A stretch of DNA of 64,000 nt, taken from IMG/VR virus record IMGVR_UViG_3300030060_002972, positions 19,748 through 83,747 of that record; one strand, given 5' to 3'. Origin of the DNA: a virus. The notes below the pieces were generated by a model. It saw only the letters and a list, made by a program, of their open reading frames with translations. It did no database searches and was not told the DNA's origin. A program made the position numbers and the translations under genes. Positions 1-64,000 of the stretch are shown piece by piece (within the stretch, counting starts at the first letter, position 1; each line of letters starts with the position of its first letter).

Positions 1-710
1 TGGATAGACTGCTTTATAGTCTGAACATGGTTGTCTAACCATGGTTTCCAGTAATCGTACTTTTGTACCTCCCTACTCATCTTTTCAAATCTAGTATCAC
101 AAGATATAATTACATATTTATTTTCCATGCTACTACGTTTAGTATACATAAGTACACCATAAGGTATATTAAGTTTTAGCTTTTCTTTCCCGTAATACAT
201 CCAGAGTAGGATTTGTTTAAGGTGGTATGGATGATACCTGAACTCATTCCATTTCCATAACTCTGTAGATTTTAACTCCATAGGGATGTAGAAAGTTCTA
301 TCTCTGTACTCATACTCATGTACAAAATCCGTAGTTGCAGTACACACTACGTCTTCTTCTACTCTTATGTGTACAGGAAACTGGTTTTGTTCTATAGACT
401 CCACACCATGTAGTTTACTATTCATTCTAGCTAGAAATTTAGCTTGAGTTTCTTCATTAATAAAACCCATGTACATTCTCTTCTTTGCAAACAAATCATC
501 TATTGGAGCAGACTCTCTGTCAGAGAAGAAACCATAATAAGATTGTCTTATACATGTACCCAAAGAAGAACTTCTAACTGCTTTACTCTTACCTCTAGCT
601 TTCCATTCCTCAGTACGTGCAGACATGTAAGAGTTTATCTCATCTTCACAAGATTTTTCTAAACTCTCTAGAAAAAACTCTGGGTCATATATCAAATCTT
701 TTGCATTCAT
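1..710 (-). CDS. PD-(D/E)XK exonuclease, Fe-S (Cas4/AddB-like), 3' part off the window
   Basis: The frame is open from an ATG at 710 to the left edge, so the C-terminus is missing (about 236 codons present). It is a clear homolog of the complete 274-aa gene at 43071-43895. Visible motifs, in order: a lone Cys in SSLGTCIRQSYY (about residue 52), MGFINEE, the acidic residue of ATTDFV, and the E-x-K pair in PMELKST. The B homolog ends with C-x2-C-x5-C, so a four-Cys iron-sulfur cluster as in Cas4/AddB nucleases is expected, but here it lies beyond the edge. Likely role: DNA end processing in phage replication or recombination. It is the most distal gene of the leftward operon in view. The start lacks a strong ribosome binding site. 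Confidence 0.8.
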   Translation of the reverse strand, partial: MNAKDLIYDPEFFLESLEKSCEDEINSYMSARTEEWKARGKSKAVRSSSLGTCIRQSYYGFFSDRESAPIDDLFAKKRMYMGFINEETQAKFLARMNSKLHGVESIEQNQFPVHIRVEEDVVCTATTDFVHEYEYRDRTFYIPMELKSTELWKWNEFRYHPYHLKQILLWMYYGKEKLKLNIPYGVLMYTKRSSMENKYVIISCDTRFEKMSREVQKYDYWKPWLDNHVQTIKQSI

Positions 711-751
711 AATTCTATAGGCAGTTTAAGGTCTATGCCTAGGACACATGT

Positions 752-1051
752 TTATCCTTGTTCTTGTTCTTGTATTAAGATGTCATGTAGTTCCTCTGGA
801 ATCTCTTCTTTTGGAATAGTAAAAGTAACATCAGCAGGATTCTTAGACTGACTTTTTGATTTGTCTGTCCAGAAAGCTCTGACTTTTAGACCATGTCCTG
901 CTATATTTATTATAGCATTCATAGCCAGTTTACTTCCACTAGGTCTGTTCCATCCAACACCAAGGGTAACCCATTCTTGTTTGCCTTTGCTCTGTTGAGG
1001 AGCTGAGCTTTTGTTAAGACTAGGTCTTTTGTATTGTGCTTGATAAGCCAT
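752..1051 (-). CDS. Small conserved protein next to DNA polymerase, unknown function
   Basis: A 99-aa protein starting MAYQAQYKR, with a good Shine-Dalgarno site (GGAGG) upstream. It sits directly downstream of the polymerase. The gene at 43905-44174 is its counterpart in the same position in unit B and shares the pattern LG-G-GW, then VxAFW(T/N)K and a PADxxF-like segment. The beta-rich look and place beside polymerase and exonuclease would suit a small replication accessory or ssDNA-binding protein, but no diagnostic motif is visible, so the function is left open. Confidence 0.7.
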   Translation of the reverse strand: MAYQAQYKRPSLNKSSAPQQSKGKQEWVTLGVGWNRPSGSKLAMNAIINIAGHGLKVRAFWTDKSKSQSKNPADVTFTIPKEEIPEELHDILIQEQEQG

Positions 1052-1075
1052 GTGTATTACCTCCTTTATAGTTTT

Positions 1076-3250
1076 TTAATTCCAATTATTACCTGTGTTT
1101 TTAATATCTAATGGTAGGTCTAACTCAATACCATAGTTGTATACATCTGGTATTTGAGTATCTATTCTACCTATCAGCTCATGTACCTTTTCTAACTCTG
1201 GAGTATATACATCTATCTCCATAGCATCATGAAACTCTAACCATATTCTAGACATTAGCTTTTCTTGACGGAGCATGTTGAACATTTGGATAATCCTTAT
1301 CTTATTCAAGTCAGCACTGAATGATTGTATTGGAAAATTAACTATCTGTGTTGGATTCATCCTATCTCCGATTCTCCCATATGCACTATAAGTATAGCCT
1401 ATTTTTTCTGCTGATGTCAATAACTGTTTCTGGTAAGTACCTATACCTATCTTGTCCATAGCTGTAATATATTTCTTAACAGTACTCTTAGCTACTCTGC
1501 TAGTAAGACCTGCTTTGATTAGCTCGTTAGTAAGCCTGAACTCCGTAGCTCCATACACATATGCAAAGTTTAATATCTTTGCATTCTTCCTTGTTATGCC
1601 TGTCATTTCAGAAGTCAAAGTGTGCATATCACTGCCCTTGTTGTAAGCATCTATTAGATATTTACTCTTAGCTAGATAAGCTAAGCATCTTAGTTCTGAT
1701 TGACTGGCATCCACTGTGAGGAGTGTACCATCATCCTCAAAGGTAGAACGAAAGCATGGGCGAACACGAGGAGGTATGTTCTGCATGTTAGGTTTCGTAC
1801 TAGTCATTCTACCTGTTGTAGTAGATGCCAGTTGTAGATTACAATGTAACCTACCAGAAGGAGTTACTAGCTCTGGTATTTTTGTAGTGTATGTAGTATT
1901 TAATTTAGAATACTTCCTGTAGTCTAGTACTAACTTTGCTAATGGGTGATTAATACCTTTGAGTATAGTTTCTCCAGTGCCTTCTAGGTCAAACCCAAGA
2001 CCTTGAAATGTTTCTAGAACTTGAGCAGGGCTAGAAGGGTTGATGTCATACTCTCTGTTGATTTCTTTTATTATATTATCTAGTTGTTCTGTGTTTTCTT
2101 TTGTATAAGTTTTTAACATTTCTAAATCTACACCTATACCAGAGTTCATCATCACTGATACAGGTAGTATCATATTCATATCAATTAGTCTTGCATTTTG
2201 CATCATGTCCCAATGGTTAGCATAATCATCCTTAAACATATAGTACAACTGCACTCCTGCATAGGCATCACCTGCACAGTAGTCCCTTAGTTTCTGAGTT
2301 GATTTAGCAAAGTCTTCTATCTCTATTTCTTTTGCATAGTCTACAAGATGTAGGTAATTATGAGCAAAGAACTTAAGACCCCCTACGGGTAGGTGTGGGG
2401 CAAGTTGTCGCTTGAGTATCAGAGTGTCCATAAAGTTACACTTTAATTTATCCACACCCACCAGTCTTATTAATCTAATTACATCTACTACTATGTTGTG
2501 TCCTACAATAGTTAGCTCTGAGTCTTGTACTATTTCTCTAAGTTTTTTTCTAACATCCCAATCTATTTCAAGAGCAATGCAGGATTTGCTAGAACTAAAT
2601 CCAACTGTATGAGTTACCTGTGTTTCAATGTTCCATTCAAAGTCTAGACCTAACAAGCCTTCTTCCTTGCTTTCTTCCATGACTTGGTCAAGTGAGGTAG
2701 TTAAAGGAATAGAATGTAACTCTTGTCTTAGCTCTGCCCCTGTTCTACAAAAACTTTCTATAATAGTTCTATCTAATGCTTTTTGTTTTAGTTGCTCTGG
2801 ATGTATACTAGATTCATACTCTTGGTTTATCTCTTTACATACCATTCTAGCTACATCACCCATAGCAATAACTTTATCTGGTTTTGTTTCTTCTATATCC
2901 TCTTTAAGATAGGGAGAACACCACCTTGCCTCATGAGTTTTAACTTGATAATCTTTTGGATGACATCTAATACCACAGGTTATCCAGACTTCACAACCAC
3001 CTAGATATTCTTTCATGTACTTCTTAACTACACTACCTGTACTATCTCCCCCAATCATCTTCTTAACATCCTCTGCTTGAGATGGTGTACCTAATACAAT
3101 AAGTACCCTACCACGCTGTCCATCTTGCAGTTTCAATCTAGAAAGATTGGGGGACTGACAGTGTTCAAATAATCCACACCTAAGACAATTATCCTTTAGA
3201 TTCTGGCTCTTGTATTTCTTCTTTCTTTCTGTGTAAGTTCTCGTTAGCAT
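1076..3250 (-). CDS. Family A DNA polymerase with N-terminal UDG-like Fe-S domain
   Basis: A 724-aa replicative polymerase; start at 3250 supported by GGAGGAG. Residues about 20-150 look like a family-4 uracil-DNA glycosylase fold: CLRC (22-25), GTPSQAED in place of GEAPG, then IRCHP and WCSP supplying two more cysteines, and VIAMGDVAR. Then comes a 3'-5' exonuclease (DFEW as Exo I, GHNIVVD as Exo II, YCAGDA as Exo III). The family A polymerase core has motif A VDASQSELR, motif B RKNAKILNFAYVYG and motif C FHDAMEID. It overlaps the upstream 92-aa gene out of frame by 62 nt. Whether the UDG-like part is catalytic is doubtful, because the usual motif residues are altered. The B homolog at 44188-46251 lacks the CxxC. 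Confidence 0.95.
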   Translation of the reverse strand: MLTRTYTERKKKYKSQNLKDNCLRCGLFEHCQSPNLSRLKLQDGQRGRVLIVLGTPSQAEDVKKMIGGDSTGSVVKKYMKEYLGGCEVWITCGIRCHPKDYQVKTHEARWCSPYLKEDIEETKPDKVIAMGDVARMVCKEINQEYESSIHPEQLKQKALDRTIIESFCRTGAELRQELHSIPLTTSLDQVMEESKEEGLLGLDFEWNIETQVTHTVGFSSSKSCIALEIDWDVRKKLREIVQDSELTIVGHNIVVDVIRLIRLVGVDKLKCNFMDTLILKRQLAPHLPVGGLKFFAHNYLHLVDYAKEIEIEDFAKSTQKLRDYCAGDAYAGVQLYYMFKDDYANHWDMMQNARLIDMNMILPVSVMMNSGIGVDLEMLKTYTKENTEQLDNIIKEINREYDINPSSPAQVLETFQGLGFDLEGTGETILKGINHPLAKLVLDYRKYSKLNTTYTTKIPELVTPSGRLHCNLQLASTTTGRMTSTKPNMQNIPPRVRPCFRSTFEDDGTLLTVDASQSELRCLAYLAKSKYLIDAYNKGSDMHTLTSEMTGITRKNAKILNFAYVYGATEFRLTNELIKAGLTSRVAKSTVKKYITAMDKIGIGTYQKQLLTSAEKIGYTYSAYGRIGDRMNPTQIVNFPIQSFSADLNKIRIIQMFNMLRQEKLMSRIWLEFHDAMEIDVYTPELEKVHELIGRIDTQIPDVYNYGIELDLPLDIKNTGNNWN

Positions 3251-3467
3251 CTTTCTCCTCCAGCACTACTCTAAATAATTCATCTAAGTTTCTTTGTAGT
3301 ACCCTCTGTATAATTAAATAAGCAGACACAGAATAGCTATCTGTTGTATTTGGTTTATCTAATTCTAAGCCAGTTATTATTTCTTTAGCTACCTTCTCAA
3401 TATAAAATGTCATGATTTCTTTCTGGTCTTCCTCCTGTTCTATTGCTAAGTTTTTGTAGTATCCCAT
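3189..3467 (-). CDS. Small protein between primase and polymerase, unknown
   Basis: A 92-aa charged, probably helical protein beginning MGYYKNLAIEQEED. Its start overlaps the primase stop (TAATG), and its last 62 nt overlap the polymerase start in another frame. The unit B gene at 46193-46402 shares ITGLELDK-like and RxLxRNxxxL segments and has the same overlap geometry, which argues that both are real. The N-terminal MGYYKN recurs in the B gene at 48999-49217. No enzymatic motif was seen. Confidence 0.7.
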   Translation of the reverse strand: MGYYKNLAIEQEEDQKEIMTFYIEKVAKEIITGLELDKPNTTDSYSVSAYLIIQRVLQRNLDELFRVVLEEKDANENLHRKKEEIQEPESKG

Positions 3468-4231
3468 TATAGTACCTCGTTGATTAAAGATTCCAAGTCA
3501 TCATCATCGTATTCATATGGTTTCAAGTCTGTGTATATTTCAACAACTCTGACTCCATATCCAGAGAGCTTGGTTGCTAGTAATTTAGATATTACTTTGG
3601 CATCAGGGTCAAAGTATAATACCCAAGTAGTTGCAAACTGTCTACTTAAGACAGAGAGTTTCATAAATAAATCCATCCTCATACTTGTTCCAAGTATAGC
3701 AATGCTAGGTAAACTGGTAGCTTGATATAGTTTCATAGCATCATATACTGATTCAACTAGAAAACAGTAATACTTTAATGGCTCGTGTGGTAAACACCTA
3801 GAATAACTAGGGTACACATCCTCACCACTAACTCTCTTAGGTAACAGTTTATATTTAGGTTTTCTATTTATGTATCTTATCTGTTGTCCAGATGGATTCC
3901 CATAAATATCATATGTGTCTACAAGCAGAGTGCCATTGTGATACTTACACTTAAAATCCTCTGCAATGTCTAGTCTAATATTTCTTTTCTCAAAGAAATC
4001 TTTGGCATCATCACCGTACATGTATGAGTAACTATCCAAATTTTTTTTAGCACGTCCTTTGTGTAACGCACTGTCCGTAACAGGTTTCTCATGTGCTAGG
4101 TCTATCATCCATTGTTCTAGTTTGCCAGACTTATGACAACCAAAGCAGTAGTATCCATTATCATATATAGCTAGAGATGGGTCTGTGTCCCCATGAAAAG
4201 GACACCTAGTCATAGCAACAACCTTACCCAT
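3467..4231 (-). CDS. DnaG-type primase (zinc finger plus TOPRIM)
   Basis: A 254-aa protein. The N-terminus carries a CHC2-type zinc finger: CPFHGDTDPSLAIY, then YYCFGCHKSG (C-x2-H ... C-x2-C, residues about 10-33). A TOPRIM domain follows, with the acidic residue in FLVESVYDAM and the DxD in LYFDPDAK. It is short compared with bacterial DnaG and has no helicase-binding domain, as is common in phages with a separate helicase. It makes RNA primers for the phage fork, together with the helicase (5697-6764) and polymerase (1076-3250) of the same operon. The homolog in unit B is at 46404-47144. Confidence 0.9.
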   Translation of the reverse strand: MGKVVAMTRCPFHGDTDPSLAIYDNGYYCFGCHKSGKLEQWMIDLAHEKPVTDSALHKGRAKKNLDSYSYMYGDDAKDFFEKRNIRLDIAEDFKCKYHNGTLLVDTYDIYGNPSGQQIRYINRKPKYKLLPKRVSGEDVYPSYSRCLPHEPLKYYCFLVESVYDAMKLYQATSLPSIAILGTSMRMDLFMKLSVLSRQFATTWVLYFDPDAKVISKLLATKLSGYGVRVVEIYTDLKPYEYDDDDLESLINEVL

Positions 4232-4415
4232 TATCTTCCTCTACATACTCTGCATGTCCAAACATAGATTCATCTCTATGTTCTTCATCTGGAAATGGCT
4301 CATCTTTATCAAACTTAGACTCTGCCATTTGTTGTGCAGTTTCTCTGTTGTATCCTCTTTCCATGTATGCTTCTACTAGTGCCTCTAGTAAAGTATCATT
4401 ATTTATATTACTCAT
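4224..4415 (-). CDS. Small acidic protein, unknown
   Basis: A 63-aa protein starting MSNINNDTLLEALVE. An upstream extension of the frame is open to 4553, but GAGGAG lies just before the ATG at 4415, so the shorter form is chosen. It is acidic, with a helix EAYMERGYNRETAQQMAESKF that resembles a UBA/CUE-like three-helix stretch, and a D/E-rich tail. It overlaps both neighbours by 8 nt (primase downstream). No homolog is seen in unit B. Confidence 0.6.
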   Translation of the reverse strand: MSNINNDTLLEALVEAYMERGYNRETAQQMAESKFDKDEPFPDEEHRDESMFGHAEYVEEDNG

Positions 4416-4884
4416 TGTCCACTCCTCTATACCATCTTGGTTTTTTAGCAGGGTATTTCCAAGTGGCAAACTTTGCTTTCTCATGCATATAAAAGTTCCT
4501 GTATGCAATAACAGGATTGTCGTGCTTGTACTTCTCTGGCATTGCCTGTGCAAAAGGTGTCATACCTATGTCTTCAATAGGTGGATTAGGTAGTTTCTCA
4601 ACTACTTCCCATGATTTGTGATGACCTTTATCATATCTGTATATGTACTCATTGTCTAGAAACTTTGTAAGTTCTTTGAGCCACAACCAATTAGATAGTG
4701 ATTCACCTGCCCAGATGGTACATGGGTGTTTAGGATGTACTGGTAAGTAGGGGGTATCTACTTCGTTCTGATGTAGAACGGTACATAACATTTGTGCAGA
4801 CTCTAGTATCATCTTTATAACATGCTTATCACAATGATACATAGCTGCAATAGGTGCTTCTCTATGTAGTACAAAAATGTTCAT
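4408..4884 (-). CDS. Conserved phage-type protein with CDKHVxKM signature
   Basis: A 158-aa protein; start set at 4884 (MNIFVLHREAP) because AGGGAGAAAG precedes it, rather than the upstream ATG at 4911. The striking segment is YHCDKHVIKMILESAQML, followed by HP-x-HPCTIWAGES and a Trp-rich C-terminus (WYRG). I recall such a CDKH-V-KM signature in uncharacterised proteins of marine phages, but I cannot assign a reaction. Conserved Cys and His residues could bind a metal or act catalytically. Absent from unit B as far as visible. Confidence 0.7.
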   Translation of the reverse strand: MNIFVLHREAPIAAMYHCDKHVIKMILESAQMLCTVLHQNEVDTPYLPVHPKHPCTIWAGESLSNWLWLKELTKFLDNEYIYRYDKGHHKSWEVVEKLPNPPIEDIGMTPFAQAMPEKYKHDNPVIAYRNFYMHEKAKFATWKYPAKKPRWYRGVDNE

Positions 4885-4964
4885 GACTTTCTCCCTAATG
4901 TTTTTTAACATTTTTTACAATGTTTGTAAAGTATTGTTGTACTGCTTTATGTGTTCCTACATCC

Positions 4965-4983
4965 CAACGACATCTAGTCGTTG
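4965..4983 (-). repeat. Hairpin enclosing a stop codon
   Basis: Perfect 7-bp stem CAACGAC / GTCGTTG with a 5-nt loop. The TAG stop of the gene ending at 4974 lies in the loop. There is no U-tract, so it is not a classical terminator. It could protect the mRNA 3' end or mark a processing point between the two cistrons. Confidence 0.5.
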
Positions 4984-5435
4984 TTAGATGTATCCACATT
5001 CTTCTCCATATTTTTGGTAGATTTATCAACATCTTCTTCTCCTCCTTTGTGGTCAATAAAATATTTGAAGCCTGTTTCTGGGTGTACTGCTAAGTAACTC
5101 ACATTCATTTCTTTTTGTTTTTGTGTTCTACTTAGAGGCACATCCCAGTATAGAACAGTCTGACCTTTCTTGTTTGTTCTTTTGTAGTTCTTACACATAG
5201 TTTTTACATCAACCATTTCTATCTTACCATTTGGATACATAATAATCATATCAACAGGTCCGACAGGGGACATGTTCTTGAATATAGTACAACCTTTTTT
5301 CATAAGAAAAGTTGCAACCTCATACTCATGTATACTTCCAAGATTACTATGACTCTTGGTTTGTAGCTTGTCTGGTTTTAGATTCTCCTTAAACCTCTTT
5401 TGTTTATGGAGTGGTATTCTTCTTGAGCCTCTCAT
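4974..5435 (-). CDS. PD-(D/E)XK endonuclease, Holliday-junction-resolvase-like
   Basis: A 153-aa protein; ATG at 5435 (MRGSRRIPLH) is preferred because AAAGGAG lies 9 nt upstream; an in-frame ATG exists at 5459. The core fits the PD-(D/E)XK fold: GSIHEYEVATFLMKKG (Glu on helix 1), PVGPVDMI (Asp) and IEMVDVKT (D/E-x-K). Likely role: resolving recombination or replication junctions, comparable to T7 gp3-type nucleases. It lies between helicase and primase, as does the B nuclease at 47101-47652. The C-terminus is charged and probably disordered. Confidence 0.75.
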   Translation of the reverse strand: MRGSRRIPLHKQKRFKENLKPDKLQTKSHSNLGSIHEYEVATFLMKKGCTIFKNMSPVGPVDMIIMYPNGKIEMVDVKTMCKNYKRTNKKGQTVLYWDVPLSRTQKQKEMNVSYLAVHPETGFKYFIDHKGGEEDVDKSTKNMEKNVDTSNND

Positions 5436-5700
5436 TAAACATTCTCCTTTGTTTCTCAAAGTAATTTTTTGTGCTTACCTTGTATTGTTCAAAGTCATAA
5501 GCGTGTTGTTTTACAACCACCTCTGCTTTTTGCATACAAGAACTTCTAAGTGCCTGTCCTGTTTCATCTAGTTTATCTGGAACTACATAGGTTATGTTGT
5601 TTTGCTTAACCTTCTTCCATTCCATACAAGACTGTGGTATGTCTACACTGCACACAAGTCCATCTTGTGAGTAGACAGAAAATTTGAATGTATCTTTCAT
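5404..5700 (-). CDS. Hypothetical protein after helicase
   Basis: A 98-aa protein (MKDTFKFSVYS). Its start overlaps the helicase stop as ATGA, so it is translationally coupled, and its end overlaps the nuclease gene by 32 nt. Charged, with a C-terminal helix rich in Lys and Arg. Three cysteines but no recognisable motif. No visible counterpart in unit B, where the position holds the unrelated 60-aa gene at 47649-47831. Confidence 0.65.
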   Translation of the reverse strand: MKDTFKFSVYSQDGLVCSVDIPQSCMEWKKVKQNNITYVVPDKLDETGQALRSSCMQKAEVVVKQHAYDFEQYKVSTKNYFEKQRRMFNERLKKNTTP

Positions 5701-6764
5701 TGATTCTCCTCATAATTTTCATAGTCAAATGTCAAACTATTGAAGTTGAAATTTATCAGAAACTCTGCAAGAGCAGGGTGTCTTCTAGCTTTAATAGTAG
5801 TAACATTTCTAAAGTCTGACTGGATATCTCCACCTACACCTAGCACTAGGTCAGCATGTGATATGATTCCAGCTTTTGCCTCAAGCAAGTCATCAGCTTT
5901 GGGAAACGCCTCATCCTTGTTAAGTTGGTGAGCTGTAACAATGATGATGTTCTTGTCTTGAGCTAATCGTTTCAACTCAGATGTAATATTTTCTAGGTCA
6001 TATCTTCTTTGGTCTGACCTCTTGTGTGAAGTCATGACACCAAGATAATCTAGGAATACTATGTCTGGTTTGATAGTATCAATCTCCAACTCTAGCTGTG
6101 TTGTACTAAAATCTGAGTAACAACAAGCATAGAAATCTGGGAAGTCATCTACGGAAGACAACCTCTTTCTCAGCATGGTTTCACTAAAGTCCTTGATAGA
6201 TATGTACAAGGTCTTTAGATTGTTGACACATGCATCTCTGATAAATGATAACATGATACTAGTCTTACCACGCCCAGTAAATGCACAGATAACAGCTAGT
6301 TCTTCCTTAGTCAGTCCATAGTGAAACAGATAGAACAAGTCTGTGGTTTCTGTTATCTCCATATCAGAAAACTTTTTAGATTTACTTGTCCCATATTTTA
6401 GATTGGTGGTGGAGTAATTAGCAATCTGTTCTAGTTTCTTATCTGGGTTGTCATCAGATTGAATGATTTGGTTTATCCTATGGATTCTGTTATTAGAATA
6501 CAGAGTATTGATTGCTCTATATCCAACAGTATTAGATACAGACTCATCCATATCTTTGAAGAAGATAAACTCATCACCACTGAGTGTGTCTTTTACAATA
6601 GACAGGAAGTCTGTCTTTGTAATATCTTCTGGCAACTTCTTGATTTCTTCCCACAGAACATCATACGGATACTCTAGATAGAACGAATCAAGTAGCTTAG
6701 TTAGCTGTTGTCTTCTACTAGCAGACAACAAGAATGTAAATACATTTAAGTAGATATTCTCCAC
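5697..6764 (-). CDS. Replicative DNA helicase, DnaB/RecA-fold
   Basis: A 355-aa ATPase. Walker A is CAFTGRGKTS (about residues 162-171), Walker B is PDIVFLDYLG, followed by the DnaB-type IIIVTAHQLN and an ADLVLGVGGD segment. The N-terminal 130 residues lack a clear primase domain, so priming is supplied by the separate primase gene. It unwinds the phage fork. Its homolog in unit B is at 47857-48903 (both start MEN). It is the first gene of the core replication block after a hairpin (6795-6822). Confidence 0.9.
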   Translation of the reverse strand: MENIYLNVFTFLLSASRRQQLTKLLDSFYLEYPYDVLWEEIKKLPEDITKTDFLSIVKDTLSGDEFIFFKDMDESVSNTVGYRAINTLYSNNRIHRINQIIQSDDNPDKKLEQIANYSTTNLKYGTSKSKKFSDMEITETTDLFYLFHYGLTKEELAVICAFTGRGKTSIMLSFIRDACVNNLKTLYISIKDFSETMLRKRLSSVDDFPDFYACCYSDFSTTQLELEIDTIKPDIVFLDYLGVMTSHKRSDQRRYDLENITSELKRLAQDKNIIIVTAHQLNKDEAFPKADDLLEAKAGIISHADLVLGVGGDIQSDFRNVTTIKARRHPALAEFLINFNFNSLTFDYENYEENQ

Positions 6765-6794
6765 AAGTATACTCCCTAGTCTAAACTAGTATAT

Positions 6795-6822
6795 AATAAT
6801 TGACTATATAAAGTCAATTATT
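6795..6822 (-). repeat. Hairpin between vWA gene and helicase
   Basis: Perfect 11-bp inverted repeat AATAATTGACT / AGTCAATTATT with a 6-nt AT loop. It spans the TGA stop of the vWA gene (6814) and the leader of the helicase, separating the accessory operon from the replication block. It lacks a U-tract; terminator or processing site is undecided. Confidence 0.55.
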
Positions 6823-7956
6823 TACTAGAATAACCTTTCCTAGTTTAGACAGTTCTCGTTTATACCAGTCATCTGTAAGAACAAAGTGGATAAGGTTGTG
6901 TTTAGATACATCCAACTTGAATGATGACAAGCCACCATCTGTAAAGACAATAAGACTATCATGTGGTGATACATAGTCAAGAACAGGTTTAAGATTAGTA
7001 CCACCCCAAAACTTTTTGATACTGCTTAGGATACCTGCTTTGTCCTTGAGTTTGTAAACATCAGTAATCTTGGTATCAAACAACAAGACTTCACTGTCTG
7101 GAACATGACATATAAGTTGTCCCAATGCTTTGTCCACAACTTCTCTGTCCATAGAGCCAGAACAATCTACTGCAAACAACAGCTTGGGTTTAGCAGGAGT
7201 ATTGCCATAACCTTTGGACAAGATAGTATCACACACTGGATTCCTATGTTCTCTCCTGTATGTCCTTTCTCGCTCTTGATTGTCAAAGTTACGCACAACT
7301 CGTAACAGCTCATCTAGCCACTCAGCCATCTTCTCTGGTTGTATAAGGAAATCATAGTCTATATCAATAGTACTATGTTGTGTCCCACCTGCACAGAAGG
7401 ATGAACTAGGCACTGCCCCAGCTTTCTTAGCTTCTTCTAGCCCTTGCTCAATATTGGCTTGAATAATCTGTGTTTCTATCTTAGGGGCTGAGTGTTGCCA
7501 TAGTTTCTCATTGTTGGGTAGAGTGTTACTGATGTACTGCTCAAGCTTGGATAACTCCTTGTTCAGCTTGTCGTACAGCAGCTCTGGTGGCAGCTGTGGT
7601 AGATTGGTATTCTCATAGGTCAAACCACCCAAGTACTTGCCATCTGCTAGATTGACATGGATACTGCAATCAGCAACAATATTGAATAGCTTTCTTTGTT
7701 GTTCACTCTTGCCTACATTGAAGGATAGATGTCCAAACATGCCATGCCCTAGCTCATGCTTGATAAGCTCTAGCTTGTACTTGTTATCCTTACACAAGAG
7801 GTCATCCGATATGTAGATACTGAATCTACCTTTATCACTCCAACAATATGCAGTGTCTTTCTCATCACCAGAGTAGAAGTTTATCTTGTCTACTTGGTAT
7901 ATCAACCATGGCTCATCATCAAATGATACATGGTCATGTATGTTGATAGTATTCAT
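6814..7956 (-). CDS. vWA-domain protein with HExxH zincin domain (DUF2201-like)
   Basis: A 380-aa protein. The N-terminal half holds KHELGHGMFGHL (HExxH at about residue 67), followed by NIVADCSIHVNL, the arrangement of the putative metallopeptidase domain found fused to vWA domains. The C-terminal half is a vWA domain with a complete MIDAS: FAVDCSGSMD (DxSxS), GGTNL (Thr) and VFTDGG (Asp). The start overlaps the upstream gene as ATGA. Together with the MoxR-type ATPase at 8813-9865 it forms a MoxR-vWA pair like RavA/ViaA or CbbQ/CbbO, which remodel or metallate partner proteins. The target here is unknown. No counterpart in unit B. Confidence 0.85.
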   Translation of the reverse strand: MNTINIHDHVSFDDEPWLIYQVDKINFYSGDEKDTAYCWSDKGRFSIYISDDLLCKDNKYKLELIKHELGHGMFGHLSFNVGKSEQQRKLFNIVADCSIHVNLADGKYLGGLTYENTNLPQLPPELLYDKLNKELSKLEQYISNTLPNNEKLWQHSAPKIETQIIQANIEQGLEEAKKAGAVPSSSFCAGGTQHSTIDIDYDFLIQPEKMAEWLDELLRVVRNFDNQERERTYRREHRNPVCDTILSKGYGNTPAKPKLLFAVDCSGSMDREVVDKALGQLICHVPDSEVLLFDTKITDVYKLKDKAGILSSIKKFWGGTNLKPVLDYVSPHDSLIVFTDGGLSSFKLDVSKHNLIHFVLTDDWYKRELSKLGKVILVNN

Positions 7957-8816
7957 TTGGCTCTCCTCTCTCTACGGCTTCTGTATGTAGAGATTTGTTT
8001 TGGTTTCTTGTAACTAGATTTGTGTGGTCTGTTAAACACCTTCAAGTTACGGTGGTCGCCCCACTTGTCAAATGGTAGATACCATGAAAACTTCTTGGCA
8101 TTTCTACATCTGTCAAAGTCAGTGAAGTATGTGTTTCTAGTCTTGTCATTCTTAAGACTAGGTCGCATTGGTTTGTCAATGACACATATGTCATTCTCTA
8201 GAACAGTGTGCTTGAGTTGCTCTGGAAAGGGTAACTTGGTTTCAGCACACCAGTTGTAGTATGTATCATTACATAACCTACCATCCTTTCTTGATATGTA
8301 GATAACAGACATGACTTCCTTGGGTTTGAAGCTGTGGACAAAGTTGTTCCAAGCCCTCTCTGGTCTAGGATAGTCTGCATTGAATTGCCTTGAGCTTGTG
8401 AAATCCCGAGTGTTGATGATACGAATGCCTACAACACATTGGAAATCATCTGCATTTGGTAGCTTCTCTTGGAACTTACCAATACATTTGTATCCTTTCT
8501 CCCATTGATATTCATGCTCATCTGTTATCTCTGGATTGAACTTGTGAAACCATTTGTATTCTTTGGCGTTTTTACTTCTAGTAATCTTCTGAGGTTGCAT
8601 AACCTTCTGTCTATCTGCAATAGCCGTAGAATACTCTTGAGTAACAGGCATGAAATGGCTAGATAAATAGAATCGCCACATACAATCGTCAACATCTTGT
8701 TGTAGATGATACGAGTATGGTTTTCTAGTATCATAGGTTTTCTTTGGATACTGTGTTCGTTTGGTTGTATCTCTGTGATAGTTTAGACTGAGGTAGTTTG
8801 GATTTGCTTTTCTCAT
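7953..8816 (-). CDS. Unknown protein coupled to MoxR-vWA pair
   Basis: A 287-aa protein sandwiched between the AAA+ and vWA genes and coupled to both by ATGA overlaps; the start at 8816 (MRKANPNYLSL) is preferred to the ATG at 8831 for that reason. Basic, rich in Tyr, Trp, Phe and Arg, with scattered Cys and His residues (for example DDCMWRFYLSSH, YYNWCAE, DRCRNAKKFSWYL) and a very basic tail RSRRERRAK. No family recognised. Its fixed place suggests the substrate or adaptor of the ATPase, which is inference only. Confidence 0.75.
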   Translation of the reverse strand: MRKANPNYLSLNYHRDTTKRTQYPKKTYDTRKPYSYHLQQDVDDCMWRFYLSSHFMPVTQEYSTAIADRQKVMQPQKITRSKNAKEYKWFHKFNPEITDEHEYQWEKGYKCIGKFQEKLPNADDFQCVVGIRIINTRDFTSSRQFNADYPRPERAWNNFVHSFKPKEVMSVIYISRKDGRLCNDTYYNWCAETKLPFPEQLKHTVLENDICVIDKPMRPSLKNDKTRNTYFTDFDRCRNAKKFSWYLPFDKWGDHRNLKVFNRPHKSSYKKPKQISTYRSRRERRAK

Positions 8817-9865
8817 CTGTCCACATCCCATGAGTAGTAGAGTGTATCTACCTCATTAGTAAACCCAGACAAGACACCTGCTAGACTTTTACCTAGCTGA
8901 CGGACAAACTCAGGACTGAACTCATGTCTGCTCAGGTTTGGATACTGGTCTATTAGGATGTCATGTGTGTTCTTGTACAGTGCAATAAGGTCATCTGCAT
9001 TGGTACTAGCAAACTTAGATAGCAGTGCAGTCAACCTCTGAGCATGTTTAGTACTCTTGCCTACCTTGATAAACTCTACGTAGTGTCTAGCAATCTGTTC
9101 TACTGACTGCTGAGTTGCCATGAAGTTGGTGAAGTAGTCTTCATTGTCAAGCACTTGTTGATAGTTAACTTCTTCTACACCGCATAACATGTCATAGATA
9201 CTAGGCACTTGTTTCTTGGGGAAGATACCCATAAGCAACTGTCTTAGTACCTCTGGTTGTTGAGTCAGTACTGGATTGATTTGTTGATACAATTCTAGAA
9301 AGTGTACACTCTCCATGTTCTGTATCTGGTCTGGCATTTCTGGATACAGTGTCCATGACTCTTGTAGATACTGAGCTACATTGTTAAGAGTAGTATCTCT
9401 TGGCTCATACTGGAATGGTAAGAACACAGACCTAGCCTTTAGTGGCTCTGATAGGTTGTCATCCTCATTCATAGCACAGATGATAACACTTCCAGTAGGC
9501 AACGACTCGCCTCTGACTGTGCCTTCTCTGAGCAATGTAAGGATACTTGCATGAAGGTCATCCCTTGCCTTGTCTATCTCATCAAAGAAGAAGATAGAAG
9601 GTTGGTCTGTCCACCATGCAGGTTTAAGATAGCTCAAGCCATCACCCTCTTTGTATCTAGGATAACCCATGACCTCATCTGGTTGCTCGTTCTGTAATAG
9701 AACTTTGACAACAGGTAATCGTAGAGCATTGGATAGCTCGTTCTGAATCCAGTAGGTTTTACCAGAACTGGTCTTACCTACAAGGACAGGAACTTTAGCA
9801 TTAACAAGCCCTACCTTTCTTTGTAGTTTGCAGATGTCCTCTGCTATTTGCTTTGAACTAAGCAT
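8813..9865 (-). CDS. MoxR-type AAA+ ATPase
   Basis: A 350-aa protein starting at 9865 after GAGGAG. Walker A is GKTSSGKT (about residues 31-38), Walker B is IFFFDEID, sensor 1 is the Asn of IICAMNEDDN, and RSVFLPFQY follows. This is the MoxR/YifB-like pattern in which the ATPase works with a vWA partner, here encoded two genes downstream. The C-terminal 150 residues are helical and not assigned. Likely a hexameric chaperone acting in the host cytoplasm on an unknown target. Confidence 0.85.
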   Translation of the reverse strand: MLSSKQIAEDICKLQRKVGLVNAKVPVLVGKTSSGKTYWIQNELSNALRLPVVKVLLQNEQPDEVMGYPRYKEGDGLSYLKPAWWTDQPSIFFFDEIDKARDDLHASILTLLREGTVRGESLPTGSVIICAMNEDDNLSEPLKARSVFLPFQYEPRDTTLNNVAQYLQESWTLYPEMPDQIQNMESVHFLELYQQINPVLTQQPEVLRQLLMGIFPKKQVPSIYDMLCGVEEVNYQQVLDNEDYFTNFMATQQSVEQIARHYVEFIKVGKSTKHAQRLTALLSKFASTNADDLIALYKNTHDILIDQYPNLSRHEFSPEFVRQLGKSLAGVLSGFTNEVDTLYYSWDVDR

Positions 9866-9868
9866 ATG

Positions 9869-10741
9869 TTACTCCTCAATCAACTCGGCTTTACACCAAG
9901 TGATTTGTATTGCCTTGAAATTTCCCTGTGGCATATCAATGTCAAGGGATTGCAATACTTGTTCTAATGCCTCATCAGAGGCAAAGTCTTCTGGATAGAG
10001 GTCTAAGACCTGTTCATCAACATTCTGAGGTTTGGACTCAGTAGGTGTCAACGAGGGGGGAAGGACATTAGACAGTATCTCCACTGGACTAGATTGCTCA
10101 GTGGGTGTTACTTCTATTGTCTTGGTTGGTGTTGTACTACTAGATGTTGTGGTAGTGTTAGTAGTAGTAGAAGTCTTCTTTACTACTGCTTTCTTAGCAG
10201 GAACTGTAAACTTAGCGTACTCTGTTTCTAGTTTCTGCTTGGTATCTGGATGTAGGTTGCCATGTCTTCTCAGGAAGTCATTGCCCTGTCTGGCAAGGAA
10301 TCCCTCAGTGTAACTATCAACCATGTGGTCAAGGATGTCATCTTCTAGGTCATCATTGAGTAGGTCAGTCTTGGTATCAATATCCAAGAACTCATAGTTG
10401 TACCAACTCTGTGATTCTATCCACTTACCTTGTTTCTTGTACTTGGTAACCTTGTCCTTCTTGAAACCTGTCAGTTCTTCCATCTTATCTTGGTATGCTT
10501 TCCTTTTCTTCTCATCACCTGATGAGTTAGCATACTTCTTCTTATCCTTGAGTACCTCATGGCTCATGTTTAGAACGAGCAATGACATCTTCAACTCATA
10601 GAAGATAGTGGATACTTCTGACCTTAGCCTCTTGGCTAGACAAGAATCCCATTGTTTCTTCCACCCATCCAGTGCCTTCTGGCTAAACTTGTTAGATATA
10701 ACAAGAGTTGCAGGGTTTTTTGCTATTGCTTTCTTACTCAT
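9869..10741 (-). CDS. Hypothetical protein with Thr-rich linker, first gene before MoxR
   Basis: A 290-aa protein. The frame extends upstream to 10819, but the ATG at 10741 (MSKKAIAKNP) has a textbook AAGGAGG and the extension covers a hairpin, so 10741 is chosen. An N-terminal Lys-rich helical domain (about 1-180) is joined by a Thr/Ser-rich low-complexity linker (about 190-225, runs of T and S) to an acidic C-terminal domain. Its stop is embedded in the Shine-Dalgarno site of the MoxR gene. Function unknown; probably part of the same accessory operon. Confidence 0.75.
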   Translation of the reverse strand: MSKKAIAKNPATLVISNKFSQKALDGWKKQWDSCLAKRLRSEVSTIFYELKMSLLVLNMSHEVLKDKKKYANSSGDEKKRKAYQDKMEELTGFKKDKVTKYKKQGKWIESQSWYNYEFLDIDTKTDLLNDDLEDDILDHMVDSYTEGFLARQGNDFLRRHGNLHPDTKQKLETEYAKFTVPAKKAVVKKTSTTTNTTTTSSSTTPTKTIEVTPTEQSSPVEILSNVLPPSLTPTESKPQNVDEQVLDLYPEDFASDEALEQVLQSLDIDMPQGNFKAIQITWCKAELIEE

Positions 10742-10760
10742 AATTTCCTCCTTGTCAGGG

Positions 10761-10797
10761 ATACACCCTAACCTCATTACATGAGGGTTAGGTGTAT
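10761..10797 (-). repeat. TAC-triloop hairpin in gene leader
   Basis: Long imperfect stem with arms around ATACACC-CTAACC-TCAT and ATGA-GGGTTAG-GTGTAT closing on loop TAC (10778-10780). It lies about 15-20 nt upstream of the Shine-Dalgarno site of the gene starting at 10741. Member of the family with 11401-11434, 11690-11723 and 11749-11773. Confidence 0.65.
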
Positions 10798-10808
10798 AAA
10801 CTCTGACT

Positions 10809-10827
10809 GTTACGGACAAACCGTAAC
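10809..10827 (-). repeat. Stop-codon hairpin
   Basis: Perfect 7-bp stem GTTACGG / CCGTAAC with a 5-nt loop, beginning at the TAG stop of the upstream gene (10827-10829). There is no U-tract. Together with 10761-10797 it fills the intercistronic leader. Confidence 0.5.
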
Positions 10828-11357
10828 TATTGCATGATTCTGTTTAGAATCTGCTCTGGTGTTTTTGGTTTACCAACTGGTTGTTTTCTAGCTGGTTTCT
10901 CCACTGTGTCAACGGAGTTGAGTCTGAGGTACTGTTCTCTGTAATTGTTAAGTACCATGACAAGACCTTCTACAAAGTCTATGACATTTGCCTCTGACTT
11001 GCCATACTTACTGGCAAATCTCCCAACATGTCGGTTGACAAACCTGTTAAGGTTTTTCTCCAACTCTGAGCTGACTGGTATATCCATTCCAGACTCAATT
11101 TGTTTGGCAAGATAATTCCATTTGCCTGGAGTTAGACAGTATCTAGTATCATCTTTGGAATACTGAAATACTCCTGATTTGTTAGAACAAGTAGCTAGGA
11201 TATCTAGTACTAACTCCTTGGGGGGTAGAAAACACTGAACAAACTTTCTATTGAAAGTTTTGTGGTTGCCATCTTCCCTCATCTTACTTGCCACAGTTAC
11301 TTTGTGGTCTTGTGTTGTACTCCATTTGTCTTGAAGTAATGTTGCTGATTTACTCAT
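10827..11357 (-). CDS. Hypothetical protein of the MoxR-vWA operon
   Basis: A 176-aa protein (MSKSATLLQDKW); the AAAGGAG site lies directly beside a GGCGA/TCGCC mini-palindrome (11373-11383). Charged, with a predicted helical C-terminal half (SSELEKNLNRFVNRHVGRF) and a Pro/Lys-rich stretch before a final helix. No motif recognised. It is separated from its neighbours by TAC-triloop hairpins on the upstream side and two hairpins downstream. Confidence 0.65.
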   Translation of the reverse strand: MSKSATLLQDKWSTTQDHKVTVASKMREDGNHKTFNRKFVQCFLPPKELVLDILATCSNKSGVFQYSKDDTRYCLTPGKWNYLAKQIESGMDIPVSSELEKNLNRFVNRHVGRFASKYGKSEANVIDFVEGLVMVLNNYREQYLRLNSVDTVEKPARKQPVGKPKTPEQILNRIMQ

Positions 11358-11400
11358 AGTAAATTCTCCTTTGGCGAGTCGCCACCTTGTTTTTGGGTTA

Positions 11401-11434
11401 TAACCCTGTACTCACTACGTGAGGTACAGGGTTA
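11401..11434 (-). repeat. TAC-triloop hairpin
   Basis: Arms TAACCCTGTAC / GTACAGGGTTA (11 bp, perfect) continue as TCAC / GTGA around loop TAC, with one bulged G. The left arm also forms GGGTTATAACCC (11395-11406), so two pairings compete. It sits between the 71-aa and 176-aa genes. Confidence 0.75.
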
Positions 11435-11446
11435 AATTTGGGATTG

Positions 11447-11662
11447 TTAGCCTTGTACCATTGGGATTATTTCCTTTAGATAAGTGTCATAACCCATGAT
11501 ATCTTGATAGTGTACTTCATAGTCTTCAATGTCTTCCTTGAAGTTACGATAGTATATATCTTGATGTATCCAGAAGGTATCTGTACCTTCCTCTGGAATT
11601 TGTATGTTGTTTACTTCACACCAAACTCTAAAGTAATCTTGTTTTTCATAATGCTCTTGCAT
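11447..11662 (-). CDS. Small acidic protein, first leftward gene of unit A
   Basis: A 71-aa protein (MQEHYEKQDYF), AAGGAG upstream. Rich in Tyr, Asp and Glu, pI acidic. As the first gene after the divergent control region it would be expressed earliest in infection, a position where phages often keep small host-takeover proteins. That role is inference; no motif supports it. Confidence 0.6.
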   Translation of the reverse strand: MQEHYEKQDYFRVWCEVNNIQIPEEGTDTFWIHQDIYYRNFKEDIEDYEVHYQDIMGYDTYLKEIIPMVQG

Positions 11663-11689
11663 AATTCACTCTCCTTGAGGACTCGTTTA

Positions 11690-11723
11690 TAACTTGTACC
11701 TCACTACGTGAGGGTACAAGTTA
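11690..11723 (-). repeat. TAC-triloop hairpin
   Basis: Arms TAACTTGTACC / GGTACAAGTTA (11 bp, perfect), then TCAC / GTGA around loop TAC with a bulged G: the same architecture as 11401-11434 with different outer arm sequence. It lies 28 nt upstream of the 71-aa gene start. Confidence 0.75.
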
Positions 11724-11748
11724 AAAGGGGGACAGGTTTTTCCATTTC

Positions 11749-11773
11749 CAAGTATTTACTACGTAAATACTTG
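11749..11773 (-). repeat. TAC-triloop hairpin
   Basis: Perfect 11-bp arms CAAGTATTTAC / GTAAATACTTG with loop TAC. Fourth member of the unit A hairpin family and the most upstream one in the leftward leader. Confidence 0.75.
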
Positions 11774-11806
11774 TTTGTACCCTCTCTCCACCACTAGAAA
11801 AAACAT

Positions 11807-11861
11807 CCCCCCCATGTGCCCACCCACACCCCGTGTATATATATATATTGCTAGGTTTTTT
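11807..11861 (-). other. Conserved C-rich/TA-repeat block with G-quadruplex pattern
   Basis: On the minus strand 11832-11807 reads as four G-runs (4, 3, 3 and 7 G) with loops of 3, 1 and 5 nt, which fits a G-quadruplex. A TA dinucleotide repeat and a T-run preceded by AGG follow on the plus strand. Unit B has a matching block at 53433-53488. Confidence 0.6.
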
Positions 11862-12002
11862 CCCTGTTATGTGTGTTTGTATACCCATGTTTACTAGTTA
11901 TATACCCACAATCACTAGTTTTATCCCCACTATTACCCAGTTTTTACCCACAATCTAGTATAATATATAATGTAATAATATCAGTTAGTTACGTCACGGC
12001 AC

Positions 12003-12032
12003 TTGACATGCCCACTGTGTACAGTGTATATA
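12003..12032 (+). promoter_or_regulatory. Rightward sigma70-like promoter with operator in spacer
   Basis: TTGACA at 12003-12008 and TATATA at 12027-12032, spacer 18 nt. The spacer contains the palindrome CACTGTGTACAGTG (12013-12026), exactly between the two boxes, a typical repressor position. Confidence 0.55.
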
Positions 12033-12113
12033 CATGTATATAGTACAAGTGTATACATAATATATACTTTGCAGTATATATTATAGTATAATCTACGTAG
12101 TATATACTAGTAC

Positions 12114-12142
12114 TTGACATTGCAAGTCCTGAGCTATATACA
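12114..12142 (+). promoter_or_regulatory. Rightward sigma70-like promoter
   Basis: TTGACA at 12114-12119 and TATACA at 12137-12142, spacer 17 nt. A transcript would start only a few bases before the ATG at 12155, giving a very short leader. The context CACTTGACA recurs at the other candidate promoters in the window. Confidence 0.5.
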
Positions 12143-12154
12143 TATAAAGGGCAC

Positions 12155-12394
12155 ATGACTGACCACAACTATAACAAACTACGTATGTATACATATAAAT
12201 GTGCTAGTACTTATGATTTTAAATTACAAGATGCAGAAGATATACTCCATGATGCCCTGTTAGATTTTATAGAATCAGGGGTTGACATTACAAAGCTAAT
12301 ATGGAAGTATATAGGAAAGCACAGAGAACGTAGACATAGAGAAGGCAAACGTCAGATTAGCATGTCACACTTTGAAAACAAGGGGGAAGTATGA
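12155..12394 (+). CDS. Small sigma-region-2-like protein
   Basis: A 79-aa protein. The stretch QDAEDILHDALLDFIESG looks like the DAEDLxQExFL helix of sigma70/ECF region 2, but region 4 is missing and the rest is a basic tail. As the first rightward gene, immediately behind two promoters, it might modulate late transcription or be a remnant of a sigma factor or anti-host regulator. The similarity is short, so this stays tentative. Its stop overlaps the next start (ATGA). No counterpart in unit B. Confidence 0.55.
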   Translation: MTDHNYNKLRMYTYKCASTYDFKLQDAEDILHDALLDFIESGVDITKLIWKYIGKHRERRHREGKRQISMSHFENKGEV

Positions 12395-12876
12395 ATAAAA
12401 CATTACAGACACTATTCCCAGATATTCCTGTATATGAAAACAAAATAACTAAATTTTTAGAAGTATGTTACAACCTAGCCTGGTCATACAGAGCAGCTGG
12501 TAAAGAACTAAGCATAAACCACAAGACAGTAAAAAACATATTAGACAGTGTAAAAAACACGCCACAATATCATACATTTATGGGCAAACTAGAAGTACAG
12601 ATTAAAAATTTTGCTGACCCAAAATTTTCTCACACAGTATTTGACAGATATGAACAGCAACTAGCTGATATAGAAACAAGATTAAAACGTGCTGATAGAC
12701 AGAATGATAAGGCACAATCCCTGCAATTATTAAAATTAAAACAAGTCATACTTAAAGACCAGCTTAGAGCTAGTATGGTAGCAAGTAAAGATAAAGAAGA
12801 AATAGCTACTGTGCATGATGCAATATCTAGTCTGTCAGAAACAGCTTGGGAGGAAATGAATGAAAAAGTCCAATGA
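12391..12876 (+). CDS. Terminase small subunit-like protein
   Basis: A 161-aa protein with a helix-turn-helix in its N-terminal third (SYRAAGKELSINHKTVKNIL) and a long coiled-coil-like middle (about 75-130). Position at the start of the packaging cluster, size and HTH suit a TerS that recognises the packaging site and recruits TerL. Homolog in unit B at 53692-54177, sharing the DHKTVKNIL-type helix. Several small basic genes separate it from terL, which is unusual. Confidence 0.7.
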   Translation: MNKTLQTLFPDIPVYENKITKFLEVCYNLAWSYRAAGKELSINHKTVKNILDSVKNTPQYHTFMGKLEVQIKNFADPKFSHTVFDRYEQQLADIETRLKRADRQNDKAQSLQLLKLKQVILKDQLRASMVASKDKEEIATVHDAISSLSETAWEEMNEKVQ

Positions 12877-13081
12877 TGCACTTCCTGGCAGTGATAATGT
12901 GTTAAACCAAATAAACGGTCCTGCTAATAGATACTTACCTGCATGGATAGCCCGTGAAGGTACGGACATACCAAAATTAAATAAAGGAGAATTACAACGT
13001 GCTAGAAAAAATAATAATGGGACTCGCAACAAAAAAACTAAAAGGCAAGAACCGAGGAACAGGGTCAAGACCTCTGACTGA
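12860..13081 (+). CDS. Small protein downstream of TerS, unknown
   Basis: A 73-aa protein (MKKSNDALPGSDN) starting inside the terS end after GGGAGG. The first 35 residues match the unit B gene at 54161-54331 (xKKSxxxLPxSxN ... RYLPxWxxRE); the C-terminus is strongly basic. Probably a virion or packaging accessory, but no family recognised. Confidence 0.65.
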   Translation: MKKSNDALPGSDNVLNQINGPANRYLPAWIAREGTDIPKLNKGELQRARKNNNGTRNKKTKRQEPRNRVKTSD

Positions 13082-13160
13082 AATATATATGGAAGAAAGA
13101 GAAAAGATTGCTAAAAACATAGGTAAAAAATTAAAATCTAGGTTTATGAAGAAAAAATGA
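13017..13160 (+). CDS. Small basic protein (47 aa)
   Basis: The reading frame MGLATKKLKGKNRGTG... of 47 codons overlaps the previous gene by 65 nt in another frame and ends as ATGA into the next gene. Lys/Arg-rich. The ribosome binding site is weak, so reality rests on the coupled overlap and the similar composition of neighbours. Confidence 0.45.
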   Translation: MGLATKKLKGKNRGTGSRPLTEIYMEEREKIAKNIGKKLKSRFMKKK

Positions 13161-13429
13161 GAAAGGTACACAAAAGTAAAACAGGTGGACTTACTGCTGC
13201 AGGTAGAGCCCACTTTAAAAGAACAGAAGGAGCTAACTTAAAAGCTCCTGTTAGCAAAGGCACAAATCCAAGACGTGTTAGCTTTGCTGCAAGATTTGCT
13301 GGTATGAAAGGTCCTATGAAAGATAGCAAGGGTCGTCCAACCAGAAAAGCACTAGCCCTAAAAAAATGGGGCTTTGGCAGTGTTGAGGCTGCACGTAAGT
13401 TTGCAGCTACACATAAAAAGAAAAAATAG
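13157..13429 (+). CDS. Small basic protein conserved in both units (DUF6321-like?)
   Basis: A 90-aa, very basic protein with the pattern GGLTAAGRAHF, GANLKAPV, NPRRVSFAARFAGMKGPM, GRPTRKALALKKWGF. The gene at 54267-54536 carries the same order GGLNAAGRASY, GGNLKAP, RRKSFCARMRGMK. I recall such proteins annotated as DUF6321 in marine phages, but this is from memory. Function unknown; charge and location before terL point to nucleic acid or capsid interior binding. Confidence 0.75.
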   Translation: MRKVHKSKTGGLTAAGRAHFKRTEGANLKAPVSKGTNPRRVSFAARFAGMKGPMKDSKGRPTRKALALKKWGFGSVEAARKFAATHKKKK

Positions 13430-13439
13430 GAGATTTATT

Positions 13440-13604
13440 ATGCCAATGGGTAAAGGAACATACGGAAGTAAAAGAGGAAGACCAAAGAAAAAGAAGACTG
13501 GTACTTTAAAAGGTAGACAAAATAACTTACCAGCAGCACTAAAAAAAGCTATAGGTGCAAAAGGTCCTCGTGGTAAAAATATGAAAAAGAGTTACGGGAG
13601 ATAA
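13440..13604 (+). CDS. Small AT-hook-like basic protein
   Basis: A 54-aa protein; ATG at 13440 (MPMGKGTYGSKRGRPKKKK) has AGGAG upstream, so the longer frame from 13374 is rejected. The GRP core in KRGRPKKKK is the AT-hook signature for minor-groove binding. Unit B has a copy with identical first 10 residues at 54549-54695. Possibly a DNA-condensing virion protein. Confidence 0.75.
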   Translation: MPMGKGTYGSKRGRPKKKKTGTLKGRQNNLPAALKKAIGAKGPRGKNMKKSYGR

Positions 13605-13611
13605 GAATATA

Positions 13612-13827
13612 ATGGCTATAGTAGGAATGGTAGGCAGACAATTAATAAAACTAGGTCTTTCTAAAGAAGCCCGTAAAAAAGTTAAAAAGGGTATACAGCA
13701 AGGTCATCTTAAAGTTTCTGGTAAAGAAATAAAAATGACTCCTAAAGGTAGTTATAAACAACAACAGACTAATAACCGAGAACTAAAAAAACTTAATCAG
13801 AAAGATAAAAAACGAGGTAAAAAATAA
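13612..13827 (+). CDS. Small basic protein, unknown
   Basis: A 71-aa Lys-rich protein (MAIVGMVGRQLIKLG) with a short hydrophobic N-terminus and a basic remainder ending KDKKRGKK. It overlaps the next start by one nucleotide (TAATG). No counterpart seen in unit B. Confidence 0.65.
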   Translation: MAIVGMVGRQLIKLGLSKEARKKVKKGIQQGHLKVSGKEIKMTPKGSYKQQQTNNRELKKLNQKDKKRGKK

Positions 13828-14210
13828 TGGCAAAATTAAAGTCTAAAGTTGTAGAAAGAGCTAAAAAATATGAAACTAAGAAAAAATTACAGAAAAAACG
13901 TACTCTCATGGGTAAGGGCAAAGGCAGAGGTATTAAAGCAGATAAACCTTTAAAAAAACTAGATAAGTCTTTGCGTAGAATACGTAAAAACCCAGGTGGT
14001 TTTGCAGCATCTGTTGTTGACGCTGGTTCAGTAGTAGCACCTGCAAGTATTGCTAGGAAAGGAATTAAAATTGTAGGTAAGACTGATGTGGGTAAAAGAT
14101 TACTAAAAGACATAGAAAGATTAATGAAAAAAAATCCAAGAAAAACTGCTGAGGTAATAATGAAAAGAAATAAATTAGCAAATGTTCCTAGTAGTAAAAA
14201 AAGAAAATAA
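13827..14210 (+). CDS. Basic protein directly before terL, unknown
   Basis: A 127-aa protein with Lys/Arg-rich ends and a small-residue segment GGFAASVVDAGSVVAPASIA in the middle that may form a short hydrophobic helix. It ends at 14210, exactly where the conserved stem-loop begins. Unit B has only a 31-aa basic gene in this place (55135-55230). Confidence 0.65.
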   Translation: MAKLKSKVVERAKKYETKKKLQKKRTLMGKGKGRGIKADKPLKKLDKSLRRIRKNPGGFAASVVDAGSVVAPASIARKGIKIVGKTDVGKRLLKDIERLMKKNPRKTAEVIMKRNKLANVPSSKKRK

Positions 14211-14258
14211 AACGGGTTGTGGCACAGGCAATGAGAATTGCAGCCAGTACAACCTGTT
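14211..14258 (+). ncRNA. Conserved structured element upstream of terL (unit A)
   Basis: Outer stem AACGGGTTGT (14211-14220) with ACAACCTGTT (14249-14258), then GGC (14221-14223) with GCC (14243-14245), then inner hairpin GCAAT-GAGA-ATTGC (14228-14241) capped by a GNRA-type tetraloop. The unit B version at 55234-55272 keeps the fold and replaces the closing T-A pair of the inner hairpin by G-C. It could act as an RNA element controlling terL or as the packaging site. Confidence 0.65.
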
Positions 14259-14267
14259 TGGAATAGT

Positions 14268-15782
14268 ATGATAAGAGACTGGTGGTACAAAGATGAAAAG
14301 ATGTTAGCGTTGTGGCGTAAAATCCACAGCATGACATCTGAGGAATTTGCTAATCTTGATAAAAAAGTTAAAGCAGAGTTACAATACTGGTACGGGAATC
14401 TTTTCTTTTTTAAACCGTATCCTGCTCAGAAGCCTATCGTGGACGATAATCACTTTAGTGTGTACGTACATGGTAATAATAGTTCTGGGAAGTCTTATTG
14501 TTGTGCTGCTAAAACGGCTTACAATGTTATAGGTTGGCATCCTAACTATACTATAGATAAACCTAAGTATGGTAATAGAATTATCTGGGCATTTAGTCCT
14601 TCATTTGATATTCAAAGAACTTCAAGTCAGGTACATTTGTTCTCAACTGATACGCCCAATGATATAGGACTACTGCCCTCTATAGAAAGTATAGAAAAAC
14701 GTGGTGGTAAAGTAGCCTGGGGTAAAAACAGATGTATTGACTTTGTTAGATTCTGGGACGGTACAGTCTTAGAATTTAAATCTGCTGAGATGAAAACACA
14801 AAACCTACAAGCGTCTGGTATTGACTATTGTTGGTTTGATGAGTGTCCATCACACACTATGCATGATGAGATTCTTGCTAGGTTGTTAAGAAAATCTGGT
14901 AAGATGGTTATGAGTTTTATTGTAGAAGATACTACTAGTAATTACATAGTACAAGATATCTATGGTAGAAACGAAGAAGATGAAGATACTTCGTTTCACT
15001 TTATAGATGTATATGACAATCTATCTTTAGAAAAAGAAGAGATAGAAAGATATAAGAAAAGATTTACAGAATCAGCTATGCACTGGAGATTCAGTGAAGG
15101 TGGTAAGTTTCAGTTACAACCAAGGGGTGCACTAGTTTATTCTGATTTTTGTGAAACTCATATGGTAGATGATTTAGCAGAACAATACGACCCACTAAGA
15201 ACTTTGTGGAGAAGTTGGGACATGGGGTTTGTTAGACCTGCATGTGTAGGTTTTCAAATTGACAAACACGGTAGAAAGAATGTATTATTCAGCATGATGG
15301 GGCACAATATACAGCTTACAGATTTTATAGACGAAGTGGAGAGTTATTGCAATGAAATATTACCTAAAGTTGTTGAAAAAATGGATATACTCCCACATGA
15401 TGCTAATAGAAAATATGATGTATCTCCTCACAGTGCTCTTGATATATTTGATGGTAAAAAGTTAAAAGCAGATACTATATATGTAAAAAGAGACATGTCA
15501 CATGCACAAGTTAATGAGGAGCTTAAAAAATTTACAAAGGGAGAACCAATGCTTAGGTTAGATTCTAAACACTGTGTATTACTAGCACAATGCTTAGCTG
15601 GTTATACTAGACATGAGCAAACAGGTCAACCTAGGAAAGATAATTATTATGAGCACATATCTGATGCATTTAAGTTAGGGTGTTTCTATGTGTCAAGAAA
15701 ATTAACAGAAACAAATACCGAGCTAAAAGAACCACAGTATTTTGGTCTAGAGTTTGGTGGAGGAAGTAATAGGATATTATGA
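14268..15782 (+). CDS. terL: Terminase large subunit
   Basis: A 504-aa packaging motor. The frame is open from a TTG at 14238, but the ATG at 14268 (MIRDWWYKD) matches the start of the unit B copy and keeps the stem-loop outside the gene. Walker A is VHGNNSSGKS (residues about 60-69). Walker B-like IDYCWFDEC follows, with a C-terminal nuclease region containing WDMGF and later DAFKLG. It cuts concatemers and pumps DNA into the prohead through the portal encoded next. No good Shine-Dalgarno site is visible, which makes the preceding structure interesting. Its stop overlaps the portal start (ATGA). Confidence 0.9.
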   Translation: MIRDWWYKDEKMLALWRKIHSMTSEEFANLDKKVKAELQYWYGNLFFFKPYPAQKPIVDDNHFSVYVHGNNSSGKSYCCAAKTAYNVIGWHPNYTIDKPKYGNRIIWAFSPSFDIQRTSSQVHLFSTDTPNDIGLLPSIESIEKRGGKVAWGKNRCIDFVRFWDGTVLEFKSAEMKTQNLQASGIDYCWFDECPSHTMHDEILARLLRKSGKMVMSFIVEDTTSNYIVQDIYGRNEEDEDTSFHFIDVYDNLSLEKEEIERYKKRFTESAMHWRFSEGGKFQLQPRGALVYSDFCETHMVDDLAEQYDPLRTLWRSWDMGFVRPACVGFQIDKHGRKNVLFSMMGHNIQLTDFIDEVESYCNEILPKVVEKMDILPHDANRKYDVSPHSALDIFDGKKLKADTIYVKRDMSHAQVNEELKKFTKGEPMLRLDSKHCVLLAQCLAGYTRHEQTGQPRKDNYYEHISDAFKLGCFYVSRKLTETNTELKEPQYFGLEFGGGSNRIL

Positions 15783-17491
15783 GAGAATCAGATATATTAA
15801 GATATTTTAATTATATACAGAAAGAAGCTGAAGATGGCTTTACACCTGTAAGAAAAGACTGGCAAGAAAACATGAAGTTTTACATGGATGAATACCAGTT
15901 TGAAAACAAGTTATCTTGGCAAACTAAAATAAAAGACCCTATAGTAGATAACTTAATAGTTAGAATGACTAACTTTTTTGTAAGAATACTAATGTCTGCT
16001 GATAATAAATACTTTACAGTAGAACATCCTAATCCATCTATCAAAACTGGATTATCAAAACTTGTAGAAGCTGTATTAAAAACTAATAAGTTTCCTATGA
16101 TTTTTGGTGATTCATTAAAGATGGCTTTACTTACAAGCCCTTATATAACAAAAGTAAACTATAATTATAAATCTGAAAGTTACCCTACATATGACCAGGG
16201 AACTGGTGAGTATGGTACAGAGAATAGTATTGTAGGTAAAACAGAAATACACTCTGTAGACCCTATGCAAATACGTTTAGACCCAGTGGGTAATCAGTAT
16301 ATTATAGAGAAAAAAGAATGTGATGTAGGTGATTTCATAAACATGGCAGAAGTCAACGGTTGGAAAAACGGTGATAAAGTTATGAGAAGTCTCTACAAAG
16401 TCTCAGATTCTGAGGATACAAGCTATAGACCTACAGTCAGTTTAGACTATGTTTTTAGTAAGTGTTTAACAGATGAGCGAGGTAAAATCTTAGACGAGCA
16501 TGTTCACTTTATTATTGCTAATAAACAGCATGTCGTTTATTACGGTAAGAATATCTTACCAAAAGGTCAGTTTCCTTACATTGTAGGATTTCCTATGAAG
16601 GTACTAAAAGGAAGATATGGTAGAGGGTACATAACAAAGCTAAGGTCTTTGTTAAGTTCCTATGTTGAATCAATGAACCTGCTACTGGATGCTTTTACAT
16701 TAAATACGCTAGGTGTATACGAAGTAGTAACTAGTAATATTGAAACAGGGAAAGCACATTTATTCGGGTCAGTAGTACCAGGTAGACTTTACCCAGTCTC
16801 CTCTACTGGAACTATAAACCAAGTTTATAATAACTCGGTTAATCCTAATGCCACAAACCTTTTATTTGTACTTGATAGACTTATACAAAATAGGTCGTTC
16901 CAAAACGAGTTCTTTCAGGGACAACCAACAAGTAAAGGCAGACCAACAGCTTCTGAAATAAGTCAAAAATCCCAAGAAACATCTGGGTTTTTTGCAGATA
17001 TAGCTAATGAGATTGAGAGGTCAATCATAGAACCTACTCTAGAATTAATTCTACATACAGAATTAATCTACATGAATGATGAATCTCATTTTGATTACAG
17101 CAAGTCCCTTGAAGATTCAGAAGCACTCAATGCGTTAAAGACACTTAGCTTCAATGAGCGTATCAACGCAATTAAAGACGCTACTTTAACAGTCAAGGGC
17201 ATCTCTGGCAAAGTTCTGAAGATGACTAATTTTCAGAAGTTGATGCAGATTATCAACGTAATTGGTAACATGCCTCAAGTTGCACAGGCAGTTGACCCTG
17301 CTAAGTTTGTTTCAAGGATATTTGAATCATTTGATGAGAACCCTGAAGACATTCTTAACATGGATAACTTGACTCAAGGTGGACCAGGTGCAACGCCAAC
17401 GGGTGCAGAGGGAGCTTCACCTACTCAACCTCAATCACCAGAACAACTCATGGAGGTTTTAAACAATGTCAGAAGAAACGAAACAGGATAA
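15779..17491 (+). CDS. Portal protein
   Basis: A 570-aa protein, the expected size and place (after TerL, before scaffold) for a podovirus portal. Characteristic stretches: NFFVRILMSADNKYF, GRYGRGYITKLRSLLSSYVE (stem/wing region) and FFQGQPTSKGRPTASEI. The C-terminus is Gly/Pro/Gln-rich and differs from unit B, while the core is closely similar to 56857-58620. Forms the dodecameric DNA entry ring at one capsid vertex. Confidence 0.85.
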   Translation: MRESDILRYFNYIQKEAEDGFTPVRKDWQENMKFYMDEYQFENKLSWQTKIKDPIVDNLIVRMTNFFVRILMSADNKYFTVEHPNPSIKTGLSKLVEAVLKTNKFPMIFGDSLKMALLTSPYITKVNYNYKSESYPTYDQGTGEYGTENSIVGKTEIHSVDPMQIRLDPVGNQYIIEKKECDVGDFINMAEVNGWKNGDKVMRSLYKVSDSEDTSYRPTVSLDYVFSKCLTDERGKILDEHVHFIIANKQHVVYYGKNILPKGQFPYIVGFPMKVLKGRYGRGYITKLRSLLSSYVESMNLLLDAFTLNTLGVYEVVTSNIETGKAHLFGSVVPGRLYPVSSTGTINQVYNNSVNPNATNLLFVLDRLIQNRSFQNEFFQGQPTSKGRPTASEISQKSQETSGFFADIANEIERSIIEPTLELILHTELIYMNDESHFDYSKSLEDSEALNALKTLSFNERINAIKDATLTVKGISGKVLKMTNFQKLMQIINVIGNMPQVAQAVDPAKFVSRIFESFDENPEDILNMDNLTQGGPGATPTGAEGASPTQPQSPEQLMEVLNNVRRNETG

Positions 17492-17999
17492 TCCTGTCGA
17501 AGAACAAGCAGCTACTGAGGTGGATGATAGAATCCAAATCAAAGCAAAAGATGCAGCTGAACAGTTATTACCAGGTGGTAAATCTGTTAATGAAATGTCA
17601 AATGAAGAGATGGCTCAGTACACTGCTAACATGGCTAAGGCAGATAGACTATATGCAAAACATACAGATGGTCTAGCTGATTTAGACAAAGAAGTATTTG
17701 ATGCTTTACTTCTTGCTAGTGACCCATCTAATTCTGTAGAGGAACGATTCAAGTCTACTGTAAGTAAGTTTGAATCTATCAAGAAGGGTAAAGATGAGGA
17801 CAAGAAGGACGAAGAAGCAGTTAAAGAAGTTCCCCCAAAAGGGAATATGGAGACAACCAGCAGAGCTACTGGTAATCCAATAAACAAATTAGAGCCTGAG
17901 AATGATGCTCCTCTAGGGGATGACCAAGATTACTTTGATTTCATGCTCAAGAGATATCGTCAACAGGCTACTGTTAAAAGAAAAGAAACAATAAATTAA
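17466..17999 (+). CDS. Capsid assembly scaffold-like protein
   Basis: A 177-aa acidic protein starting inside the portal end after GGAGG. Helical, rich in Glu, Asp and Lys, with a charged tail; located between portal and major capsid as scaffolds are. Homolog at 58589-59101, both beginning MSEETK and ending TVKRxKExIN. No protease domain visible. Confidence 0.7.
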   Translation: MSEETKQDNPVEEQAATEVDDRIQIKAKDAAEQLLPGGKSVNEMSNEEMAQYTANMAKADRLYAKHTDGLADLDKEVFDALLLASDPSNSVEERFKSTVSKFESIKKGKDEDKKDEEAVKEVPPKGNMETTSRATGNPINKLEPENDAPLGDDQDYFDFMLKRYRQQATVKRKETIN

Positions 18000-18018
18000 T
18001 AACTAGGAGGAATAAGTT

Positions 18019-18963
18019 ATGCCACAAGGAGCAGTAAGTTTTCTTAATGAATCCGATAGACTTGCCAAGTTAAAAATGGACAGTGATATTAGATTCGTTG
18101 CAGGAAACATGATGCAATTCAGAAACTTGGCAAAACCAATTCAAGCATTTGGTAGAAACAAAGGCTCAACGATTGAAATTGAAAAATATCAGAAGTTAAC
18201 AAAAGCTACTGGTACTATCTCAGAACTACAATCATTGCCTATGAATAAACCTAACGTAGGTTTTGTACAGGTAACTGTAGCAGAGTATGGTAATGGTGTA
18301 TCATACACTAAAAAATCACAAACATTAGCAGAATATTCTGTGGATGAAACTCTTAAAAAGATATTAGCTATGAACGTAGCTGAATCTATGGACCAGGTTG
18401 CTGGTACAGAGTTCCAAAACTCAGACGTATTCTACACACCAACTTCAACAAGTGCAGGGACATTAGACAAAGATGGAACTGTAAGTACAGGTGCTGGAGC
18501 AGCTATTACAGCAGCCCACATCAGAGACATAATCAGAAATCTAAAAACTGATAATGTACCAAAATGGGATGGAAATTCTTATTTAGGAATCTTCTCCCCA
18601 TTTGCAATGGCTAAACTGTTTGAAGACACAGCAACAGGAGGCATTATAGACTTACACAAATATGACCAACCAGAGAATTTAATCAATGGTGAAATTGGTC
18701 AATACTTTGGAATGAGAATGATAGAAGAGAACAACGTTCTTTCTAACACAATCGGTGGGTCATCACATAATGGTGAAGTAATAGTCTGTGGCTTTGAGCC
18801 AGTAGTTGAAGCTCTTGTAGAACCAGAATCTACTATGGTAGAAAACTGGGACTTCAACAGATTCACAGGTATTGCATGGAACGCATTGACAGGGTTCAAA
18901 AAAGTTTGGACTAATTCAACTGACAATGAGTATCACTTAGTTAGAATTCATTCTAACGACTAG
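18019..18963 (+). CDS. Major capsid protein (N4-gp56-like)
   Basis: A 314-aa protein preceded by AGGAGG. The N-terminal region with AGNMMQFRNLAKPIQ and GSTIEIEKYQK, then VAEYGNGVSYT, follows the N4 gp56 capsid family pattern as I remember it. Very high similarity to 59114-60058 including an 84-nt identical stretch (18679-18762). Assembles the icosahedral shell; expected to be the most abundant virion protein. Confidence 0.85.
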   Translation: MPQGAVSFLNESDRLAKLKMDSDIRFVAGNMMQFRNLAKPIQAFGRNKGSTIEIEKYQKLTKATGTISELQSLPMNKPNVGFVQVTVAEYGNGVSYTKKSQTLAEYSVDETLKKILAMNVAESMDQVAGTEFQNSDVFYTPTSTSAGTLDKDGTVSTGAGAAITAAHIRDIIRNLKTDNVPKWDGNSYLGIFSPFAMAKLFEDTATGGIIDLHKYDQPENLINGEIGQYFGMRMIEENNVLSNTIGGSSHNGEVIVCGFEPVVEALVEPESTMVENWDFNRFTGIAWNALTGFKKVWTNSTDNEYHLVRIHSND

Positions 18964-18976
18964 GAGGTAAAATAAC

Positions 18977-19384
18977 ATGGCGTTTAATAGTAAACTTCAA
19001 TTTGCTATAATCCCAGTATCAGCAGACCTTGACGGCTCAGCTGGTGATGATTTTACTTTCAAAGTGAATCATCCTATGGTAGTCCATAGATTTGAGTTTA
19101 TAGTACAGACTGCAGTTGTAGCTACGTCTACTGACCCAGTAGTATCATTAGATTATACTGACACAGTAAACAGCGTATCTAGAGCTGAGAAAGTAACATT
19201 GACAGTTCCAAATACTACAGCAGCTGGTGTTACAATAGAAGCGAGTTTAACTCCTTTCTTTGTATCCGACACTGACATTCTACATTTTGAGCGTAAGACT
19301 CAAGGTGCTGGAGGTTCAACAGCTGGTGATGGGTTTTATATCATGTATTATGAGTTAATCCCAGATAGCAATGGAGTTGCCTAA
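18977..19384 (+). CDS. Putative capsid decoration/head protein
   Basis: A 135-aa beta-rich protein (MAFNSKLQFAIIPVSADLDG) following the capsid gene after AGGAGG, with small polar residues and many Thr/Val. Near-identical copy at 60072-60479. Size and place fit a head decoration or head-fibre protein; no motif proves it. Confidence 0.65.
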   Translation: MAFNSKLQFAIIPVSADLDGSAGDDFTFKVNHPMVVHRFEFIVQTAVVATSTDPVVSLDYTDTVNSVSRAEKVTLTVPNTTAAGVTIEASLTPFFVSDTDILHFERKTQGAGGSTAGDGFYIMYYELIPDSNGVA

Positions 19385-19861
19385 ATGTGGTATAGAGTGC
19401 ACTTAAACAGAGTACACTTTAACCCTTTGGACAAAGAGGGCAAGATGGTTAGAGTCTTGTCCTCTGGTCCTACGTTTAACTGTCATACATCAACAGATTT
19501 AGAATTAGAACTGTTATATATGTTAGCAGAAACTAACTCTGAGTTGATGCAGTTTATTAAATCCTGGACTGAGCAAGATAACTCTTGGTATCAACTAGTA
19601 TTTACTAAACTGTCTAGTGCTACAAGAGCTGGATTTACAGGTAAAGCAAAAGTGTTTAGCTACATGGGGTATGCCCTATGTCAACGTGTAGCAGACCATA
19701 TAATATTTGAAACTAAGTATATGAACATAGGCAGTCTTAGTGACTATAATATAGGAGCAAGTAGAGACGTAAGAGAAGAAGTTAGAAATACAAATAATCA
19801 TCTCGTACCTGGTGCAGAAAAAGTAGGTAAAGACTGGGTTGAGAAGAATGGTGGCAAATGA
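19385..19861 (+). CDS. Conserved head-tail region protein, unknown
   Basis: A 158-aa protein (MWYRVHLNRVHFNPLDKEGK) starting right after the previous stop. Conserved in unit B at 60480-60968, where the C-termini diverge. Possibly a head completion protein by position. Its stop overlaps the adaptor start (ATGA) in A, while in B a metallopeptidase gene is inserted at this joint. Confidence 0.6.
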   Translation: MWYRVHLNRVHFNPLDKEGKMVRVLSSGPTFNCHTSTDLELELLYMLAETNSELMQFIKSWTEQDNSWYQLVFTKLSSATRAGFTGKAKVFSYMGYALCQRVADHIIFETKYMNIGSLSDYNIGASRDVREEVRNTNNHLVPGAEKVGKDWVEKNGGK

Positions 19862-20619
19862 GAAGTGAATTAAATTATGACAGAAGTAACATTCGTACTA
19901 AAGTAAAAAGTATAATAGGTAGAAACTTTAGTGGTATAGATGATGTTTTAAATGACTTAATAAATATAGCAGTAGAGCTATTTGGTAATACTGTGCAGTC
20001 AGTATATGATGAGTTTGTATATACACATACAATTACAAGTGGAGAAGTAACTGCAAAAACAGATGAGTACAATTTACCTAACAGAACAAAAGTAATACTA
20101 GATGCATATTATATAGATGTATCAGGAAGTGATGATGTTTATTATCCTATACATTTAAGAAGTCCTATAGATTTTAATGAAGCAGGTAATTATACTCCAA
20201 GTGTTAAGTATGGTAGACCTACATTTGATTACTCTACAGATACTATAAAGTTTGGTGTAAGTTATAACACATCAGGAGCTACTCGTGCAGATTATACAGG
20301 TATACCTCAGCAAGGGTATAGAGTAAACAATGCATTTCATGTATACCCTAGACCTGGTAGTTCAGAACAAGATAATAAAATAAGACTTATGCTGGGATTA
20401 TTTCCAGCAGATTTACAGTCTGATAGTGATAAGAATAGTATAACAAAGAGCTACCCACAGGCATTGATTACTTATACAGCAGCAATGTTTTGGGGAATGC
20501 ATATGAATGATGCTCAAAGAGCAGCACAGTATTTAACAACAGCACAGTTGTTGTTAGCAAGTTTTGCTAAGCAAGACGAAATAAACAAACTCGTGAATAT
20601 AACCATGAAGTTACAATAG
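19858..20619 (+). CDS. Head-tail adaptor (tail tubular A/gp11-like)
   Basis: A 253-aa protein starting MRSELNYDRSNIRTKVKSI. Helical ends around a beta-rich middle, with SITKSYPQALITYTAAMFWG near the C-terminus. Size, order after capsid genes and conservation (61290-62054) suit the podovirus adaptor that docks the tail onto the portal. Confidence 0.65.
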   Translation: MRSELNYDRSNIRTKVKSIIGRNFSGIDDVLNDLINIAVELFGNTVQSVYDEFVYTHTITSGEVTAKTDEYNLPNRTKVILDAYYIDVSGSDDVYYPIHLRSPIDFNEAGNYTPSVKYGRPTFDYSTDTIKFGVSYNTSGATRADYTGIPQQGYRVNNAFHVYPRPGSSEQDNKIRLMLGLFPADLQSDSDKNSITKSYPQALITYTAAMFWGMHMNDAQRAAQYLTTAQLLLASFAKQDEINKLVNITMKLQ

Positions 20620-20627
20620 GAGGAAAC

Positions 20628-21029
20628 ATGGCAAACGCAATATACCCAAAGGCAAAAGAATCATTCTTAAAAGGTGAGATTGATTTAGTAGATGATACAA
20701 TCAAGATTGCTTTGGTAGATACAGGTACATATACCTACAATGCAGCTCATGACTTTTACAATGATTTATCTGGAGTGTTAGGTACACCCGTAGCATTAGG
20801 AAGTAAGACTGTAACTGATGGAGTATTTGATGCAGCAGATGCTACATTTACAACACCATCAGCAGGTACAAGTATTGAAGCATTAGTTATCTACAAAGAC
20901 ACAGGTAATACAGCTACAAGTAATTTGATTGCATACATTGATACAGGTACAGGGTTACCTTTTACATCTAACGGAGCAGACATAGATATAGTCTTTGATT
21001 CAGGTAGTAATAAAATCTTTGCATTATGA
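20628..21029 (+). CDS. Small beta-rich structural protein, unknown
   Basis: A 133-aa protein (MANAIYPKAKESFLKGEIDL) with the segment DDTIKIALVDTGTYTYNAAHDFYND, a type frequently found among phage tail or head genes. Nearly identical in unit B (62063-62464). AGGAGG upstream. Probably a virion protein. Confidence 0.65.
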   Translation: MANAIYPKAKESFLKGEIDLVDDTIKIALVDTGTYTYNAAHDFYNDLSGVLGTPVALGSKTVTDGVFDAADATFTTPSAGTSIEALVIYKDTGNTATSNLIAYIDTGTGLPFTSNGADIDIVFDSGSNKIFAL

Positions 21030-21223
21030 GAAAGTTTAAGAAAGTACCAAAGACAAAAGGCGGAGTACCAAAGAAATATGTTGCAGGTACTAAGAGTCCA
21101 TCAGCTAGAGAAAAAGAGATAAAAAATACTCGTAAGCTCTACAAAGCAGGTAAGTTAACTCCAGCTATGATGGATAAGATAAGTAAATCAAGAGCAAAGG
21201 ATAGGAGGAAAAAACGTGCCTAG
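21026..21223 (+). CDS. Small basic protein
   Basis: A 65-aa protein (MRKFKKVPKTKGGVPKKYV) overlapping the previous stop (ATGA); Lys/Arg-rich throughout with no hydrophobic core. One of three consecutive polybasic mini-genes in the structural cluster. No counterpart identified in unit B. Confidence 0.65.
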   Translation: MRKFKKVPKTKGGVPKKYVAGTKSPSAREKEIKNTRKLYKAGKLTPAMMDKISKSRAKDRRKKRA

Positions 21224-21434
21224 TTTTAGTGGAATACCTGGAGCATCTAAGTTCAGCAAAGAGACACTTCGTAAGGTGTACAAGCGTGGAATGGGAGCTT
21301 ACTATAGTTCAGGTTCTAGAAATGTACCAGCTCATGCATGGGCTATGGGTAGAGTAAAAAGTTTTGTATCAGGTAAAGGTGGTGCAAGAAAAGCTGACAA
21401 AGATTTATTAAGTAAAGGAAAGAAAAAGAAATGA
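21216..21434 (+). CDS. Small basic protein with SGSRN...HAWAMGRVxSF motif
   Basis: A 72-aa protein starting at GTG (21216) with AGGAGG in place. The motif SGSRNVPAHAWAMGRVKSF and RKADKDLL resembles a small domain seen repeatedly in marine phage and host proteins of unknown function (from memory, DUF5824/DUF5872-type; not certain). Basic C-terminal tail GKKKK. Confidence 0.65.
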   Translation: MPSFSGIPGASKFSKETLRKVYKRGMGAYYSSGSRNVPAHAWAMGRVKSFVSGKGGARKADKDLLSKGKKKK

Positions 21435-21562
21435 AAAAAGGATTATATGCAAACATACATGCCAAGCGTAAGCGTGGTGAAAAGATGAGAAAGAAAGGTG
21501 CAAAAGGTGCACCTACAGCAAAGCAATTTGCTAGAGCTAAACAAACAGCGAGGAAAAAATGA
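21431..21562 (+). CDS. 43-aa polybasic protein
   Basis: The frame MKKGLYANIHAKRKRGEKM overlaps both neighbours (ATGA at the end). The motif GLYANIxxKRKxG is shared with the 52-aa gene at 62489-62647 in unit B, which supports both as real genes despite their size. Confidence 0.7.
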   Translation: MKKGLYANIHAKRKRGEKMRKKGAKGAPTAKQFARAKQTARKK

Positions 21563-22617
21563 GTATAGCAGGAAGTTTAACAGATGCTATAAATTTTAGA
21601 TATGTGTTTACTATTAGTGGTACTCCTACAACTGTTAGTGGTGCAGATGATAATAGTAAAACTTTAGCTTACAATGTAGGTTTCGTAGACGTATATCTTA
21701 ATGGTGTAAAACAAGTAGTGGGTACAGACGTAACAGCTACATCAGGCAGTACCCTTGTATTTGCTAGTGCACTTGCAGCTAATGATATAGTAGAAGCTGT
21801 AACTTTTGATACGTTTACTTCTGCTACTGCAGCTATAGTTGGCACACGTTCAGAATTTAATTATGTAATAAGTGGTACACCTACTACAGTAAGTGGAGCT
21901 GATGCAGGTGGTAGTACATTATCTTATACAGCAGGATTAGTAGATGTATTCTTAAATGGAGTACGTATGAAAGTGGGCACTGATGTTACAGCAAGTAATG
22001 GTACTGAAGTAGTATTTGCTAGTGCGTTAGCAGCAGGAGATTTAGTAGATATTGTAGCACATCAAAATTTTAGTATAGCTAATCTACCTGCTAGTTCTAT
22101 AGGCTCTGGCACATTGTCTAATGATAGATTACCTACTATAGATGATAGTAAGTTAGGAGCTGGTGCTATACTACAGGTTGTAAATTCAATTAAAACAGAT
22201 ACATTAGCAAGTTCAGGTGCAGGTTCATGGAATGATATTGGTTTATCTGTTGCAATTACACCTAGAAGCACATCATCTAAAATTTTAGTAAATGTTAATG
22301 TAAGTGGTGCATTAAACAATTCTAATACTTGGTTAAAAATTGTAAGAGGTTCAACAGACATAGGTATTGGTGATGCTGGAAGTTCAAGACTACAATGTAC
22401 CTTTGGAAATCTTTACACATTTGGAGATGCCAATATTATGAAAACACATAGTTTTCAACTGTTAGATTCACCATCAAGCACATCAGAACTTACTTACAAA
22501 GTGCAAGTTAGAAGTGCAGCAAACACATATTACATTAATAGAACTGTAAATGATACAGATAGTGTAGACCATGGTAGAGCATCATCAACAATAACATTAA
22601 TGGAGGTTCAAGGATAA
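21559..22617 (+). CDS. Fibre/tail protein with duplicated beta domain
   Basis: A 352-aa protein. Residues about 12-90 and 93-170 are two copies of one domain (SGTPTTVSGAD, then DVYLNGVKQVVGTDVTA and VFASALAANDIV). The unit B homolog (62793-63605, 270 aa) has a single copy, so A carries an internal duplication. The C-terminal domain (ITPRSTSSKILV ... TLMEVQG) recurs in the gene at 22914. Likely a receptor-binding or decoration fibre. Confidence 0.75.
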   Translation: MSIAGSLTDAINFRYVFTISGTPTTVSGADDNSKTLAYNVGFVDVYLNGVKQVVGTDVTATSGSTLVFASALAANDIVEAVTFDTFTSATAAIVGTRSEFNYVISGTPTTVSGADAGGSTLSYTAGLVDVFLNGVRMKVGTDVTASNGTEVVFASALAAGDLVDIVAHQNFSIANLPASSIGSGTLSNDRLPTIDDSKLGAGAILQVVNSIKTDTLASSGAGSWNDIGLSVAITPRSTSSKILVNVNVSGALNNSNTWLKIVRGSTDIGIGDAGSSRLQCTFGNLYTFGDANIMKTHSFQLLDSPSSTSELTYKVQVRSAANTYYINRTVNDTDSVDHGRASSTITLMEVQG

Positions 22618-22910
22618 TGGACATAATATCAGCAATTTTAGCTTTAGACCCAAATGCACAAGTAAGTGTAAATGCAGAGAGTCTTGACCAGATTACATGG
22701 CATGATGGTAATCCTAATAACATTACCAATGACCAGATAACTGCAAAACAAGCAGAGTTAAAAACAGCTTACGACAATAAAAAATATCAAAGAGATAGAG
22801 CTGCAGAATATCCTAGTTGGCAAGACCAGTTAGACAAGATATACCATGACGGTATTGATGCATGGAAAGCAGATATAAAAGCAGTAAAAGACAAATATCC
22901 AAAGGGGTAA
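22617..22910 (+). CDS. Small fibre-associated protein (chaperone-like)
   Basis: A 97-aa protein (MDIISAILALDPNAQVSVN) with the C-terminal pattern DQLDKIYHDGIDAWKADI and a YPKG end. It sits between two fibre genes and overlaps the first by one base, like tail-fibre assembly chaperones. Closely similar to 63605-63898. Confidence 0.6.
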   Translation: MDIISAILALDPNAQVSVNAESLDQITWHDGNPNNITNDQITAKQAELKTAYDNKKYQRDRAAEYPSWQDQLDKIYHDGIDAWKADIKAVKDKYPKG

Positions 22911-22913
22911 TAT

Positions 22914-23432
22914 ATGGGTAGACGAAGAGAATTAGGTAACTATACAGGTAAGATATTACAAACAGTAAGAGGCGAGTTGACTACAAAATTTGCATCTTCT
23001 GCTACTGCTAGTTATGTAGACATAGGTCTAAGTGCTGCAATTACTCCAGCATCAACAAGTAATAAAATAATTATACATGCTACAATTTGGAGTGGTGGAC
23101 AAAATGATGCTTATCCTTTCTTTAGATTACTTAGAGGTTCTACAGAAATAGGAAGTGGTACAGGTAATAGTGGTAGTAATAATGTTAACGCTTTTGCAGG
23201 TGGATTTTTTACAGCAATAGGTGCAATGCAATATAGACAGCATTGTCTTAACAGACATTTTGTAGATTCACCCAATACTACTTCTGCAACAACATATAAG
23301 ATACAAGGTAAAAATCCTTATGTAGCTGGTGGTGCAGGAATAGTTTACATTAATAGGGCTCATAATGATGGAGACAATTTATTTGCAGGATGCTTGCAAA
23401 GTGAATTAGTTTTAATGGAGGTAGCAGGGTAA
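22914..23432 (+). CDS. Fibre protein sharing the LMEV-G C-terminal domain
   Basis: A 172-aa protein. After an N-terminal segment ELGNYTGKILQTVRGEL it consists of one beta domain (ITPASTSNKIIIHATIW ... LVLMEVAG) homologous to the C-terminal domain of the 352-aa protein. The first 33 codons are almost the same at nucleotide level as the unit B gene cut by the window end (63902). Likely virion surface. Confidence 0.65.
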   Translation: MGRRRELGNYTGKILQTVRGELTTKFASSATASYVDIGLSAAITPASTSNKIIIHATIWSGGQNDAYPFFRLLRGSTEIGSGTGNSGSNNVNAFAGGFFTAIGAMQYRQHCLNRHFVDSPNTTSATTYKIQGKNPYVAGGAGIVYINRAHNDGDNLFAGCLQSELVLMEVAG

Positions 23433-23752
23433 TGCCAGTAACAAGTATATTAAATGGAACAGTAACCACAGATGGCACAGAGCAGACCGTAGGTTCTGCA
23501 CAAACTAGTGATAACTTTTTTACAGGTTATATAGATTTATCAAACAATGCATCGGGTGATACCATTGTAATAAAAATAAAAGTAAGGGTAGATAGTAGTG
23601 ATATTATATGTATACAAGATACATTTACTGGTGCACAAGCTGAACCACTATATCACTTTCCACCACTGCCTAGTACAGAAAATTTTGTAGTAACAATACA
23701 AAAAACAGGTGGAACAAATAGAGCATACAAATATAGGATATTTACAGCGTAG
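23432..23752 (+). CDS. Small structural protein, unknown
   Basis: A 106-aa beta-rich protein (MPVTSILNGTVTTDGTEQTV) with Thr/Val-rich strands and no charged helices, overlapping the upstream gene by one base and abutting the next. Probably a virion or fibre component. Confidence 0.6.
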   Translation: MPVTSILNGTVTTDGTEQTVGSAQTSDNFFTGYIDLSNNASGDTIVIKIKVRVDSSDIICIQDTFTGAQAEPLYHFPPLPSTENFVVTIQKTGGTNRAYKYRIFTA

Positions 23753-24382
23753 ATGGCATTAGGACGTTTTTCAGGAAGATTAAATCAATTTAGTGCAGGT
23801 GCTGCAGGAGTACCTGTATTAGAAATTGAAGTAAGTGCAGTTACAACAACTAATGCATTTGGTACACCTATTGCTAAATTACAAGCTAGCAATACAGGTT
23901 TAGCTGATGGGTTTGCATTTGGTACTACGGTAGTCAAGTTAGAAGTTAATACACTAACTGGATTTGAAGATACATTTGTATTTGGTACAAGTGTTGCTAA
24001 GTTACAAGCTAGTAACACAGGTATATCAGATGGTTTTGCTTTTGGTACACCAATAGGAAAGTTACAAGCAAGTAACACAGGATTGTCTGACCCGTTTGCT
24101 TTTGGTACGGCTATAGCAAAACTAGAAGCTGGTACTACTGGTATCTCAGACAGTTTTGTATTTGGAACATTAGCCTCTAAGATGAATGTAACACTTAGTG
24201 GCTTTGCAGAAACAGACGCTGTAGGTAATGCGTTAGTAGTATTTAAGGATTGGTCAGTAATAGTTGCACCTACAAGCACAGACTTTAGCGAAGTAACAGC
24301 TGCAAGTAGTACAGACTTTAGTGCCGTAGCTGCAGCAAGTAGTAGTGATTTTACACAAGTAGATAACGAAGGTAGTTTATGA
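23753..24382 (+). CDS. Repeat protein of the tail region
   Basis: A 209-aa protein made of six tandem 20-21-aa repeats (about 34-158) of the type FGTPIAKLQASNTGLADGF. A second array of about three 10-11-aa repeats around STDFSxVxA follows at the C-terminus. Regular spacing suggests a stacked beta structure such as a fibre shaft. Its stop overlaps the nozzle gene (ATGA). Confidence 0.7.
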   Translation: MALGRFSGRLNQFSAGAAGVPVLEIEVSAVTTTNAFGTPIAKLQASNTGLADGFAFGTTVVKLEVNTLTGFEDTFVFGTSVAKLQASNTGISDGFAFGTPIGKLQASNTGLSDPFAFGTAIAKLEAGTTGISDSFVFGTLASKMNVTLSGFAETDAVGNALVVFKDWSVIVAPTSTDFSEVTAASSTDFSAVAAASSSDFTQVDNEGSL

Positions 24383-25824
24383 AAAGATTTATAAAAGATT
24401 TATCAGGTGGGTTAAATTTATCTAGACCACCACATTTAATACAAGATAATCAATTATCTGTTGCTACCGATTGCGTGTACAGGTCAGGCAAATGGCAAAA
24501 ACGTGATGGCTTTGCAAACTTAACTGCAACTACAGATACTGCAAAAGTATTAGAAATAGCAGACCAAGTACGTAATGATGGCACAGCTAGAAGATTTCAT
24601 GCTACAACCAATAACATATACGAATGGAATGGCAGTAGTTATACAGCAAGATTAGCTGCTAGTAGTAATAGACTATCAACAGAAAAATTATTCTTTACAG
24701 AAATAAATAATGAAATATATGTAACAGATGGTAAAAACAATATAGCTAAATCTAGCACAGGAGCATTTAGTAATATATCTTGGGATACTAGTAGCTCTGG
24801 TAGAAATGTAACTGCTGCACATATAATTTTAGCATTTAATTCTAGATTATTATTATTTAATACAACAGATGGTACTGACGGAGAAGTGCCTTATAGATTG
24901 TTATTTACAGACGTATTAGATTTTGACCGTGTATCAACTAATAATTTTCTAGACTTAAGTTATTCATCATCACCTATAGTAAGTGCAAAACGATTAGGAC
25001 AAAATTTTATAGCAGTATATAAATCAGATTCTATTGTAACATTACAAGACCAAGGTAGCCCATTATTCTTTGTACCTAAAGCTAGACAGACTATAGGTAT
25101 CATAGGACCAAAGGCTGTAACAGATATACCTAATGGACATTTATTTGTTAGTAATGATGGCATCTATGTATTTAATGGTGGTGCAGTAGAACCTGTAGCA
25201 GATAGAACAGTTGTAAATAATTTCTTTAATAACCTAAATTATACATACAAAGATAATATATATTGTTGGACAGATTTAAGAAATAGAGAAGTAATAATAC
25301 ATTACCCTACTGGTAGTAACGAAGAACCCGATAAATGTTTAGTTTGGAATTATCAATCTAATGTATGGAGTCAATGGAATTTTGCAGCATACTCTGGGTT
25401 CTATAGATATAGAGCTATCAATACACCAGAAGTATATTTTGGTTCTGGGTCAGGCATAGTAAAACAAAGAGATACGTCAGGCACTGATGGTAGTTCTGCT
25501 ATAGCTAGTACATTAGCAACCAAAGCATTTCACAGTGTATTTGATGGACAGATATTAGGCGGTAGTCCTGAGTCTGCCACAGACTATGTACAAATATTAA
25601 GAGTGCAAACAGATGCTACACCTACTAGCACAACTATATCTGTAGGTGCGGCAGATTTGGGTACAGATACCCCAACTTATTCTGACAGTACAATTACTGA
25701 TGAAGACGGTAAAGCACCTAGAGCAGATTTTAATTCGTTTGGCAGATACATAACAATTAAAGCTACCAACTTTACAAGTCTATCCGAGTTTGTAGTAGAC
25801 TTAGAATCTGGAGGTGATAGTTAA
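24379..25824 (+). CDS. Tail nozzle/stabilisation protein (T7 gp12-like)
   Basis: A 481-aa protein with the N-terminal pattern LSGGLNLSRPPHLIQDNQL ... WQKRDGF, which I associate with tail nozzle or stabilisation proteins of podoviruses. Beta-propeller-like middle with repeated Trp/Tyr strands (WNYQSNVWSQWNF). Probably forms the distal tail tube below the adaptor. Confidence 0.65.
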   Translation: MKRFIKDLSGGLNLSRPPHLIQDNQLSVATDCVYRSGKWQKRDGFANLTATTDTAKVLEIADQVRNDGTARRFHATTNNIYEWNGSSYTARLAASSNRLSTEKLFFTEINNEIYVTDGKNNIAKSSTGAFSNISWDTSSSGRNVTAAHIILAFNSRLLLFNTTDGTDGEVPYRLLFTDVLDFDRVSTNNFLDLSYSSSPIVSAKRLGQNFIAVYKSDSIVTLQDQGSPLFFVPKARQTIGIIGPKAVTDIPNGHLFVSNDGIYVFNGGAVEPVADRTVVNNFFNNLNYTYKDNIYCWTDLRNREVIIHYPTGSNEEPDKCLVWNYQSNVWSQWNFAAYSGFYRYRAINTPEVYFGSGSGIVKQRDTSGTDGSSAIASTLATKAFHSVFDGQILGGSPESATDYVQILRVQTDATPTSTTISVGAADLGTDTPTYSDSTITDEDGKAPRADFNSFGRYITIKATNFTSLSEFVVDLESGGDS

Positions 25825-27110
25825 TGTCTATAAATAATTATTCTTTTGATGACATAACCATACCTCAACCACCTGTATATATAGAAGGTCAAGTATTAGA
25901 TTATGTTACAGAAAAAATACCACAGTTTTTTAATTCACAATATATAGCGTTACTTGATTTTGTAGGTGCAGTACAAAATGCATTTCTAATAGATAGCGAC
26001 CAAGTTAATTCATTAGACGCAGATAAAATAACTAGCAATACACAATTTACACAAAGTGTGTTTGTTGGTGCAGAAAGTAAAATAAAATTAGATGGAGCCA
26101 ATAATTTAATTACTGTTGATGATAGCCAAGGCACACCAGTAACTAGAGTGAAAATTGGTAAAGTAGGTACCGGCACTAACGAGTATGGTATACAAATAAT
26201 AGATGCAGGCGGTACTATAAGATTTCAGACAGGTAGTAGCACTTTTATTGACGGAGGCATAATATCTGCTGATAGTGTTACAGCTACACAAATAGCAGCT
26301 AGCACAATAACAACTACACAGTTAGCAGCTAATACGATTACAGCTGATGATATTGCATCTAGTACAATCACTGCTACAGAATTAGCAGCAGGTGCCGTTA
26401 CAGCTGGTAAAATAAATGTAAGTGAATTATCTGCTATAGTAGCAGACTTAGGAACAATTACTGCTGGTACAATTACCGGTGGTACAATACAAACTGCGGC
26501 ATCGGGTGCTAGAGTTGAATTAGCATCATCTGGTTTAAATGCATACAAATCAGATGGTACACAAACTGTAGATGTAAATGTAGATGGTACGTTTAGATTT
26601 GGTCCTAGCAGTGGTGATAACGTTGCGTGGGATAATAGTAACTTAACTGTTAGTGGTGATATTATTGCTACAGGTAATATACAAGATGGAGCTGTGACAG
26701 TACCGACTGTGACAACAGGTACATCTTCTGATGGTAGCAATGTAAATTTAGTTGTGTCTACAAAGGGTGGAAACATTGTAGCCACTATTTCTGTTGTAGC
26801 TGTTGTACGAGGTCTTACTGCTGTAGGTACAGGATTAGGAAATATGAGAGTGCAAATAGATGGCAACACGTTTAAAAATGTTGTAGGTTCTAAGGCTACA
26901 TCTGGTGGTGGTAGTGTAGTAGTACCACAAAATACTGATGGGCAAACATGCACTGGCACATTCTTAGATGGAGACCCAGCAGGAAGTATAGGTAGTGCAG
27001 CTAATACAACATATACAGTAGCAGTTGATATTACAGATGTAATAACTGATACTACATTAAGTGTACAAAGTTATAGTGTAAAATTAGTAACATTGGAGAC
27101 ATTTAAATGA
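25824..27110 (+). CDS. Tail fibre/spike with TI-xx-TQLAA repeats
   Basis: A 428-aa protein. The middle (about 140-225) is a run of short repeats such as TQIAASTITTTQLAANTIT, typical of triple-stranded fibre shafts. The N-terminus probably attaches to the tail, and the C-terminal 150 residues form a distinct beta domain. Overlaps the next start as ATGA. Confidence 0.7.
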   Translation: MSINNYSFDDITIPQPPVYIEGQVLDYVTEKIPQFFNSQYIALLDFVGAVQNAFLIDSDQVNSLDADKITSNTQFTQSVFVGAESKIKLDGANNLITVDDSQGTPVTRVKIGKVGTGTNEYGIQIIDAGGTIRFQTGSSTFIDGGIISADSVTATQIAASTITTTQLAANTITADDIASSTITATELAAGAVTAGKINVSELSAIVADLGTITAGTITGGTIQTAASGARVELASSGLNAYKSDGTQTVDVNVDGTFRFGPSSGDNVAWDNSNLTVSGDIIATGNIQDGAVTVPTVTTGTSSDGSNVNLVVSTKGGNIVATISVVAVVRGLTAVGTGLGNMRVQIDGNTFKNVVGSKATSGGGSVVVPQNTDGQTCTGTFLDGDPAGSIGSAANTTYTVAVDITDVITDTTLSVQSYSVKLVTLETFK

Positions 27111-27277
27111 ACAAGTGTGAATGTAAAAATAAAGAAATATTAGAAAAAAAATTAGAAGACTTAGAGATTCGTTATGAACAATCTAAGGCTGCAAGTGCAT
27201 ACTTACAAGGGCAAGTTATGTTAATAAAAGAATTGTTAGAATGTGTTTGTGAGGAGGATTGTAATTGCAAAAAGTAA
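27107..27277 (+). CDS. 56-aa Cys-rich coiled-coil protein
   Basis: The frame MNKCECKNKEILEKKL has CxC at the N-terminus and CVC ... CNCKK at the C-terminus, flanking a predicted coiled coil. The paired Cys ends could bind metal or form disulphides. It overlaps the fibre gene (ATGA) and the next gene by 13 nt. Confidence 0.55.
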   Translation: MNKCECKNKEILEKKLEDLEIRYEQSKAASAYLQGQVMLIKELLECVCEEDCNCKK

Positions 27278-27675
27278 TATATGATTACCAAGAGTATTAT
27301 GTTGATAAATACATAGAAGAAGTAAAACCTAAAGAAACCAGAGACATACTAACTCACGGATTAACATGGCATATATTAACTGAAGGCAGTTGGGATTCTG
27401 AACCTATGGGGATGATAGGTTATCAAATAGTAACAGATGGTCATGAGAATAAATTGTACATAGAATTTATATACATTGACCCTAAATATAGAAGGAGACC
27501 TAACTTATGGTTTAGCAAAATTGTACAGTTTTGTAGAAAATGGAAATTTAAGACTGTAGAAATATCAGCAAGCCAAAAAACAAAAAGATGGGTAGAAAAA
27601 TTAGCAAATAAAAAACCTTATGTTTTAATTTATGACGTAGATGTATCACGTTTAGAAAAAAAATATGGGTGGTAG
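27265..27675 (+). CDS. GNAT-like acetyltransferase-fold protein
   Basis: A 136-aa protein starting at TTG (27265) behind GAGGAGG. The order GMIGYQIV, KLYIEFIYIDPKYRRRP and KTVEISASQ resembles GNAT strands 3 to 5 and the acetyl-CoA loop (PKYRRRPNLW in place of Q/R-x-x-G-x-G/A). The glycine pattern is imperfect, so catalytic activity is uncertain. Several phages carry such proteins among structural genes. Confidence 0.55.
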   Translation: MQKVIYDYQEYYVDKYIEEVKPKETRDILTHGLTWHILTEGSWDSEPMGMIGYQIVTDGHENKLYIEFIYIDPKYRRRPNLWFSKIVQFCRKWKFKTVEISASQKTKRWVEKLANKKPYVLIYDVDVSRLEKKYGW

Positions 27676-27684
27676 GAGAACACA

Positions 27685-28962
27685 ATGGCTAGTAGAAGTA
27701 AATCAAGAAGTAAACAAGAATCTGTACAAGGACCAAGTACAACGCAAACTATAGCAGCTAATGCAATATTAGAATCATTAATGCCAGGTAGTACACAAGC
27801 AGGCACAGGATATGTGCAACAACCTGTTCAACAAATGCAAACACAAACAGGTTTACCTTACGAAGGTCCTGGAGGAACACCACAGGGACAAGCAGTGGGT
27901 TCTAGAGCAACAGATGCTAGTAAAGAAGGTTATGGAGTAAAACAAGGACGAGATATCATGTCACAATTTTTAAGTACAGTTCCCGCATATTCATCATCAT
28001 TACCTGGAGACAGTAATCGTATGGTAACACAAAGTCCTACAGGTTTAGAAGCTGGGCAAGAAGCGTTAAAATTATTACCTGATTTTGATGACGCTGCTTA
28101 TGTAGATTTTTTTGAAAAATACGATTCAGGTACATTGTCAGAGTCTTCTAATCAAGTTGTAACAAATATTCTGGATATTGTAAATAATCCAGTGGCTGCA
28201 AGCCAAGAACAAATGGCAGAGATATACAGAGTATCTAATATGGAAGAAGCACTAAGTGTGCCAGAACCCCCAGTGTTAACAGAAGTTGTTGGACAGATTG
28301 TAGAAAATTTACCAACACCAATGACTAATTTTATGAATAACATTTTTATTGCAGGAACCCAAGAGGCAATGGAAGCAGAGATAGAAAACTTAAGTCAAAA
28401 ATTACTTGATTTTGGTAATGAAACCGCAAGTGATTTTATGGATGCTACATTAGGTAGAGTTGCTGCACAAACTGGTGGTGCAATGTCTGGAGCAGCTTTA
28501 GCGGCTATACAAGAGGGCGTAGTAGATATTGCCAAAGGTGTTAATACACAAATAGCCCAAGCAAGATTAAGTGCTATGGGTACTTTACTGCAAGCTAGAG
28601 AACAAGGTATAAGTTTAATTACACAGCTATTAGATGACGGTCAACAACAACAAGCTATGGAGTTAAGTAGAGGTATTAAAGATGTAGAGTTAGCTTTGGC
28701 TACACAACAAAGTAAATTAAATGCCCATACACAAATGCAGATGCAAATGAATCAATCACTACAAAATATACTACCAATTATTGTAGATGAAGAAAGACAA
28801 GTAGAAGCAAACAAAGAAAGAACACAACAATTTATTTATAACTTAATGGCACAACTAGCTACAGCTGGTCCATCGTCTAGTTACAGTTATGGTAAATCAA
28901 GGTCATCATCATTTAGTCTAGGTGGTCAAGTAGGAATTACTTACGCTATGGGTCCAAAATAA
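27685..28962 (+). CDS. Gln/Ser-rich virion protein, probably internal
   Basis: A 425-aa protein (MASRSKSRSKQESVQG). Low-complexity Gln/Thr/Ser N-terminus, then long amphipathic helices (EMAEIY ... MEAEIENLSQKLLDFG) and a Gln-rich coiled part near the end. It precedes two large genes and may be an ejected internal protein like T7 gp14, inferred from order only. Confidence 0.55.
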   Translation: MASRSKSRSKQESVQGPSTTQTIAANAILESLMPGSTQAGTGYVQQPVQQMQTQTGLPYEGPGGTPQGQAVGSRATDASKEGYGVKQGRDIMSQFLSTVPAYSSSLPGDSNRMVTQSPTGLEAGQEALKLLPDFDDAAYVDFFEKYDSGTLSESSNQVVTNILDIVNNPVAASQEQMAEIYRVSNMEEALSVPEPPVLTEVVGQIVENLPTPMTNFMNNIFIAGTQEAMEAEIENLSQKLLDFGNETASDFMDATLGRVAAQTGGAMSGAALAAIQEGVVDIAKGVNTQIAQARLSAMGTLLQAREQGISLITQLLDDGQQQQAMELSRGIKDVELALATQQSKLNAHTQMQMQMNQSLQNILPIIVDEERQVEANKERTQQFIYNLMAQLATAGPSSSYSYGKSRSSSFSLGGQVGITYAMGPK

Positions 28963-28977
28963 AATTAGGAGAATAAT

Positions 28978-31188
28978 ATGGGAAGATTAACAGGTATAAA
29001 TTTAGGTCCACTTTCAATTAAATTTGATAGAGACAAAACAGCACAGCGTAAAAGTGATAGATTCAAAGCGCAAGATATTGTATCCAAACTTACTAGGGAT
29101 GCATTAAAAGGTGTTAATACTGATAGTACCAATAATATAATACGTAAAGGTATTGCAGATTTAGAATCAGGTAGTGATAAAATTATTAATAGTAAAAGAG
29201 ATTTGGGTACAAGTACCCTAACTACTAGTGGATTAGAAGGTGCTAATATTAAAGGTAGCACTACTTTAAGTGATGATGTTTTAACTCAAGCCAAAGAAGA
29301 CTCTGGAGGTTTTGTAGACGAAGCATCTAAGTTAGCCGTAGAAACTCACATAAAAAAATTAACTGATTTTAATAAAAATATTACTGAAAAAGAAAGAGTA
29401 GTAGCAGAAAATATAGACAATGTTATAAATCACCCGTCTGTAGGCGGCAGTGTTAAAACAATATTAGGCAATGAAAATATTACTGATACACAAAAAGTAG
29501 ATTACATATATGGATTAATAAATGATTTAGCATCTATTAAACCACAGAGTGAGAGAAGTAAAACTAGATTACAAGAAGCAGATAAAGCCTTAAATACCAC
29601 GTTAAAAAATAAAACTGTTCAAGATACATTTTTAGCGTTTAAACCAGCTGCAGGTGGTGGTTTCCAATTTGAAGCAAGTGATGGTTCTGCTATTACTTTC
29701 GGTAGTGATGAAAGGACGCCTTTACCTGGCATAGGTATGGGTGCCTATACTCCAGATGTAGCAGCTAGTCATACTTATATTGATAACAAAAGTTTGAAGT
29801 TAGATGAAGATTATCATTTTTTGGATAACACTGTTAGAGTTGCAGTGCCTGGCGACCCTACTGTAATAGAAACTAAAGATGACGGTACTCAAATAACATC
29901 ATCAGTAGAAGATTATATAGATTTTGATGGTCTAACATATAGTGCGTTATATCCTAAATATTTACGTACTAAATATGATGACAATTATACTGTAGAAGAT
30001 TTTAATAATGATGTTAGTCAATATATGAAAAGTCAAATTTTTGGCGGGTCTAGTGCAGATTATGATGACGAGTTAGCTAATACTATTGATGAGGCTATCG
30101 GTAACAGTATGGGTCAACAGCTGTATGACCAATTAGCATCTTTTGATGCAAATGCTAAAATAGGAGCATATAATAAATACAAAGAAGACGCTGGTGTAGG
30201 AGGTGGACTTGAAGCCTTAAACCAAATTAGGACAAAAGACGCTGAACGTATTACAGAAGATGCATTTTTCAGAATGTATGAAAAAGAACAAGAAGAAATG
30301 TACCGTGCAGGTTCAACCTATAGCTCGTATATGAAAGAACACAGAGTAGCATCACAAGATAAATTTTTACGTGCAGCATCTAGTCAATTTAGTGGATATA
30401 GACAAAGATTTAATGACATACTTAATAGATACGGAGATGATGACGGTAGTTTACACGACCAGCTTAGCAAAAAACTAGGTTATGACACAGAAGAATATTT
30501 TGAACATTTATTATTAAACGGAGATTTATCACAAATTCAAAACACCTTAATACAAATAGGTAGATTCTTAGAATTAGGTGATAATGAAAATGCTGATATG
30601 ATAAAATATATTATTGGTGATACAACTACATTTGGTAATTTTGTAAAACTTAGAGATAAAATCTACACAGATGATGCAAATACAATAAACCCAAACATAT
30701 CTGGTATGAAAGCCATGTTTGGCAACTTTGCTTCACTAAATAGAAGTCTTAATTTTTCTGGTGACGAAGTAATATTTGAAGATGTTAGACAAGAAATTAA
30801 AGGTGATAAGAAAACTTTGTTAGATGCTTTGTATAAAGAAGTAACTACAAATAGTAAACTAGGTAATTTAATTAGTGCTGTAGAAGAATCTTACACTCAA
30901 TCTGAGGGTAACGCATTTACTATAGGTGGTGCTGATGAGGTAGATGCACAAGATGCAGATGTATTAGCGGGACAAATTGCAGAGATAGATACAGAAACTA
31001 GTGAACTTAACGCTTCTAGTACAGAAGTAGCGTCTGTTGTTAACGCACTGTTACCAGATTTAGCTAGTGCTGGTATAGATGTAGATACATACTTAGAAGC
31101 TTTATTGGAAGATATGAAATATGTTGCAAGAGACAGAGCAAAATTTAAACGAGATATAATTAATCAATTAAACTTTGATTTAGGATAG
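28978..31188 (+). CDS. Large internal virion protein candidate
   Basis: A 736-aa, charged, largely helical protein (MGRLTGINLGPLSIKFD). It contains no enzyme motif I can name. Position before the 2,150-aa gene parallels T7 gp15/gp16. It carries one GGGTAC-AA-GTACCC palindrome in its coding sequence (29205-29218). Confidence 0.6.
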   Translation: MGRLTGINLGPLSIKFDRDKTAQRKSDRFKAQDIVSKLTRDALKGVNTDSTNNIIRKGIADLESGSDKIINSKRDLGTSTLTTSGLEGANIKGSTTLSDDVLTQAKEDSGGFVDEASKLAVETHIKKLTDFNKNITEKERVVAENIDNVINHPSVGGSVKTILGNENITDTQKVDYIYGLINDLASIKPQSERSKTRLQEADKALNTTLKNKTVQDTFLAFKPAAGGGFQFEASDGSAITFGSDERTPLPGIGMGAYTPDVAASHTYIDNKSLKLDEDYHFLDNTVRVAVPGDPTVIETKDDGTQITSSVEDYIDFDGLTYSALYPKYLRTKYDDNYTVEDFNNDVSQYMKSQIFGGSSADYDDELANTIDEAIGNSMGQQLYDQLASFDANAKIGAYNKYKEDAGVGGGLEALNQIRTKDAERITEDAFFRMYEKEQEEMYRAGSTYSSYMKEHRVASQDKFLRAASSQFSGYRQRFNDILNRYGDDDGSLHDQLSKKLGYDTEEYFEHLLLNGDLSQIQNTLIQIGRFLELGDNENADMIKYIIGDTTTFGNFVKLRDKIYTDDANTINPNISGMKAMFGNFASLNRSLNFSGDEVIFEDVRQEIKGDKKTLLDALYKEVTTNSKLGNLISAVEESYTQSEGNAFTIGGADEVDAQDADVLAGQIAEIDTETSELNASSTEVASVVNALLPDLASAGIDVDTYLEALLEDMKYVARDRAKFKRDIINQLNFDLG
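29205..29218. promoter_or_regulatory. GGGTAC palindrome (inside a gene)
   Basis: Perfect GGGTAC-AA-GTACCC; the leftmost copy in the window, inside the 736-aa virion gene. Confidence 0.7.
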
Positions 31189-31195
31189 GTGTTAC

Positions 31196-34100
31196 TTGGG
31201 TATTAAAAAACAGTTAACTATAGACAAACTAAAAAATTACAAGAAGGTTCCTATAGGAGGACAGGATACTATTACTGCTCCTCAAGTAGATTTACAATCT
31301 ATAACACAAAATACTTTTAACAAATTAAATACTCAGAAACAAGAAGAAGAACTTAATACTGATTTAAACTTAGAGATTAACGCTCCTACTATAGTTAAAC
31401 CTGATACATATATTAGTGACAATGAATTAAATGCATCTAGTTTATTTAGTCTAGAAAATTTAGTTGGTAGAGAAAATAGTGATTATATAAATAACGCTAT
31501 AGACGAGTTTTTACCTAACTTTCATATTGACCCTGGAGAAATTATTTATGGGCGTAAAAATTCTTATGAAAATCCTACAGCAGCACAAGCATTTTATAAT
31601 GGTCTTATGCCTGGGCGTGACCGTGACATAGCAGATTTTGCAGAACGTGTAGAGTTTGCCAGAGCAAATGGTATTAATCCACTAGATACTTACATAGATA
31701 GTTTTATGTGGGGTTTAGGTGAAGCATTACAATTTTATGGATACTGGAGAATGTCAGGTGCGTTTGCAAAAAATCTATTAATACCAGCATTAACTCGTAT
31801 AGGTATATTAAGTAAAAGTAAACGTATTGCAGAATTAGGTGAAGGTACAGAAAAAGTTGTAAATAGATTACCTAAAGTATTACAACAAGATGCTAAGAAA
31901 TTTTTAACAGACAATAAATACAGACAACAATTAATAGGAACAATTGGCGTTGAATCAAGTATTGTAACGGCAGTAGAAGACGATATTGTAGACGGCATAT
32001 TGTACACTGTGGGTTATCCAGCTGCATTTAAGTACGGTTTTATTCCTGGATTCAAAGGGTTTATAGATGTTGCCGGTAAAGGGCTAACTAAGGTTGTAGA
32101 TAAAGGTAAAAATTTAGTTATTAAATCTCAAACAGAAGATGATATTCCTAAACCATTAAATAAAATTACATCACTAATACAAAAAGTATTAGATGGCACT
32201 CAAAAAGATGGTATAGAAAACTTGGGTACAAATACCCAAAAAGTTATTAAAGAGCTAGAAAATATTAGTGTTGAAGGACAAAAAAATTTAGGTGATTTAA
32301 TAAAAACATCTGCAGCATTACAAAATGATGTGCAAAAATTATTAAAAGTATTTAACACAAAAGTAGTAGGTATTATCAACAACATTGGTAACACTACAGC
32401 TACAAAAAATATTAAAGCATTACTAGATTCTCCTGACTTAAAAAATGGAGATTTTGAAACACTAATTAAATTTACAAAATTAATTGCTAATGAAAGCAAA
32501 CACGGGCATAAACAAAATAGAAAAAAATTCTTTGTTAGTGTGTTAGATGAAGCAGATGATATGCTAAGTAAGTTTGGTAATAGTGATGTAGCAACTATTG
32601 TAGCACCCGGCAAAATACCTTTAACTAAAGATAATTCAAGAATACTTTATAGTAAAATTAAAACTAAGTTACAAGATTTAGTTGGTCACACAAAAGGACA
32701 AGCTGCGGATGTAGATAGCACATTACGTCAAGCATTAGGTTTTAACACAAGTCAAAGCCCAGACGCTATATTCAAAAACTTATTGCATAAATTACAGGGA
32801 AAATTTGCAAACAAAGTAAATAAAAATTCTCAAACAGATTTAGGGACGTTGTTAAATTTAGCTAAAGAAAACCCTAAAGGCATAACAAAATTAATAGACA
32901 ATATATCAGCTCTTAATGACTACAAAAAATTTATATCAAATGAAACTTTTGATAACCAAAGTAGAAATTGGAAAAAATTAGTATACCACATAAAAAATGT
33001 ACAAGCTGTAACCGGCATGACCGGAGTTAAAAGAAAAATTAATAAAATCTTAGACACCAAAAGAGATTATAACAAGTTGTTTGATGTAGCCGGACGTAAA
33101 ACTAGTGAAGTTAAAATTCAAAAAGGTAAAAAAGGAAAAACAGAAACTGTTACTATTATAGAACAAGAAGATAGATTTGGTTATAAGCAAGACATTGCTA
33201 GAAAACAACGTCTTAGACAAGAGCTAGGCATACCTATTACTCGTTCAGTTAGTCTACGTCAGTTATTAAATCGTTCTCAGAAAGGGTTTACAAGAGAAGA
33301 ATATGATACAGCATTAACTTTATTGAGAAAAGAAATAGAAGAAGCAGGTCTATTGCCACAAGACTTAAGTAAAGAATTAGGTAGACAATTAACTAGACGT
33401 AATAGAATTAAACGTAGTGCATTTAATACAAGAGTAAGAAATGATTTAGCTAGTGATGAAGCATTAGATGAAATAGCACAGCGTTTTGTAGATGATATAC
33501 AAATAAAAGCAGAGATGGCTAAATATGGTATAGACCCTAGTATTGTTAACAGAAGTAGTTTAGACAAATTAACTAAACGTAAAAAACGATTAAGAGAATT
33601 ACATACAGATTTAAACAATCAGTTATTTAAGTCTAATACTAAAATACAAACTCACATCAACAAAATTGGCAGCATTGTAAATAAAATAAGTAACGGTAAA
33701 GAAACTCTGGCTATGTTAAACCCATTCAAAAACATACAAGAAATTAATCAGGGTATTAAATTTGTTAGTAGATACCAACAAGGGCAGTCTCTAGAAGTAG
33801 GTGACGGGTTAGCAAATGCAACTAAAATGTTTGCTGCCATGGAAAAAAATATTTCTAACACTATTAAAAGTGGTGCTCAAAATTCTAACAATTTGAACAA
33901 AGAATTCTTTAGGTTTATGAATGATTACCTAAATGAGAAAAACTTAAATACCCCTGAGTTACGTGACGTACAAGAAGTTATTGCCAGCGTATTAACTAGC
34001 GGGCGAACTACAGCAGAGATTAAAACTAAAGCAAGAACTGGTTTATACAAAACATTAGTAGCTCATGTGTATGATGATTTGCCTGGTATAGGACACATAC

Positions 34101-37100
34101 TGCAAGTTAGGGGTAAAAAAGAAGATGCTCAGTTTATTAAAAAACTAATTAGTGGTACAAAACAAGATAAAATAAAAGGTGCATATGAATTAACTAGACG
34201 AATTTTAACTGATGAACAATTAATGATGGATGTTATAAATAAAAATACACAAACACAAACATTATTTTTGTTAATGAAATCTATAGATAATCCTAAATTA
34301 AAACCTGTAGTAAAACAAATTTTGCAAGCAAACAAAACACAAACATCTGTAGTAGATTTATTACATAACATGGCTAAACAAGAAAACGCTACTAACAAAC
34401 CAAGCGTATCACTTACTAGCACTGGAGATACACGATTAGTTAATGAAGAATTACAAGACGCTACCGGTGGTGAAAGCGGTGTTATAAAACGTGTTTACAA
34501 TTATTTCTTTAAGGAATATCAACAAATAATGAGAGACAGTGGTTTTGAACCAGGTGTAGCTATACAAAAATTAGCATCTAATGCAGAACAATCATACACA
34601 AGAGAAGCTAGTAAAGGCGGATTAATAGAAACTACAGTATTAGAAGTAAAACAAAAATTAAAAAATACACTAGATGAAGTAAATAGTGGGTTAGCACCAG
34701 GCGCTGATAAATATACCAAAGATGATATTGATAATATTTTGGTTCAATTAGATAGATTAGCTAGTGGAGATAATGGTAAAGCAGCTGCAACTAAAATATT
34801 TAATGCGTTGCCAGGACCTGTACAAAGATATGTAGGTGAATATCATTCTACATTACGTAAAGCCTTGGAACGTTTTAATAGCAAAGTAGATGACATAAAT
34901 CTTATGGTAGAAAAAGGTGAAGTGTTTCCTGATACAGGTATAAATGTACCTTGGAAAGACCTTAGTCTAGAACGAGTTGACCCGTTAGATTTTTATTTTC
35001 CTAGATTTAGTAACGTAGAAAAAATGAACATAGAAAGATTTGATGTTTTTGCTACAATTAAATATGCAGACGGACACACTCAACGTGTACGTGTAGTTAA
35101 TGAAGCTGTAGATACCTTAGAAGATGTGCATAGAAAAATTATTGACCATGCAGATGTAGGTTTACCACCAGGAGCCGTATCATTAAATTACAATGTATCA
35201 CCTACACAACCATTGTTACGAAGTATTGACCAATACAATCCTACATCACAAGCACAGCAAGTTGTAGACGACATTGAAAATTTATTTCAAGTTGATTACA
35301 AAACCGTTAAGTCTGCATTAGACAAAGGCGGTTATAATTATCAAACTTTTTATAACGATGCGTTTATTGCTGGTCCAACATTTGCAAAACAAAGAACAGG
35401 TTTTGCTGCTAATTATGACACTGACCATTTAACAGTATTAAATACATATTTAATGAAAGAATCTAGATATAGAAATTTTATTGAACCTGTAATAAAACAT
35501 GACGCATTAAAAAGATACATGAAAGATACTCCGTTAGTAGATAAAAATGGCAACACTATGACAGGCACTATGGATTACGTTAGTCACATAGTAGATAACA
35601 TGTTAGGTAGACCACAACCAGCTACAGTTATGTTTAACAAATTACTACAAGGCATTATTAAAGGTGGCAAGTTATACAAAATACCTGGCATATCTAAGGA
35701 TGCTGATGTTAGAAGTTTCATAGATGCTAACTCTACATTTAACTATTATCTACAGTTTGCAGTAGACATACCAGCATCGTTAATACAAAGCACCATGGCA
35801 GTTACTTCTGTGTTACCGGCAGCGGGTAGGTATGCTTTTAGTATGCAACCTATGAAAGATGCTACAAATTTATTGTTAAGGTCATTAGTAAAAAATGACA
35901 GAGTTGCAAAAAATCCTATATTAAAACGTGTGCATAAAAGTTTCAAAAATAAATTAGATAAATTAGACACACAAACTAAACAAAAATATGATGACTTAGA
36001 ACAAGTATTTGTAGACATGAATCTTGAAATAGATAGTGCTCATGCTGTGCATATGGCAGACCAATATACAGCACAATTTGGTGTTGAAGCTAGTAATTTC
36101 TTAAAACGTAGCTATCACACAATAGGTAATGCTGTGACATATGCATTTAGAAAAGGTGATATTATCCCTAGACGTTTAGCTGCTACTTTAGCCTATGAAA
36201 ATGCCGATGCAGCTTTCAATAATGTTGCTAAAAAATTAAATAAAGCTGAAGTAGATTGGTTAGCTGGACCATTAAACACAGAAAAAGTTAGAAGTTTATT
36301 AAGACAAAAAGGTTTAACATTGAATCCATTGGAAGAAGAAACTATGAAACTTATGGTTAATTCTTCTAACCGTCAATACACTAATACTGGGCGTACTTAT
36401 GCAACTAAGACACAAGGTGCGTTTTACACTAAAGAAAAAGTAGGGATGCAATGGAAATACAAAGCTAACAGAAACTTTAAGAAAGATTTAGCTAAAAATT
36501 TTAGTGAAGAAACTAACCACAAATACAACTCAGCTAACAACACTGGATTTATGAATGAAGGATTGTTAAAAAACTTTAACTTGTACAAAAAATTTGCAGT
36601 AAAAGAATTTAGTAGGTTAGTGGGTTATGGTAAAAAAGGACAATACCCGGCACTAGCTGCTAGTCTGTTAGCGTATCAACAGATTGCAGGAAGTGTAGGA
36701 TTACCTTTTGCAAGAGACTTAAAACAATTATTAGAATGGGCATACTACGGGTCAGAAGTAATAGCTAAACCAAAAACAGAAGCTAATCCAGCTTTATTAG
36801 ATATGGAATCTAACTTAAGAGCCTATGCAGCAGACAGCCCACTAAGAAAATATGCGTTGTTTGGTCTTGCATCTACAGCGGGTATTGATTTAACACAAAG
36901 TGCATCTGTTAATATGGAAGGTTACTTTAGTCCAAGAACACCTATAAATGGATTTGGTGATGTTGTAGGTAATTTAGTGTTAGGAGATACTTATAGACGT
37001 ATGAAATCTATGTTTAATCGTATAGCTAACTTAAAATCACAAGGCAACTTATACGAACTAGGCGGAGAAACTGGATTACAAAAATACATTAGAGGTTTTG

Positions 37101-37648
37101 AGGCTGCGGCACCTTTTATTCCAATGGGTGAACAAGCAGTAGACGCCTTACAAGTAATCAACGGTATGCAACCTAGAGATTATAGTGGACGACTTATGGA
37201 TGTGTATGGTAGACAGGATGAGTTAAGCCAAGGTAACGAAGCTATACTAAAATTATTAGGATTTAATACTATGGATGAGGTATTATATAAACAAACATCT
37301 TCATTAATTAGTGGAAAAACTGGTAAAGAGTTAAGAGAAATAGACAAAATAAAACGAAGACATTTTGTTAATGATGCTTTTGGATTAATTACAGATTACA
37401 TAAATGCAACTAACGAAGGTGAAGTTGATGCAGAAGAAGTTGATGACATTATAGAAGAATTGTCTGAGATTGTCACTTATTTTGGTGGGGATAAACAACT
37501 GTTAAATGCTATGAATTATGCATTTGTGACAAACAATGTGCCTAGAGATATATTAAAATTAAAACGAGGCACAGCTAAACAGAAACAATTAATTATAAAC
37601 AACTTAGATATTTTATTACGCCAAACTAACAAAGGAGGACAAGACTAA
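31196..37648 (+). CDS. Giant internal virion protein (2,150 aa)
   Basis: The longest gene in the window, started at TTG (31196) with a weak ribosome binding site. Mostly helical with Lys/Asn-rich regions and coiled-coil stretches; a few hydrophobic segments occur, for example around residues 175-195 and 1510-1545. The size and place fit the giant ejection protein of podoviruses that spans the host envelope (T7 gp16-like). I saw no clear lytic transglycosylase motif. Confidence 0.65.
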   Translation: MGIKKQLTIDKLKNYKKVPIGGQDTITAPQVDLQSITQNTFNKLNTQKQEEELNTDLNLEINAPTIVKPDTYISDNELNASSLFSLENLVGRENSDYINNAIDEFLPNFHIDPGEIIYGRKNSYENPTAAQAFYNGLMPGRDRDIADFAERVEFARANGINPLDTYIDSFMWGLGEALQFYGYWRMSGAFAKNLLIPALTRIGILSKSKRIAELGEGTEKVVNRLPKVLQQDAKKFLTDNKYRQQLIGTIGVESSIVTAVEDDIVDGILYTVGYPAAFKYGFIPGFKGFIDVAGKGLTKVVDKGKNLVIKSQTEDDIPKPLNKITSLIQKVLDGTQKDGIENLGTNTQKVIKELENISVEGQKNLGDLIKTSAALQNDVQKLLKVFNTKVVGIINNIGNTTATKNIKALLDSPDLKNGDFETLIKFTKLIANESKHGHKQNRKKFFVSVLDEADDMLSKFGNSDVATIVAPGKIPLTKDNSRILYSKIKTKLQDLVGHTKGQAADVDSTLRQALGFNTSQSPDAIFKNLLHKLQGKFANKVNKNSQTDLGTLLNLAKENPKGITKLIDNISALNDYKKFISNETFDNQSRNWKKLVYHIKNVQAVTGMTGVKRKINKILDTKRDYNKLFDVAGRKTSEVKIQKGKKGKTETVTIIEQEDRFGYKQDIARKQRLRQELGIPITRSVSLRQLLNRSQKGFTREEYDTALTLLRKEIEEAGLLPQDLSKELGRQLTRRNRIKRSAFNTRVRNDLASDEALDEIAQRFVDDIQIKAEMAKYGIDPSIVNRSSLDKLTKRKKRLRELHTDLNNQLFKSNTKIQTHINKIGSIVNKISNGKETLAMLNPFKNIQEINQGIKFVSRYQQGQSLEVGDGLANATKMFAAMEKNISNTIKSGAQNSNNLNKEFFRFMNDYLNEKNLNTPELRDVQEVIASVLTSGRTTAEIKTKARTGLYKTLVAHVYDDLPGIGHILQVRGKKEDAQFIKKLISGTKQDKIKGAYELTRRILTDEQLMMDVINKNTQTQTLFLLMKSIDNPKLKPVVKQILQANKTQTSVVDLLHNMAKQENATNKPSVSLTSTGDTRLVNEELQDATGGESGVIKRVYNYFFKEYQQIMRDSGFEPGVAIQKLASNAEQSYTREASKGGLIETTVLEVKQKLKNTLDEVNSGLAPGADKYTKDDIDNILVQLDRLASGDNGKAAATKIFNALPGPVQRYVGEYHSTLRKALERFNSKVDDINLMVEKGEVFPDTGINVPWKDLSLERVDPLDFYFPRFSNVEKMNIERFDVFATIKYADGHTQRVRVVNEAVDTLEDVHRKIIDHADVGLPPGAVSLNYNVSPTQPLLRSIDQYNPTSQAQQVVDDIENLFQVDYKTVKSALDKGGYNYQTFYNDAFIAGPTFAKQRTGFAANYDTDHLTVLNTYLMKESRYRNFIEPVIKHDALKRYMKDTPLVDKNGNTMTGTMDYVSHIVDNMLGRPQPATVMFNKLLQGIIKGGKLYKIPGISKDADVRSFIDANSTFNYYLQFAVDIPASLIQSTMAVTSVLPAAGRYAFSMQPMKDATNLLLRSLVKNDRVAKNPILKRVHKSFKNKLDKLDTQTKQKYDDLEQVFVDMNLEIDSAHAVHMADQYTAQFGVEASNFLKRSYHTIGNAVTYAFRKGDIIPRRLAATLAYENADAAFNNVAKKLNKAEVDWLAGPLNTEKVRSLLRQKGLTLNPLEEETMKLMVNSSNRQYTNTGRTYATKTQGAFYTKEKVGMQWKYKANRNFKKDLAKNFSEETNHKYNSANNTGFMNEGLLKNFNLYKKFAVKEFSRLVGYGKKGQYPALAASLLAYQQIAGSVGLPFARDLKQLLEWAYYGSEVIAKPKTEANPALLDMESNLRAYAADSPLRKYALFGLASTAGIDLTQSASVNMEGYFSPRTPINGFGDVVGNLVLGDTYRRMKSMFNRIANLKSQGNLYELGGETGLQKYIRGFEAAAPFIPMGEQAVDALQVINGMQPRDYSGRLMDVYGRQDELSQGNEAILKLLGFNTMDEVLYKQTSSLISGKTGKELREIDKIKRRHFVNDAFGLITDYINATNEGEVDAEEVDDIIEELSEIVTYFGGDKQLLNAMNYAFVTNNVPRDILKLKRGTAKQKQLIINNLDILLRQTNKGGQD
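32224..32237. promoter_or_regulatory. GGGTAC palindrome, one mismatch
   Basis: GGGTACAAATACCC inside the 2,150-aa gene; the arms extend to TTGGGTA / TACCCAA. Confidence 0.55.
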
Positions 37649-37842
37649 TGGAATTAATTTCACAATATGCACCGTGGTTATTAACAGGTGTATTGTCTAT
37701 AGCTGGATATTTGTTCAAAGGTAAATATGCACAACTTAAAGTGTGTGTTAAAACTTTTATTGATATGATAGAAGATGATAAAATTACACCTGAAGAAATG
37801 AAACAGTTTATGACTGAAGCAAAAAAACTTATAGGTAAATAA
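37648..37842 (+). CDS. Small membrane protein, lysis-region
   Basis: A 64-aa protein with an N-terminal hydrophobic segment (YAPWLLTGVLSIAGYLF) followed by a charged amphipathic helix. GGAGG upstream. Could be a holin or spanin-like accessory; a single membrane segment and cytoplasmic tail is all that can be said. Confidence 0.55.
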   Translation: MELISQYAPWLLTGVLSIAGYLFKGKYAQLKVCVKTFIDMIEDDKITPEEMKQFMTEAKKLIGK

Positions 37843-37844
37843 TT

Positions 37845-38492
37845 ATGCGTGTACATATTTTAATATTATTAACATTATTGTTATTTGGATTAGTAGGTTG
37901 GGTCAAAGTATTTGCTACCGACAACAGCACATCTAACCAAACTAATACGTCTGGTTCAAACACCAGTATTAGTGGTGGGTACACATCTACTACTAACAAT
38001 ACGTACAGTGGTGGGCAAACCAACACGACCACTAACAGTACAACTAATAGTACAAAAAATAGTAAAATACCTGTAGGCACCGCTACTGCACCTAGTATGT
38101 CATCGTACAGTCAAGATTTATGTATTGTAGGCGTATCTGGTGGAGTGCAAGTCACCGGATTTGGGGTATCAGGTGGCACATATGTTACTGACGAGAATTG
38201 TGAACGAATGAAACTATCAAAACTTCTATATGATTTTAATATGCGAGTTGCATCAATCGCAATTCTCTGTCAGGACGATAGAGTATTTTCTGCTATGGAA
38301 CACGCAGGCACACCTTGCCCGTTTGAAGGTAAGATAGGAAAAGATGCAGAAGACCAATGGAAAAAATATGACGTAGAAAGACCTGACTACGACAAATATG
38401 TACAAAAATTAAAACGAAGAGCGGCTATAGACAAAGAAACAGAATTTGTACCTATAGACACGGAGTATGATTTATATGGAGACGATGATTAA
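37845..38492 (+). CDS. Exported Asn/Thr/Ser-rich protein
   Basis: A 215-aa protein with a signal peptide (MRVHILILLTLLLFGLVGW ... VFA), then a low-complexity Asn/Thr/Ser region with repeats of the kind TNTTTNSTTNST. A folded C-terminal part with four cysteines (DLCIVG, ENCERM, ILCQDD, TPCPFE) follows, ending acidic. Likely virion-associated or exported to the periplasm. Confidence 0.6.
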   Translation: MRVHILILLTLLLFGLVGWVKVFATDNSTSNQTNTSGSNTSISGGYTSTTNNTYSGGQTNTTTNSTTNSTKNSKIPVGTATAPSMSSYSQDLCIVGVSGGVQVTGFGVSGGTYVTDENCERMKLSKLLYDFNMRVASIAILCQDDRVFSAMEHAGTPCPFEGKIGKDAEDQWKKYDVERPDYDKYVQKLKRRAAIDKETEFVPIDTEYDLYGDDD

Positions 38493-39858
38493 ATGTGGTT
38501 ACTTATTGTTAATTGCATTCTTGATAGCGTGGGCAGCAACCGCAGAAGAGATAACGACTGGAAACCTTTTGCCAAATGGTTCTGGAAACGCAAGTAACTA
38601 CCAATCTGTAGATAATACTATACCTAACGTAACAACTAATGGTTTTAATGTGGTTGGTAATGTTAGAGATTGGGGACAAGAATTAGAAACAACAGGTACA
38701 GGTAGTATTAATTACACTGGTAATTTAACTGACCATGCTACACAGCAACAATTAGACAATGGTATTAGATTAGATTCTACTACTATAGTACAAAACTGTG
38801 AGTGGGTAGGGTCTAATTGGCAGTGCGGACAAGCTAGAGCAGGTCAAGACACATATACTACTACCGTAAAAATATTAGATGATGAAGGTAATACATTAGC
38901 CATAGTAAATCAAACTAGAAATAATGACTCTGGGTATGGTGCAAACGCATACAAGTATGAAGATTCTGTTACATATACAGGTGCGGGCAGTAATCAATTT
39001 TACTGGGAATGGGAAGGTGTAGACGAAGGCAGTTATGTAAACTTAGGTGGACCTAATTTGCTTGGTGCAAAACTTACAATGACCTATGATGACACTGTAA
39101 TACCGGAAGAAACTATAGAAGAAATATATGAAGTTATAGAAGAATTTGAGGAATGGCAAGAGACATTTGTACCAGTAGAATTTATAGAAGAGTTTATTCC
39201 GTTACCTGTTTTAATAGAAAAATTTCCTATGTCAGTGTTAGAAGAAGAAATAGTTTTTGAAGAACTTAATGCTATTGAAGAAGAGTTTGAAGAAGTAGAA
39301 ATACTACAAGTATTTGGTGGACCTGAAATAGTAGAGGAACCAGAAGAAGAAGTTGTAGAAGAACCAACACCTACACAAGCTGCAATAGAACCTACACAAG
39401 AAGAAACTGAAACGGAAAGTGAACCACAAGAAGTAAATAATGAACCAGCGTTAGTAGTAGCTGAAGAACCAGAACAGGGTACAGTACCCGAAAAAACACC
39501 TAGTGTAAGTGTAGATAATATACAAGCAGAAGTAAGTGTGACAGTTAAAGAAGTAGATAAACAATTAGCTGTAGTTAACGTAGTAGCGGCTAAGATGATA
39601 GAAGATAAACAAGTAGATATTTCTAGTTATTACAAACAATACACAGATAACCGTGAGATTTATGATAGTCGTATCTATGAAGATTTGCGTATATTAGATA
39701 ATTATGATATACAAATATATAACAATAATAATAAATTTGTAGCTATATCTGTTAATGACCCTGTATTAAAATATCAAGTACAATTTCAGAAAGCTAGAAG
39801 TATACGTATACAAAAAGAAAAAGAATTAGAATATTTAAGGAGACAATATGCTAGATAA
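38476..39858 (+). CDS. Exported acidic protein
   Basis: About 460 aa; ATG at 38476 is chosen because GGAG lies 10 nt upstream, though 38467 and 38485 are possible. N-terminal signal peptide (LLLIAFLIAWAATAEE), a beta-rich domain (about 25-200), then a Glu-rich stretch with Pro (about 205-330) and a helical C-terminus. Overlaps both neighbours slightly. Contains a palindrome at 39477-39489. Probably envelope- or virion-associated; unknown. Confidence 0.6.
   Translation: METMIKCGYLLLIAFLIAWAATAEEITTGNLLPNGSGNASNYQSVDNTIPNVTTNGFNVVGNVRDWGQELETTGTGSINYTGNLTDHATQQQLDNGIRLDSTTIVQNCEWVGSNWQCGQARAGQDTYTTTVKILDDEGNTLAIVNQTRNNDSGYGANAYKYEDSVTYTGAGSNQFYWEWEGVDEGSYVNLGGPNLLGAKLTMTYDDTVIPEETIEEIYEVIEEFEEWQETFVPVEFIEEFIPLPVLIEKFPMSVLEEEIVFEELNAIEEEFEEVEILQVFGGPEIVEEPEEEVVEEPTPTQAAIEPTQEETETESEPQEVNNEPALVVAEEPEQGTVPEKTPSVSVDNIQAEVSVTVKEVDKQLAVVNVVAAKMIEDKQVDISSYYKQYTDNREIYDSRIYEDLRILDNYDIQIYNNNNKFVAISVNDPVLKYQVQFQKARSIRIQKEKELEYLRRQYAR
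39477..39489. promoter_or_regulatory. GGGTAC palindrome (inside a gene)
   Basis: Perfect GGGTAC-A-GTACCC in the acidic exported protein gene. Confidence 0.7.
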
Positions 39859-40084
39859 ATTACAAAAATATGCAATGATAGTTGGTGTGGTATCTGCTAT
39901 TGGTGGCGGTTTCTACGCATGGGGTGAGTTTAATACTAGATTAGATGCAGTATCTCAAGCAATAGGCAGTGACAATGTAGAAAAACTACAACAACAAGTT
40001 AATTTGTTAGATAAAAAATTGGAAGTCTTAGAAGCTAAACTAGATGAGTTTAGGTCTGGACTAAATAATCCATTGGGGAAATAG
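39848..40084 (+). CDS. Membrane-anchored coiled-coil protein
   Basis: A 78-aa protein with one membrane segment (MIVGVVSAIGGGFYAWG) and a following coiled coil (VEKLQQQVNLLDKKLEVLE). Architecture like small i-spanin-type or holin-associated phage proteins, located in the lysis-like cluster. AGGAG upstream. Confidence 0.55.
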   Translation: MLDKLQKYAMIVGVVSAIGGGFYAWGEFNTRLDAVSQAIGSDNVEKLQQQVNLLDKKLEVLEAKLDEFRSGLNNPLGK

Positions 40085-40086
40085 AT

Positions 40087-41385
40087 ATGGTAACACCTAA
40101 AATACGTATGATAAAAACAAAAGACGGTTATTACGCAGTTAGCCCTGTACGTTGGGATAGTGAACTACAAAAAAATCGTTTTATTACAGACGATGAGTGT
40201 GCTGCAGAGGCATTAGAATCTGCTAGTGCACATGTAATAGAATATTTTACTAATGAAAAAGATGCAACAGCGTACACAAAAGCACAAATTGTTCCATATA
40301 ATAAAAATATAGCAGGAACAGCCTATAAACAAATTGCAGGTTTTGATAAAAAAGACCAGCAAAGTATAGAGGACCATTTGTCTGGACGTTTAGCTCCAAT
40401 CAGAATTACAAACAAATCAGATTTTAACAGATACAAAAAATTTATACCTGCAACAGTACAAAACGCATTAATTAAAAGTAATTTTACTATGCCATTTTCT
40501 ATTGCTAACCCGTATGACACCGGTAGTTTGGATGCAAACCACGGTAAATTAAATAGAGAACAGGAATTACACAACGCTAATTCACGTTATTTTCCAGGTT
40601 ATATTCCAGACTATAATTTTAGGGGTGCAGGTAATTTAGATATGGACACTATGGAATACACCGAAAGAGCAAATGTAGGTAGGACTTTTAGTTATGGTGA
40701 TGATATGTTACAACTGTTTAGACATTCACATGGGTTAACTTATAAAGGTAAATACGATGCAACAAAACCTGGGTTTACCTGGAGAAATGCTTTTGCAGTA
40801 TCAACTGATACAGATACGTACTTAAAAAAAGCTAATGGATTTATTAAACAAATGCCTAAATTTTTGAACATGACCGGCAGTACGTTTACAGAAAATTGGA
40901 AACCTTACGGCAATGACAAAAGAACACCAGAAACTATGCAAGAATTATTGTATACACTTTTAGGAATAGGTCTTATGGAATCTGGATATAATGAAATGAA
41001 TGAAGAAGAACAGCAACTAGCTTTGGCTGACTTAAAAACTCGTTACTCAATACTACATCCAATGATGCAAAACTTTGATATGGTTCTTAGAAACCACGGA
41101 TACCAACATGGGTACGTAGATTACTTAGCTGCGGATGACGACAAAAAAGATGCATTTCGTAAAAGACTAACGGAGAAGTTGCGTACACCAGAGTATGAAA
41201 TATCTCGTAACAATGGTGAGGCAATGAGAAAATTTATGATAAAACTTACAGAGATACCTACAGAACAAAATGACAGAATACAAAAACAAATACAAAAAGA
41301 CGGTACTATTAACACAGATAATTTATTAAGAACTAAACCAACAGAGGCTGATATTACACTAACTAACCCGCCTCTAGGAGACTAA
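40087..41385 (+). CDS. Late protein of unknown function (432 aa)
   Basis: A 432-aa protein (MVTPKIRMIKTKDGYYAVSP) without membrane segments. It lies between two small membrane proteins, the place where an endolysin might be expected, but I see no lysozyme, amidase or peptidase motif I would trust; HSHGL and NHGYQHGY provide clustered histidines. Function left open. Confidence 0.55.
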   Translation: MVTPKIRMIKTKDGYYAVSPVRWDSELQKNRFITDDECAAEALESASAHVIEYFTNEKDATAYTKAQIVPYNKNIAGTAYKQIAGFDKKDQQSIEDHLSGRLAPIRITNKSDFNRYKKFIPATVQNALIKSNFTMPFSIANPYDTGSLDANHGKLNREQELHNANSRYFPGYIPDYNFRGAGNLDMDTMEYTERANVGRTFSYGDDMLQLFRHSHGLTYKGKYDATKPGFTWRNAFAVSTDTDTYLKKANGFIKQMPKFLNMTGSTFTENWKPYGNDKRTPETMQELLYTLLGIGLMESGYNEMNEEEQQLALADLKTRYSILHPMMQNFDMVLRNHGYQHGYVDYLAADDDKKDAFRKRLTEKLRTPEYEISRNNGEAMRKFMIKLTEIPTEQNDRIQKQIQKDGTINTDNLLRTKPTEADITLTNPPLGD

Positions 41386-41627
41386 TGGACGAATACGGAA
41401 TGATAGAAAGTATGATTACAAATGTAGGTTTTCCTATAGCTGTAGCTTTCTTTGTTTTGTACAAACTAAATCAAAGTCTAGATAAACTACGTGGTAGTGT
41501 AGATAGATTATATGATTTAATGTCTGAAAAAGATGTAACTATGAAAGAACTAACTTTGAAAGTAGATTACTTAGAACGTGCTGTACATAGATACAATAGA
41601 AATAATAGGAAAAAACCCCACCAGTAA
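41385..41627 (+). CDS. Holin-like protein (BhlA/UviB type)
   Basis: An 80-aa protein with an N-terminal membrane segment NVGFPIAVAFFVLYKL followed by a coiled coil and basic tail, the layout of the BhlA/UviB small holin family. It is the last gene of the rightward cluster of unit A. Its end overlaps the terminator serving the opposite strand. Confidence 0.65.
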   Translation: MDEYGMIESMITNVGFPIAVAFFVLYKLNQSLDKLRGSVDRLYDLMSEKDVTMKELTLKVDYLERAVHRYNRNNRKKPHQ

Positions 41628-41637
41628 TTAGTGGGGT
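41615..41637 (-). terminator. Leftward rho-independent terminator at the unit A/B junction
   Basis: Stem ACCCCAC / GTGGGGT with a 9-nt loop, followed on the minus strand by six T. It stops leftward transcription of unit B before it enters the rightward genes of unit A. No T-run exists on the plus side. Confidence 0.75.
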
Positions 41638-41671
41638 ACCGCATGCAACTGAACGCCATAGTTACAAGGGG

Positions 41672-42160
41672 TTAATTAAGTGTTGACGTATCATCATCTG
41701 GATATGGGTCGTATAAACTTGGTAGTATTTCCTTAGAATATACTTCCCATGGCACTATACTTAAATCACAAGTATCATACCCTGCGTCTATAGACTCTTG
41801 TATAATTTTAATTTTAGTATTTGTTGCATCATTGTGTGTATCTACACGATTATATGTAATTCTGTTACGTATTAAACTTGTAGTTAAATCCTTAGGTAAC
41901 ATGTACGACATCATACTATTTATCATTTGAGAACAACGATTAAATATGTTATGATGGTACCCGTCAATAAAAATTAACTTAGCTTCTTCTAGTGCTATCA
42001 AAGCAATTAAACTAGGAAAATGTTTATCTTGCAATGAGGCATACCCTGGATTAACCATAAATTTTACGGTCTCACTTCTAATTAATTGAGGGTTAGAAAC
42101 AATAGACCAGTAGTTGTGTATGCTAAACACATCAGATAAATTACTAACTACTACTAACAT
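41672..42160 (-). CDS. Hypothetical protein, distal end of unit B leftward operon
   Basis: A 162-aa protein (MLVVVSNLSDVFSIHNYW), GGAGAAG upstream, overlapping the upstream gene by 17 nt. No motif recognised. The mix of hydrophobic strands and helices suggests a soluble alpha/beta protein. Confidence 0.6.
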   Translation of the reverse strand: MLVVVSNLSDVFSIHNYWSIVSNPQLIRSETVKFMVNPGYASLQDKHFPSLIALIALEEAKLIFIDGYHHNIFNRCSQMINSMMSYMLPKDLTTSLIRNRITYNRVDTHNDATNTKIKIIQESIDAGYDTCDLSIVPWEVYSKEILPSLYDPYPDDDTSTLN

Positions 42161-42698
42161 TCTCTTCTCCGGTATATAAGAATTTTTTGTACGCTTCTAA
42201 TACACTATTATGTATATCATCCCATTCACATGAGATACAAAAGAAATGAAATTTAGTTGGAAACATTGAACCTGGATGTTTAATTATATTATGCTGTAAT
42301 ATGTGCATAACAATATCAGGTATTAAATTATAATAAATACGTACTTTCATATTACACAAACGTTCTATCTTACCTATTGTAGGCAACTCTATCATACGAG
42401 TAGAGTCATGTAATAAATTTTTATAAGTCATTGTTAAATAACTTTCTTTTCTTAAATAAGCTATTTTTGTTTCGTTCAACCATTCATGAAATAGCACCGG
42501 AGATATTTCTTCAGGTATAAATCTAGACAACTGCAAAGGCAACCAGTTATTGTTAACTAAAGTCAATAGTTTACTTATCATTGTAATTCTACTGTCTTGA
42601 AACATGCTAGGCATTAACATGCCTGCACCAAACTTATCTTTGTACATTAAACAAATAACACCTAAACGTTGTAGTACAAGTAAATATTCTTTATTCAC
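42144..42698 (-). CDS. Hypothetical protein
   Basis: About 184 aa. The frame is open from ATG 42713, but GGAGG lies 8 nt before an in-frame GTG at 42698 (then NKEYLLVLQRLG), making that start likely. Hydrophobic and charged helices with no known motif. It follows the nuclease gene at 42691. Confidence 0.55.
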   Translation of the reverse strand: MNKEYLLVLQRLGVICLMYKDKFGAGMLMPSMFQDSRITMISKLLTLVNNNWLPLQLSRFIPEEISPVLFHEWLNETKIAYLRKESYLTMTYKNLLHDSTRMIELPTIGKIERLCNMKVRIYYNLIPDIVMHILQHNIIKHPGSMFPTKFHFFCISCEWDDIHNSVLEAYKKFLYTGEENVSSS

Positions 42699-43071
42699 TA
42701 GTGCCCTCCGCATAAGTTGGAATTGTTAAATGCAACTCAATCCAGTCATCAAAAGCAGGTGTCATAATAAAGTTTTTTTGTGCATCTAGAGTAGCATGAT
42801 ATAACATCATTCCTTTTTCTTTCATGGCTCTGTAAGCATCACGTTTCATTTGTGGTTTACTAATGTAACCTTTTTTACATTGCACACCAAACCAAAAACG
42901 TTCGCCTGTATCCATGTTATATACACCACACATAATATCTGCCATACCTTTACTACCTCTAGATTCCATAATGTGATACTTAATGCGTTTTAAGGGAGCA
43001 AGCTGATTATTCAAATACTCAACAGTACGTTTTTCAAATCTATAACCAGCTTGATATCTTTTGTTAACCAT
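42691..43071 (-). CDS. PD-(D/E)XK / Holliday-junction-resolvase-like nuclease
   Basis: A 126-aa protein. AGYRFEKRTVEYL gives the helix-1 Glu, SRGSKGMADIMCG the Asp and FGVQCKKGYIS the Q-x-K, an order typical of archaeal-type resolvases and VRR-NUC-like folds. Start overlaps the exonuclease stop (TAATG). Probably a junction-resolving enzyme, the second such nuclease in unit B beside 47101-47652. Confidence 0.7.
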   Translation of the reverse strand: MVNKRYQAGYRFEKRTVEYLNNQLAPLKRIKYHIMESRGSKGMADIMCGVYNMDTGERFWFGVQCKKGYISKPQMKRDAYRAMKEKGMMLYHATLDAQKNFIMTPAFDDWIELHLTIPTYAEGTSE

Positions 43072-43895
43072 TAATAGTTACCATCCCTATCACACACAGG
43101 TTTGTGAGGGCAAGATGCACAGATGTATTTAGGAACATCGGTTGGTAAAGCGGGTACTTGTTTACTCTGTGAGGAGTTTCGCAAGGTGTCCACCAGATGG
43201 TGAATGTATGGCTGCCAATGTTCGTAATTTTCTATTACCCTGCCCATTTTGCTGTATTTTGTATCTACAGGAATGATACAATGTTTCATATCCATAGAGC
43301 TACGTCTTGTATATAACAAGATAGCATAGGGTACGTTGTACCCAAGTTGCTTAGCTATGTATACCCACAACAATAATTGTTTTAGGTGATACTTCCAATA
43401 TGTAAAATCTTTCCACTTGTAAATTTCTGTAGATTTTAATTCTAACGGTATTAAATATTTGTTACCGTCCTTGTCTTCAAATTCTTTAACAAAGTCTGTA
43501 GTAGCTGCAAATCCTATAGGTTTATCAGCATCCATTTCCACATGAATAGGAAATTGATTCTGTTCCGCACTATCTAACCCATGGATTTTTCCAGGCATTT
43601 TGTCTATGATTCTTCCCATGGTTTGTTCGTTAACAAATCCCATAAACATTCTACGTCTAGCCAATGGGTCAGATACCGGTGTTCTTTCCACATCAGATAG
43701 ATAAGAATAATATGCTTGGCGTATGCATGTACCAAGACTTGAAGAACGTACTAAATGTTTCCTACCTTCGCCTCGTGCTTTCCATTCTTCAAATCTTAAT
43801 GCAAACTCTTCGTCTAGTACAGACTCTGTTGAGTCGTGTAAAGCCTCCAGAAACAACTCTGGGTCTGTCATTAGTTGTTTAACTGTGTAGCTCAT
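43071..43895 (-). CDS. PD-(D/E)XK exonuclease with Fe-S cluster (Cas4/AddB-like)
   Basis: A 274-aa protein, TAGGAG upstream. One Cys in SSLGTCIRQAYY (about 57) and three at the end in CASCPHKPVC form the split four-Cys pattern of Cas4/AddB nucleases. In between are FVNEQTM, AATTDFV (Asp) and PLELKST (E-x-K), then a Gln-type helix KQLLLWVYIA. Homolog of the gene cut by the left edge (1-710). Processes DNA ends in phage recombination-dependent replication. Confidence 0.85.
   Translation of the reverse strand: MSYTVKQLMTDPELFLEALHDSTESVLDEEFALRFEEWKARGEGRKHLVRSSSLGTCIRQAYYSYLSDVERTPVSDPLARRRMFMGFVNEQTMGRIIDKMPGKIHGLDSAEQNQFPIHVEMDADKPIGFAATTDFVKEFEDKDGNKYLIPLELKSTEIYKWKDFTYWKYHLKQLLLWVYIAKQLGYNVPYAILLYTRRSSMDMKHCIIPVDTKYSKMGRVIENYEHWQPYIHHLVDTLRNSSQSKQVPALPTDVPKYICASCPHKPVCDRDGNY
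43329..43343. promoter_or_regulatory. GGGTAC palindrome (inside a gene)
   Basis: Perfect GGGTAC-GTT-GTACCC in the unit B exonuclease gene. Confidence 0.7.
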
Positions 43896-43904
43896 ACAAA
43901 TCTC

Positions 43905-44174
43905 CTATCCTCTTGGCTCAGCTGGTTCTCCGTCTGTTTCTTCAGCACGTAAACTAAATGCTAAATCAGGCGGATTGTTACCATCTCTGTATTTATTCCA
44001 AAATGCTAGAACTTTGTATTTTCTACCACCAACTGTAAGAACACATGAGTATCCCCAGTCTTTTTTCCAACCACCACCAATGTTAACTAGACTTTTCTTT
44101 TCACCATTGGTATTAGCTGGAGCACTGGATTCACTACGTCCTCCTACTCTTCCGGCTCTTGGTTCACCGTATGC
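43905..44174 (-). CDS. Small conserved protein next to polymerase
   Basis: An 89-aa protein; ATG at 44174 (MAYGEPRAGRVGG) with AGGAGG, the upstream frame to 44219 being rejected. Shares GxGW, the KVLAFWNK segment and a PPDLAF segment with 752-1051 in unit A and the same neighbours. Function unknown, maybe a replication accessory. Confidence 0.7.
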   Translation of the reverse strand, partial: AYGEPRAGRVGGRSESSAPANTNGEKKSLVNIGGGWKKDWGYSCVLTVGGRKYKVLAFWNKYRDGNNPPDLAFSLRAEETDGEPAEPRG

Positions 44175-44187
44175 CATAAATGACCTC

Positions 44188-46251
44188 CTATTCCCAGTTG
44201 ACGCCATGTTCTTTGACATCCAAAGGGAGCTGTAAATTTATGCCTTTACCCAAGACATCAGGGATATCTTCATTAATTTCGTTCTTTAATATTTCTCTAA
44301 CCTGTTCTAACTCAGGCGTGTACACATCTAACTCCATGGCATCATGGAACTCTAACCAAATGCGACTCTTTAACTTATATTTTTTTAACAAATTAAACAT
44401 TTGTATTATACGTTGTTTATTTATATCAGCACTAAATGACTGTATAGGGTAGTTAACAACTTGCGTAGTTTTTAACCTATTACCCACTCTACCATATGGT
44501 GAATATATATACCCAAGACCTTTAGCTTTGTCAATAAGTTTGCGTTGATAATCTGCTATACCAATTTCAGACATTGTATTGATAAAAAGTTTTACAGTTT
44601 GTGCAGATAAATTTTTAGGTACGCCAGACATAATTAATTGATTAATTAAACCAAACTCAGAAGAGCCATAAACATATGCAAAATTTAATACCTTAGCACG
44701 TTTACGTTCTATACCAGCTAACTCTGACACAAGAGTATGCATATCTTTACCTTCATTGTATGCATTAATTAAATATTCACTACCACTTAAATAAGCTAGG
44801 CAACGCAACTCACTTTGGCTAGCATCTACTGTAATTAAACAACCATCAGGTTCAAACACTGATTGAAAAATAGGTCTAACAGATGGCGGTATGTTTTGCA
44901 TATTAGGATTACTACTACTCATACGCCCAGTTACAGTGCCACCTAAATGTAAATTACATCGTATAATTCCTTGGTCGTCAGCTAAGTCTGGTATCTTGTC
45001 TAAGTAAGTAGTAAGTAGTTTAGTTACTTTACGATACTGTAATAATTTTTCAGCAAAAGGTGTGTTTAATTTAGTTAACACATCAACACCAGTGGATTTA
45101 ACTTTATGTTTCTTTTGTAATATTTCTAATACTTGTGTAGGACTTGATGGATTTATGTCATAGTTATTTTCAAAGTATTGTAAAAGAGCAATCTGTTCTT
45201 TGTGTAATTTTTTTCTTTGTTTTACTAATTCTTTTTTGTCTAATTTAATCCCACCATGTATCATGTGCGCTACAGGTAGTACCATCTCCATATCTAACCT
45301 ACGTGCTACGTCCATAAACTGCCAATCTTTTTGATACTTTTGGTAATATGTGTCCCACAAACGTAGAGTAGCCCAAGCATCACCAGCAGTATAACGCAAC
45401 AACTTAGGACTAGGACTTGCAAAATCTTCAACTGTAATCTCCTTCCAATAATTTTCTAACAGTAAAAATCTGTCTGCTAAATATTTTAATCCGTTGTTCT
45501 TGTTACTAAAATCTAATTCACGTTTTAATAATAACGTGTCCATAAAATTACATTGTATATCATTACCTAAATAATCTAATATTTTAGTACAGTCTGCCGT
45601 AATATTATGACCTACCACAGTCATATTTTTATCACGTACAGCTCTTAATATAACTTGTTTTATTTGGTCAGTAAGTATAAATCCACCACACCATTTACCC
45701 GCTGCTAAACCTACAGAGTGTGGCACACCTGTGTCTGGATTCCACTCAAAATCTATAGCCAACTCTTTGTATCTTTCTGCATGCATCATAATTTTACTAA
45801 GATTAGGTGTTATAGGTATTGGGTACAGTGTACCCCTAAACTCATGTTGTACTCTTGTAAATGTTTCTACAAAAGATGTAAAATTACCGTCAAACCAACT
45901 ACCACAAGAAAAAACTTCTGGTAATTTCATACCGTCTAATTCTTCTAGCGCACGCACTGCGTCACGTCCCATAGCTATTATATAATTAGGATTTAATTTA
46001 TTAATAACGTTTGTAATAAAAGGTAAATGTTTACGTATGTCTGCTATCTTTATTTTTTCTTGATACTTAGGCACACACGGCACCCACCACGTTTGTATAT
46101 TAGGTAGATTGTCTTTACACAATACTTCTAAGTCGTCATACATCTTAGTGCCCTTAGCCTGCCCAAGTCTAGTCATAGCTTCACATGGTTTGTCAGCCAG
46201 AATCAACACTAATCTTTTGGTTGTTCCCGCTTGTATTTTTTTGTGGTCCAT
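44188..46251 (-). CDS. Family A DNA polymerase, degenerate UDG-like N-terminus
   Basis: A 687-aa polymerase, GGAGG upstream. The exonuclease motifs AIDFEWN, GHNITAD and YTAGDAW and the polymerase motifs VDASQSELR, RKRAKVLNFAYVYG and FHDAMELD are intact. The N-terminal 110 residues align with the UDG-like domain of the unit A enzyme (ADKPCEAM, VPCVPK, IIAMGRDAV), but the CxxC and the last cluster Cys are missing, so no Fe-S cluster is expected. Its start is overlapped by the upstream small gene. Confidence 0.95.
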   Translation of the reverse strand: MDHKKIQAGTTKRLVLILADKPCEAMTRLGQAKGTKMYDDLEVLCKDNLPNIQTWWVPCVPKYQEKIKIADIRKHLPFITNVINKLNPNYIIAMGRDAVRALEELDGMKLPEVFSCGSWFDGNFTSFVETFTRVQHEFRGTLYPIPITPNLSKIMMHAERYKELAIDFEWNPDTGVPHSVGLAAGKWCGGFILTDQIKQVILRAVRDKNMTVVGHNITADCTKILDYLGNDIQCNFMDTLLLKRELDFSNKNNGLKYLADRFLLLENYWKEITVEDFASPSPKLLRYTAGDAWATLRLWDTYYQKYQKDWQFMDVARRLDMEMVLPVAHMIHGGIKLDKKELVKQRKKLHKEQIALLQYFENNYDINPSSPTQVLEILQKKHKVKSTGVDVLTKLNTPFAEKLLQYRKVTKLLTTYLDKIPDLADDQGIIRCNLHLGGTVTGRMSSSNPNMQNIPPSVRPIFQSVFEPDGCLITVDASQSELRCLAYLSGSEYLINAYNEGKDMHTLVSELAGIERKRAKVLNFAYVYGSSEFGLINQLIMSGVPKNLSAQTVKLFINTMSEIGIADYQRKLIDKAKGLGYIYSPYGRVGNRLKTTQVVNYPIQSFSADINKQRIIQMFNLLKKYKLKSRIWLEFHDAMELDVYTPELEQVREILKNEINEDIPDVLGKGINLQLPLDVKEHGVNWE
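45821..45835. promoter_or_regulatory. GGGTAC palindrome (inside a gene)
   Basis: Perfect GGGTAC-AGT-GTACCC in the unit B polymerase gene. Confidence 0.7.
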
Positions 46252-46402
46252 TCATTTCCTCCATTAGCCAAGCTATGTTGCGAGTTAAGATACGTTTAAC
46301 TATCAGCTCTTCCATTCTGTATTTTATAGGGTCTCTACGTTTATCTAACTCTAACCCTGTCATAATTTGTTGTGTTACTTCATCTATATATTTACTAATC
46401 AT
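46193..46402 (-). CDS. Small protein between primase and polymerase
   Basis: A 69-aa protein (MISKYIDEVTQQIMTGLELD) homologous to 3189-3467, ending out of frame 59 nt inside the polymerase gene. AGGTAG precedes the start. Conserved overlap and conserved neighbours support it as real; function unknown. Confidence 0.7.
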   Translation of the reverse strand: MISKYIDEVTQQIMTGLELDKRRDPIKYRMEELIVKRILTRNIAWLMEEMNGPQKNTSGNNQKISVDSG

Positions 46403-46403
46403 A

Positions 46404-47144
46404 CTACCTCCAATTATCCAGTAATGAATTTATAGTTGTTATAGGCACTTTGTATGGAGCGTCAGGTAAATCTACTAAACCGGCATCAATACCATATGAC
46501 ATGATTATATCCTGTAAGTATGACGCTATTACAATTGCATCGGGGTCAAATACAATATTGACACGCATGTGTTCAAAAAAAGGTATAATGTCCATAGGTA
46601 TATTAGTACCTAATAAAGCAAGACATGGTATACGTAATTTAGAAATATACAAGGCGTCTATAACTGATTCGACAATACAACACACAACCTTACCACCAGA
46701 GATAGGCACCGATACACCCGTATCTATCCAACTATACTTGGCATACTCCCCATTTACTGGCAGAGATTTATATTTGGGGTTGCCAGTTATGTTACGGATT
46801 TGATACCCATGCAGGTGCCCATCAAAATCGTAAGCGGGTATTAAAAACTGGTTTGGTTTAGCCATAATACCGTACTCTAACGTTTCTGACGCTGATATGT
46901 TTCTTGCCTTTAAGAAATCTAAGTGTTCAGTTTTGTAACTGTAAGAGAAATCAGATTTATCTACGTTGATAGACCTCTTTGCCACATCTCTGTGGTCCTG
47001 TTTAGAAACTAAGTCAGTCATCCACGGCTCTAATTTACCACTCTTCTTACAACCAAAACAATAGTATCCATTTTCATAAATAGCTAACGATGGTGTTTTG
47101 TCACGATGCCACGGACATTTTGTCATTGCTATAACTTGACCCAT
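46404..47144 (-). CDS. DnaG-type primase (zinc finger plus TOPRIM)
   Basis: A 246-aa protein, GGAGG upstream. CPWHRDKTPS and YYCFGCKKSG form the CHC2 finger; CCIVESVIDALY and VNIVFDPDA carry the TOPRIM acids. Same architecture as 3467-4231. Its first 44 nt overlap the end of the upstream nuclease gene. Confidence 0.9.
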   Translation of the reverse strand: MGQVIAMTKCPWHRDKTPSLAIYENGYYCFGCKKSGKLEPWMTDLVSKQDHRDVAKRSINVDKSDFSYSYKTEHLDFLKARNISASETLEYGIMAKPNQFLIPAYDFDGHLHGYQIRNITGNPKYKSLPVNGEYAKYSWIDTGVSVPISGGKVVCCIVESVIDALYISKLRIPCLALLGTNIPMDIIPFFEHMRVNIVFDPDAIVIASYLQDIIMSYGIDAGLVDLPDAPYKVPITTINSLLDNWR

Positions 47145-47652
47145 TTATTATATCCTCCGGTTTAAATTCAACGTAATGATACCACATGCGACACCTCTTC
47201 GTCAGTCTAGGGGGTGCAGACACACGTACATGAAAAGCTTTTTGTCCGGGTTGTACCATGCTTGGGTATACAAACACACCCTTTTCTAACTCAGGCACGT
47301 AGGCATAAACACAATCTATATTATTTTCAAAATACAATAATGTTTTACCCATCCTACCTCCTGTGTCATGTTGACTGTACATTCTTCTGTATGAGTTTTT
47401 TAATGGCACTATAAATTTTACACCGCCACTTGTAACACATCTCATAGAAGAACAATATTTTATTTGAAAACGCAATGTGTGGTCACGGCTATAAGCAAAA
47501 GCATCTACCGGTGATATGTGTGAATCTGGAAAAGCCACGTCCCACCCGGCTTCTCGTAAAACTTCTTTTGCAAATGCATGATGTGCTATCTGTCCTTTTT
47601 GATTAGCTACGTTATGCCCGTAAGTATGTTCTTCTCCAACATGAAAATTCAT
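47101..47652 (-). CDS. Putative PD-(D/E)XK endonuclease
   Basis: A 183-aa protein (MNFHVGEEHTYGHNVA). GQIAHHAFAKEVLREAGWDV, SPVDAFAY and LRFQIKYCS form a plausible helix-Glu/His, Asp and Q-x-K series of a PD-(D/E)XK nuclease, in the same slot as 4974-5435 of unit A. The C-terminus is His/Arg/Tyr-rich. Assignment moderate, because the first acidic residue is not obvious. Confidence 0.55.
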   Translation of the reverse strand: MNFHVGEEHTYGHNVANQKGQIAHHAFAKEVLREAGWDVAFPDSHISPVDAFAYSRDHTLRFQIKYCSSMRCVTSGGVKFIVPLKNSYRRMYSQHDTGGRMGKTLLYFENNIDCVYAYVPELEKGVFVYPSMVQPGQKAFHVRVSAPPRLTKRCRMWYHYVEFKPEDIINGSSYSNDKMSVAS

Positions 47653-47831
47653 ACTTCATCAACCTCCTCAACAGAAAATCCGTTTGTATCTATTTCACGT
47701 TCGTCACCATTTTCTTCTAAGAAATCATAATCAATGCTTTCAGCTATTGCCCATGCGTCATCTTCATTCTCAGCAGTAATGGTTGTTTCATAATAATGTT
47801 CATTAGTTAGTCTTACTCTGTATTCTGGCAT
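47649..47831 (-). CDS. Small DpnD/PcfM-like protein
   Basis: A 60-aa acidic protein (MPEYRVRLTNEHYYETTITA) with the strand-helix pattern TTITAENEDDAWAIAES that resembles the small DpnD/PcfM family. GGAGGA before the start, and immediately upstream of that the palindrome 47844-47857. A similar protein is at 50354-50560. Confidence 0.6.
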   Translation of the reverse strand: MPEYRVRLTNEHYYETTITAENEDDAWAIAESIDYDFLEENGDEREIDTNGFSVEEVDEV

Positions 47832-47843
47832 TTAATCCTCCTC

Positions 47844-47857
47844 GGGTACCAGTACCC
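47844..47857. promoter_or_regulatory. GGGTAC palindrome
   Basis: Perfect GGGTAC-CA-GTACCC, abutting the Shine-Dalgarno site of the 60-aa gene that starts at 47831. Confidence 0.8.
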
Positions 47858-48903
47858 TAATATAAAAATGTTTTAAGATTAGCAAAGTCAATGTCTATTT
47901 TGAATACATCAACGGGTGCTGACCTTCTTGATTTGATTGTAGTAACGTTACGAACTGTCTCATACATGTCACCACCTATACCCAATACTAAATCAGTGTG
48001 GGCTAATAATCCAGCTTTAGCTTCAAGTAACTCACGCTCTGTAGGTAAATCTACGTCTGCATTTAACTGATGTGCTGTAAGTATACAGATGTTTTTTTCT
48101 TGTGCTAATCGCTTAAGATTTTCTGATATATACTCTAGCTGAAAACGTTTTTCTTTTATCTGCGGAGTGCTCATAACACTCATGTAATCTAGAAAAACTA
48201 TATCAGGACGCAAAGCATCTATCTCTATTTCTAATTCTGGTATACCAAACGAAGCAGAACAACACGCATAAAAGTCAGGAAACTCTGACGCATGGTCTAA
48301 TCTCTGTTTTAACATACCTTCACTAAAATCTTGTATGGATATAAACAAAGTTTTTAATCCACTTTTGACTGCATCACGTAGCAAGGATAACAACACTGTA
48401 GTCTTACCTCTACCACTAAATGCACACAACACAGCCAACTCCTCTCTACACAAACCATAGTAGAACACCTTAAATATGTCTTCAGTTTCATCACTACTAA
48501 AAGAACTAATTAATTTAGATTGTGCTTGGCTGTTAAAATTTTGCACATCAGATGCACGTTGTATGTTTAACAACTTTTTTTCTGGACGCAATCTACTCTT
48601 CAGAATGTCAGCTATTTCTTTGACCTGTGTCAAACTACGTAAGTGTTTCATAGACCTGAATCCTACCGCACTGGTAACTGACTCAGGCATACCACGTACA
48701 AAGTTAAACTGTGTAGAATTTAGTTTATCTTTTACAACGTCTAGAAAATCTTGCTTACTTAAATCAGTTTCACATAAGTACATTTCTTCTAATAACACAT
48801 CAAAGGGTGTTTCTAGTTGTACACCCTTAAGTTGTTTTTTTAGCGTGTGTCTTCTTTCTTTTTTTAGTAGAAACGACATTAGATTTAGCACTGAATTTTC
48901 CAT
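47857..48903 (-). CDS. Replicative DNA helicase, DnaB/RecA-fold
   Basis: A 348-aa protein; ATG at 48903 (MENSVLNLMSFLL) chosen because AAGGAG lies upstream and it aligns with the unit A helicase. Walker A LCAFSGRGKTT, Walker B PDIVFLDYMS, then ILTAHQLN and HTDLVLGIGGD. Its 3' end touches the palindrome at 47844. Works with the separate primase and polymerase of this operon. Confidence 0.9.
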   Translation of the reverse strand: MENSVLNLMSFLLKKERRHTLKKQLKGVQLETPFDVLLEEMYLCETDLSKQDFLDVVKDKLNSTQFNFVRGMPESVTSAVGFRSMKHLRSLTQVKEIADILKSRLRPEKKLLNIQRASDVQNFNSQAQSKLISSFSSDETEDIFKVFYYGLCREELAVLCAFSGRGKTTVLLSLLRDAVKSGLKTLFISIQDFSEGMLKQRLDHASEFPDFYACCSASFGIPELEIEIDALRPDIVFLDYMSVMSTPQIKEKRFQLEYISENLKRLAQEKNICILTAHQLNADVDLPTERELLEAKAGLLAHTDLVLGIGGDMYETVRNVTTIKSRRSAPVDVFKIDIDFANLKTFLY

Positions 48904-48998
48904 TTGACACTCCTTTCTTTTGCATTGCCCTGTGTTGCCAAGGACTATTAGGCAGATAATCATTAGACTGCACTTCTTTATGTTTTGTCTGCCCTATA

Positions 48999-49217
48999 CT
49001 ATTTATCTTCTTCCAACTTGTCACCGTACAACTCCTTATCTCTGTAATCAAGTAGTTGCTGTGATACTTTACACACATCATCTATGTTAAGACCATGCTG
49101 TAGTATAGCCACAGCAGTATTAAGAGTAGCTAAGATAGTAATACCTTCTTGTTTTACCTTCTCAGCCTGCTGTCTATCCTCGTCCCTATGTATTTGTTGA
49201 TTTTTATAATAACCCAT
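48999..49217 (-). CDS. Small helical protein, unknown
   Basis: A 72-aa protein (MGYYKNQQIHRDEDRQQ) sharing its first residues with the 92-aa unit A protein at 3189-3467, otherwise different. GGAGG upstream. Helical and charged; function unknown. Confidence 0.6.
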   Translation of the reverse strand: MGYYKNQQIHRDEDRQQAEKVKQEGITILATLNTAVAILQHGLNIDDVCKVSQQLLDYRDKELYGDKLEEDK

Positions 49218-49490
49218 TTATATACCTCCATTGTTTTTATGAGTTTGATAGCCTCGTTTGCTACCATCGACATTGAACCAAGCTACTAGCTTGCGCTCTT
49301 GTCTAATCTGATTTAATGCAAGATGAGATGCGACTCTGAACGCAACTTTTTTTGTACCTAACATGCTGTGTATTAACTTTGTTTCATCTTTGGTCCAAAT
49401 CTCAACATAGCCATCATCAGCTTTATGTACAACGACATAGTCGTCTTTATACTCTTCTTGTATTGATTGTAGTTTCTCTACAATATCCAT
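49218..49490 (-). CDS. Hypothetical protein
   Basis: A 90-aa protein; ATG at 49490 (MDIVEKLQSIQEEY) with AAGGAGG upstream is chosen over the longer frame. Basic C-terminus (KRGYQTHKNNGG). The near-palindrome 49503-49516 lies directly upstream of the ribosome binding site. Confidence 0.65.
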   Translation of the reverse strand: MDIVEKLQSIQEEYKDDYVVVHKADDGYVEIWTKDETKLIHSMLGTKKVAFRVASHLALNQIRQERKLVAWFNVDGSKRGYQTHKNNGGI

Positions 49491-49502
49491 GTTTGCCTCC
49501 TT

Positions 49503-49516
49503 GGGTATGTGTACCC
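49503..49516. promoter_or_regulatory. GGGTAC palindrome, one mismatch
   Basis: GGGTATGTGTACCC, just upstream of AAGGAGG of the gene starting at 49490; it also overlaps the stop of the previous gene. Confidence 0.65.
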
Positions 49517-49728
49517 TATGATTGTAATTTTTTTTGGACATGTTTCTCATGCAACGTATCTAACAATAACTCTGCAACATAGTGTGGCGGGTAGTTGCCG
49601 TACTTTGCTATGACATCAGCACCAGTCTGTCCATTTAGTGCCTGATTAAAAACGTGGATATCAACAGTCATTTCTAGTAAACATTCTTTGACTGCCTCTA
49701 ACCATTCTTCATTTTGTTTATTTGACAT
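49516..49728 (-). CDS. Small hypothetical protein
   Basis: A 70-aa protein; ATG at 49728 (MSNKQNEEWLEAVKECLLEM) supported by AAGGAGG. Helical, with a GQTGADVIAKYGNYPPHYVA stretch. No motif recognised. Confidence 0.6.
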   Translation of the reverse strand: MSNKQNEEWLEAVKECLLEMTVDIHVFNQALNGQTGADVIAKYGNYPPHYVAELLLDTLHEKHVQKKLQS

Positions 49729-49770
49729 GTGTCCTCCTTGAGTAGAATTCATGCATTATAGCATAATGTA

Positions 49771-49848
49771 TCATAATGTATATAAGCATACTAATACCAA
49801 CCACACAAAAATAAATATGTACATGTAACTTACAAACTCATCATTCAT
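49771..49848 (-). CDS. 25-aa membrane mini-protein
   Basis: Frame MNDEFVSYMYIFIFVWLV is followed by a few more hydrophobic residues; start overlaps the upstream stop as TAATG and GGAGGG precedes it. A single membrane-spanning helix with almost no soluble part. Confidence 0.5.
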   Translation of the reverse strand: MNDEFVSYMYIFIFVWLVLVCLYTL

Positions 49849-50084
49849 TATCTTCCCTCCCTGTAATCTAACGGCTCTTCAAAGTCATCATCATCACCAT
49901 GTATTTTTACTAGCTTATAATGTCCTTTACAGTCGTTTGTGTTTACTTGTCCATTGAAATTACCATAAAAAGTTATATATACTTCATTATCTTCTTTATA
50001 TAAATTGAAGTCTAAATCTTTATAACCTTTTAAATCTGTTTCAACTATACCCCAAGTATCTTCTACAAATAATTCACTCATCAT
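49848..50084 (-). CDS. Small acidic protein, unknown
   Basis: A 78-aa protein (MMSELFVEDTWGIVETDLKG) with AAGGAGG; ATG at 50084 or 50081. Beta-rich with a DDDD run (GDDDDFEEPL). It overlaps the upstream gene by about 11 nt. Confidence 0.6.
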   Translation of the reverse strand: MMSELFVEDTWGIVETDLKGYKDLDFNLYKEDNEVYITFYGNFNGQVNTNDCKGHYKLVKIHGDDDDFEEPLDYREGR

Positions 50085-50373
50085 CTTCCTCCTTACCCAC
50101 GTCATGCATGGGGTCTAATAATTGCGGTAATATAAATGTAAAATGTAAGTACCACCATTCAGGGTTACCTTTTGCATCTCTAGCATCTTGATAATCATAA
50201 CCAAACTCAGACATATAGCGCAAAAGAGTATCATACTCATCTTTACACATAAGTAAAGTACAGGATGACACATGACCTAATTTAATAGCCAACTCCATGT
50301 CATCAGATAACATCTCACCATATCTACTATCTTGTAAATCATAATACCAAAAGCTAGTCTCCGGTTTCATCAT
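50074..50373 (-). CDS. Hypothetical protein
   Basis: About 99 aa starting MMKPETSFWYYDLQDSRYGE, GAGGAGG upstream; ATG at 50373 or 50370. Rich in Tyr, Trp and Asp. Overlaps both neighbours in other frames. Unknown. Confidence 0.6.
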   Translation of the reverse strand: MMKPETSFWYYDLQDSRYGEMLSDDMELAIKLGHVSSCTLLMCKDEYDTLLRYMSEFGYDYQDARDAKGNPEWWYLHFTFILPQLLDPMHDVGKEEDDE

Positions 50374-50560
50374 CAGTAACCTCCTCACATATATCCCACT
50401 GAAAACCAGTGTAATTTGCTATAAGGTCGTTTTTCTTATACCATGTTACCGATGATAATTGTTGTGAGAATTTACTTTTTGCATCTGCCAAATCTTTAGC
50501 TTCAATTTGCAGTTCATATTCCACAACTTCACTACCTCTTAATATGTATTTCTTTTTCAT
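50354..50560 (-). CDS. Small DpnD/PcfM-like protein
   Basis: A 68-aa protein (MKKKYILRGSEVVEYELQIE) with YELQIEAKDLADAKSKFSQQ, the same strand-helix pattern as the gene at 47649. AAAGGAG precedes the start and the palindrome 50575-50588 abuts it, the same architecture as at 47831. Confidence 0.6.
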   Translation of the reverse strand: MKKKYILRGSEVVEYELQIEAKDLADAKSKFSQQLSSVTWYKKNDLIANYTGFQWDICEEVTDDETGD

Positions 50561-50658
50561 AAGTCTTCTCCTTTGGGTACAGGTACCCTGTGGCTAGAGA
50601 TTGGATTTGCTCGTACGATGCATCTATTCTCTCTATTTAATACAGCTATGGATTCCAT
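50557..50658 (-). CDS. Possible 33-aa leader peptide
   Basis: Frame MESIAVLNRENRCIVRANP spans the palindrome at 50575 and ends as ATGA into the 68-aa gene. No good ribosome binding site; it may be only a leader. Confidence 0.3.
   Translation of the reverse strand: MESIAVLNRENRCIVRANPISSHRVPVPKGEDL
50575..50588. promoter_or_regulatory. GGGTAC palindrome
   Basis: Perfect GGGTAC-AG-GTACCC directly upstream of the Shine-Dalgarno site of the gene starting at 50560. Confidence 0.8.
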
Positions 50659-50674
50659 TCGTAACCACACAGTT

Positions 50675-50890
50675 TTATTGTCCTTGGTGATATGCCATAA
50701 CTTTAGGGTATTTTTCAGCTAACTCTGCATATCTTGTGATGATAGTAAAATGTTCATCACGAGTTAACTCAGCTCGTTCTCTTGCTTCTTGGCTCATCAT
50801 GTTATGACCGCCTTCATGTTGTACAGAAACAAATCTGTCAAACGTAAAATGGTCAATAGCATCGATACCTAAATCAACAGGTCTACTCAT
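50675..50890 (-). CDS. Small hypothetical protein
   Basis: A 71-aa protein (MSRPVDLGIDAIDHFTFDRF) with His-rich HEGGHNM and a helical second half. GGAGG upstream; overlaps the upstream gene by 8 nt. Unknown. Confidence 0.6.
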   Translation of the reverse strand: MSRPVDLGIDAIDHFTFDRFVSVQHEGGHNMMSQEARERAELTRDEHFTIITRYAELAEKYPKVMAYHQGQ

Positions 50891-51104
50891 TGTTATATCT
50901 ACCTCCTATACCCAAACCACGCATATACACATGCACTGCATGGCTAACTATTGGGTCTAATTTTTTTTGTTTCATTAACAGACATATACAAGAGTGCCAC
51001 CTTACATGACACTCTTCATAATCTGGATAATTTCTTTCTAGATATTCGTACAAGTCTGTACCAAAGTTAAAACTGTATCTTAAACTTCGCAGTGTTTTCT
51101 TCAT
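50883..51104 (-). CDS. Small hypothetical protein
   Basis: A 73-aa basic protein (MKKTLRSLRYSFNFGTDLYE) with Cys/His-containing middle ECHVRWHSCICLL. Start overlaps the membrane mini-gene stop (ATGA), and CGGAGG precedes it. Confidence 0.6.
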   Translation of the reverse strand: MKKTLRSLRYSFNFGTDLYEYLERNYPDYEECHVRWHSCICLLMKQKKLDPIVSHAVHVYMRGLGIGGRYNNE

Positions 51105-51196
51105 AAATTACCTCCGACTAGGGCATATAAACCGCTAGCTATCATAACTAAGCCAATTATGTAGAATAAAAGACCTGTGATAAACTGACGGTTCAT
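51101..51196 (-). CDS. 31-aa membrane mini-protein
   Basis: Frame MNRQFITGLLFYIIGLVMIA continues with a short hydrophobic end. It is joined by ATGA overlaps to the genes on both sides, which favours translation. One membrane helix. Confidence 0.5.
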   Translation of the reverse strand: MNRQFITGLLFYIIGLVMIASGLYALVGGNL

Positions 51197-51540
51197 AATG
51201 CACCCCAGTAAGCGTCTACATTTGTACGACTAACATCGCTAGTCGGTGACATGTAGTACGTTTGATAATGATTTTGCTTATCAATGGCATGGTCAAGAAG
51301 TAATTTCTCAAACATTGGGTACGGTACCCTACGAGCTTTTGCCTCTTTACTTCCACCATCTATCCAAGATAAGTGTTTGCCGGTAGTTACCGACCATTCG
51401 TTTTGGCATACATATTGCATACCGTGCATCTCTATGGCTACAGCAGTAACATAGCTGTACCATACTTTGATACCAACTTCATCATCTTTACAGTAGTAAA
51501 AATTACGTGTACTACGTGGATAATGTTTATTGTATAACAT
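51193..51540 (-). CDS. Hypothetical protein
   Basis: About 115 aa from ATG 51540 (MLYNKHYPRSTRNFYYCKDD), which has TAGGAG; an in-frame GTG at 51618 would add 26 residues but lacks a ribosome binding site. Tyr-rich N-terminus, then a compact alpha/beta part. Contains palindrome 51317-51329. Family not recognised. Confidence 0.6.
   Translation of the reverse strand: MLYNKHYPRSTRNFYYCKDDEVGIKVWYSYVTAVAIEMHGMQYVCQNEWSVTTGKHLSWIDGGSKEAKARRVPYPMFEKLLLDHAIDKQNHYQTYYMSPTSDVSRTNVDAYWGAL
51317..51329. promoter_or_regulatory. GGGTAC palindrome (inside a gene)
   Basis: Perfect GGGTAC-G-GTACCC within the coding sequence of the gene at 51193-51540. Confidence 0.7.
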
Positions 51541-51626
51541 AATATTTTCTCCTATAGAATGTGTGACTAATCGTGAACAGGTCACTTTAATCTCACGCCT
51601 TAATCCTGTCTTAGCCACACAAATTT

Positions 51627-51639
51627 GGGTACAGTACCT
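51627..51639. promoter_or_regulatory. GGGTAC palindrome, one mismatch
   Basis: GGGTACAGTACCT, reaching the stop codon of the gene ending at 51639. Confidence 0.55.
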
Positions 51640-51926
51640 TAAATATCGTACTCTACGTCCTTTTTGACTCTAGTACGTTTGTATTTGCCGTAACCTGTAG
51701 CTTTTGGCAACATACTTTTGTCATCAACCCAAAATCCTGCTAAGTCGTGCACTAGCACGTCTAGAATCATTAGGGCTGTAGCATCACCGTGCTTATCTTG
51801 AAGGGCATCAAGATTATCTAGCACGTATTGAACGAAACCTTCCGCATCATCTAACCAATCATAGAAATCAGCTTTGGGATGCTTGTCGGTGCTAACTTGG
51901 TTGGTCTGTGACTTCACGCCACTCAC
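51639..51926 (-). CDS. Hypothetical protein
   Basis: A 95-aa protein from a GTG at 51926 inside the end of the upstream gene; the start is uncertain because no clear ribosome binding site is seen. The helical middle YDWLDDAEGFVQYVLDNLDA and a basic end suggest a small soluble protein. Unknown. Confidence 0.55.
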   Translation of the reverse strand: MSGVKSQTNQVSTDKHPKADFYDWLDDAEGFVQYVLDNLDALQDKHGDATALMILDVLVHDLAGFWVDDKSMLPKATGYGKYKRTRVKKDVEYDI

Positions 51927-52137
51927 CTTTTACATTGACAAACCAAATGTCAGTGGCATAGACGGAGCCCATCTCGTCACAAAAGCCAATCTCTGAACCT
52001 TTGGTGTCTACAAGGATAGTTTTTTTGAGACCCTTTCCCTGTCTTGGTGATTCCATCAAGTACGATGTTACGGGGTCACCGAGTTGCACCGTCTTGAGTT
52101 TGTCACCTTTTTTCAGGTCTTTATATTGTACGCTCAT
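51892..52137 (-). CDS. First leftward gene of unit B, small beta protein
   Basis: An 81-aa protein (MSVQYKDLKKGDKLKTVQLG) with the pattern LKKGDKL, GSVYATDIWFV, seen in small SH3-like phage proteins. GAGGTG upstream and palindrome 52163-52176 in the leader. Expected to be expressed early; function unknown. Confidence 0.65.
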   Translation of the reverse strand: MSVQYKDLKKGDKLKTVQLGDPVTSYLMESPRQGKGLKKTILVDTKGSEIGFCDEMGSVYATDIWFVNVKGEWREVTDQPS

Positions 52138-52162
52138 TGCGTCACCTCACAGAATAAATTTC

Positions 52163-52176
52163 GGGTACAAGTACCC
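52163..52176. promoter_or_regulatory. GGGTAC palindrome
   Basis: Perfect GGGTAC-AA-GTACCC in the leader of the first leftward gene (start 52137). Confidence 0.8.
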
Positions 52177-52437
52177 AATAAGCCGGCACTTGACACGATG
52201 GGATTACAAGTATAAACTACTAGTGACAACCACCTAGTTAATAAATACATAAGTGCTAGTACACACGATGAGTTAATACAAGTAATCATAAATCCTATTA
52301 TAACATCTATGTTCATAAAGTCAATACACAAATAATAATTACATTTCCTGTACACATCTTAAGTTTATTTTTGTACCCTCTTTGTACCTTGTTATTTTTT
52401 CCCTGTTAAAAAGTTATTATTGTAAAAGTTATTTTTT

Positions 52438-52451
52438 GGGTACGTGTACCC
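52438..52451. promoter_or_regulatory. GGGTAC palindrome
   Basis: Perfect GGGTAC-GT-GTACCC, 20 nt upstream of the -35 box of the rightward promoter at 52472. Confidence 0.8.
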
Positions 52452-52471
52452 TAATCTTTTTCTTAGTTCTA

Positions 52472-52499
52472 TTTACTTAATCCGTTTTGATGATATAAT
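52472..52499 (+). promoter_or_regulatory. Rightward sigma70-like promoter
   Basis: TTTACT at 52472-52477 and TATAAT at 52494-52499, spacer 16 nt, in front of the gene starting at 52545. Confidence 0.6.
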
Positions 52500-52519
52500 G
52501 CTTTTATTATGTTTATTAA

Positions 52520-52531
52520 GTGTATCGGTGG
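52520..52531 (+). repeat. Left arm of inverted repeat around the orphan gene
   Basis: GTGTATCGGTGG in the 5' leader, adjacent to the Shine-Dalgarno region; its exact reverse complement is at 53267-53278 behind the stop codon. Confidence 0.75.
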
Positions 52532-52544
52532 TAAGGAAAAAAGT

Positions 52545-53237
52545 ATGGCTAAAGTAAAAGCGGGTACTAGTACCCAAACCACTAAATTAAATTCAAGGGC
52601 TGATTATATCAGTAACTATAAGGCGGAGATGGTAAACGGGATTATCAATAATTATAATTCCGCAAATCAATGCCTAGAGGATGCATTAAAGCACCGTATT
52701 GCTGTTGCACGTATTCTAGTAATCAATGAAAAAGAATATGATGTAATTGATGACAAAAAAGTTAAAGCAAACTTTAAGAAGTCGTGGCAGTTCGGCGCTA
52801 GCAATCCAGAAAAACTGAATGATAAAGCGCTAGAAAATTGGAATAAGAATTTTAAGAAATATATCAAGTCTTATAATTTCTTGAATGCTTGTTTCAAGCT
52901 ACGTAAATGGTTAACGGATGACGGCTTGGATATTGACCGTAAAAGGATTAAACAAGCTATGTTGTCTCCGCAAACTATTGCTAATATGACGGGCTCCAGA
53001 ACCTTAGGCGACGAGTTAGGCAAAAAAGTAGAGGGTCAAACCACTACTAAAGTTAAAGGTCCTAAAAAAGTTGACTATCAAAAACAGGTTGAAGAGTTTA
53101 AGCAACTTATAGAAAAAGGAATTAGTTCCGATGATGCCGATGGTATCGATGTTGATGGAGTTAAAATGATGCTATCTAGTATTCAAAACTTAATCAATAA
53201 ACGTGGAGTTAATTTTGTTACTTCAGTAATTAATTAA
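52545..53237 (+). CDS. Orphan 230-aa protein, candidate regulator
   Basis: Start set at ATG 52545 (MAKVKAGTSTQTTKLNSRAD) after TAAGGA; the in-frame ATG at 52509 has no ribosome binding site. Helical and Lys/Asn-rich (about 20-140), then a linker with VKGPKK and a helical end. No HTH or enzyme motif recognised. It stands alone between the leftward operon and the late genes, has its own promoter, has a palindrome 20 nt upstream of that promoter and another 17 nt inside the gene, and is flanked by a 12-bp inverted repeat. Codon choice looks less AT-biased than its neighbours. Absent from unit A. Confidence 0.7.
   Translation: MAKVKAGTSTQTTKLNSRADYISNYKAEMVNGIINNYNSANQCLEDALKHRIAVARILVINEKEYDVIDDKKVKANFKKSWQFGASNPEKLNDKALENWNKNFKKYIKSYNFLNACFKLRKWLTDDGLDIDRKRIKQAMLSPQTIANMTGSRTLGDELGKKVEGQTTTKVKGPKKVDYQKQVEEFKQLIEKGISSDDADGIDVDGVKMMLSSIQNLINKRGVNFVTSVIN
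52562..52575. promoter_or_regulatory. GGGTAC palindrome (start of orphan gene)
   Basis: Perfect GGGTAC-TA-GTACCC covering codons 6-11 of the orphan gene. Confidence 0.75.
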
Positions 53238-53266
53238 ATAAACATAAAAATCAAATCAAATAAAAT

Positions 53267-53278
53267 CCACCGATACAC
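53267..53278 (+). repeat. Right arm of inverted repeat around the orphan gene
   Basis: CCACCGATACAC, 29 nt behind the stop codon, exact reverse complement of 52520-52531. Confidence 0.75.
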
Positions 53279-53432
53279 ACACAGAGAATTATATTTTTTG
53301 TAATCATTTTTTAACTAATTAATTTTTATACAATCTTCTTTTAAGTTCAAAACTTATGATCAAGAGTAATATTAAACAGTATTAAAAACATGTTTCTTTT
53401 TTCTTGGTCAAATTTTTTCTGTTGCCAGCTGA

Positions 53433-53488
53433 CCCCCCGTGGGCGACCACCCACCCCCGTCATATATATAAATATACATAGGGTTTTT
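53433..53488 (-). other. Conserved C-rich/TA-repeat block (unit B)
   Basis: C-runs of 6, 2, 3 and 5 with CCACCCACCCCCGT, then a TATA repeat and TAGGGTTTTT, in the same order as 11807-11861 of unit A. On the minus strand the G-runs almost fit a quadruplex, the weak point being one GG run. Confidence 0.55.
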
Positions 53489-53518
53489 ATTCATCTACCC
53501 ATTTTTACCCAAAAATTA

Positions 53519-53532
53519 AGGTACATGTACCC
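53519..53532. promoter_or_regulatory. GGGTAC palindrome, one mismatch
   Basis: AGGTACATGTACCC upstream of the late promoter of unit B. Confidence 0.6.
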
Positions 53533-53595
53533 AACTATAATATGTAATGATTACAGGTACTTACAAATCCCCCACTAGTTACCCAAAAATAACAC

Positions 53596-53625
53596 TTGAC
53601 TTATGCAAATTTCTTACTGTATTAT
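53596..53625 (+). promoter_or_regulatory. Rightward sigma70-like promoter for late genes
   Basis: TTGACT at 53596-53601 and TATTAT at 53620-53625, spacer 18 nt, about 65 nt upstream of the TerS-like gene. The box context CACTTGAC matches the unit A promoters. Confidence 0.5.
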
Positions 53626-53691
53626 TATAAAGCCTATATTAATTGGTGTAATTACTTGACAAATTGATTTTGGTACATTAGGAGGCACTTA

Positions 53692-54177
53692 ATGAACAAC
53701 ACACTAAGTAAATTATTCCCTGAAACTAATGATTACAATACTAAGATATGGAAATTCCTAGAATTAAGTTACAGCAAAGGCTGGTCATACCGTGCAACCA
53801 GTAAAGAATTAAATATTGACCACAAGACAGTAAAGAATATATTAGAATCTGTAAAAGATACAGAAACATATAAAGTATTTATGACAAAAATAGAAGCTAC
53901 TGTGCAATCATTTAGTGATAAAAAGTTTAAGCACACTATATTTGACAGATATGAGAAGACATTGGCGGATTTGGACAAGAAAATAAAACAATCTGAAGAT
54001 AATGATGACAAGAAAGACGTAGTTAACTACTATAAATTAAAATTAGCGGTGCTAAAAGACCAATTAAGAGCATCACTAGCTGTGCAAACTACAGAAACAC
54101 AACAAATTGCTATAGAAAATGCAATAACTACGTTACAAGATGAAGCATGGGAGGAGTATGGTGAAAAAATCCAGTAA
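53692..54177 (+). CDS. Terminase small subunit-like protein
   Basis: A 161-aa protein, AGGAGG upstream. HTH in SYRATSKELNIDHKTVKNIL, then a coiled-coil middle, the same length as the unit A homolog 12391-12876. Likely recognises the packaging site. It is the first gene of the late cluster in B, because the sigma-like gene of A is missing here. Confidence 0.7.
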   Translation: MNNTLSKLFPETNDYNTKIWKFLELSYSKGWSYRATSKELNIDHKTVKNILESVKDTETYKVFMTKIEATVQSFSDKKFKHTIFDRYEKTLADLDKKIKQSEDNDDKKDVVNYYKLKLAVLKDQLRASLAVQTTETQQIAIENAITTLQDEAWEEYGEKIQ

Positions 54178-54331
54178 CTTTTTACCAGATAGTAAAAATA
54201 TTGTAGATGACTTCAATAACTCAAACGGCAGGTACTTACCTGTGTGGATGAGAAGAGAGGAGCAACATGGCAAGAAAGAAATCCAGCAGCAAAAGCCCAG
54301 CGTGGCAAAGAAAAGCAGGAAAAAATCCTAG
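54161..54331 (+). CDS. Small protein downstream of TerS
   Basis: About 56 aa; GTG at 54161 (then KKSSNFLPDSKN) aligns with the ATG of the unit A homolog at 12860 and follows GGAGGAG. In-frame ATGs at 54158 and 54140 also exist. Basic Lys/Gln/Ser-rich end. Overlaps TerS and the next gene. Confidence 0.6.
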   Translation: MKKSSNFLPDSKNIVDDFNNSNGRYLPVWMRREEQHGKKEIQQQKPSVAKKSRKKS

Positions 54332-54536
54332 CGGCGGATTAAATGCTGCAGGTAGGGCAAGTTACAATCGTGAAACTGGCGGTAACTTAAAAGCGCCTAC
54401 AAAAAAGAAAGGTAATAAAAGAAGAAAATCTTTTTGTGCTAGAATGAGAGGTATGAAAAGAAAATTAACATCAGCAAAAACAGCAAGAGACCCTAACTCA
54501 CGTATTAATAAAGCGTTGAGAGCATGGGATTGCTAG
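54267..54536 (+). CDS. Small basic protein (DUF6321-like?)
   Basis: An 89-aa protein homologous to 13157-13429 (GGLNAAGRASYNRETGGNLK, then RRKSFCARMRGMKRKL). Strongly basic. AGAGGAG upstream. Overlaps the previous gene by 65 nt in another frame. Confidence 0.75.
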   Translation: MARKKSSSKSPAWQRKAGKNPSGGLNAAGRASYNRETGGNLKAPTKKKGNKRRKSFCARMRGMKRKLTSAKTARDPNSRINKALRAWDC

Positions 54537-54548
54537 GAGGAAACACAT

Positions 54549-54695
54549 ATGCCAATGGGTAAAGGAACATACGGTAGCAAAAAAGGGAGACCAAAGAAGA
54601 ATGGTGCCAAAAAATTAATGGCAAAGAACCCTAAGATGCCAAAAGGTGTAGCTAAAGCTATTGCTAAGAATATGAAGAAGAAGAGGATGGGATAA
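54549..54695 (+). CDS. Small AT-hook-like basic protein (48 aa)
   Basis: MPMGKGTYGSKKGRPKKNGA, AGGAGG upstream. Same first ten residues and GRPKK core as 13440-13604; the tail is a different Lys-rich sequence. Candidate DNA-binding virion protein. Confidence 0.75.
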   Translation: MPMGKGTYGSKKGRPKKNGAKKLMAKNPKMPKGVAKAIAKNMKKKRMG

Positions 54696-54696
54696 A

Positions 54697-54897
54697 ATGC
54701 CTTGGTGGTTATTAAAAATAATCCCATCTATATCTAAATTTTTATTTGGCTGGTGGAGTAAACGTGGTCAAGATAAAAAAGATATAGAATTAAAGTCTGC
54801 TAACCACGCATTGTATGTAAAAGAGTTAGAGGAACAGGCAAAGAAAGATGCAAATAAAAAAATTGATAATGCTACTGATTATCTTGATAAGCCTTAG
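54697..54897 (+). CDS. Putative inner-membrane spanin subunit (Rz-like)
   Basis: A 66-aa protein: hydrophobic, Trp-rich N-terminal segment WWLLKIIPSISKFLFGWW followed by a charged coiled-coil-like part. It overlaps the lipoprotein gene 54848-55069 in another frame, the arrangement of overlapping Rz/Rz1 spanin genes. Short for an i-spanin, so moderate confidence. Confidence 0.6.
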   Translation: MPWWLLKIIPSISKFLFGWWSKRGQDKKDIELKSANHALYVKELEEQAKKDANKKIDNATDYLDKP

Positions 54898-55069
54898 CGG
54901 TTGTTCAATATTAAGTAGCAAAGTAAAATTTATTAAACCTGAGTGCCCACAAGCGCCTGACTGTAGTAATGCAGAAAACAAAGTAGAGTGCTGGGCATAT
55001 CAGAAACAAAGTTATAAAGCATGTATTAATATGCATGACAAAGCGTGGGATAAGTTAAATAGTTATTAA
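54848..55069 (+). CDS. Putative outer-membrane spanin lipoprotein (Rz1-like)
   Basis: A 73-aa protein with a lipoprotein signal (MLLIILISLSGCSI; lipobox LSGC, Cys at residue 19) and a small Cys-rich mature part (PECPQAPDCS). Starts inside the preceding gene. Typical o-spanin layout for disrupting the outer membrane at lysis. In unit B it lies in the packaging cluster rather than at the end of the late region. Confidence 0.65.
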   Translation: MQIKKLIMLLIILISLSGCSILSSKVKFIKPECPQAPDCSNAENKVECWAYQKQSYKACINMHDKAWDKLNSY

Positions 55070-55134
55070 CATTCCATAAGGCATGGATAAAAAGCCTCTC
55101 ATAGTTCATGAGTTACAAGAACAGGGAGGTAGAT

Positions 55135-55230
55135 ATGAAAAATATCAGAGCTGCTCAATTGAGAGTATATCAAAGGGCACAAAGGAAAAGAAGAAATTTA
55201 TGTACGTTCATCAAATTAAGTTATTGCTAG
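55135..55230 (+). CDS. 31-aa basic protein before the terL stem-loop
   Basis: Frame MKNIRAAQLRVYQRAQRKRR continues for 11 residues; AGGGAGG upstream is strong. The stop is at 55230, just before the conserved stem-loop, as for the 127-aa gene in unit A. Confidence 0.55.
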   Translation: MKNIRAAQLRVYQRAQRKRRNLCTFIKLSYC

Positions 55231-55233
55231 ATA

Positions 55234-55272
55234 GGTTGTGGCGAAGGCAAGGAGACTTGCAGCCAAACAACC
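55234..55272 (+). ncRNA. Conserved structured element upstream of terL (unit B)
   Basis: GGTTGT (55234-55239) pairs with ACAACC (55267-55272), GGC (55240-55242) with GCC (55262-55264), and GCAAG-GAGA-CTTGC (55247-55260) forms the inner hairpin. Same fold as 14211-14258, with the inner closing pair T-A changed to G-C. Here terL starts 67 nt further on and has its own AGGAG. Confidence 0.65.
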
Positions 55273-55339
55273 TGTTTAGTAAGACAAACATATTACACAT
55301 AATAATCCAAGTATCATTACTAGGAGTGATATCAATTTT

Positions 55340-56860
55340 ATGATAAGAGACTGGTGGTACAAAGACCCTAAGATGTTAGCGTTGTGGCACAAGATACACA
55401 ATATGACACCAGAGGAATTAGATAATGTGGATAAAAAAATTATTCAAGAGTTACAATACTGGTATGGAAACTTATTTTTCTTTAATCCGTACCCTGCACA
55501 AAAGCCCATTGTGGACGATAATAATTTCAGTGTTTATGTACACGGTAATAATTCTAGTGGTAAGTCATATTGTAGCGCAGCTGTTACAGCTTATAACGTA
55601 ATAGGTTGGCATCCTAATCTAGAGATAGCTAAACCTAAATATGGTAATAGAATTATCTGGGCATTTAGTCCATCGTTTGATATACAACGTACTTCTAGTC
55701 AGGTGCATTTATTTTCTACAGATACTCCTAATGACATTGGGTTATTACCATCTATAGAAAGTATAGAAAAACGTGGGGGTAAAGTAGCCTGGGGTAAAAA
55801 TAGATGTATTGATTTTGTAAGATTTTGGGACGGTACAATCTTAGAATTTAAATCGGCTGAAATGAAAACGCAAAACCTTCAAGCCTCCGGTATTGACTTT
55901 TGCTGGTTTGATGAGTGTCCGTCCCAGACAATGCATGATGAGATTCTTGCTAGGTTGTTAAGAAAGTCTGGCAAAATGCTTATGAGTTTTATTGTAGAAG
56001 ATGCTACTAGTAATTATATTGTACAAGATATATATGGTAGGAACGAAGAAGATGAACATACTTCGTTTCATTTTATTGATGTATATGATAACCTATCCTT
56101 AGAGAAAGAAGAGATAGAAAGATATAAGAAAAGATTTACTGAGTCAGCTATGCACTGGAGATTTAGCCAAGGTGGTAAATTTCAATTGCAACCACAAGGT
56201 GCTATTGTATACCCTGACTTTAGTGAACAACACGTAGTGGACGATTTAACAGAACAGTATGACCCATTACGTACATTGTGGAGAGGTTGGGACCTAGGGT
56301 TTACACGTCCCGCATGTGTTGCTTTTCAAATAGATAAAAACGGCAACAAGAATGTTCTGTATTGTAAGATGGGTAAAAATATACAGCTAACTGATTTTAT
56401 AGATGAAGTTAATGCATACCAAAATGAGATAATGCCTGAAGTGCAAAGCACTATGGATTTGTTACCTCATGATGCTAATAGGAAATACGATGTGTCTCCT
56501 AACACTAGTGCAACAATATTTAAACGCAAAGGATTGCAAACAGATGTTGTTTATGTTAAAAGAGACACCAGTGTCGAATTAGCTAATGAAGAGTTAAAAG
56601 AATTTAGTGCGGGTATACCTAAAATTAAATTAGACTCTAAGCATTGTACACTTCTAATACAAGCATTGTCAGCATATACCCGTGAAGAACAAACAGGACA
56701 GCCAAGAAGAGATAAATATTTTGAACATGTAAGTGATGCGTTTAAACTAGGATTGTATTACATATCAAAAAAATTATTACAAACAGATTCGTTTGCACCG
56801 AATGAACCTAAATATTATTCTATGGATTTTGATGTAAACAAAGAGAGGTTACTAAATTGA
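55340..56860 (+). CDS. terL: Terminase large subunit
   Basis: A 506-aa protein with VHGNNSSGKS (Walker A) and IDFCWFDEC, as in 14268-15782, to which it is highly similar over the full length. ATG at 55340 behind AGGAG. Drives DNA packaging into the prohead of unit B. Coupled to the portal gene by ATG/TGA overlap. Confidence 0.9.
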   Translation: MIRDWWYKDPKMLALWHKIHNMTPEELDNVDKKIIQELQYWYGNLFFFNPYPAQKPIVDDNNFSVYVHGNNSSGKSYCSAAVTAYNVIGWHPNLEIAKPKYGNRIIWAFSPSFDIQRTSSQVHLFSTDTPNDIGLLPSIESIEKRGGKVAWGKNRCIDFVRFWDGTILEFKSAEMKTQNLQASGIDFCWFDECPSQTMHDEILARLLRKSGKMLMSFIVEDATSNYIVQDIYGRNEEDEHTSFHFIDVYDNLSLEKEEIERYKKRFTESAMHWRFSQGGKFQLQPQGAIVYPDFSEQHVVDDLTEQYDPLRTLWRGWDLGFTRPACVAFQIDKNGNKNVLYCKMGKNIQLTDFIDEVNAYQNEIMPEVQSTMDLLPHDANRKYDVSPNTSATIFKRKGLQTDVVYVKRDTSVELANEELKEFSAGIPKIKLDSKHCTLLIQALSAYTREEQTGQPRRDKYFEHVSDAFKLGLYYISKKLLQTDSFAPNEPKYYSMDFDVNKERLLN

Positions 56861-58620
56861 ACGAAAAAGATATAATCAAATTTCATTCACATATTAAAGC
56901 TGCAGCAACAGGCGAATATGATATGGCATCAGCAGAGTGGAAAGAGAACATGCGTTTCTACATGGATGAGTATAGTTTTAACAATAAGATAGATTGGCAA
57001 ACAAAAATCAAAGACCCTATAGTAGATAACTTAGTAGTTAGAATGTCTAACTATTTTGTACGTATACTAATGTCAACTGATAATAAATATTTTACTGTAG
57101 AACATCCTGACAAAAATGTACAAACTGGATTAAATAAATTATTAGAACAATCATTAATACAAAATAGATTTCCGTTAGTATTTGGTGATGCATTAAAAAT
57201 GGCATTACTAACTGCACCGTATATAACTAAAATTAATTATACATATACAGAAGAAACATACCCACAATTTAATGAAGAGAACGGAGAGATTGAACCGCAA
57301 AAAGAAACAGTGGGTAGAGTAAATATTAAACCTGTTAATCCATTTAATGTAATGATGGACCCTGACGGTAATAATTATATAATAGAAACAAAACGTTGTT
57401 CAGTCGCTGAGTATCAGTCTTTAGCTAGAGTGAACAATTGGAACAAAACAAAAACTATACTACAAGAGTCTGTTAACAAATCAGAGGGGGATGTTGATTA
57501 TGTCTCTGATGTTAAATTAGATTATGTATATAGTAAGTATATTTCGGATGCTCGTGGACAGGTCCTTGACGAGAATATACATTATGTAGTCGCTAATGAT
57601 AGACATATTGTATACTACGGTAAAAACAATTTACCAAACGGTGAATTTCCATATTGTGTGGGATTCCCAATGAAAGTATTACAAGGTCGTTATGGTAGGG
57701 GTTATATTACAAAATTAAGAAGCCTGCTTAGCTCATACGTAGAAAGTATGAATTTGTTGCTAGATGCATTTACAATTTCCACACTGGGCGTATATGAAGT
57801 TGTAACTGCCAACATAGAATCTGGCAAAGCCCATTTGTTTGGTAGCGTGGTGCCTGGACGTATGTATCCAGTCTCTGCTCCAAATACTATAAACCAGGTG
57901 TATAACAACGCATTAAACCCAAATGCCGTAAACCTATTATTTACAATAGACCGTTTGATTCAAAATAGGTCGTTTCAAAACGAGTTTTTTCAAGGACAAC
58001 CCACAAGTAAAGGTAGACCTACAGCGTCAGAGATAGCAACTAAAACACAAGAGACTTCTAGTTTCTTTACTGATATTGCCAGTGAGATAGAGAGAAGTAT
58101 TATAGAACCTTCATTACAAACGTTGCTACATACAGAACTGATGTACATGGATGACGATTTTCATGCACCGTTATTTACAGAAGATGAAACAGATAAAGCT
58201 GTTGTAACGTTGCTAGGCATGTCATTTAACGAACGTATGAAACTTGTAAAAGATGCAAGAATAAGAGTACGAGGAGTATCCGGTAAGGTAATGAAGATGA
58301 GTAACTTTAACAAACTAATGCAGATTGTTAATGTTATAGGCAATATGCCGAAAGTTGCAAATGCGGTAGACCCTACTAAATTTGTACAAAGAATCTTTGA
58401 GAGCTTTGATGAAGCGCCTGAAGATTTACTAAACATGGAGATGATAGAGAACGTCAATCAGCCAGAGGGTACTGTACCCGAAACTCCACAAGGTCCAGCA
58501 ATGCCAGGTGCGCCTGGTGGATTAAATGGTATGGGACAATCACCTGCAGGCAACGAACCACAACAACAATTAGAGGAGGTCTTAGCAAATGTCAGAAGAA
58601 ACCAAAGACAACAACAATGA
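56857..58620 (+). CDS. Portal protein
   Basis: A 587-aa protein starting at TTG 56857 (AACGAAAAAG follows) in an overlap with terL. Core matches 15779-17491 (GRYGRGYITKLRSLLSSYVE, FFQGQPTSKGRPTASEI). The C-terminal tail is longer, Pro/Gly/Gln-rich, and contains the palindrome 58467-58479 as an EGTVPE stretch not shared with unit A. Confidence 0.85.
   Translation: MNEKDIIKFHSHIKAAATGEYDMASAEWKENMRFYMDEYSFNNKIDWQTKIKDPIVDNLVVRMSNYFVRILMSTDNKYFTVEHPDKNVQTGLNKLLEQSLIQNRFPLVFGDALKMALLTAPYITKINYTYTEETYPQFNEENGEIEPQKETVGRVNIKPVNPFNVMMDPDGNNYIIETKRCSVAEYQSLARVNNWNKTKTILQESVNKSEGDVDYVSDVKLDYVYSKYISDARGQVLDENIHYVVANDRHIVYYGKNNLPNGEFPYCVGFPMKVLQGRYGRGYITKLRSLLSSYVESMNLLLDAFTISTLGVYEVVTANIESGKAHLFGSVVPGRMYPVSAPNTINQVYNNALNPNAVNLLFTIDRLIQNRSFQNEFFQGQPTSKGRPTASEIATKTQETSSFFTDIASEIERSIIEPSLQTLLHTELMYMDDDFHAPLFTEDETDKAVVTLLGMSFNERMKLVKDARIRVRGVSGKVMKMSNFNKLMQIVNVIGNMPKVANAVDPTKFVQRIFESFDEAPEDLLNMEMIENVNQPEGTVPETPQGPAMPGAPGGLNGMGQSPAGNEPQQQLEEVLANVRRNQRQQQ
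58467..58479. promoter_or_regulatory. GGGTAC palindrome (inside portal gene)
   Basis: Perfect GGGTAC-T-GTACCC in the variable C-terminal part of the portal gene. Confidence 0.7.
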
Positions 58621-59101
58621 GACTCGTGTTAAAATTAACACAAAAGATGCGGCAGCAGCAATGCTACCAGCAGGAGTTGACGTAGAAAAATTAACTCCAG
58701 AACAACAACTTAATGTTACATCCACTATGGTAAAAGCATCCCGTTTACATGAAAAAGCCATAGAAGGTTTAACAGCAGAAGAACAAGATGTGTTTAATGC
58801 AATTTTGTTATCAACACCAGACGATATGGATGTTGAAGAACGATTTGCAAAAGCACAAGATTTGTTTATAAAAACGGTTAAGAAACCAGAACAAGTAGAA
58901 ACAGTGGAAGAGAAAGAAGCAACAAAAATTTCTCCTAAAGGAGAGATGGATGTAACTACACCTGTCACTGTTAAAGATAGTAATTTGTTAACTGAAGTAA
59001 ATGATGCACCTTACGGTGACGATGATGCTTATTTTAAGTATCTAGAAGATAGATACAAAAAACAAACTACTGTCAAAAGGCAAAAAGAAATAATTAATTA
59101 G
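58589..59101 (+). CDS. Capsid assembly scaffold-like protein
   Basis: A 170-aa acidic protein beginning MSEETKDNNNETRV inside the portal end after GGAGG; homolog of 17466-17999. The C-terminal DAPYGDDDAYFKYLEDRYKK segment is conserved and may contact the capsid protein. Confidence 0.7.
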   Translation: MSEETKDNNNETRVKINTKDAAAAMLPAGVDVEKLTPEQQLNVTSTMVKASRLHEKAIEGLTAEEQDVFNAILLSTPDDMDVEERFAKAQDLFIKTVKKPEQVETVEEKEATKISPKGEMDVTTPVTVKDSNLLTEVNDAPYGDDDAYFKYLEDRYKKQTTVKRQKEIIN

Positions 59102-59113
59102 GAGGAATAAATC

Positions 59114-60058
59114 ATGCCACAAGGAGCAATTAGCTACTTAAATGAAGAGGCGAGATTAGCCAAAATTAAAATTGATTCAGATATCAGATTTCAAGCTGGT
59201 AACATGATGCAATTTAGAACGCTATCAAAACCAATTCAATCATATGGTAAGAACAAAGGTTCACAAGTAGAGATTGAGAAGTATCAAAAACTATCACAAG
59301 CTACTTCTACTATTTCTGAACTACAGTCTTTACCAATGCAAAAACCTAGCGTTGGATTTGTAGTAGCCACAGTAGCGGAATATGGTAATGGTGTATCTTA
59401 TACAAGAAAAGCACAAACTCTTGCAGAGTATTCTGTAGACGAAACTCTAAAGAAAATACTTGCAATGAATGTTGCTGAATCTATGGATAAGATTGCTGGT
59501 ACTGAATTCCAAAACTCTGACGTATTCTACACACCAACATCAACTACAGCAGGAACATTAGATAAAGATGGGACTGTAAGCACAAGTGCAGGCGCAAGTA
59601 TTACATCTGCACATATTAGAGACATTATCAGAAATCTTAAAACTGATAACGTGCCAAAATGGGACGGAAATTCTTATTTAGGAATCTTCTCACCATTCGC
59701 AATGGCAAAACTATTTGAAGATACTGCAAGCGGAAGCATTGTAGACTTACACAAATATGACCAACCAGAGAACTTAATCAATGGTGAAATTGGTCAATAC
59801 TTTGGAATGAGAATGATAGAAGAGAACAACGTTCTTTCTAACACAATCGGTGGGTCAGCACACAATGGTGAAGCTATAGTTTGTGGATTCGAACCAGTAG
59901 TAGAAGTGTTAGCACAACCTGAAACTACAATGGTAGAATCTTGGGACTTCGGTAGATTCACAGGTGTTGCCTGGAACGCACTGACAGGGTTCAAAAAAGT
60001 TTGGACTAATTCAACTGACGGTGAGTATCATATGTTACGTATACACAGTAACGACTAG
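59114..60058 (+). CDS. Major capsid protein (N4-gp56-like)
   Basis: A 314-aa protein of the same length as 18019-18963 and highly similar, including 84 identical consecutive bases (59774-59857). AGGAGG upstream. GNMMQFRTLSKPIQSYGKNK and VAEYGNGVSYTRKAQ mark the N-terminal region. Forms the capsid shell of unit B. Confidence 0.85.
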   Translation: MPQGAISYLNEEARLAKIKIDSDIRFQAGNMMQFRTLSKPIQSYGKNKGSQVEIEKYQKLSQATSTISELQSLPMQKPSVGFVVATVAEYGNGVSYTRKAQTLAEYSVDETLKKILAMNVAESMDKIAGTEFQNSDVFYTPTSTTAGTLDKDGTVSTSAGASITSAHIRDIIRNLKTDNVPKWDGNSYLGIFSPFAMAKLFEDTASGSIVDLHKYDQPENLINGEIGQYFGMRMIEENNVLSNTIGGSAHNGEAIVCGFEPVVEVLAQPETTMVESWDFGRFTGVAWNALTGFKKVWTNSTDGEYHMLRIHSND

Positions 60059-60071
60059 GAGGTAAAATAAC

Positions 60072-60479
60072 ATGGCTTTTAATAGTAAAGTACAATTTGC
60101 TATGATTCCGGTATCAGCTGACCTTGATGGAACAGCTGGTGATGACTTTACCTTCAAGGTAAATCATCCTATGGTTATCCATAGATTTGAATTTATAGTA
60201 CAAACTGCAGTTGTAGCTACATCTACTGCACCAGTAGTATCATTAGATTTTACTGACACAGTAGGCAGCGTATCTAGAGCTGAGAAAGTAACACTAACAA
60301 TTCCAAACACTACAGCAGCTGGTGTAACAATAGAAGCGGACTTAACTCCGTTCTTTGTACAAGACACTGACATCTTACACTTTGAGAGAAAAACTCAAGG
60401 TGCTGGTGGCACAACAGCTGGTGACGGGTTTTATCTTTTATATTACGAGTTAATTCCTGACGGCAATGGAGTTGCATAA
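60072..60479 (+). CDS. Putative capsid decoration/head protein
   Basis: A 135-aa beta-rich protein (MAFNSKVQFAMIPVSADLDG), near-identical to 18977-19384, behind AGGAGG and a leader identical to that of unit A. Role inferred from position. Confidence 0.65.
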   Translation: MAFNSKVQFAMIPVSADLDGTAGDDFTFKVNHPMVIHRFEFIVQTAVVATSTAPVVSLDFTDTVGSVSRAEKVTLTIPNTTAAGVTIEADLTPFFVQDTDILHFERKTQGAGGTTAGDGFYLLYYELIPDGNGVA

Positions 60480-60968
60480 ATGTGGTATAGAGTGCACTTA
60501 AACAGAGTACACTTTAATCCATTGGATAAAGAGGGCAAGATTGTAAGGGTCTTGTCCTCTGGTCCTACATTTAATTGTATGACAGAAACTGATGTAGAGG
60601 TTGAATTGTTATACATGTTATCAGCGCCTACTTCGGAGTTGATGCAATTTGTTAAATCCTGGACGGAACAAGATAATGCTTGGTACCAATTAGTATTTAC
60701 CAAATTGTCTAATGCTAGTAGAGCTGGCTTTACTGGCAACAAAAAAGTATTTAGTTATATGGGTTATACATTATGTCAAAGAGTAAAAGACCATATAATA
60801 TTTGAAACTAAATATATGAATATAGGTAAATTAAGTGCGTACAATCTAGAGTCTAGAGATGTACGAGAAGAAGTAAGAAATAAAAATAATCATAAAATAC
60901 CTGGTGGAGAAAAAATAAAAAAAGATTGGGTAGAAGAAAATGGTGGCGATGCAATTAAAATTAGGTGA
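60480..60968 (+). CDS. Conserved head-tail region protein
   Basis: A 162-aa homolog of 19385-19861 (MWYRVHLNRVHFNPLDKEGK). The last residues differ and overlap the inserted metallopeptidase gene by about 20-29 nt. Confidence 0.6.
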   Translation: MWYRVHLNRVHFNPLDKEGKIVRVLSSGPTFNCMTETDVEVELLYMLSAPTSELMQFVKSWTEQDNAWYQLVFTKLSNASRAGFTGNKKVFSYMGYTLCQRVKDHIIFETKYMNIGKLSAYNLESRDVREEVRNKNNHKIPGGEKIKKDWVEENGGDAIKIR

Positions 60969-61290
60969 TAATTATAAACCTATAGATGTGCACTTTGTAT
61001 CACCAGATATGTTAAACACACAAGCAAAAGAACACGGTGTGTATAACGAAAATGAACAAGTAGAAGGTTTATGGGTACCTAACAATCATTGTATTTATGT
61101 ATCAAATAATCCTAAAGTAAATACAGCAGAGTTTATTTTTATGCACGAATTAATACATTGCATAGACGACTTAACCGATATGCACGAAGAAGAAAATAAA
61201 GTTGATGCTAAAGCAAATTTATTATTAGCATTTATAAGAGAAAACAATTTTGTATTACGCAAAATTATATCAAAGGAGTTACATAAGTAA
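60949..61290 (+). CDS. Small HExxH metallopeptidase, unit B only
   Basis: About 113 aa from ATG 60949 (MQLKLGDNYKPIDVHFV); ATG 60940 is an alternative. EFIFMHELIHCIDD supplies HExxH (HELIH), followed by MHEEENKVDAKANLL with acidic candidates for the third zinc ligand. Minimal zincin like ImmA/IrrE-type or WLM-like domains. Inserted between two structural genes that overlap directly in unit A. Possible roles: virion maturation, or cleaving a host or competitor protein. Confidence 0.7.
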   Translation: MQLKLGDNYKPIDVHFVSPDMLNTQAKEHGVYNENEQVEGLWVPNNHCIYVSNNPKVNTAEFIFMHELIHCIDDLTDMHEEENKVDAKANLLLAFIRENNFVLRKIISKELHK

Positions 61291-62054
61291 TGAGAAGTGA
61301 ATTAAATTATGATAGAAGTAATATACGCACAAAAGTAAAAAGCATTTGTGGTAGAAACTTTAGCGGTATAGATACAGTAATAAATGACTTAATAAATGTA
61401 GCTACTGAATTATTTGGTAATACTATACAATCAGTTTATGATGAATTTGTATATACACATACAATTTCTAGTGGAGAAGTATCTGCAAAAACAGATGAAT
61501 ATAATCTACCTAATAGAACAAAAGTAATATTAGATGCATATTATATAGATGTGTCTGGTAGTGAAGAAGTTTATTATCCATTACATATACGCAGCCCTAT
61601 TGATTTTAATGAATCATCTAACTATCAATTAGGCACAACTTATGGTCGTGCAAGTTTTGATTATTCAACAGATACATTAAAGTTTGGACCAGGATATATG
61701 TCAAGTCGTGCAACTCGTGCAGACTTTGAAGGTATACCGCAGTTATGTTATAGAGTTAATAATGCATTGCACGTATATCCTAGACCAGGAAGTTCAGAGC
61801 AAGATAATAAACTTAGACTTATGTTAGGATTGTTTCCAGCAGATTTACAATCTGACAGTGATAAAAATAGTATAACAAAAAGTTATCCGCAAGCGTTGAT
61901 TACATATACTGCAGCGTTATTTTGGGGATTACATATGAATGATGCGCAAAGAGCGCAACAATATACAGCCACTGCACAAGTGCTGTTACAAAGTTTTGCA
62001 AGGCAAGACGAAATAAATAAATTAGTAAACGTAACGTTAAAGTTACCAGCATAG
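61290..62054 (+). CDS. Head-tail adaptor (tail tubular A/gp11-like)
   Basis: A 254-aa homolog of 19858-20619 (MRSELNYDRSNIRTKVKSI). TAATG overlap with the metallopeptidase gene. Expected to connect portal and tail. Confidence 0.65.
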   Translation: MRSELNYDRSNIRTKVKSICGRNFSGIDTVINDLINVATELFGNTIQSVYDEFVYTHTISSGEVSAKTDEYNLPNRTKVILDAYYIDVSGSEEVYYPLHIRSPIDFNESSNYQLGTTYGRASFDYSTDTLKFGPGYMSSRATRADFEGIPQLCYRVNNALHVYPRPGSSEQDNKLRLMLGLFPADLQSDSDKNSITKSYPQALITYTAALFWGLHMNDAQRAQQYTATAQVLLQSFARQDEINKLVNVTLKLPA

Positions 62055-62062
62055 GAGGATAC

Positions 62063-62464
62063 ATGGCAAACGCAATATACCCAGCAGCTAAAGATTCGTT
62101 TCTTAAAGGTGAAATAGATTTAATAGATGATACAATTAAAATTGCTCTGGTAGATACAGGTACTTATACCTATAATGCAGCACATGATTTTTATAATGAT
62201 TTGTCTGGTGTTATCGGTACACCAGTAGCATTAGGTAGTAAGACTGTATCATCAGGGGTATTTGATGCAGCAGATGCAACATTTACCACACCATCATCAG
62301 GTACATCTGTAGAAGCATTAATTATCTACAAAGATACAGGTAATACAGCTACAAGTAATTTAATTGCATACATTGATACAGGAACAGGATTACCATTTAC
62401 AACTAACGGAGCAGATGTAGATATAGTCTTTGATTCAGGTAGTAACAAAATTTTTGCATTATAG
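62063..62464 (+). CDS. Small beta-rich structural protein
   Basis: A 133-aa near copy of 20628-21029 (MANAIYPAAKDSFLKGEIDL), AGGAGG upstream. Its stop codon touches the palindrome at 62464. Confidence 0.65.
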   Translation: MANAIYPAAKDSFLKGEIDLIDDTIKIALVDTGTYTYNAAHDFYNDLSGVIGTPVALGSKTVSSGVFDAADATFTTPSSGTSVEALIIYKDTGNTATSNLIAYIDTGTGLPFTTNGADVDIVFDSGSNKIFAL

Positions 62465-62477
62465 GGTACACGTACCC
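62464..62477. promoter_or_regulatory. GGGTAC palindrome
   Basis: Perfect GGGTAC-AC-GTACCC between two late genes, immediately upstream of GAGGAG of the gene at 62489, the same layout as in the leftward operon. Confidence 0.8.
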
Positions 62478-62488
62478 GAGGAGTTAGC

Positions 62489-62647
62489 ATGGCAAAACCA
62501 GGTTTATACGCAAATATAAATAAAAGAAAAAAAGCAGGAACAAGTAGAAGTAAAAAGAATTCTACAATATCTGCAAAAGCATATGCAAATATGAAAGCAG
62601 GATTCCCTAACAGTAAAAAGAATAAAAAGAAACGTAACAAAGCATGA
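62489..62647 (+). CDS. 52-aa polybasic protein
   Basis: Frame MAKPGLYANINKRKKAGTSR; GLYANIxxKRK is shared with 21431-21562 in unit A. CGAGGAG upstream. End overlaps the next start (ATGA). Confidence 0.7.
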   Translation: MAKPGLYANINKRKKAGTSRSKKNSTISAKAYANMKAGFPNSKKNKKKRNKA

Positions 62648-62796
62648 AGAAAAAATTAACGCAAAGACAAGAAGCAGCATTGAAACGTCACAGTGTACAT
62701 CACACAAAATCAGTGTTAGCAAAAATGAGGAGACAAATGGAGCGAGGTATGAGTTTTACAAAAGCACATAAAAATGCTCCTAAGAAAAAAACATGA
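62644..62796 (+). CDS. 50-aa polybasic protein
   Basis: Frame MKKKLTQRQEAALKRHSVHH, overlapping both neighbours by ATGA. Its SVHHTKSVLAKMRRQMERG helix is basic and amphipathic. No clear homolog in unit A. Confidence 0.65.
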   Translation: MKKKLTQRQEAALKRHSVHHTKSVLAKMRRQMERGMSFTKAHKNAPKKKT

Positions 62797-63605
62797 GTAT
62801 AGCAGGAACACTACAAGACTCAGTAAATATTAGATATGTATTTACCATTAGTGGTACACCTACAACTGTAAATGGTGCAGATGATAATAGTAGAACATTA
62901 GCATATACAGCAGGACAAGCAGATGTATATTTGAATGGTGTAAAGCAAGTAGTAGGTACAGATGTTACAGCTACTAATGGTAGCAGTGTAGTTTTTGCTA
63001 GTGCACTTGCAGCAAATGATATAGTAGAAGTTGTAGCGTTTGATACATTTCAAGCAGCTAATGTAGACGCAGGAGCAGTAGCATCTGGTACGTTGTCTAA
63101 TGATAGATTACCTACTATAGATGATAGTAAGTTAGGAGCTGGTTCTATATTACAAGTCGTATCTACAACTAAGACAGATACATTTACAACAACTACTACT
63201 GAAACTTTTGTAGATATAACAGGTCTAAGTGTAGACATTACACCAAGGTCTACTAGCAGTAAAATACTTATTATAGCAGATACACAAATGAGTGGTAACG
63301 AATTGTTTTTTATTCAATTGGTAAGAGGTAGTACAGCAATTAAAGTAGGAGATTCTGATTCAGCAAACAGAGTTGAATGTTCTCAAGGTGGAGTATTTCA
63401 GGCATCTAATAATGACAAAGTTGCTCCTATGGTAATAAACTTTTTAGATTCACCTAACACAACAAGTGAAACAACATATAAACTACAAGGTAGAATTTAT
63501 GGAAGCTCTAAGACATTAACAGTAAATAGAACTTTTAATGATGCAAATACTACATATTCAGGCAGAGGAGCAAGTACAATAACAGTAATGGAGGTTCAAG
63601 GATAA
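62793..63605 (+). CDS. Fibre/tail protein, single beta domain
   Basis: A 270-aa homolog of 21559-22617 with only one copy of the SGTPTTV ... LNGVKQVVGTDVTA domain, a short linker (GTLSNDRLPTIDDSKLGAG) identical to unit A, and a C-terminal domain ending VMEVQG. Confidence 0.75.
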   Translation: MSIAGTLQDSVNIRYVFTISGTPTTVNGADDNSRTLAYTAGQADVYLNGVKQVVGTDVTATNGSSVVFASALAANDIVEVVAFDTFQAANVDAGAVASGTLSNDRLPTIDDSKLGAGSILQVVSTTKTDTFTTTTTETFVDITGLSVDITPRSTSSKILIIADTQMSGNELFFIQLVRGSTAIKVGDSDSANRVECSQGGVFQASNNDKVAPMVINFLDSPNTTSETTYKLQGRIYGSSKTLTVNRTFNDANTTYSGRGASTITVMEVQG

Positions 63606-63898
63606 TGGACATAATATCAGCAATTTTAGCTCTAGACCCAAATGCACAAGTAAGTGTAAATGGAGAAAGTTTAGACGGTATTATATGGCATGACGGTAAT
63701 CCTAATAACATTACTAATGACCAGATAACTGCAAAACAAGCAGAGTTAAAAACAATCTATGATTCTTTGCAATATCAAAGAGATAGAAAATTAGAATATC
63801 CAAGCATAGAAGACCAATTAGATGACTTGTATCATAATGGTATAGATGGGTGGAAAACAACAATAAAAGCAGTAAAAGACAAATATCCAAAGGGGTAG
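63605..63898 (+). CDS. Small fibre-associated protein
   Basis: A 97-aa protein, near-identical to 22617-22910 (MDIISAILALDPNAQVSVNG ... YPKG). Probably a fibre assembly chaperone by position. Confidence 0.6.
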   Translation: MDIISAILALDPNAQVSVNGESLDGIIWHDGNPNNITNDQITAKQAELKTIYDSLQYQRDRKLEYPSIEDQLDDLYHNGIDGWKTTIKAVKDKYPKG

Positions 63899-63901
63899 TG
63901 C

Positions 63902-64000
63902 ATGAGTAAAGCAAGAGAATTAGGTAACTATACAGGTAAAATACTACAAACAGTAAGAGGCGAGTTGACTACAAAATTTGCATCTTCTGCTACTGCTAGT
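63902..64000 (+). CDS. Fibre protein, cut by the right edge
   Basis: Only 33 codons visible (MSKARELGNYTGKILQTVRG); homolog of 22914-23432. The last 56 bases of the window are identical to 22956-23011 of unit A. Confidence 0.65.
   Translation, partial: MSKARELGNYTGKILQTVRGELTTKFASSATAS

Follow-up and report, generated by a model that had tools for sequence, protein, structure and literature searches.

The 230-aa gene in the control region of this phage DNA appears to belong to a regulator module, a reading to which we assign a probability of roughly 55%. Comparison of related phages shows that the ends of its predicted mRNA are selected to pair, in a helix whose closing point adjoins the Shine-Dalgarno (SD) sequence on its 5' side. 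Added to this, we propose that translation of the mRNA probably limits itself and, from the co-variation of genes and sites, that the encoded protein most likely recognises a set of palindromes. Long-range pairing between the ends of bacterial or phage mRNAs is known from few cases, mostly toxins and icaR. Here, the comparison shows that selection has kept end pairing throughout a phage group, in all nine genes at the locus and with many compensatory changes. End-pairing mRNAs as such are already known; in this case, one is combined with a regulator and a system of dispersed sites. The arrangement is real, conserved and unexpected, and its mechanism is in part inferred.

The window, a stretch of 64,000 nucleotides, stems from a virus record of 83,747 bases in which two related phage genomes are joined head to tail. 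In both, the replication genes are encoded on the minus strand and the structural ones on the plus strand, and a control region separates the two groups. The 230-aa gene is present in the control region of unit B only and absent from the matching position in unit A, as stated in a first-pass annotation of the same DNA, which had described the gene as interrupting a region that is continuous in unit A. The structural genes shared by the units of the record (window 1-64000; L003 1-19747) have 72-82% nucleotide identity and the record ends show no terminal overlap; the record may be a true heterodimer or the product of a mixed assembly. Among named phages, even the nearest are distant, with annotated phages matching the large terminase at about 25% identity only. 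Further phage relatives were collected via the small-terminase-like gene, for whose protein a contig scan of genomes found no cellular copies.

Nine related phages carry a gene in this slot, in either orientation and from three sequence families, while the slot is without a gene of these families in L039, L043, L046, L047, L050 and unit A. A close relative of the 230-aa gene is found in L002 (62% identity) and distant relatives in L008 and L020, all with position and orientation as in the window. The slot genes on the opposite strand encode 186-187 aa in L010, L011/L012 and L016, and 240 aa in L018 and L019. Overall, the slot proteins have about 187-272 aa and are all basic (pI 9.3-9.8; 9.5 for the 230-aa protein). 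A profile comparison of the three protein families revealed no significant similarity; a motif common to the slot families, S-x-NFL...L..YVD...G...S..TIxNM, is suggestive by eye only. The description of the gene as an orphan is correct for annotated databases, as the 230-aa protein had no INPHARED match, nothing above Pfam cut-offs and nothing significant in PHROGs. Within the phage group it is not, with three relatives in its own family and nine phages with a slot gene. An Rfam search gave no known relative. The structure prediction that had been suggested as a check produced an all-helical AF2 model with a mean pLDDT of 60 (about 80 for the core, 71-160); with this model, which is of low confidence, Foldseek found no match in PDB or BFVD. 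The model of the L010-type protein (pLDDT 48) was of too low a quality to be used.

Table 1. Features of the control regions, palindromes and palindrome families (positions in the window)
Feature	Position	Strand	Remark
Unit A control region	about 11670-12390		
Unit B control region	52138-53691		holds 230-aa gene
Regulator-like gene, 230 aa	52545..53237	+	ORF; relatives L002, L008, L020
Predicted sigma-70-like promoter of 230-aa gene, TTTACT-16-TATAAT, TG extended	52472..52499	+	consensus scan only
Predicted sigma-70-like promoter towards early genes, TTGACT-16-TATAAT, TG extended	52297..52324	-	consensus scan only
Leader, open in frame with gene from ATG 52509	52509..52544	+	possible near-leaderless second start
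5' arm of end-pairing helix, GTGTATCGGTGG	52520..52531	+	exact complement of 3' arm
Shine-Dalgarno (SD) AAGGA	52533..52537	+	from sequence
3' arm of end-pairing helix, CCACCGATACAC, 29 nt past stop	53267..53278	+	exact complement of 5' arm
Palindrome	47844..47857	.	abuts SD of early gene (minus strand)
Palindrome, one mismatch	49503..49516	.	abuts SD of early gene (minus strand)
Palindrome	50575..50588	.	1 nt before SD of early gene (minus strand)
Palindrome	52163..52176	.	before SD of first early gene (minus strand)
Palindrome GGGTACGTGTACCC	52438..52451	.	upstream of 230-aa gene's promoter
Palindrome GGGTACTAGTACCC	52562..52575	.	at codons 6-11 of 230-aa gene; also in L002
Palindrome, one mismatch	53519..53532	.	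upstream of small-terminase-like gene
Palindrome	62464..62477	.	abuts SD of structural-region gene (plus strand)
Palindrome family GGGTACNNGTACCC			window phage, L002
Palindrome family CGGGTNNNNNACCCG			L008, L020
Palindrome family GCGGGANNNTCCCGC			L010, L011/L012, L016
Palindrome family GTCGGGANNNTCCCGAC			L018
Palindrome family GTCGGTANNNTACCGAC			L019; read from L019 locus

It had been noted before that the leader segment GTGTATCGGTGG is exactly complementary to CCACCGATACAC behind the stop, and we confirmed the 12-nt match and its coordinates. Taken alone, such an inverted repeat has a chance of about 0.014 (dinucleotide shuffles, 80 x 100 nt search), and in a single sequence it is therefore weak evidence; it is the homologs that make the repeat decisive. 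A search for the gene with its repeat in other phages, again an earlier suggestion, revealed that the homologs do not lack it: all nine slot genes have complementary arms at the two corresponding places, one directly 5' of the SD and the other in the 3'UTR, 12-33 nt after the stop. The arms vary in sequence among the phages (GTGTATCGGTGG, TGTGGAGTTGG, GGTGGAACTATTA, AGTTAGCACTAA, GTGAATAAGTTAG, GTGAGTAAGTTAGG, TAAGTAGTCGGT, ATGGAGTCGGT), with one bulged base in the GTGAGTAAGTTAGG arm of L010, and give helices of 11-14 bp. Among the base pairs of four alignable phage pairs, 35 are unchanged, 11 have changed on both sides, 1 has changed via G-U and 2 are broken. The mean energy of the duplex between leader and 3'UTR is -22.5 kcal/mol for own partners vs -14.1 kcal/mol for swapped ones, and the true assignment is the best by energy sum among 362,880 permutations, a count that is no formal probability because phages of one lineage are not independent. 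Outside the slot genes, a repeat of 10 nt or more with the geometry of the arms was found once in 4,185 start/stop combinations from the loci and the window, and a later background scan of seven additional loci yielded one A/T-only match. When the full mRNAs were folded, the predicted probability that a sampled arm base pairs with the 3'UTR was at least 0.85 in eight genes; the exception was L010, where two bases at the bulge reached about 0.5 and the other sampled arm bases 1.0. The presence of arms in every slot gene, their compensatory changes, the preference for own partners and the rarity of such repeats in the background together indicate that the mRNA ends pair. The compensatory changes across nine phages give strong support to the suggestion that they could do so. 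A chance match, for which the modest single-sequence value could still speak, is practically negligible in view of this recurrence at matching places, the compensatory changes and the one background match.

The 230-aa gene has its own TATAAT promoter, as described before, with the TATAAT at 52494-52499, a TTTACT 16 nt upstream of it and a TG before it. The 5' arm ends 1 nt before the AAGGA at 52533-52537, so that the helix abuts the SD without including it. The idea that the pairing would cover the ribosome binding site was therefore roughly right, in that the helix adjoins the SD, while the SD itself does not lie inside it. In L011, L018 and L019, the 5' arm begins 5-6 nt after the -10 element, and the 5' end of the RNA itself is thus probably in the helix. 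The 3' arm lies directly before an intrinsic terminator in the L010-L019 types; no clear intrinsic terminator was seen after the 3' arm in the window's clade. Initiation at the in-frame ATG 52509 would give a protein of 242 instead of 230 aa. Seven of the nine slot genes have an upstream ATG or GTG, similarly placed in each, from which an open frame runs through the leader into the gene (the distances are all multiples of three, in frame by definition of the count), and the two L018-type genes are without an upstream in-frame start. A second, near-leaderless start, which the helix would directly affect, is therefore possible.

The position of the arms inside the predicted transcript, their place relative to SD and stop, which is kept on either strand, and the tolerance of a G-U pair and a bulge favour an action at the RNA level. 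The gene is present in some relatives, absent in others and found in either orientation, as might be expected of a DNA element, that is, a transposon or an invertible cassette bounded by the repeats. However, an element of this kind would require either end sequences in common or a recombinase. The arms differ between close relatives and are not one common terminal sequence, they sit between promoter and terminator with the promoter outside, they track the SD and stop of the gene, and no recombinase was recognised at the locus. We consider a DNA element very improbable, and the proposal of the first-pass annotation that the gene is an inserted element is also at odds with arms that follow the orientation of the gene.

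How could pairing of the ends affect the mRNA? We propose that, on the nascent RNA, ribosomes could load while the 3' arm is still absent. Once the 3'UTR has been made, the ends would fold back into a helix of 11-14 bp (a 'panhandle') directly upstream of the SD, which would hinder re-initiation on finished mRNAs and thereby limit the amount of protein made per transcript. In the icaR mRNA of Staphylococcus aureus, a UCCCCUG motif in the 3'UTR pairs with the SD itself in its own leader (PMC3868564). The 3'UTR of the slot regulator likewise pairs with its own leader, here next to the SD; unlike in icaR, the helix is 11-14 bp long, abuts the SD, differs in sequence in every phage and is kept by compensatory change (PMC3868564). 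A long-distance 5'-3' interaction is also found in the hok and aapA type I toxin mRNAs, of which the full-length form folds back by its ends near the start (PMC6733600). As in the slot genes, two mRNA ends fold together next to the start site, and these mRNAs provide a precedent for translation that depends on the 3' end (PMC6733600). Whereas hok and aapA encode small toxins with an antisense RNA (PMC6733600), the slot genes encode basic proteins of the sizes given above; an assignment to the type I toxin mRNAs was rejected because these proteins are larger and basic and not small hydrophobic toxins of a few dozen residues. A literature search, limited in reach, found no phage mRNA with such a panhandle.

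The main rival to hindered re-initiation is that the ends pair to protect the mRNA from 5'-end-dependent decay, or to help translation by keeping the SD open or bringing the stop codon near the start. The probable pairing of the 5' end itself in L011, L018 and L019, the SD that stays unpaired next to the helix and the short palindromes that early genes also have 0-2 nt before their SDs are all consistent with this. Yet the bacterial 5'-3' end pairings of icaR, hok and aapA reduce translation (PMC3868564, PMC6733600), and we regard protection or help as a serious but rather unlikely explanation.

With regard to the palindromes, the GGGTAC palindromes reported upstream of the gene and at its codons 6-11 were found at 52438 and 52562, and the window contains eleven matches with at most two mismatches vs 0.96 expected. 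Palindromic matches within the portal gene (58467 and relatives) were taken as coincidences of GTVP codons. Each gene-bearing phage has one palindrome family, which is repeated 3-8 times per genome, with most copies in the early region. In every clade a copy lies ahead of the regulator's own promoter, and others precede the first early gene or occupy gaps between early genes. Four palindrome patterns are each exclusive to their own gene family in the ten related records scanned in full and the window's record, with the exception of one GGGTACNNGTACCC inside a unit A coding sequence at 29205. The six relatives without a slot gene (unit A, and the five listed above, whose loci are 7-8 kb long) have no repeated palindrome with 6-base arms. 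The regulators of L018 and L019 are 88% identical, with 30 differences, and an identical symmetric base change is present at all four of their syntenic palindromes.

As gene family and palindrome family change together, a trans-acting reader seems to co-evolve with the sites, and the slot gene is the obvious candidate. The slot protein is thus most likely a regulator that reads clade-specific palindromes. This basic helical protein would recognise the sites scattered among the early genes as well as the one ahead of its own promoter and, most likely as an operator or stoperator protein that binds DNA, would repress or time both the early genes and its own expression. The earlier designation as an autoregulated master regulator gains support by inference from the palindrome upstream of its promoter in every clade and from the joint change of the families, with binding itself standing as a prediction. 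Alternatively, the protein may act on RNA and regulate translation instead of repressing at the DNA level, and the palindromes may be hairpins of the early mRNAs next to the SDs; the end pairing would be unchanged by this. In line with such a role, 12 palindromes sit 0-2 nt before an SD, and between the predicted early promoter and the palindrome before the first early gene there are more than 100 nt. On the other hand, the palindrome upstream of the regulator's promoter lies outside the predicted mRNA in every clade, and the mismatches of the imperfect L008 and L020 sites are A-C rather than G-U when read on the strand of the early mRNAs. We favour recognition as DNA and consider an RNA-acting protein rather unlikely.

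A comparable system is found in the cluster A mycobacteriophages, whose stoperators are asymmetric, mostly in one orientation, many, dispersed and mostly away from promoters (PMC6550527). As with the cluster A repressor, the sites are dispersed, their consensus changes with the protein and one lies upstream of the regulator gene, with the slot gene as the inferred reader; unlike the stoperators, they are near-perfect palindromes, 3-8 per genome (PMC6550527). No lysogeny genes were recognised here, unlike in cluster A phages.

Going further, we tentatively raise the possibility of an undescribed phage control module: a fast-diverging slot, occupied in either orientation by one of three families without detectable homology, each with a private mRNA clasp and palindrome set, in which protein would come mainly from nascent transcripts, capping the dose per transcription event. 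The end pairing makes the open question of translation control by prokaryotic 3'UTRs directly testable by simple reporter swaps, and the L018/L019 pair, with its closely similar regulators and matched palindrome change, offers a compact way to map how the protein reads its sites.

A few observations concern the surroundings of the slot. L068 (1-541) contains the 3' part of another, distinct slot gene that shows the same layout of stop, candidate 3' arm CCAAACTCCATACC, terminator and own palindrome TCGGGANNNTCCCGA; a search for the missing 5' half of this gene found nothing. About half of the contigs found via the small-terminase-like gene begin 250-1000 bases upstream of it, in the control region (for example L005, L007, L009, L014, L040 and L041), pointing to a genome end or to a hypervariable region that breaks assemblies. 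A conserved ORF of 77-98 aa (..CEDILHDAC..KYRERRHREGKR..), present in L008 (9754-10020) and most relatives, extends up to or into the beginning of the small-terminase-like gene, and was not seen before 53692 in unit B of the window, nor in L002. Finally, in many of these phages the slot is separated from the structural genes by a C-rich tract (CCCCCCGTGGGCGACCACCCACCCCCG or a variant of it), which is located at 53430-53460 and 11805-11840 in the window.
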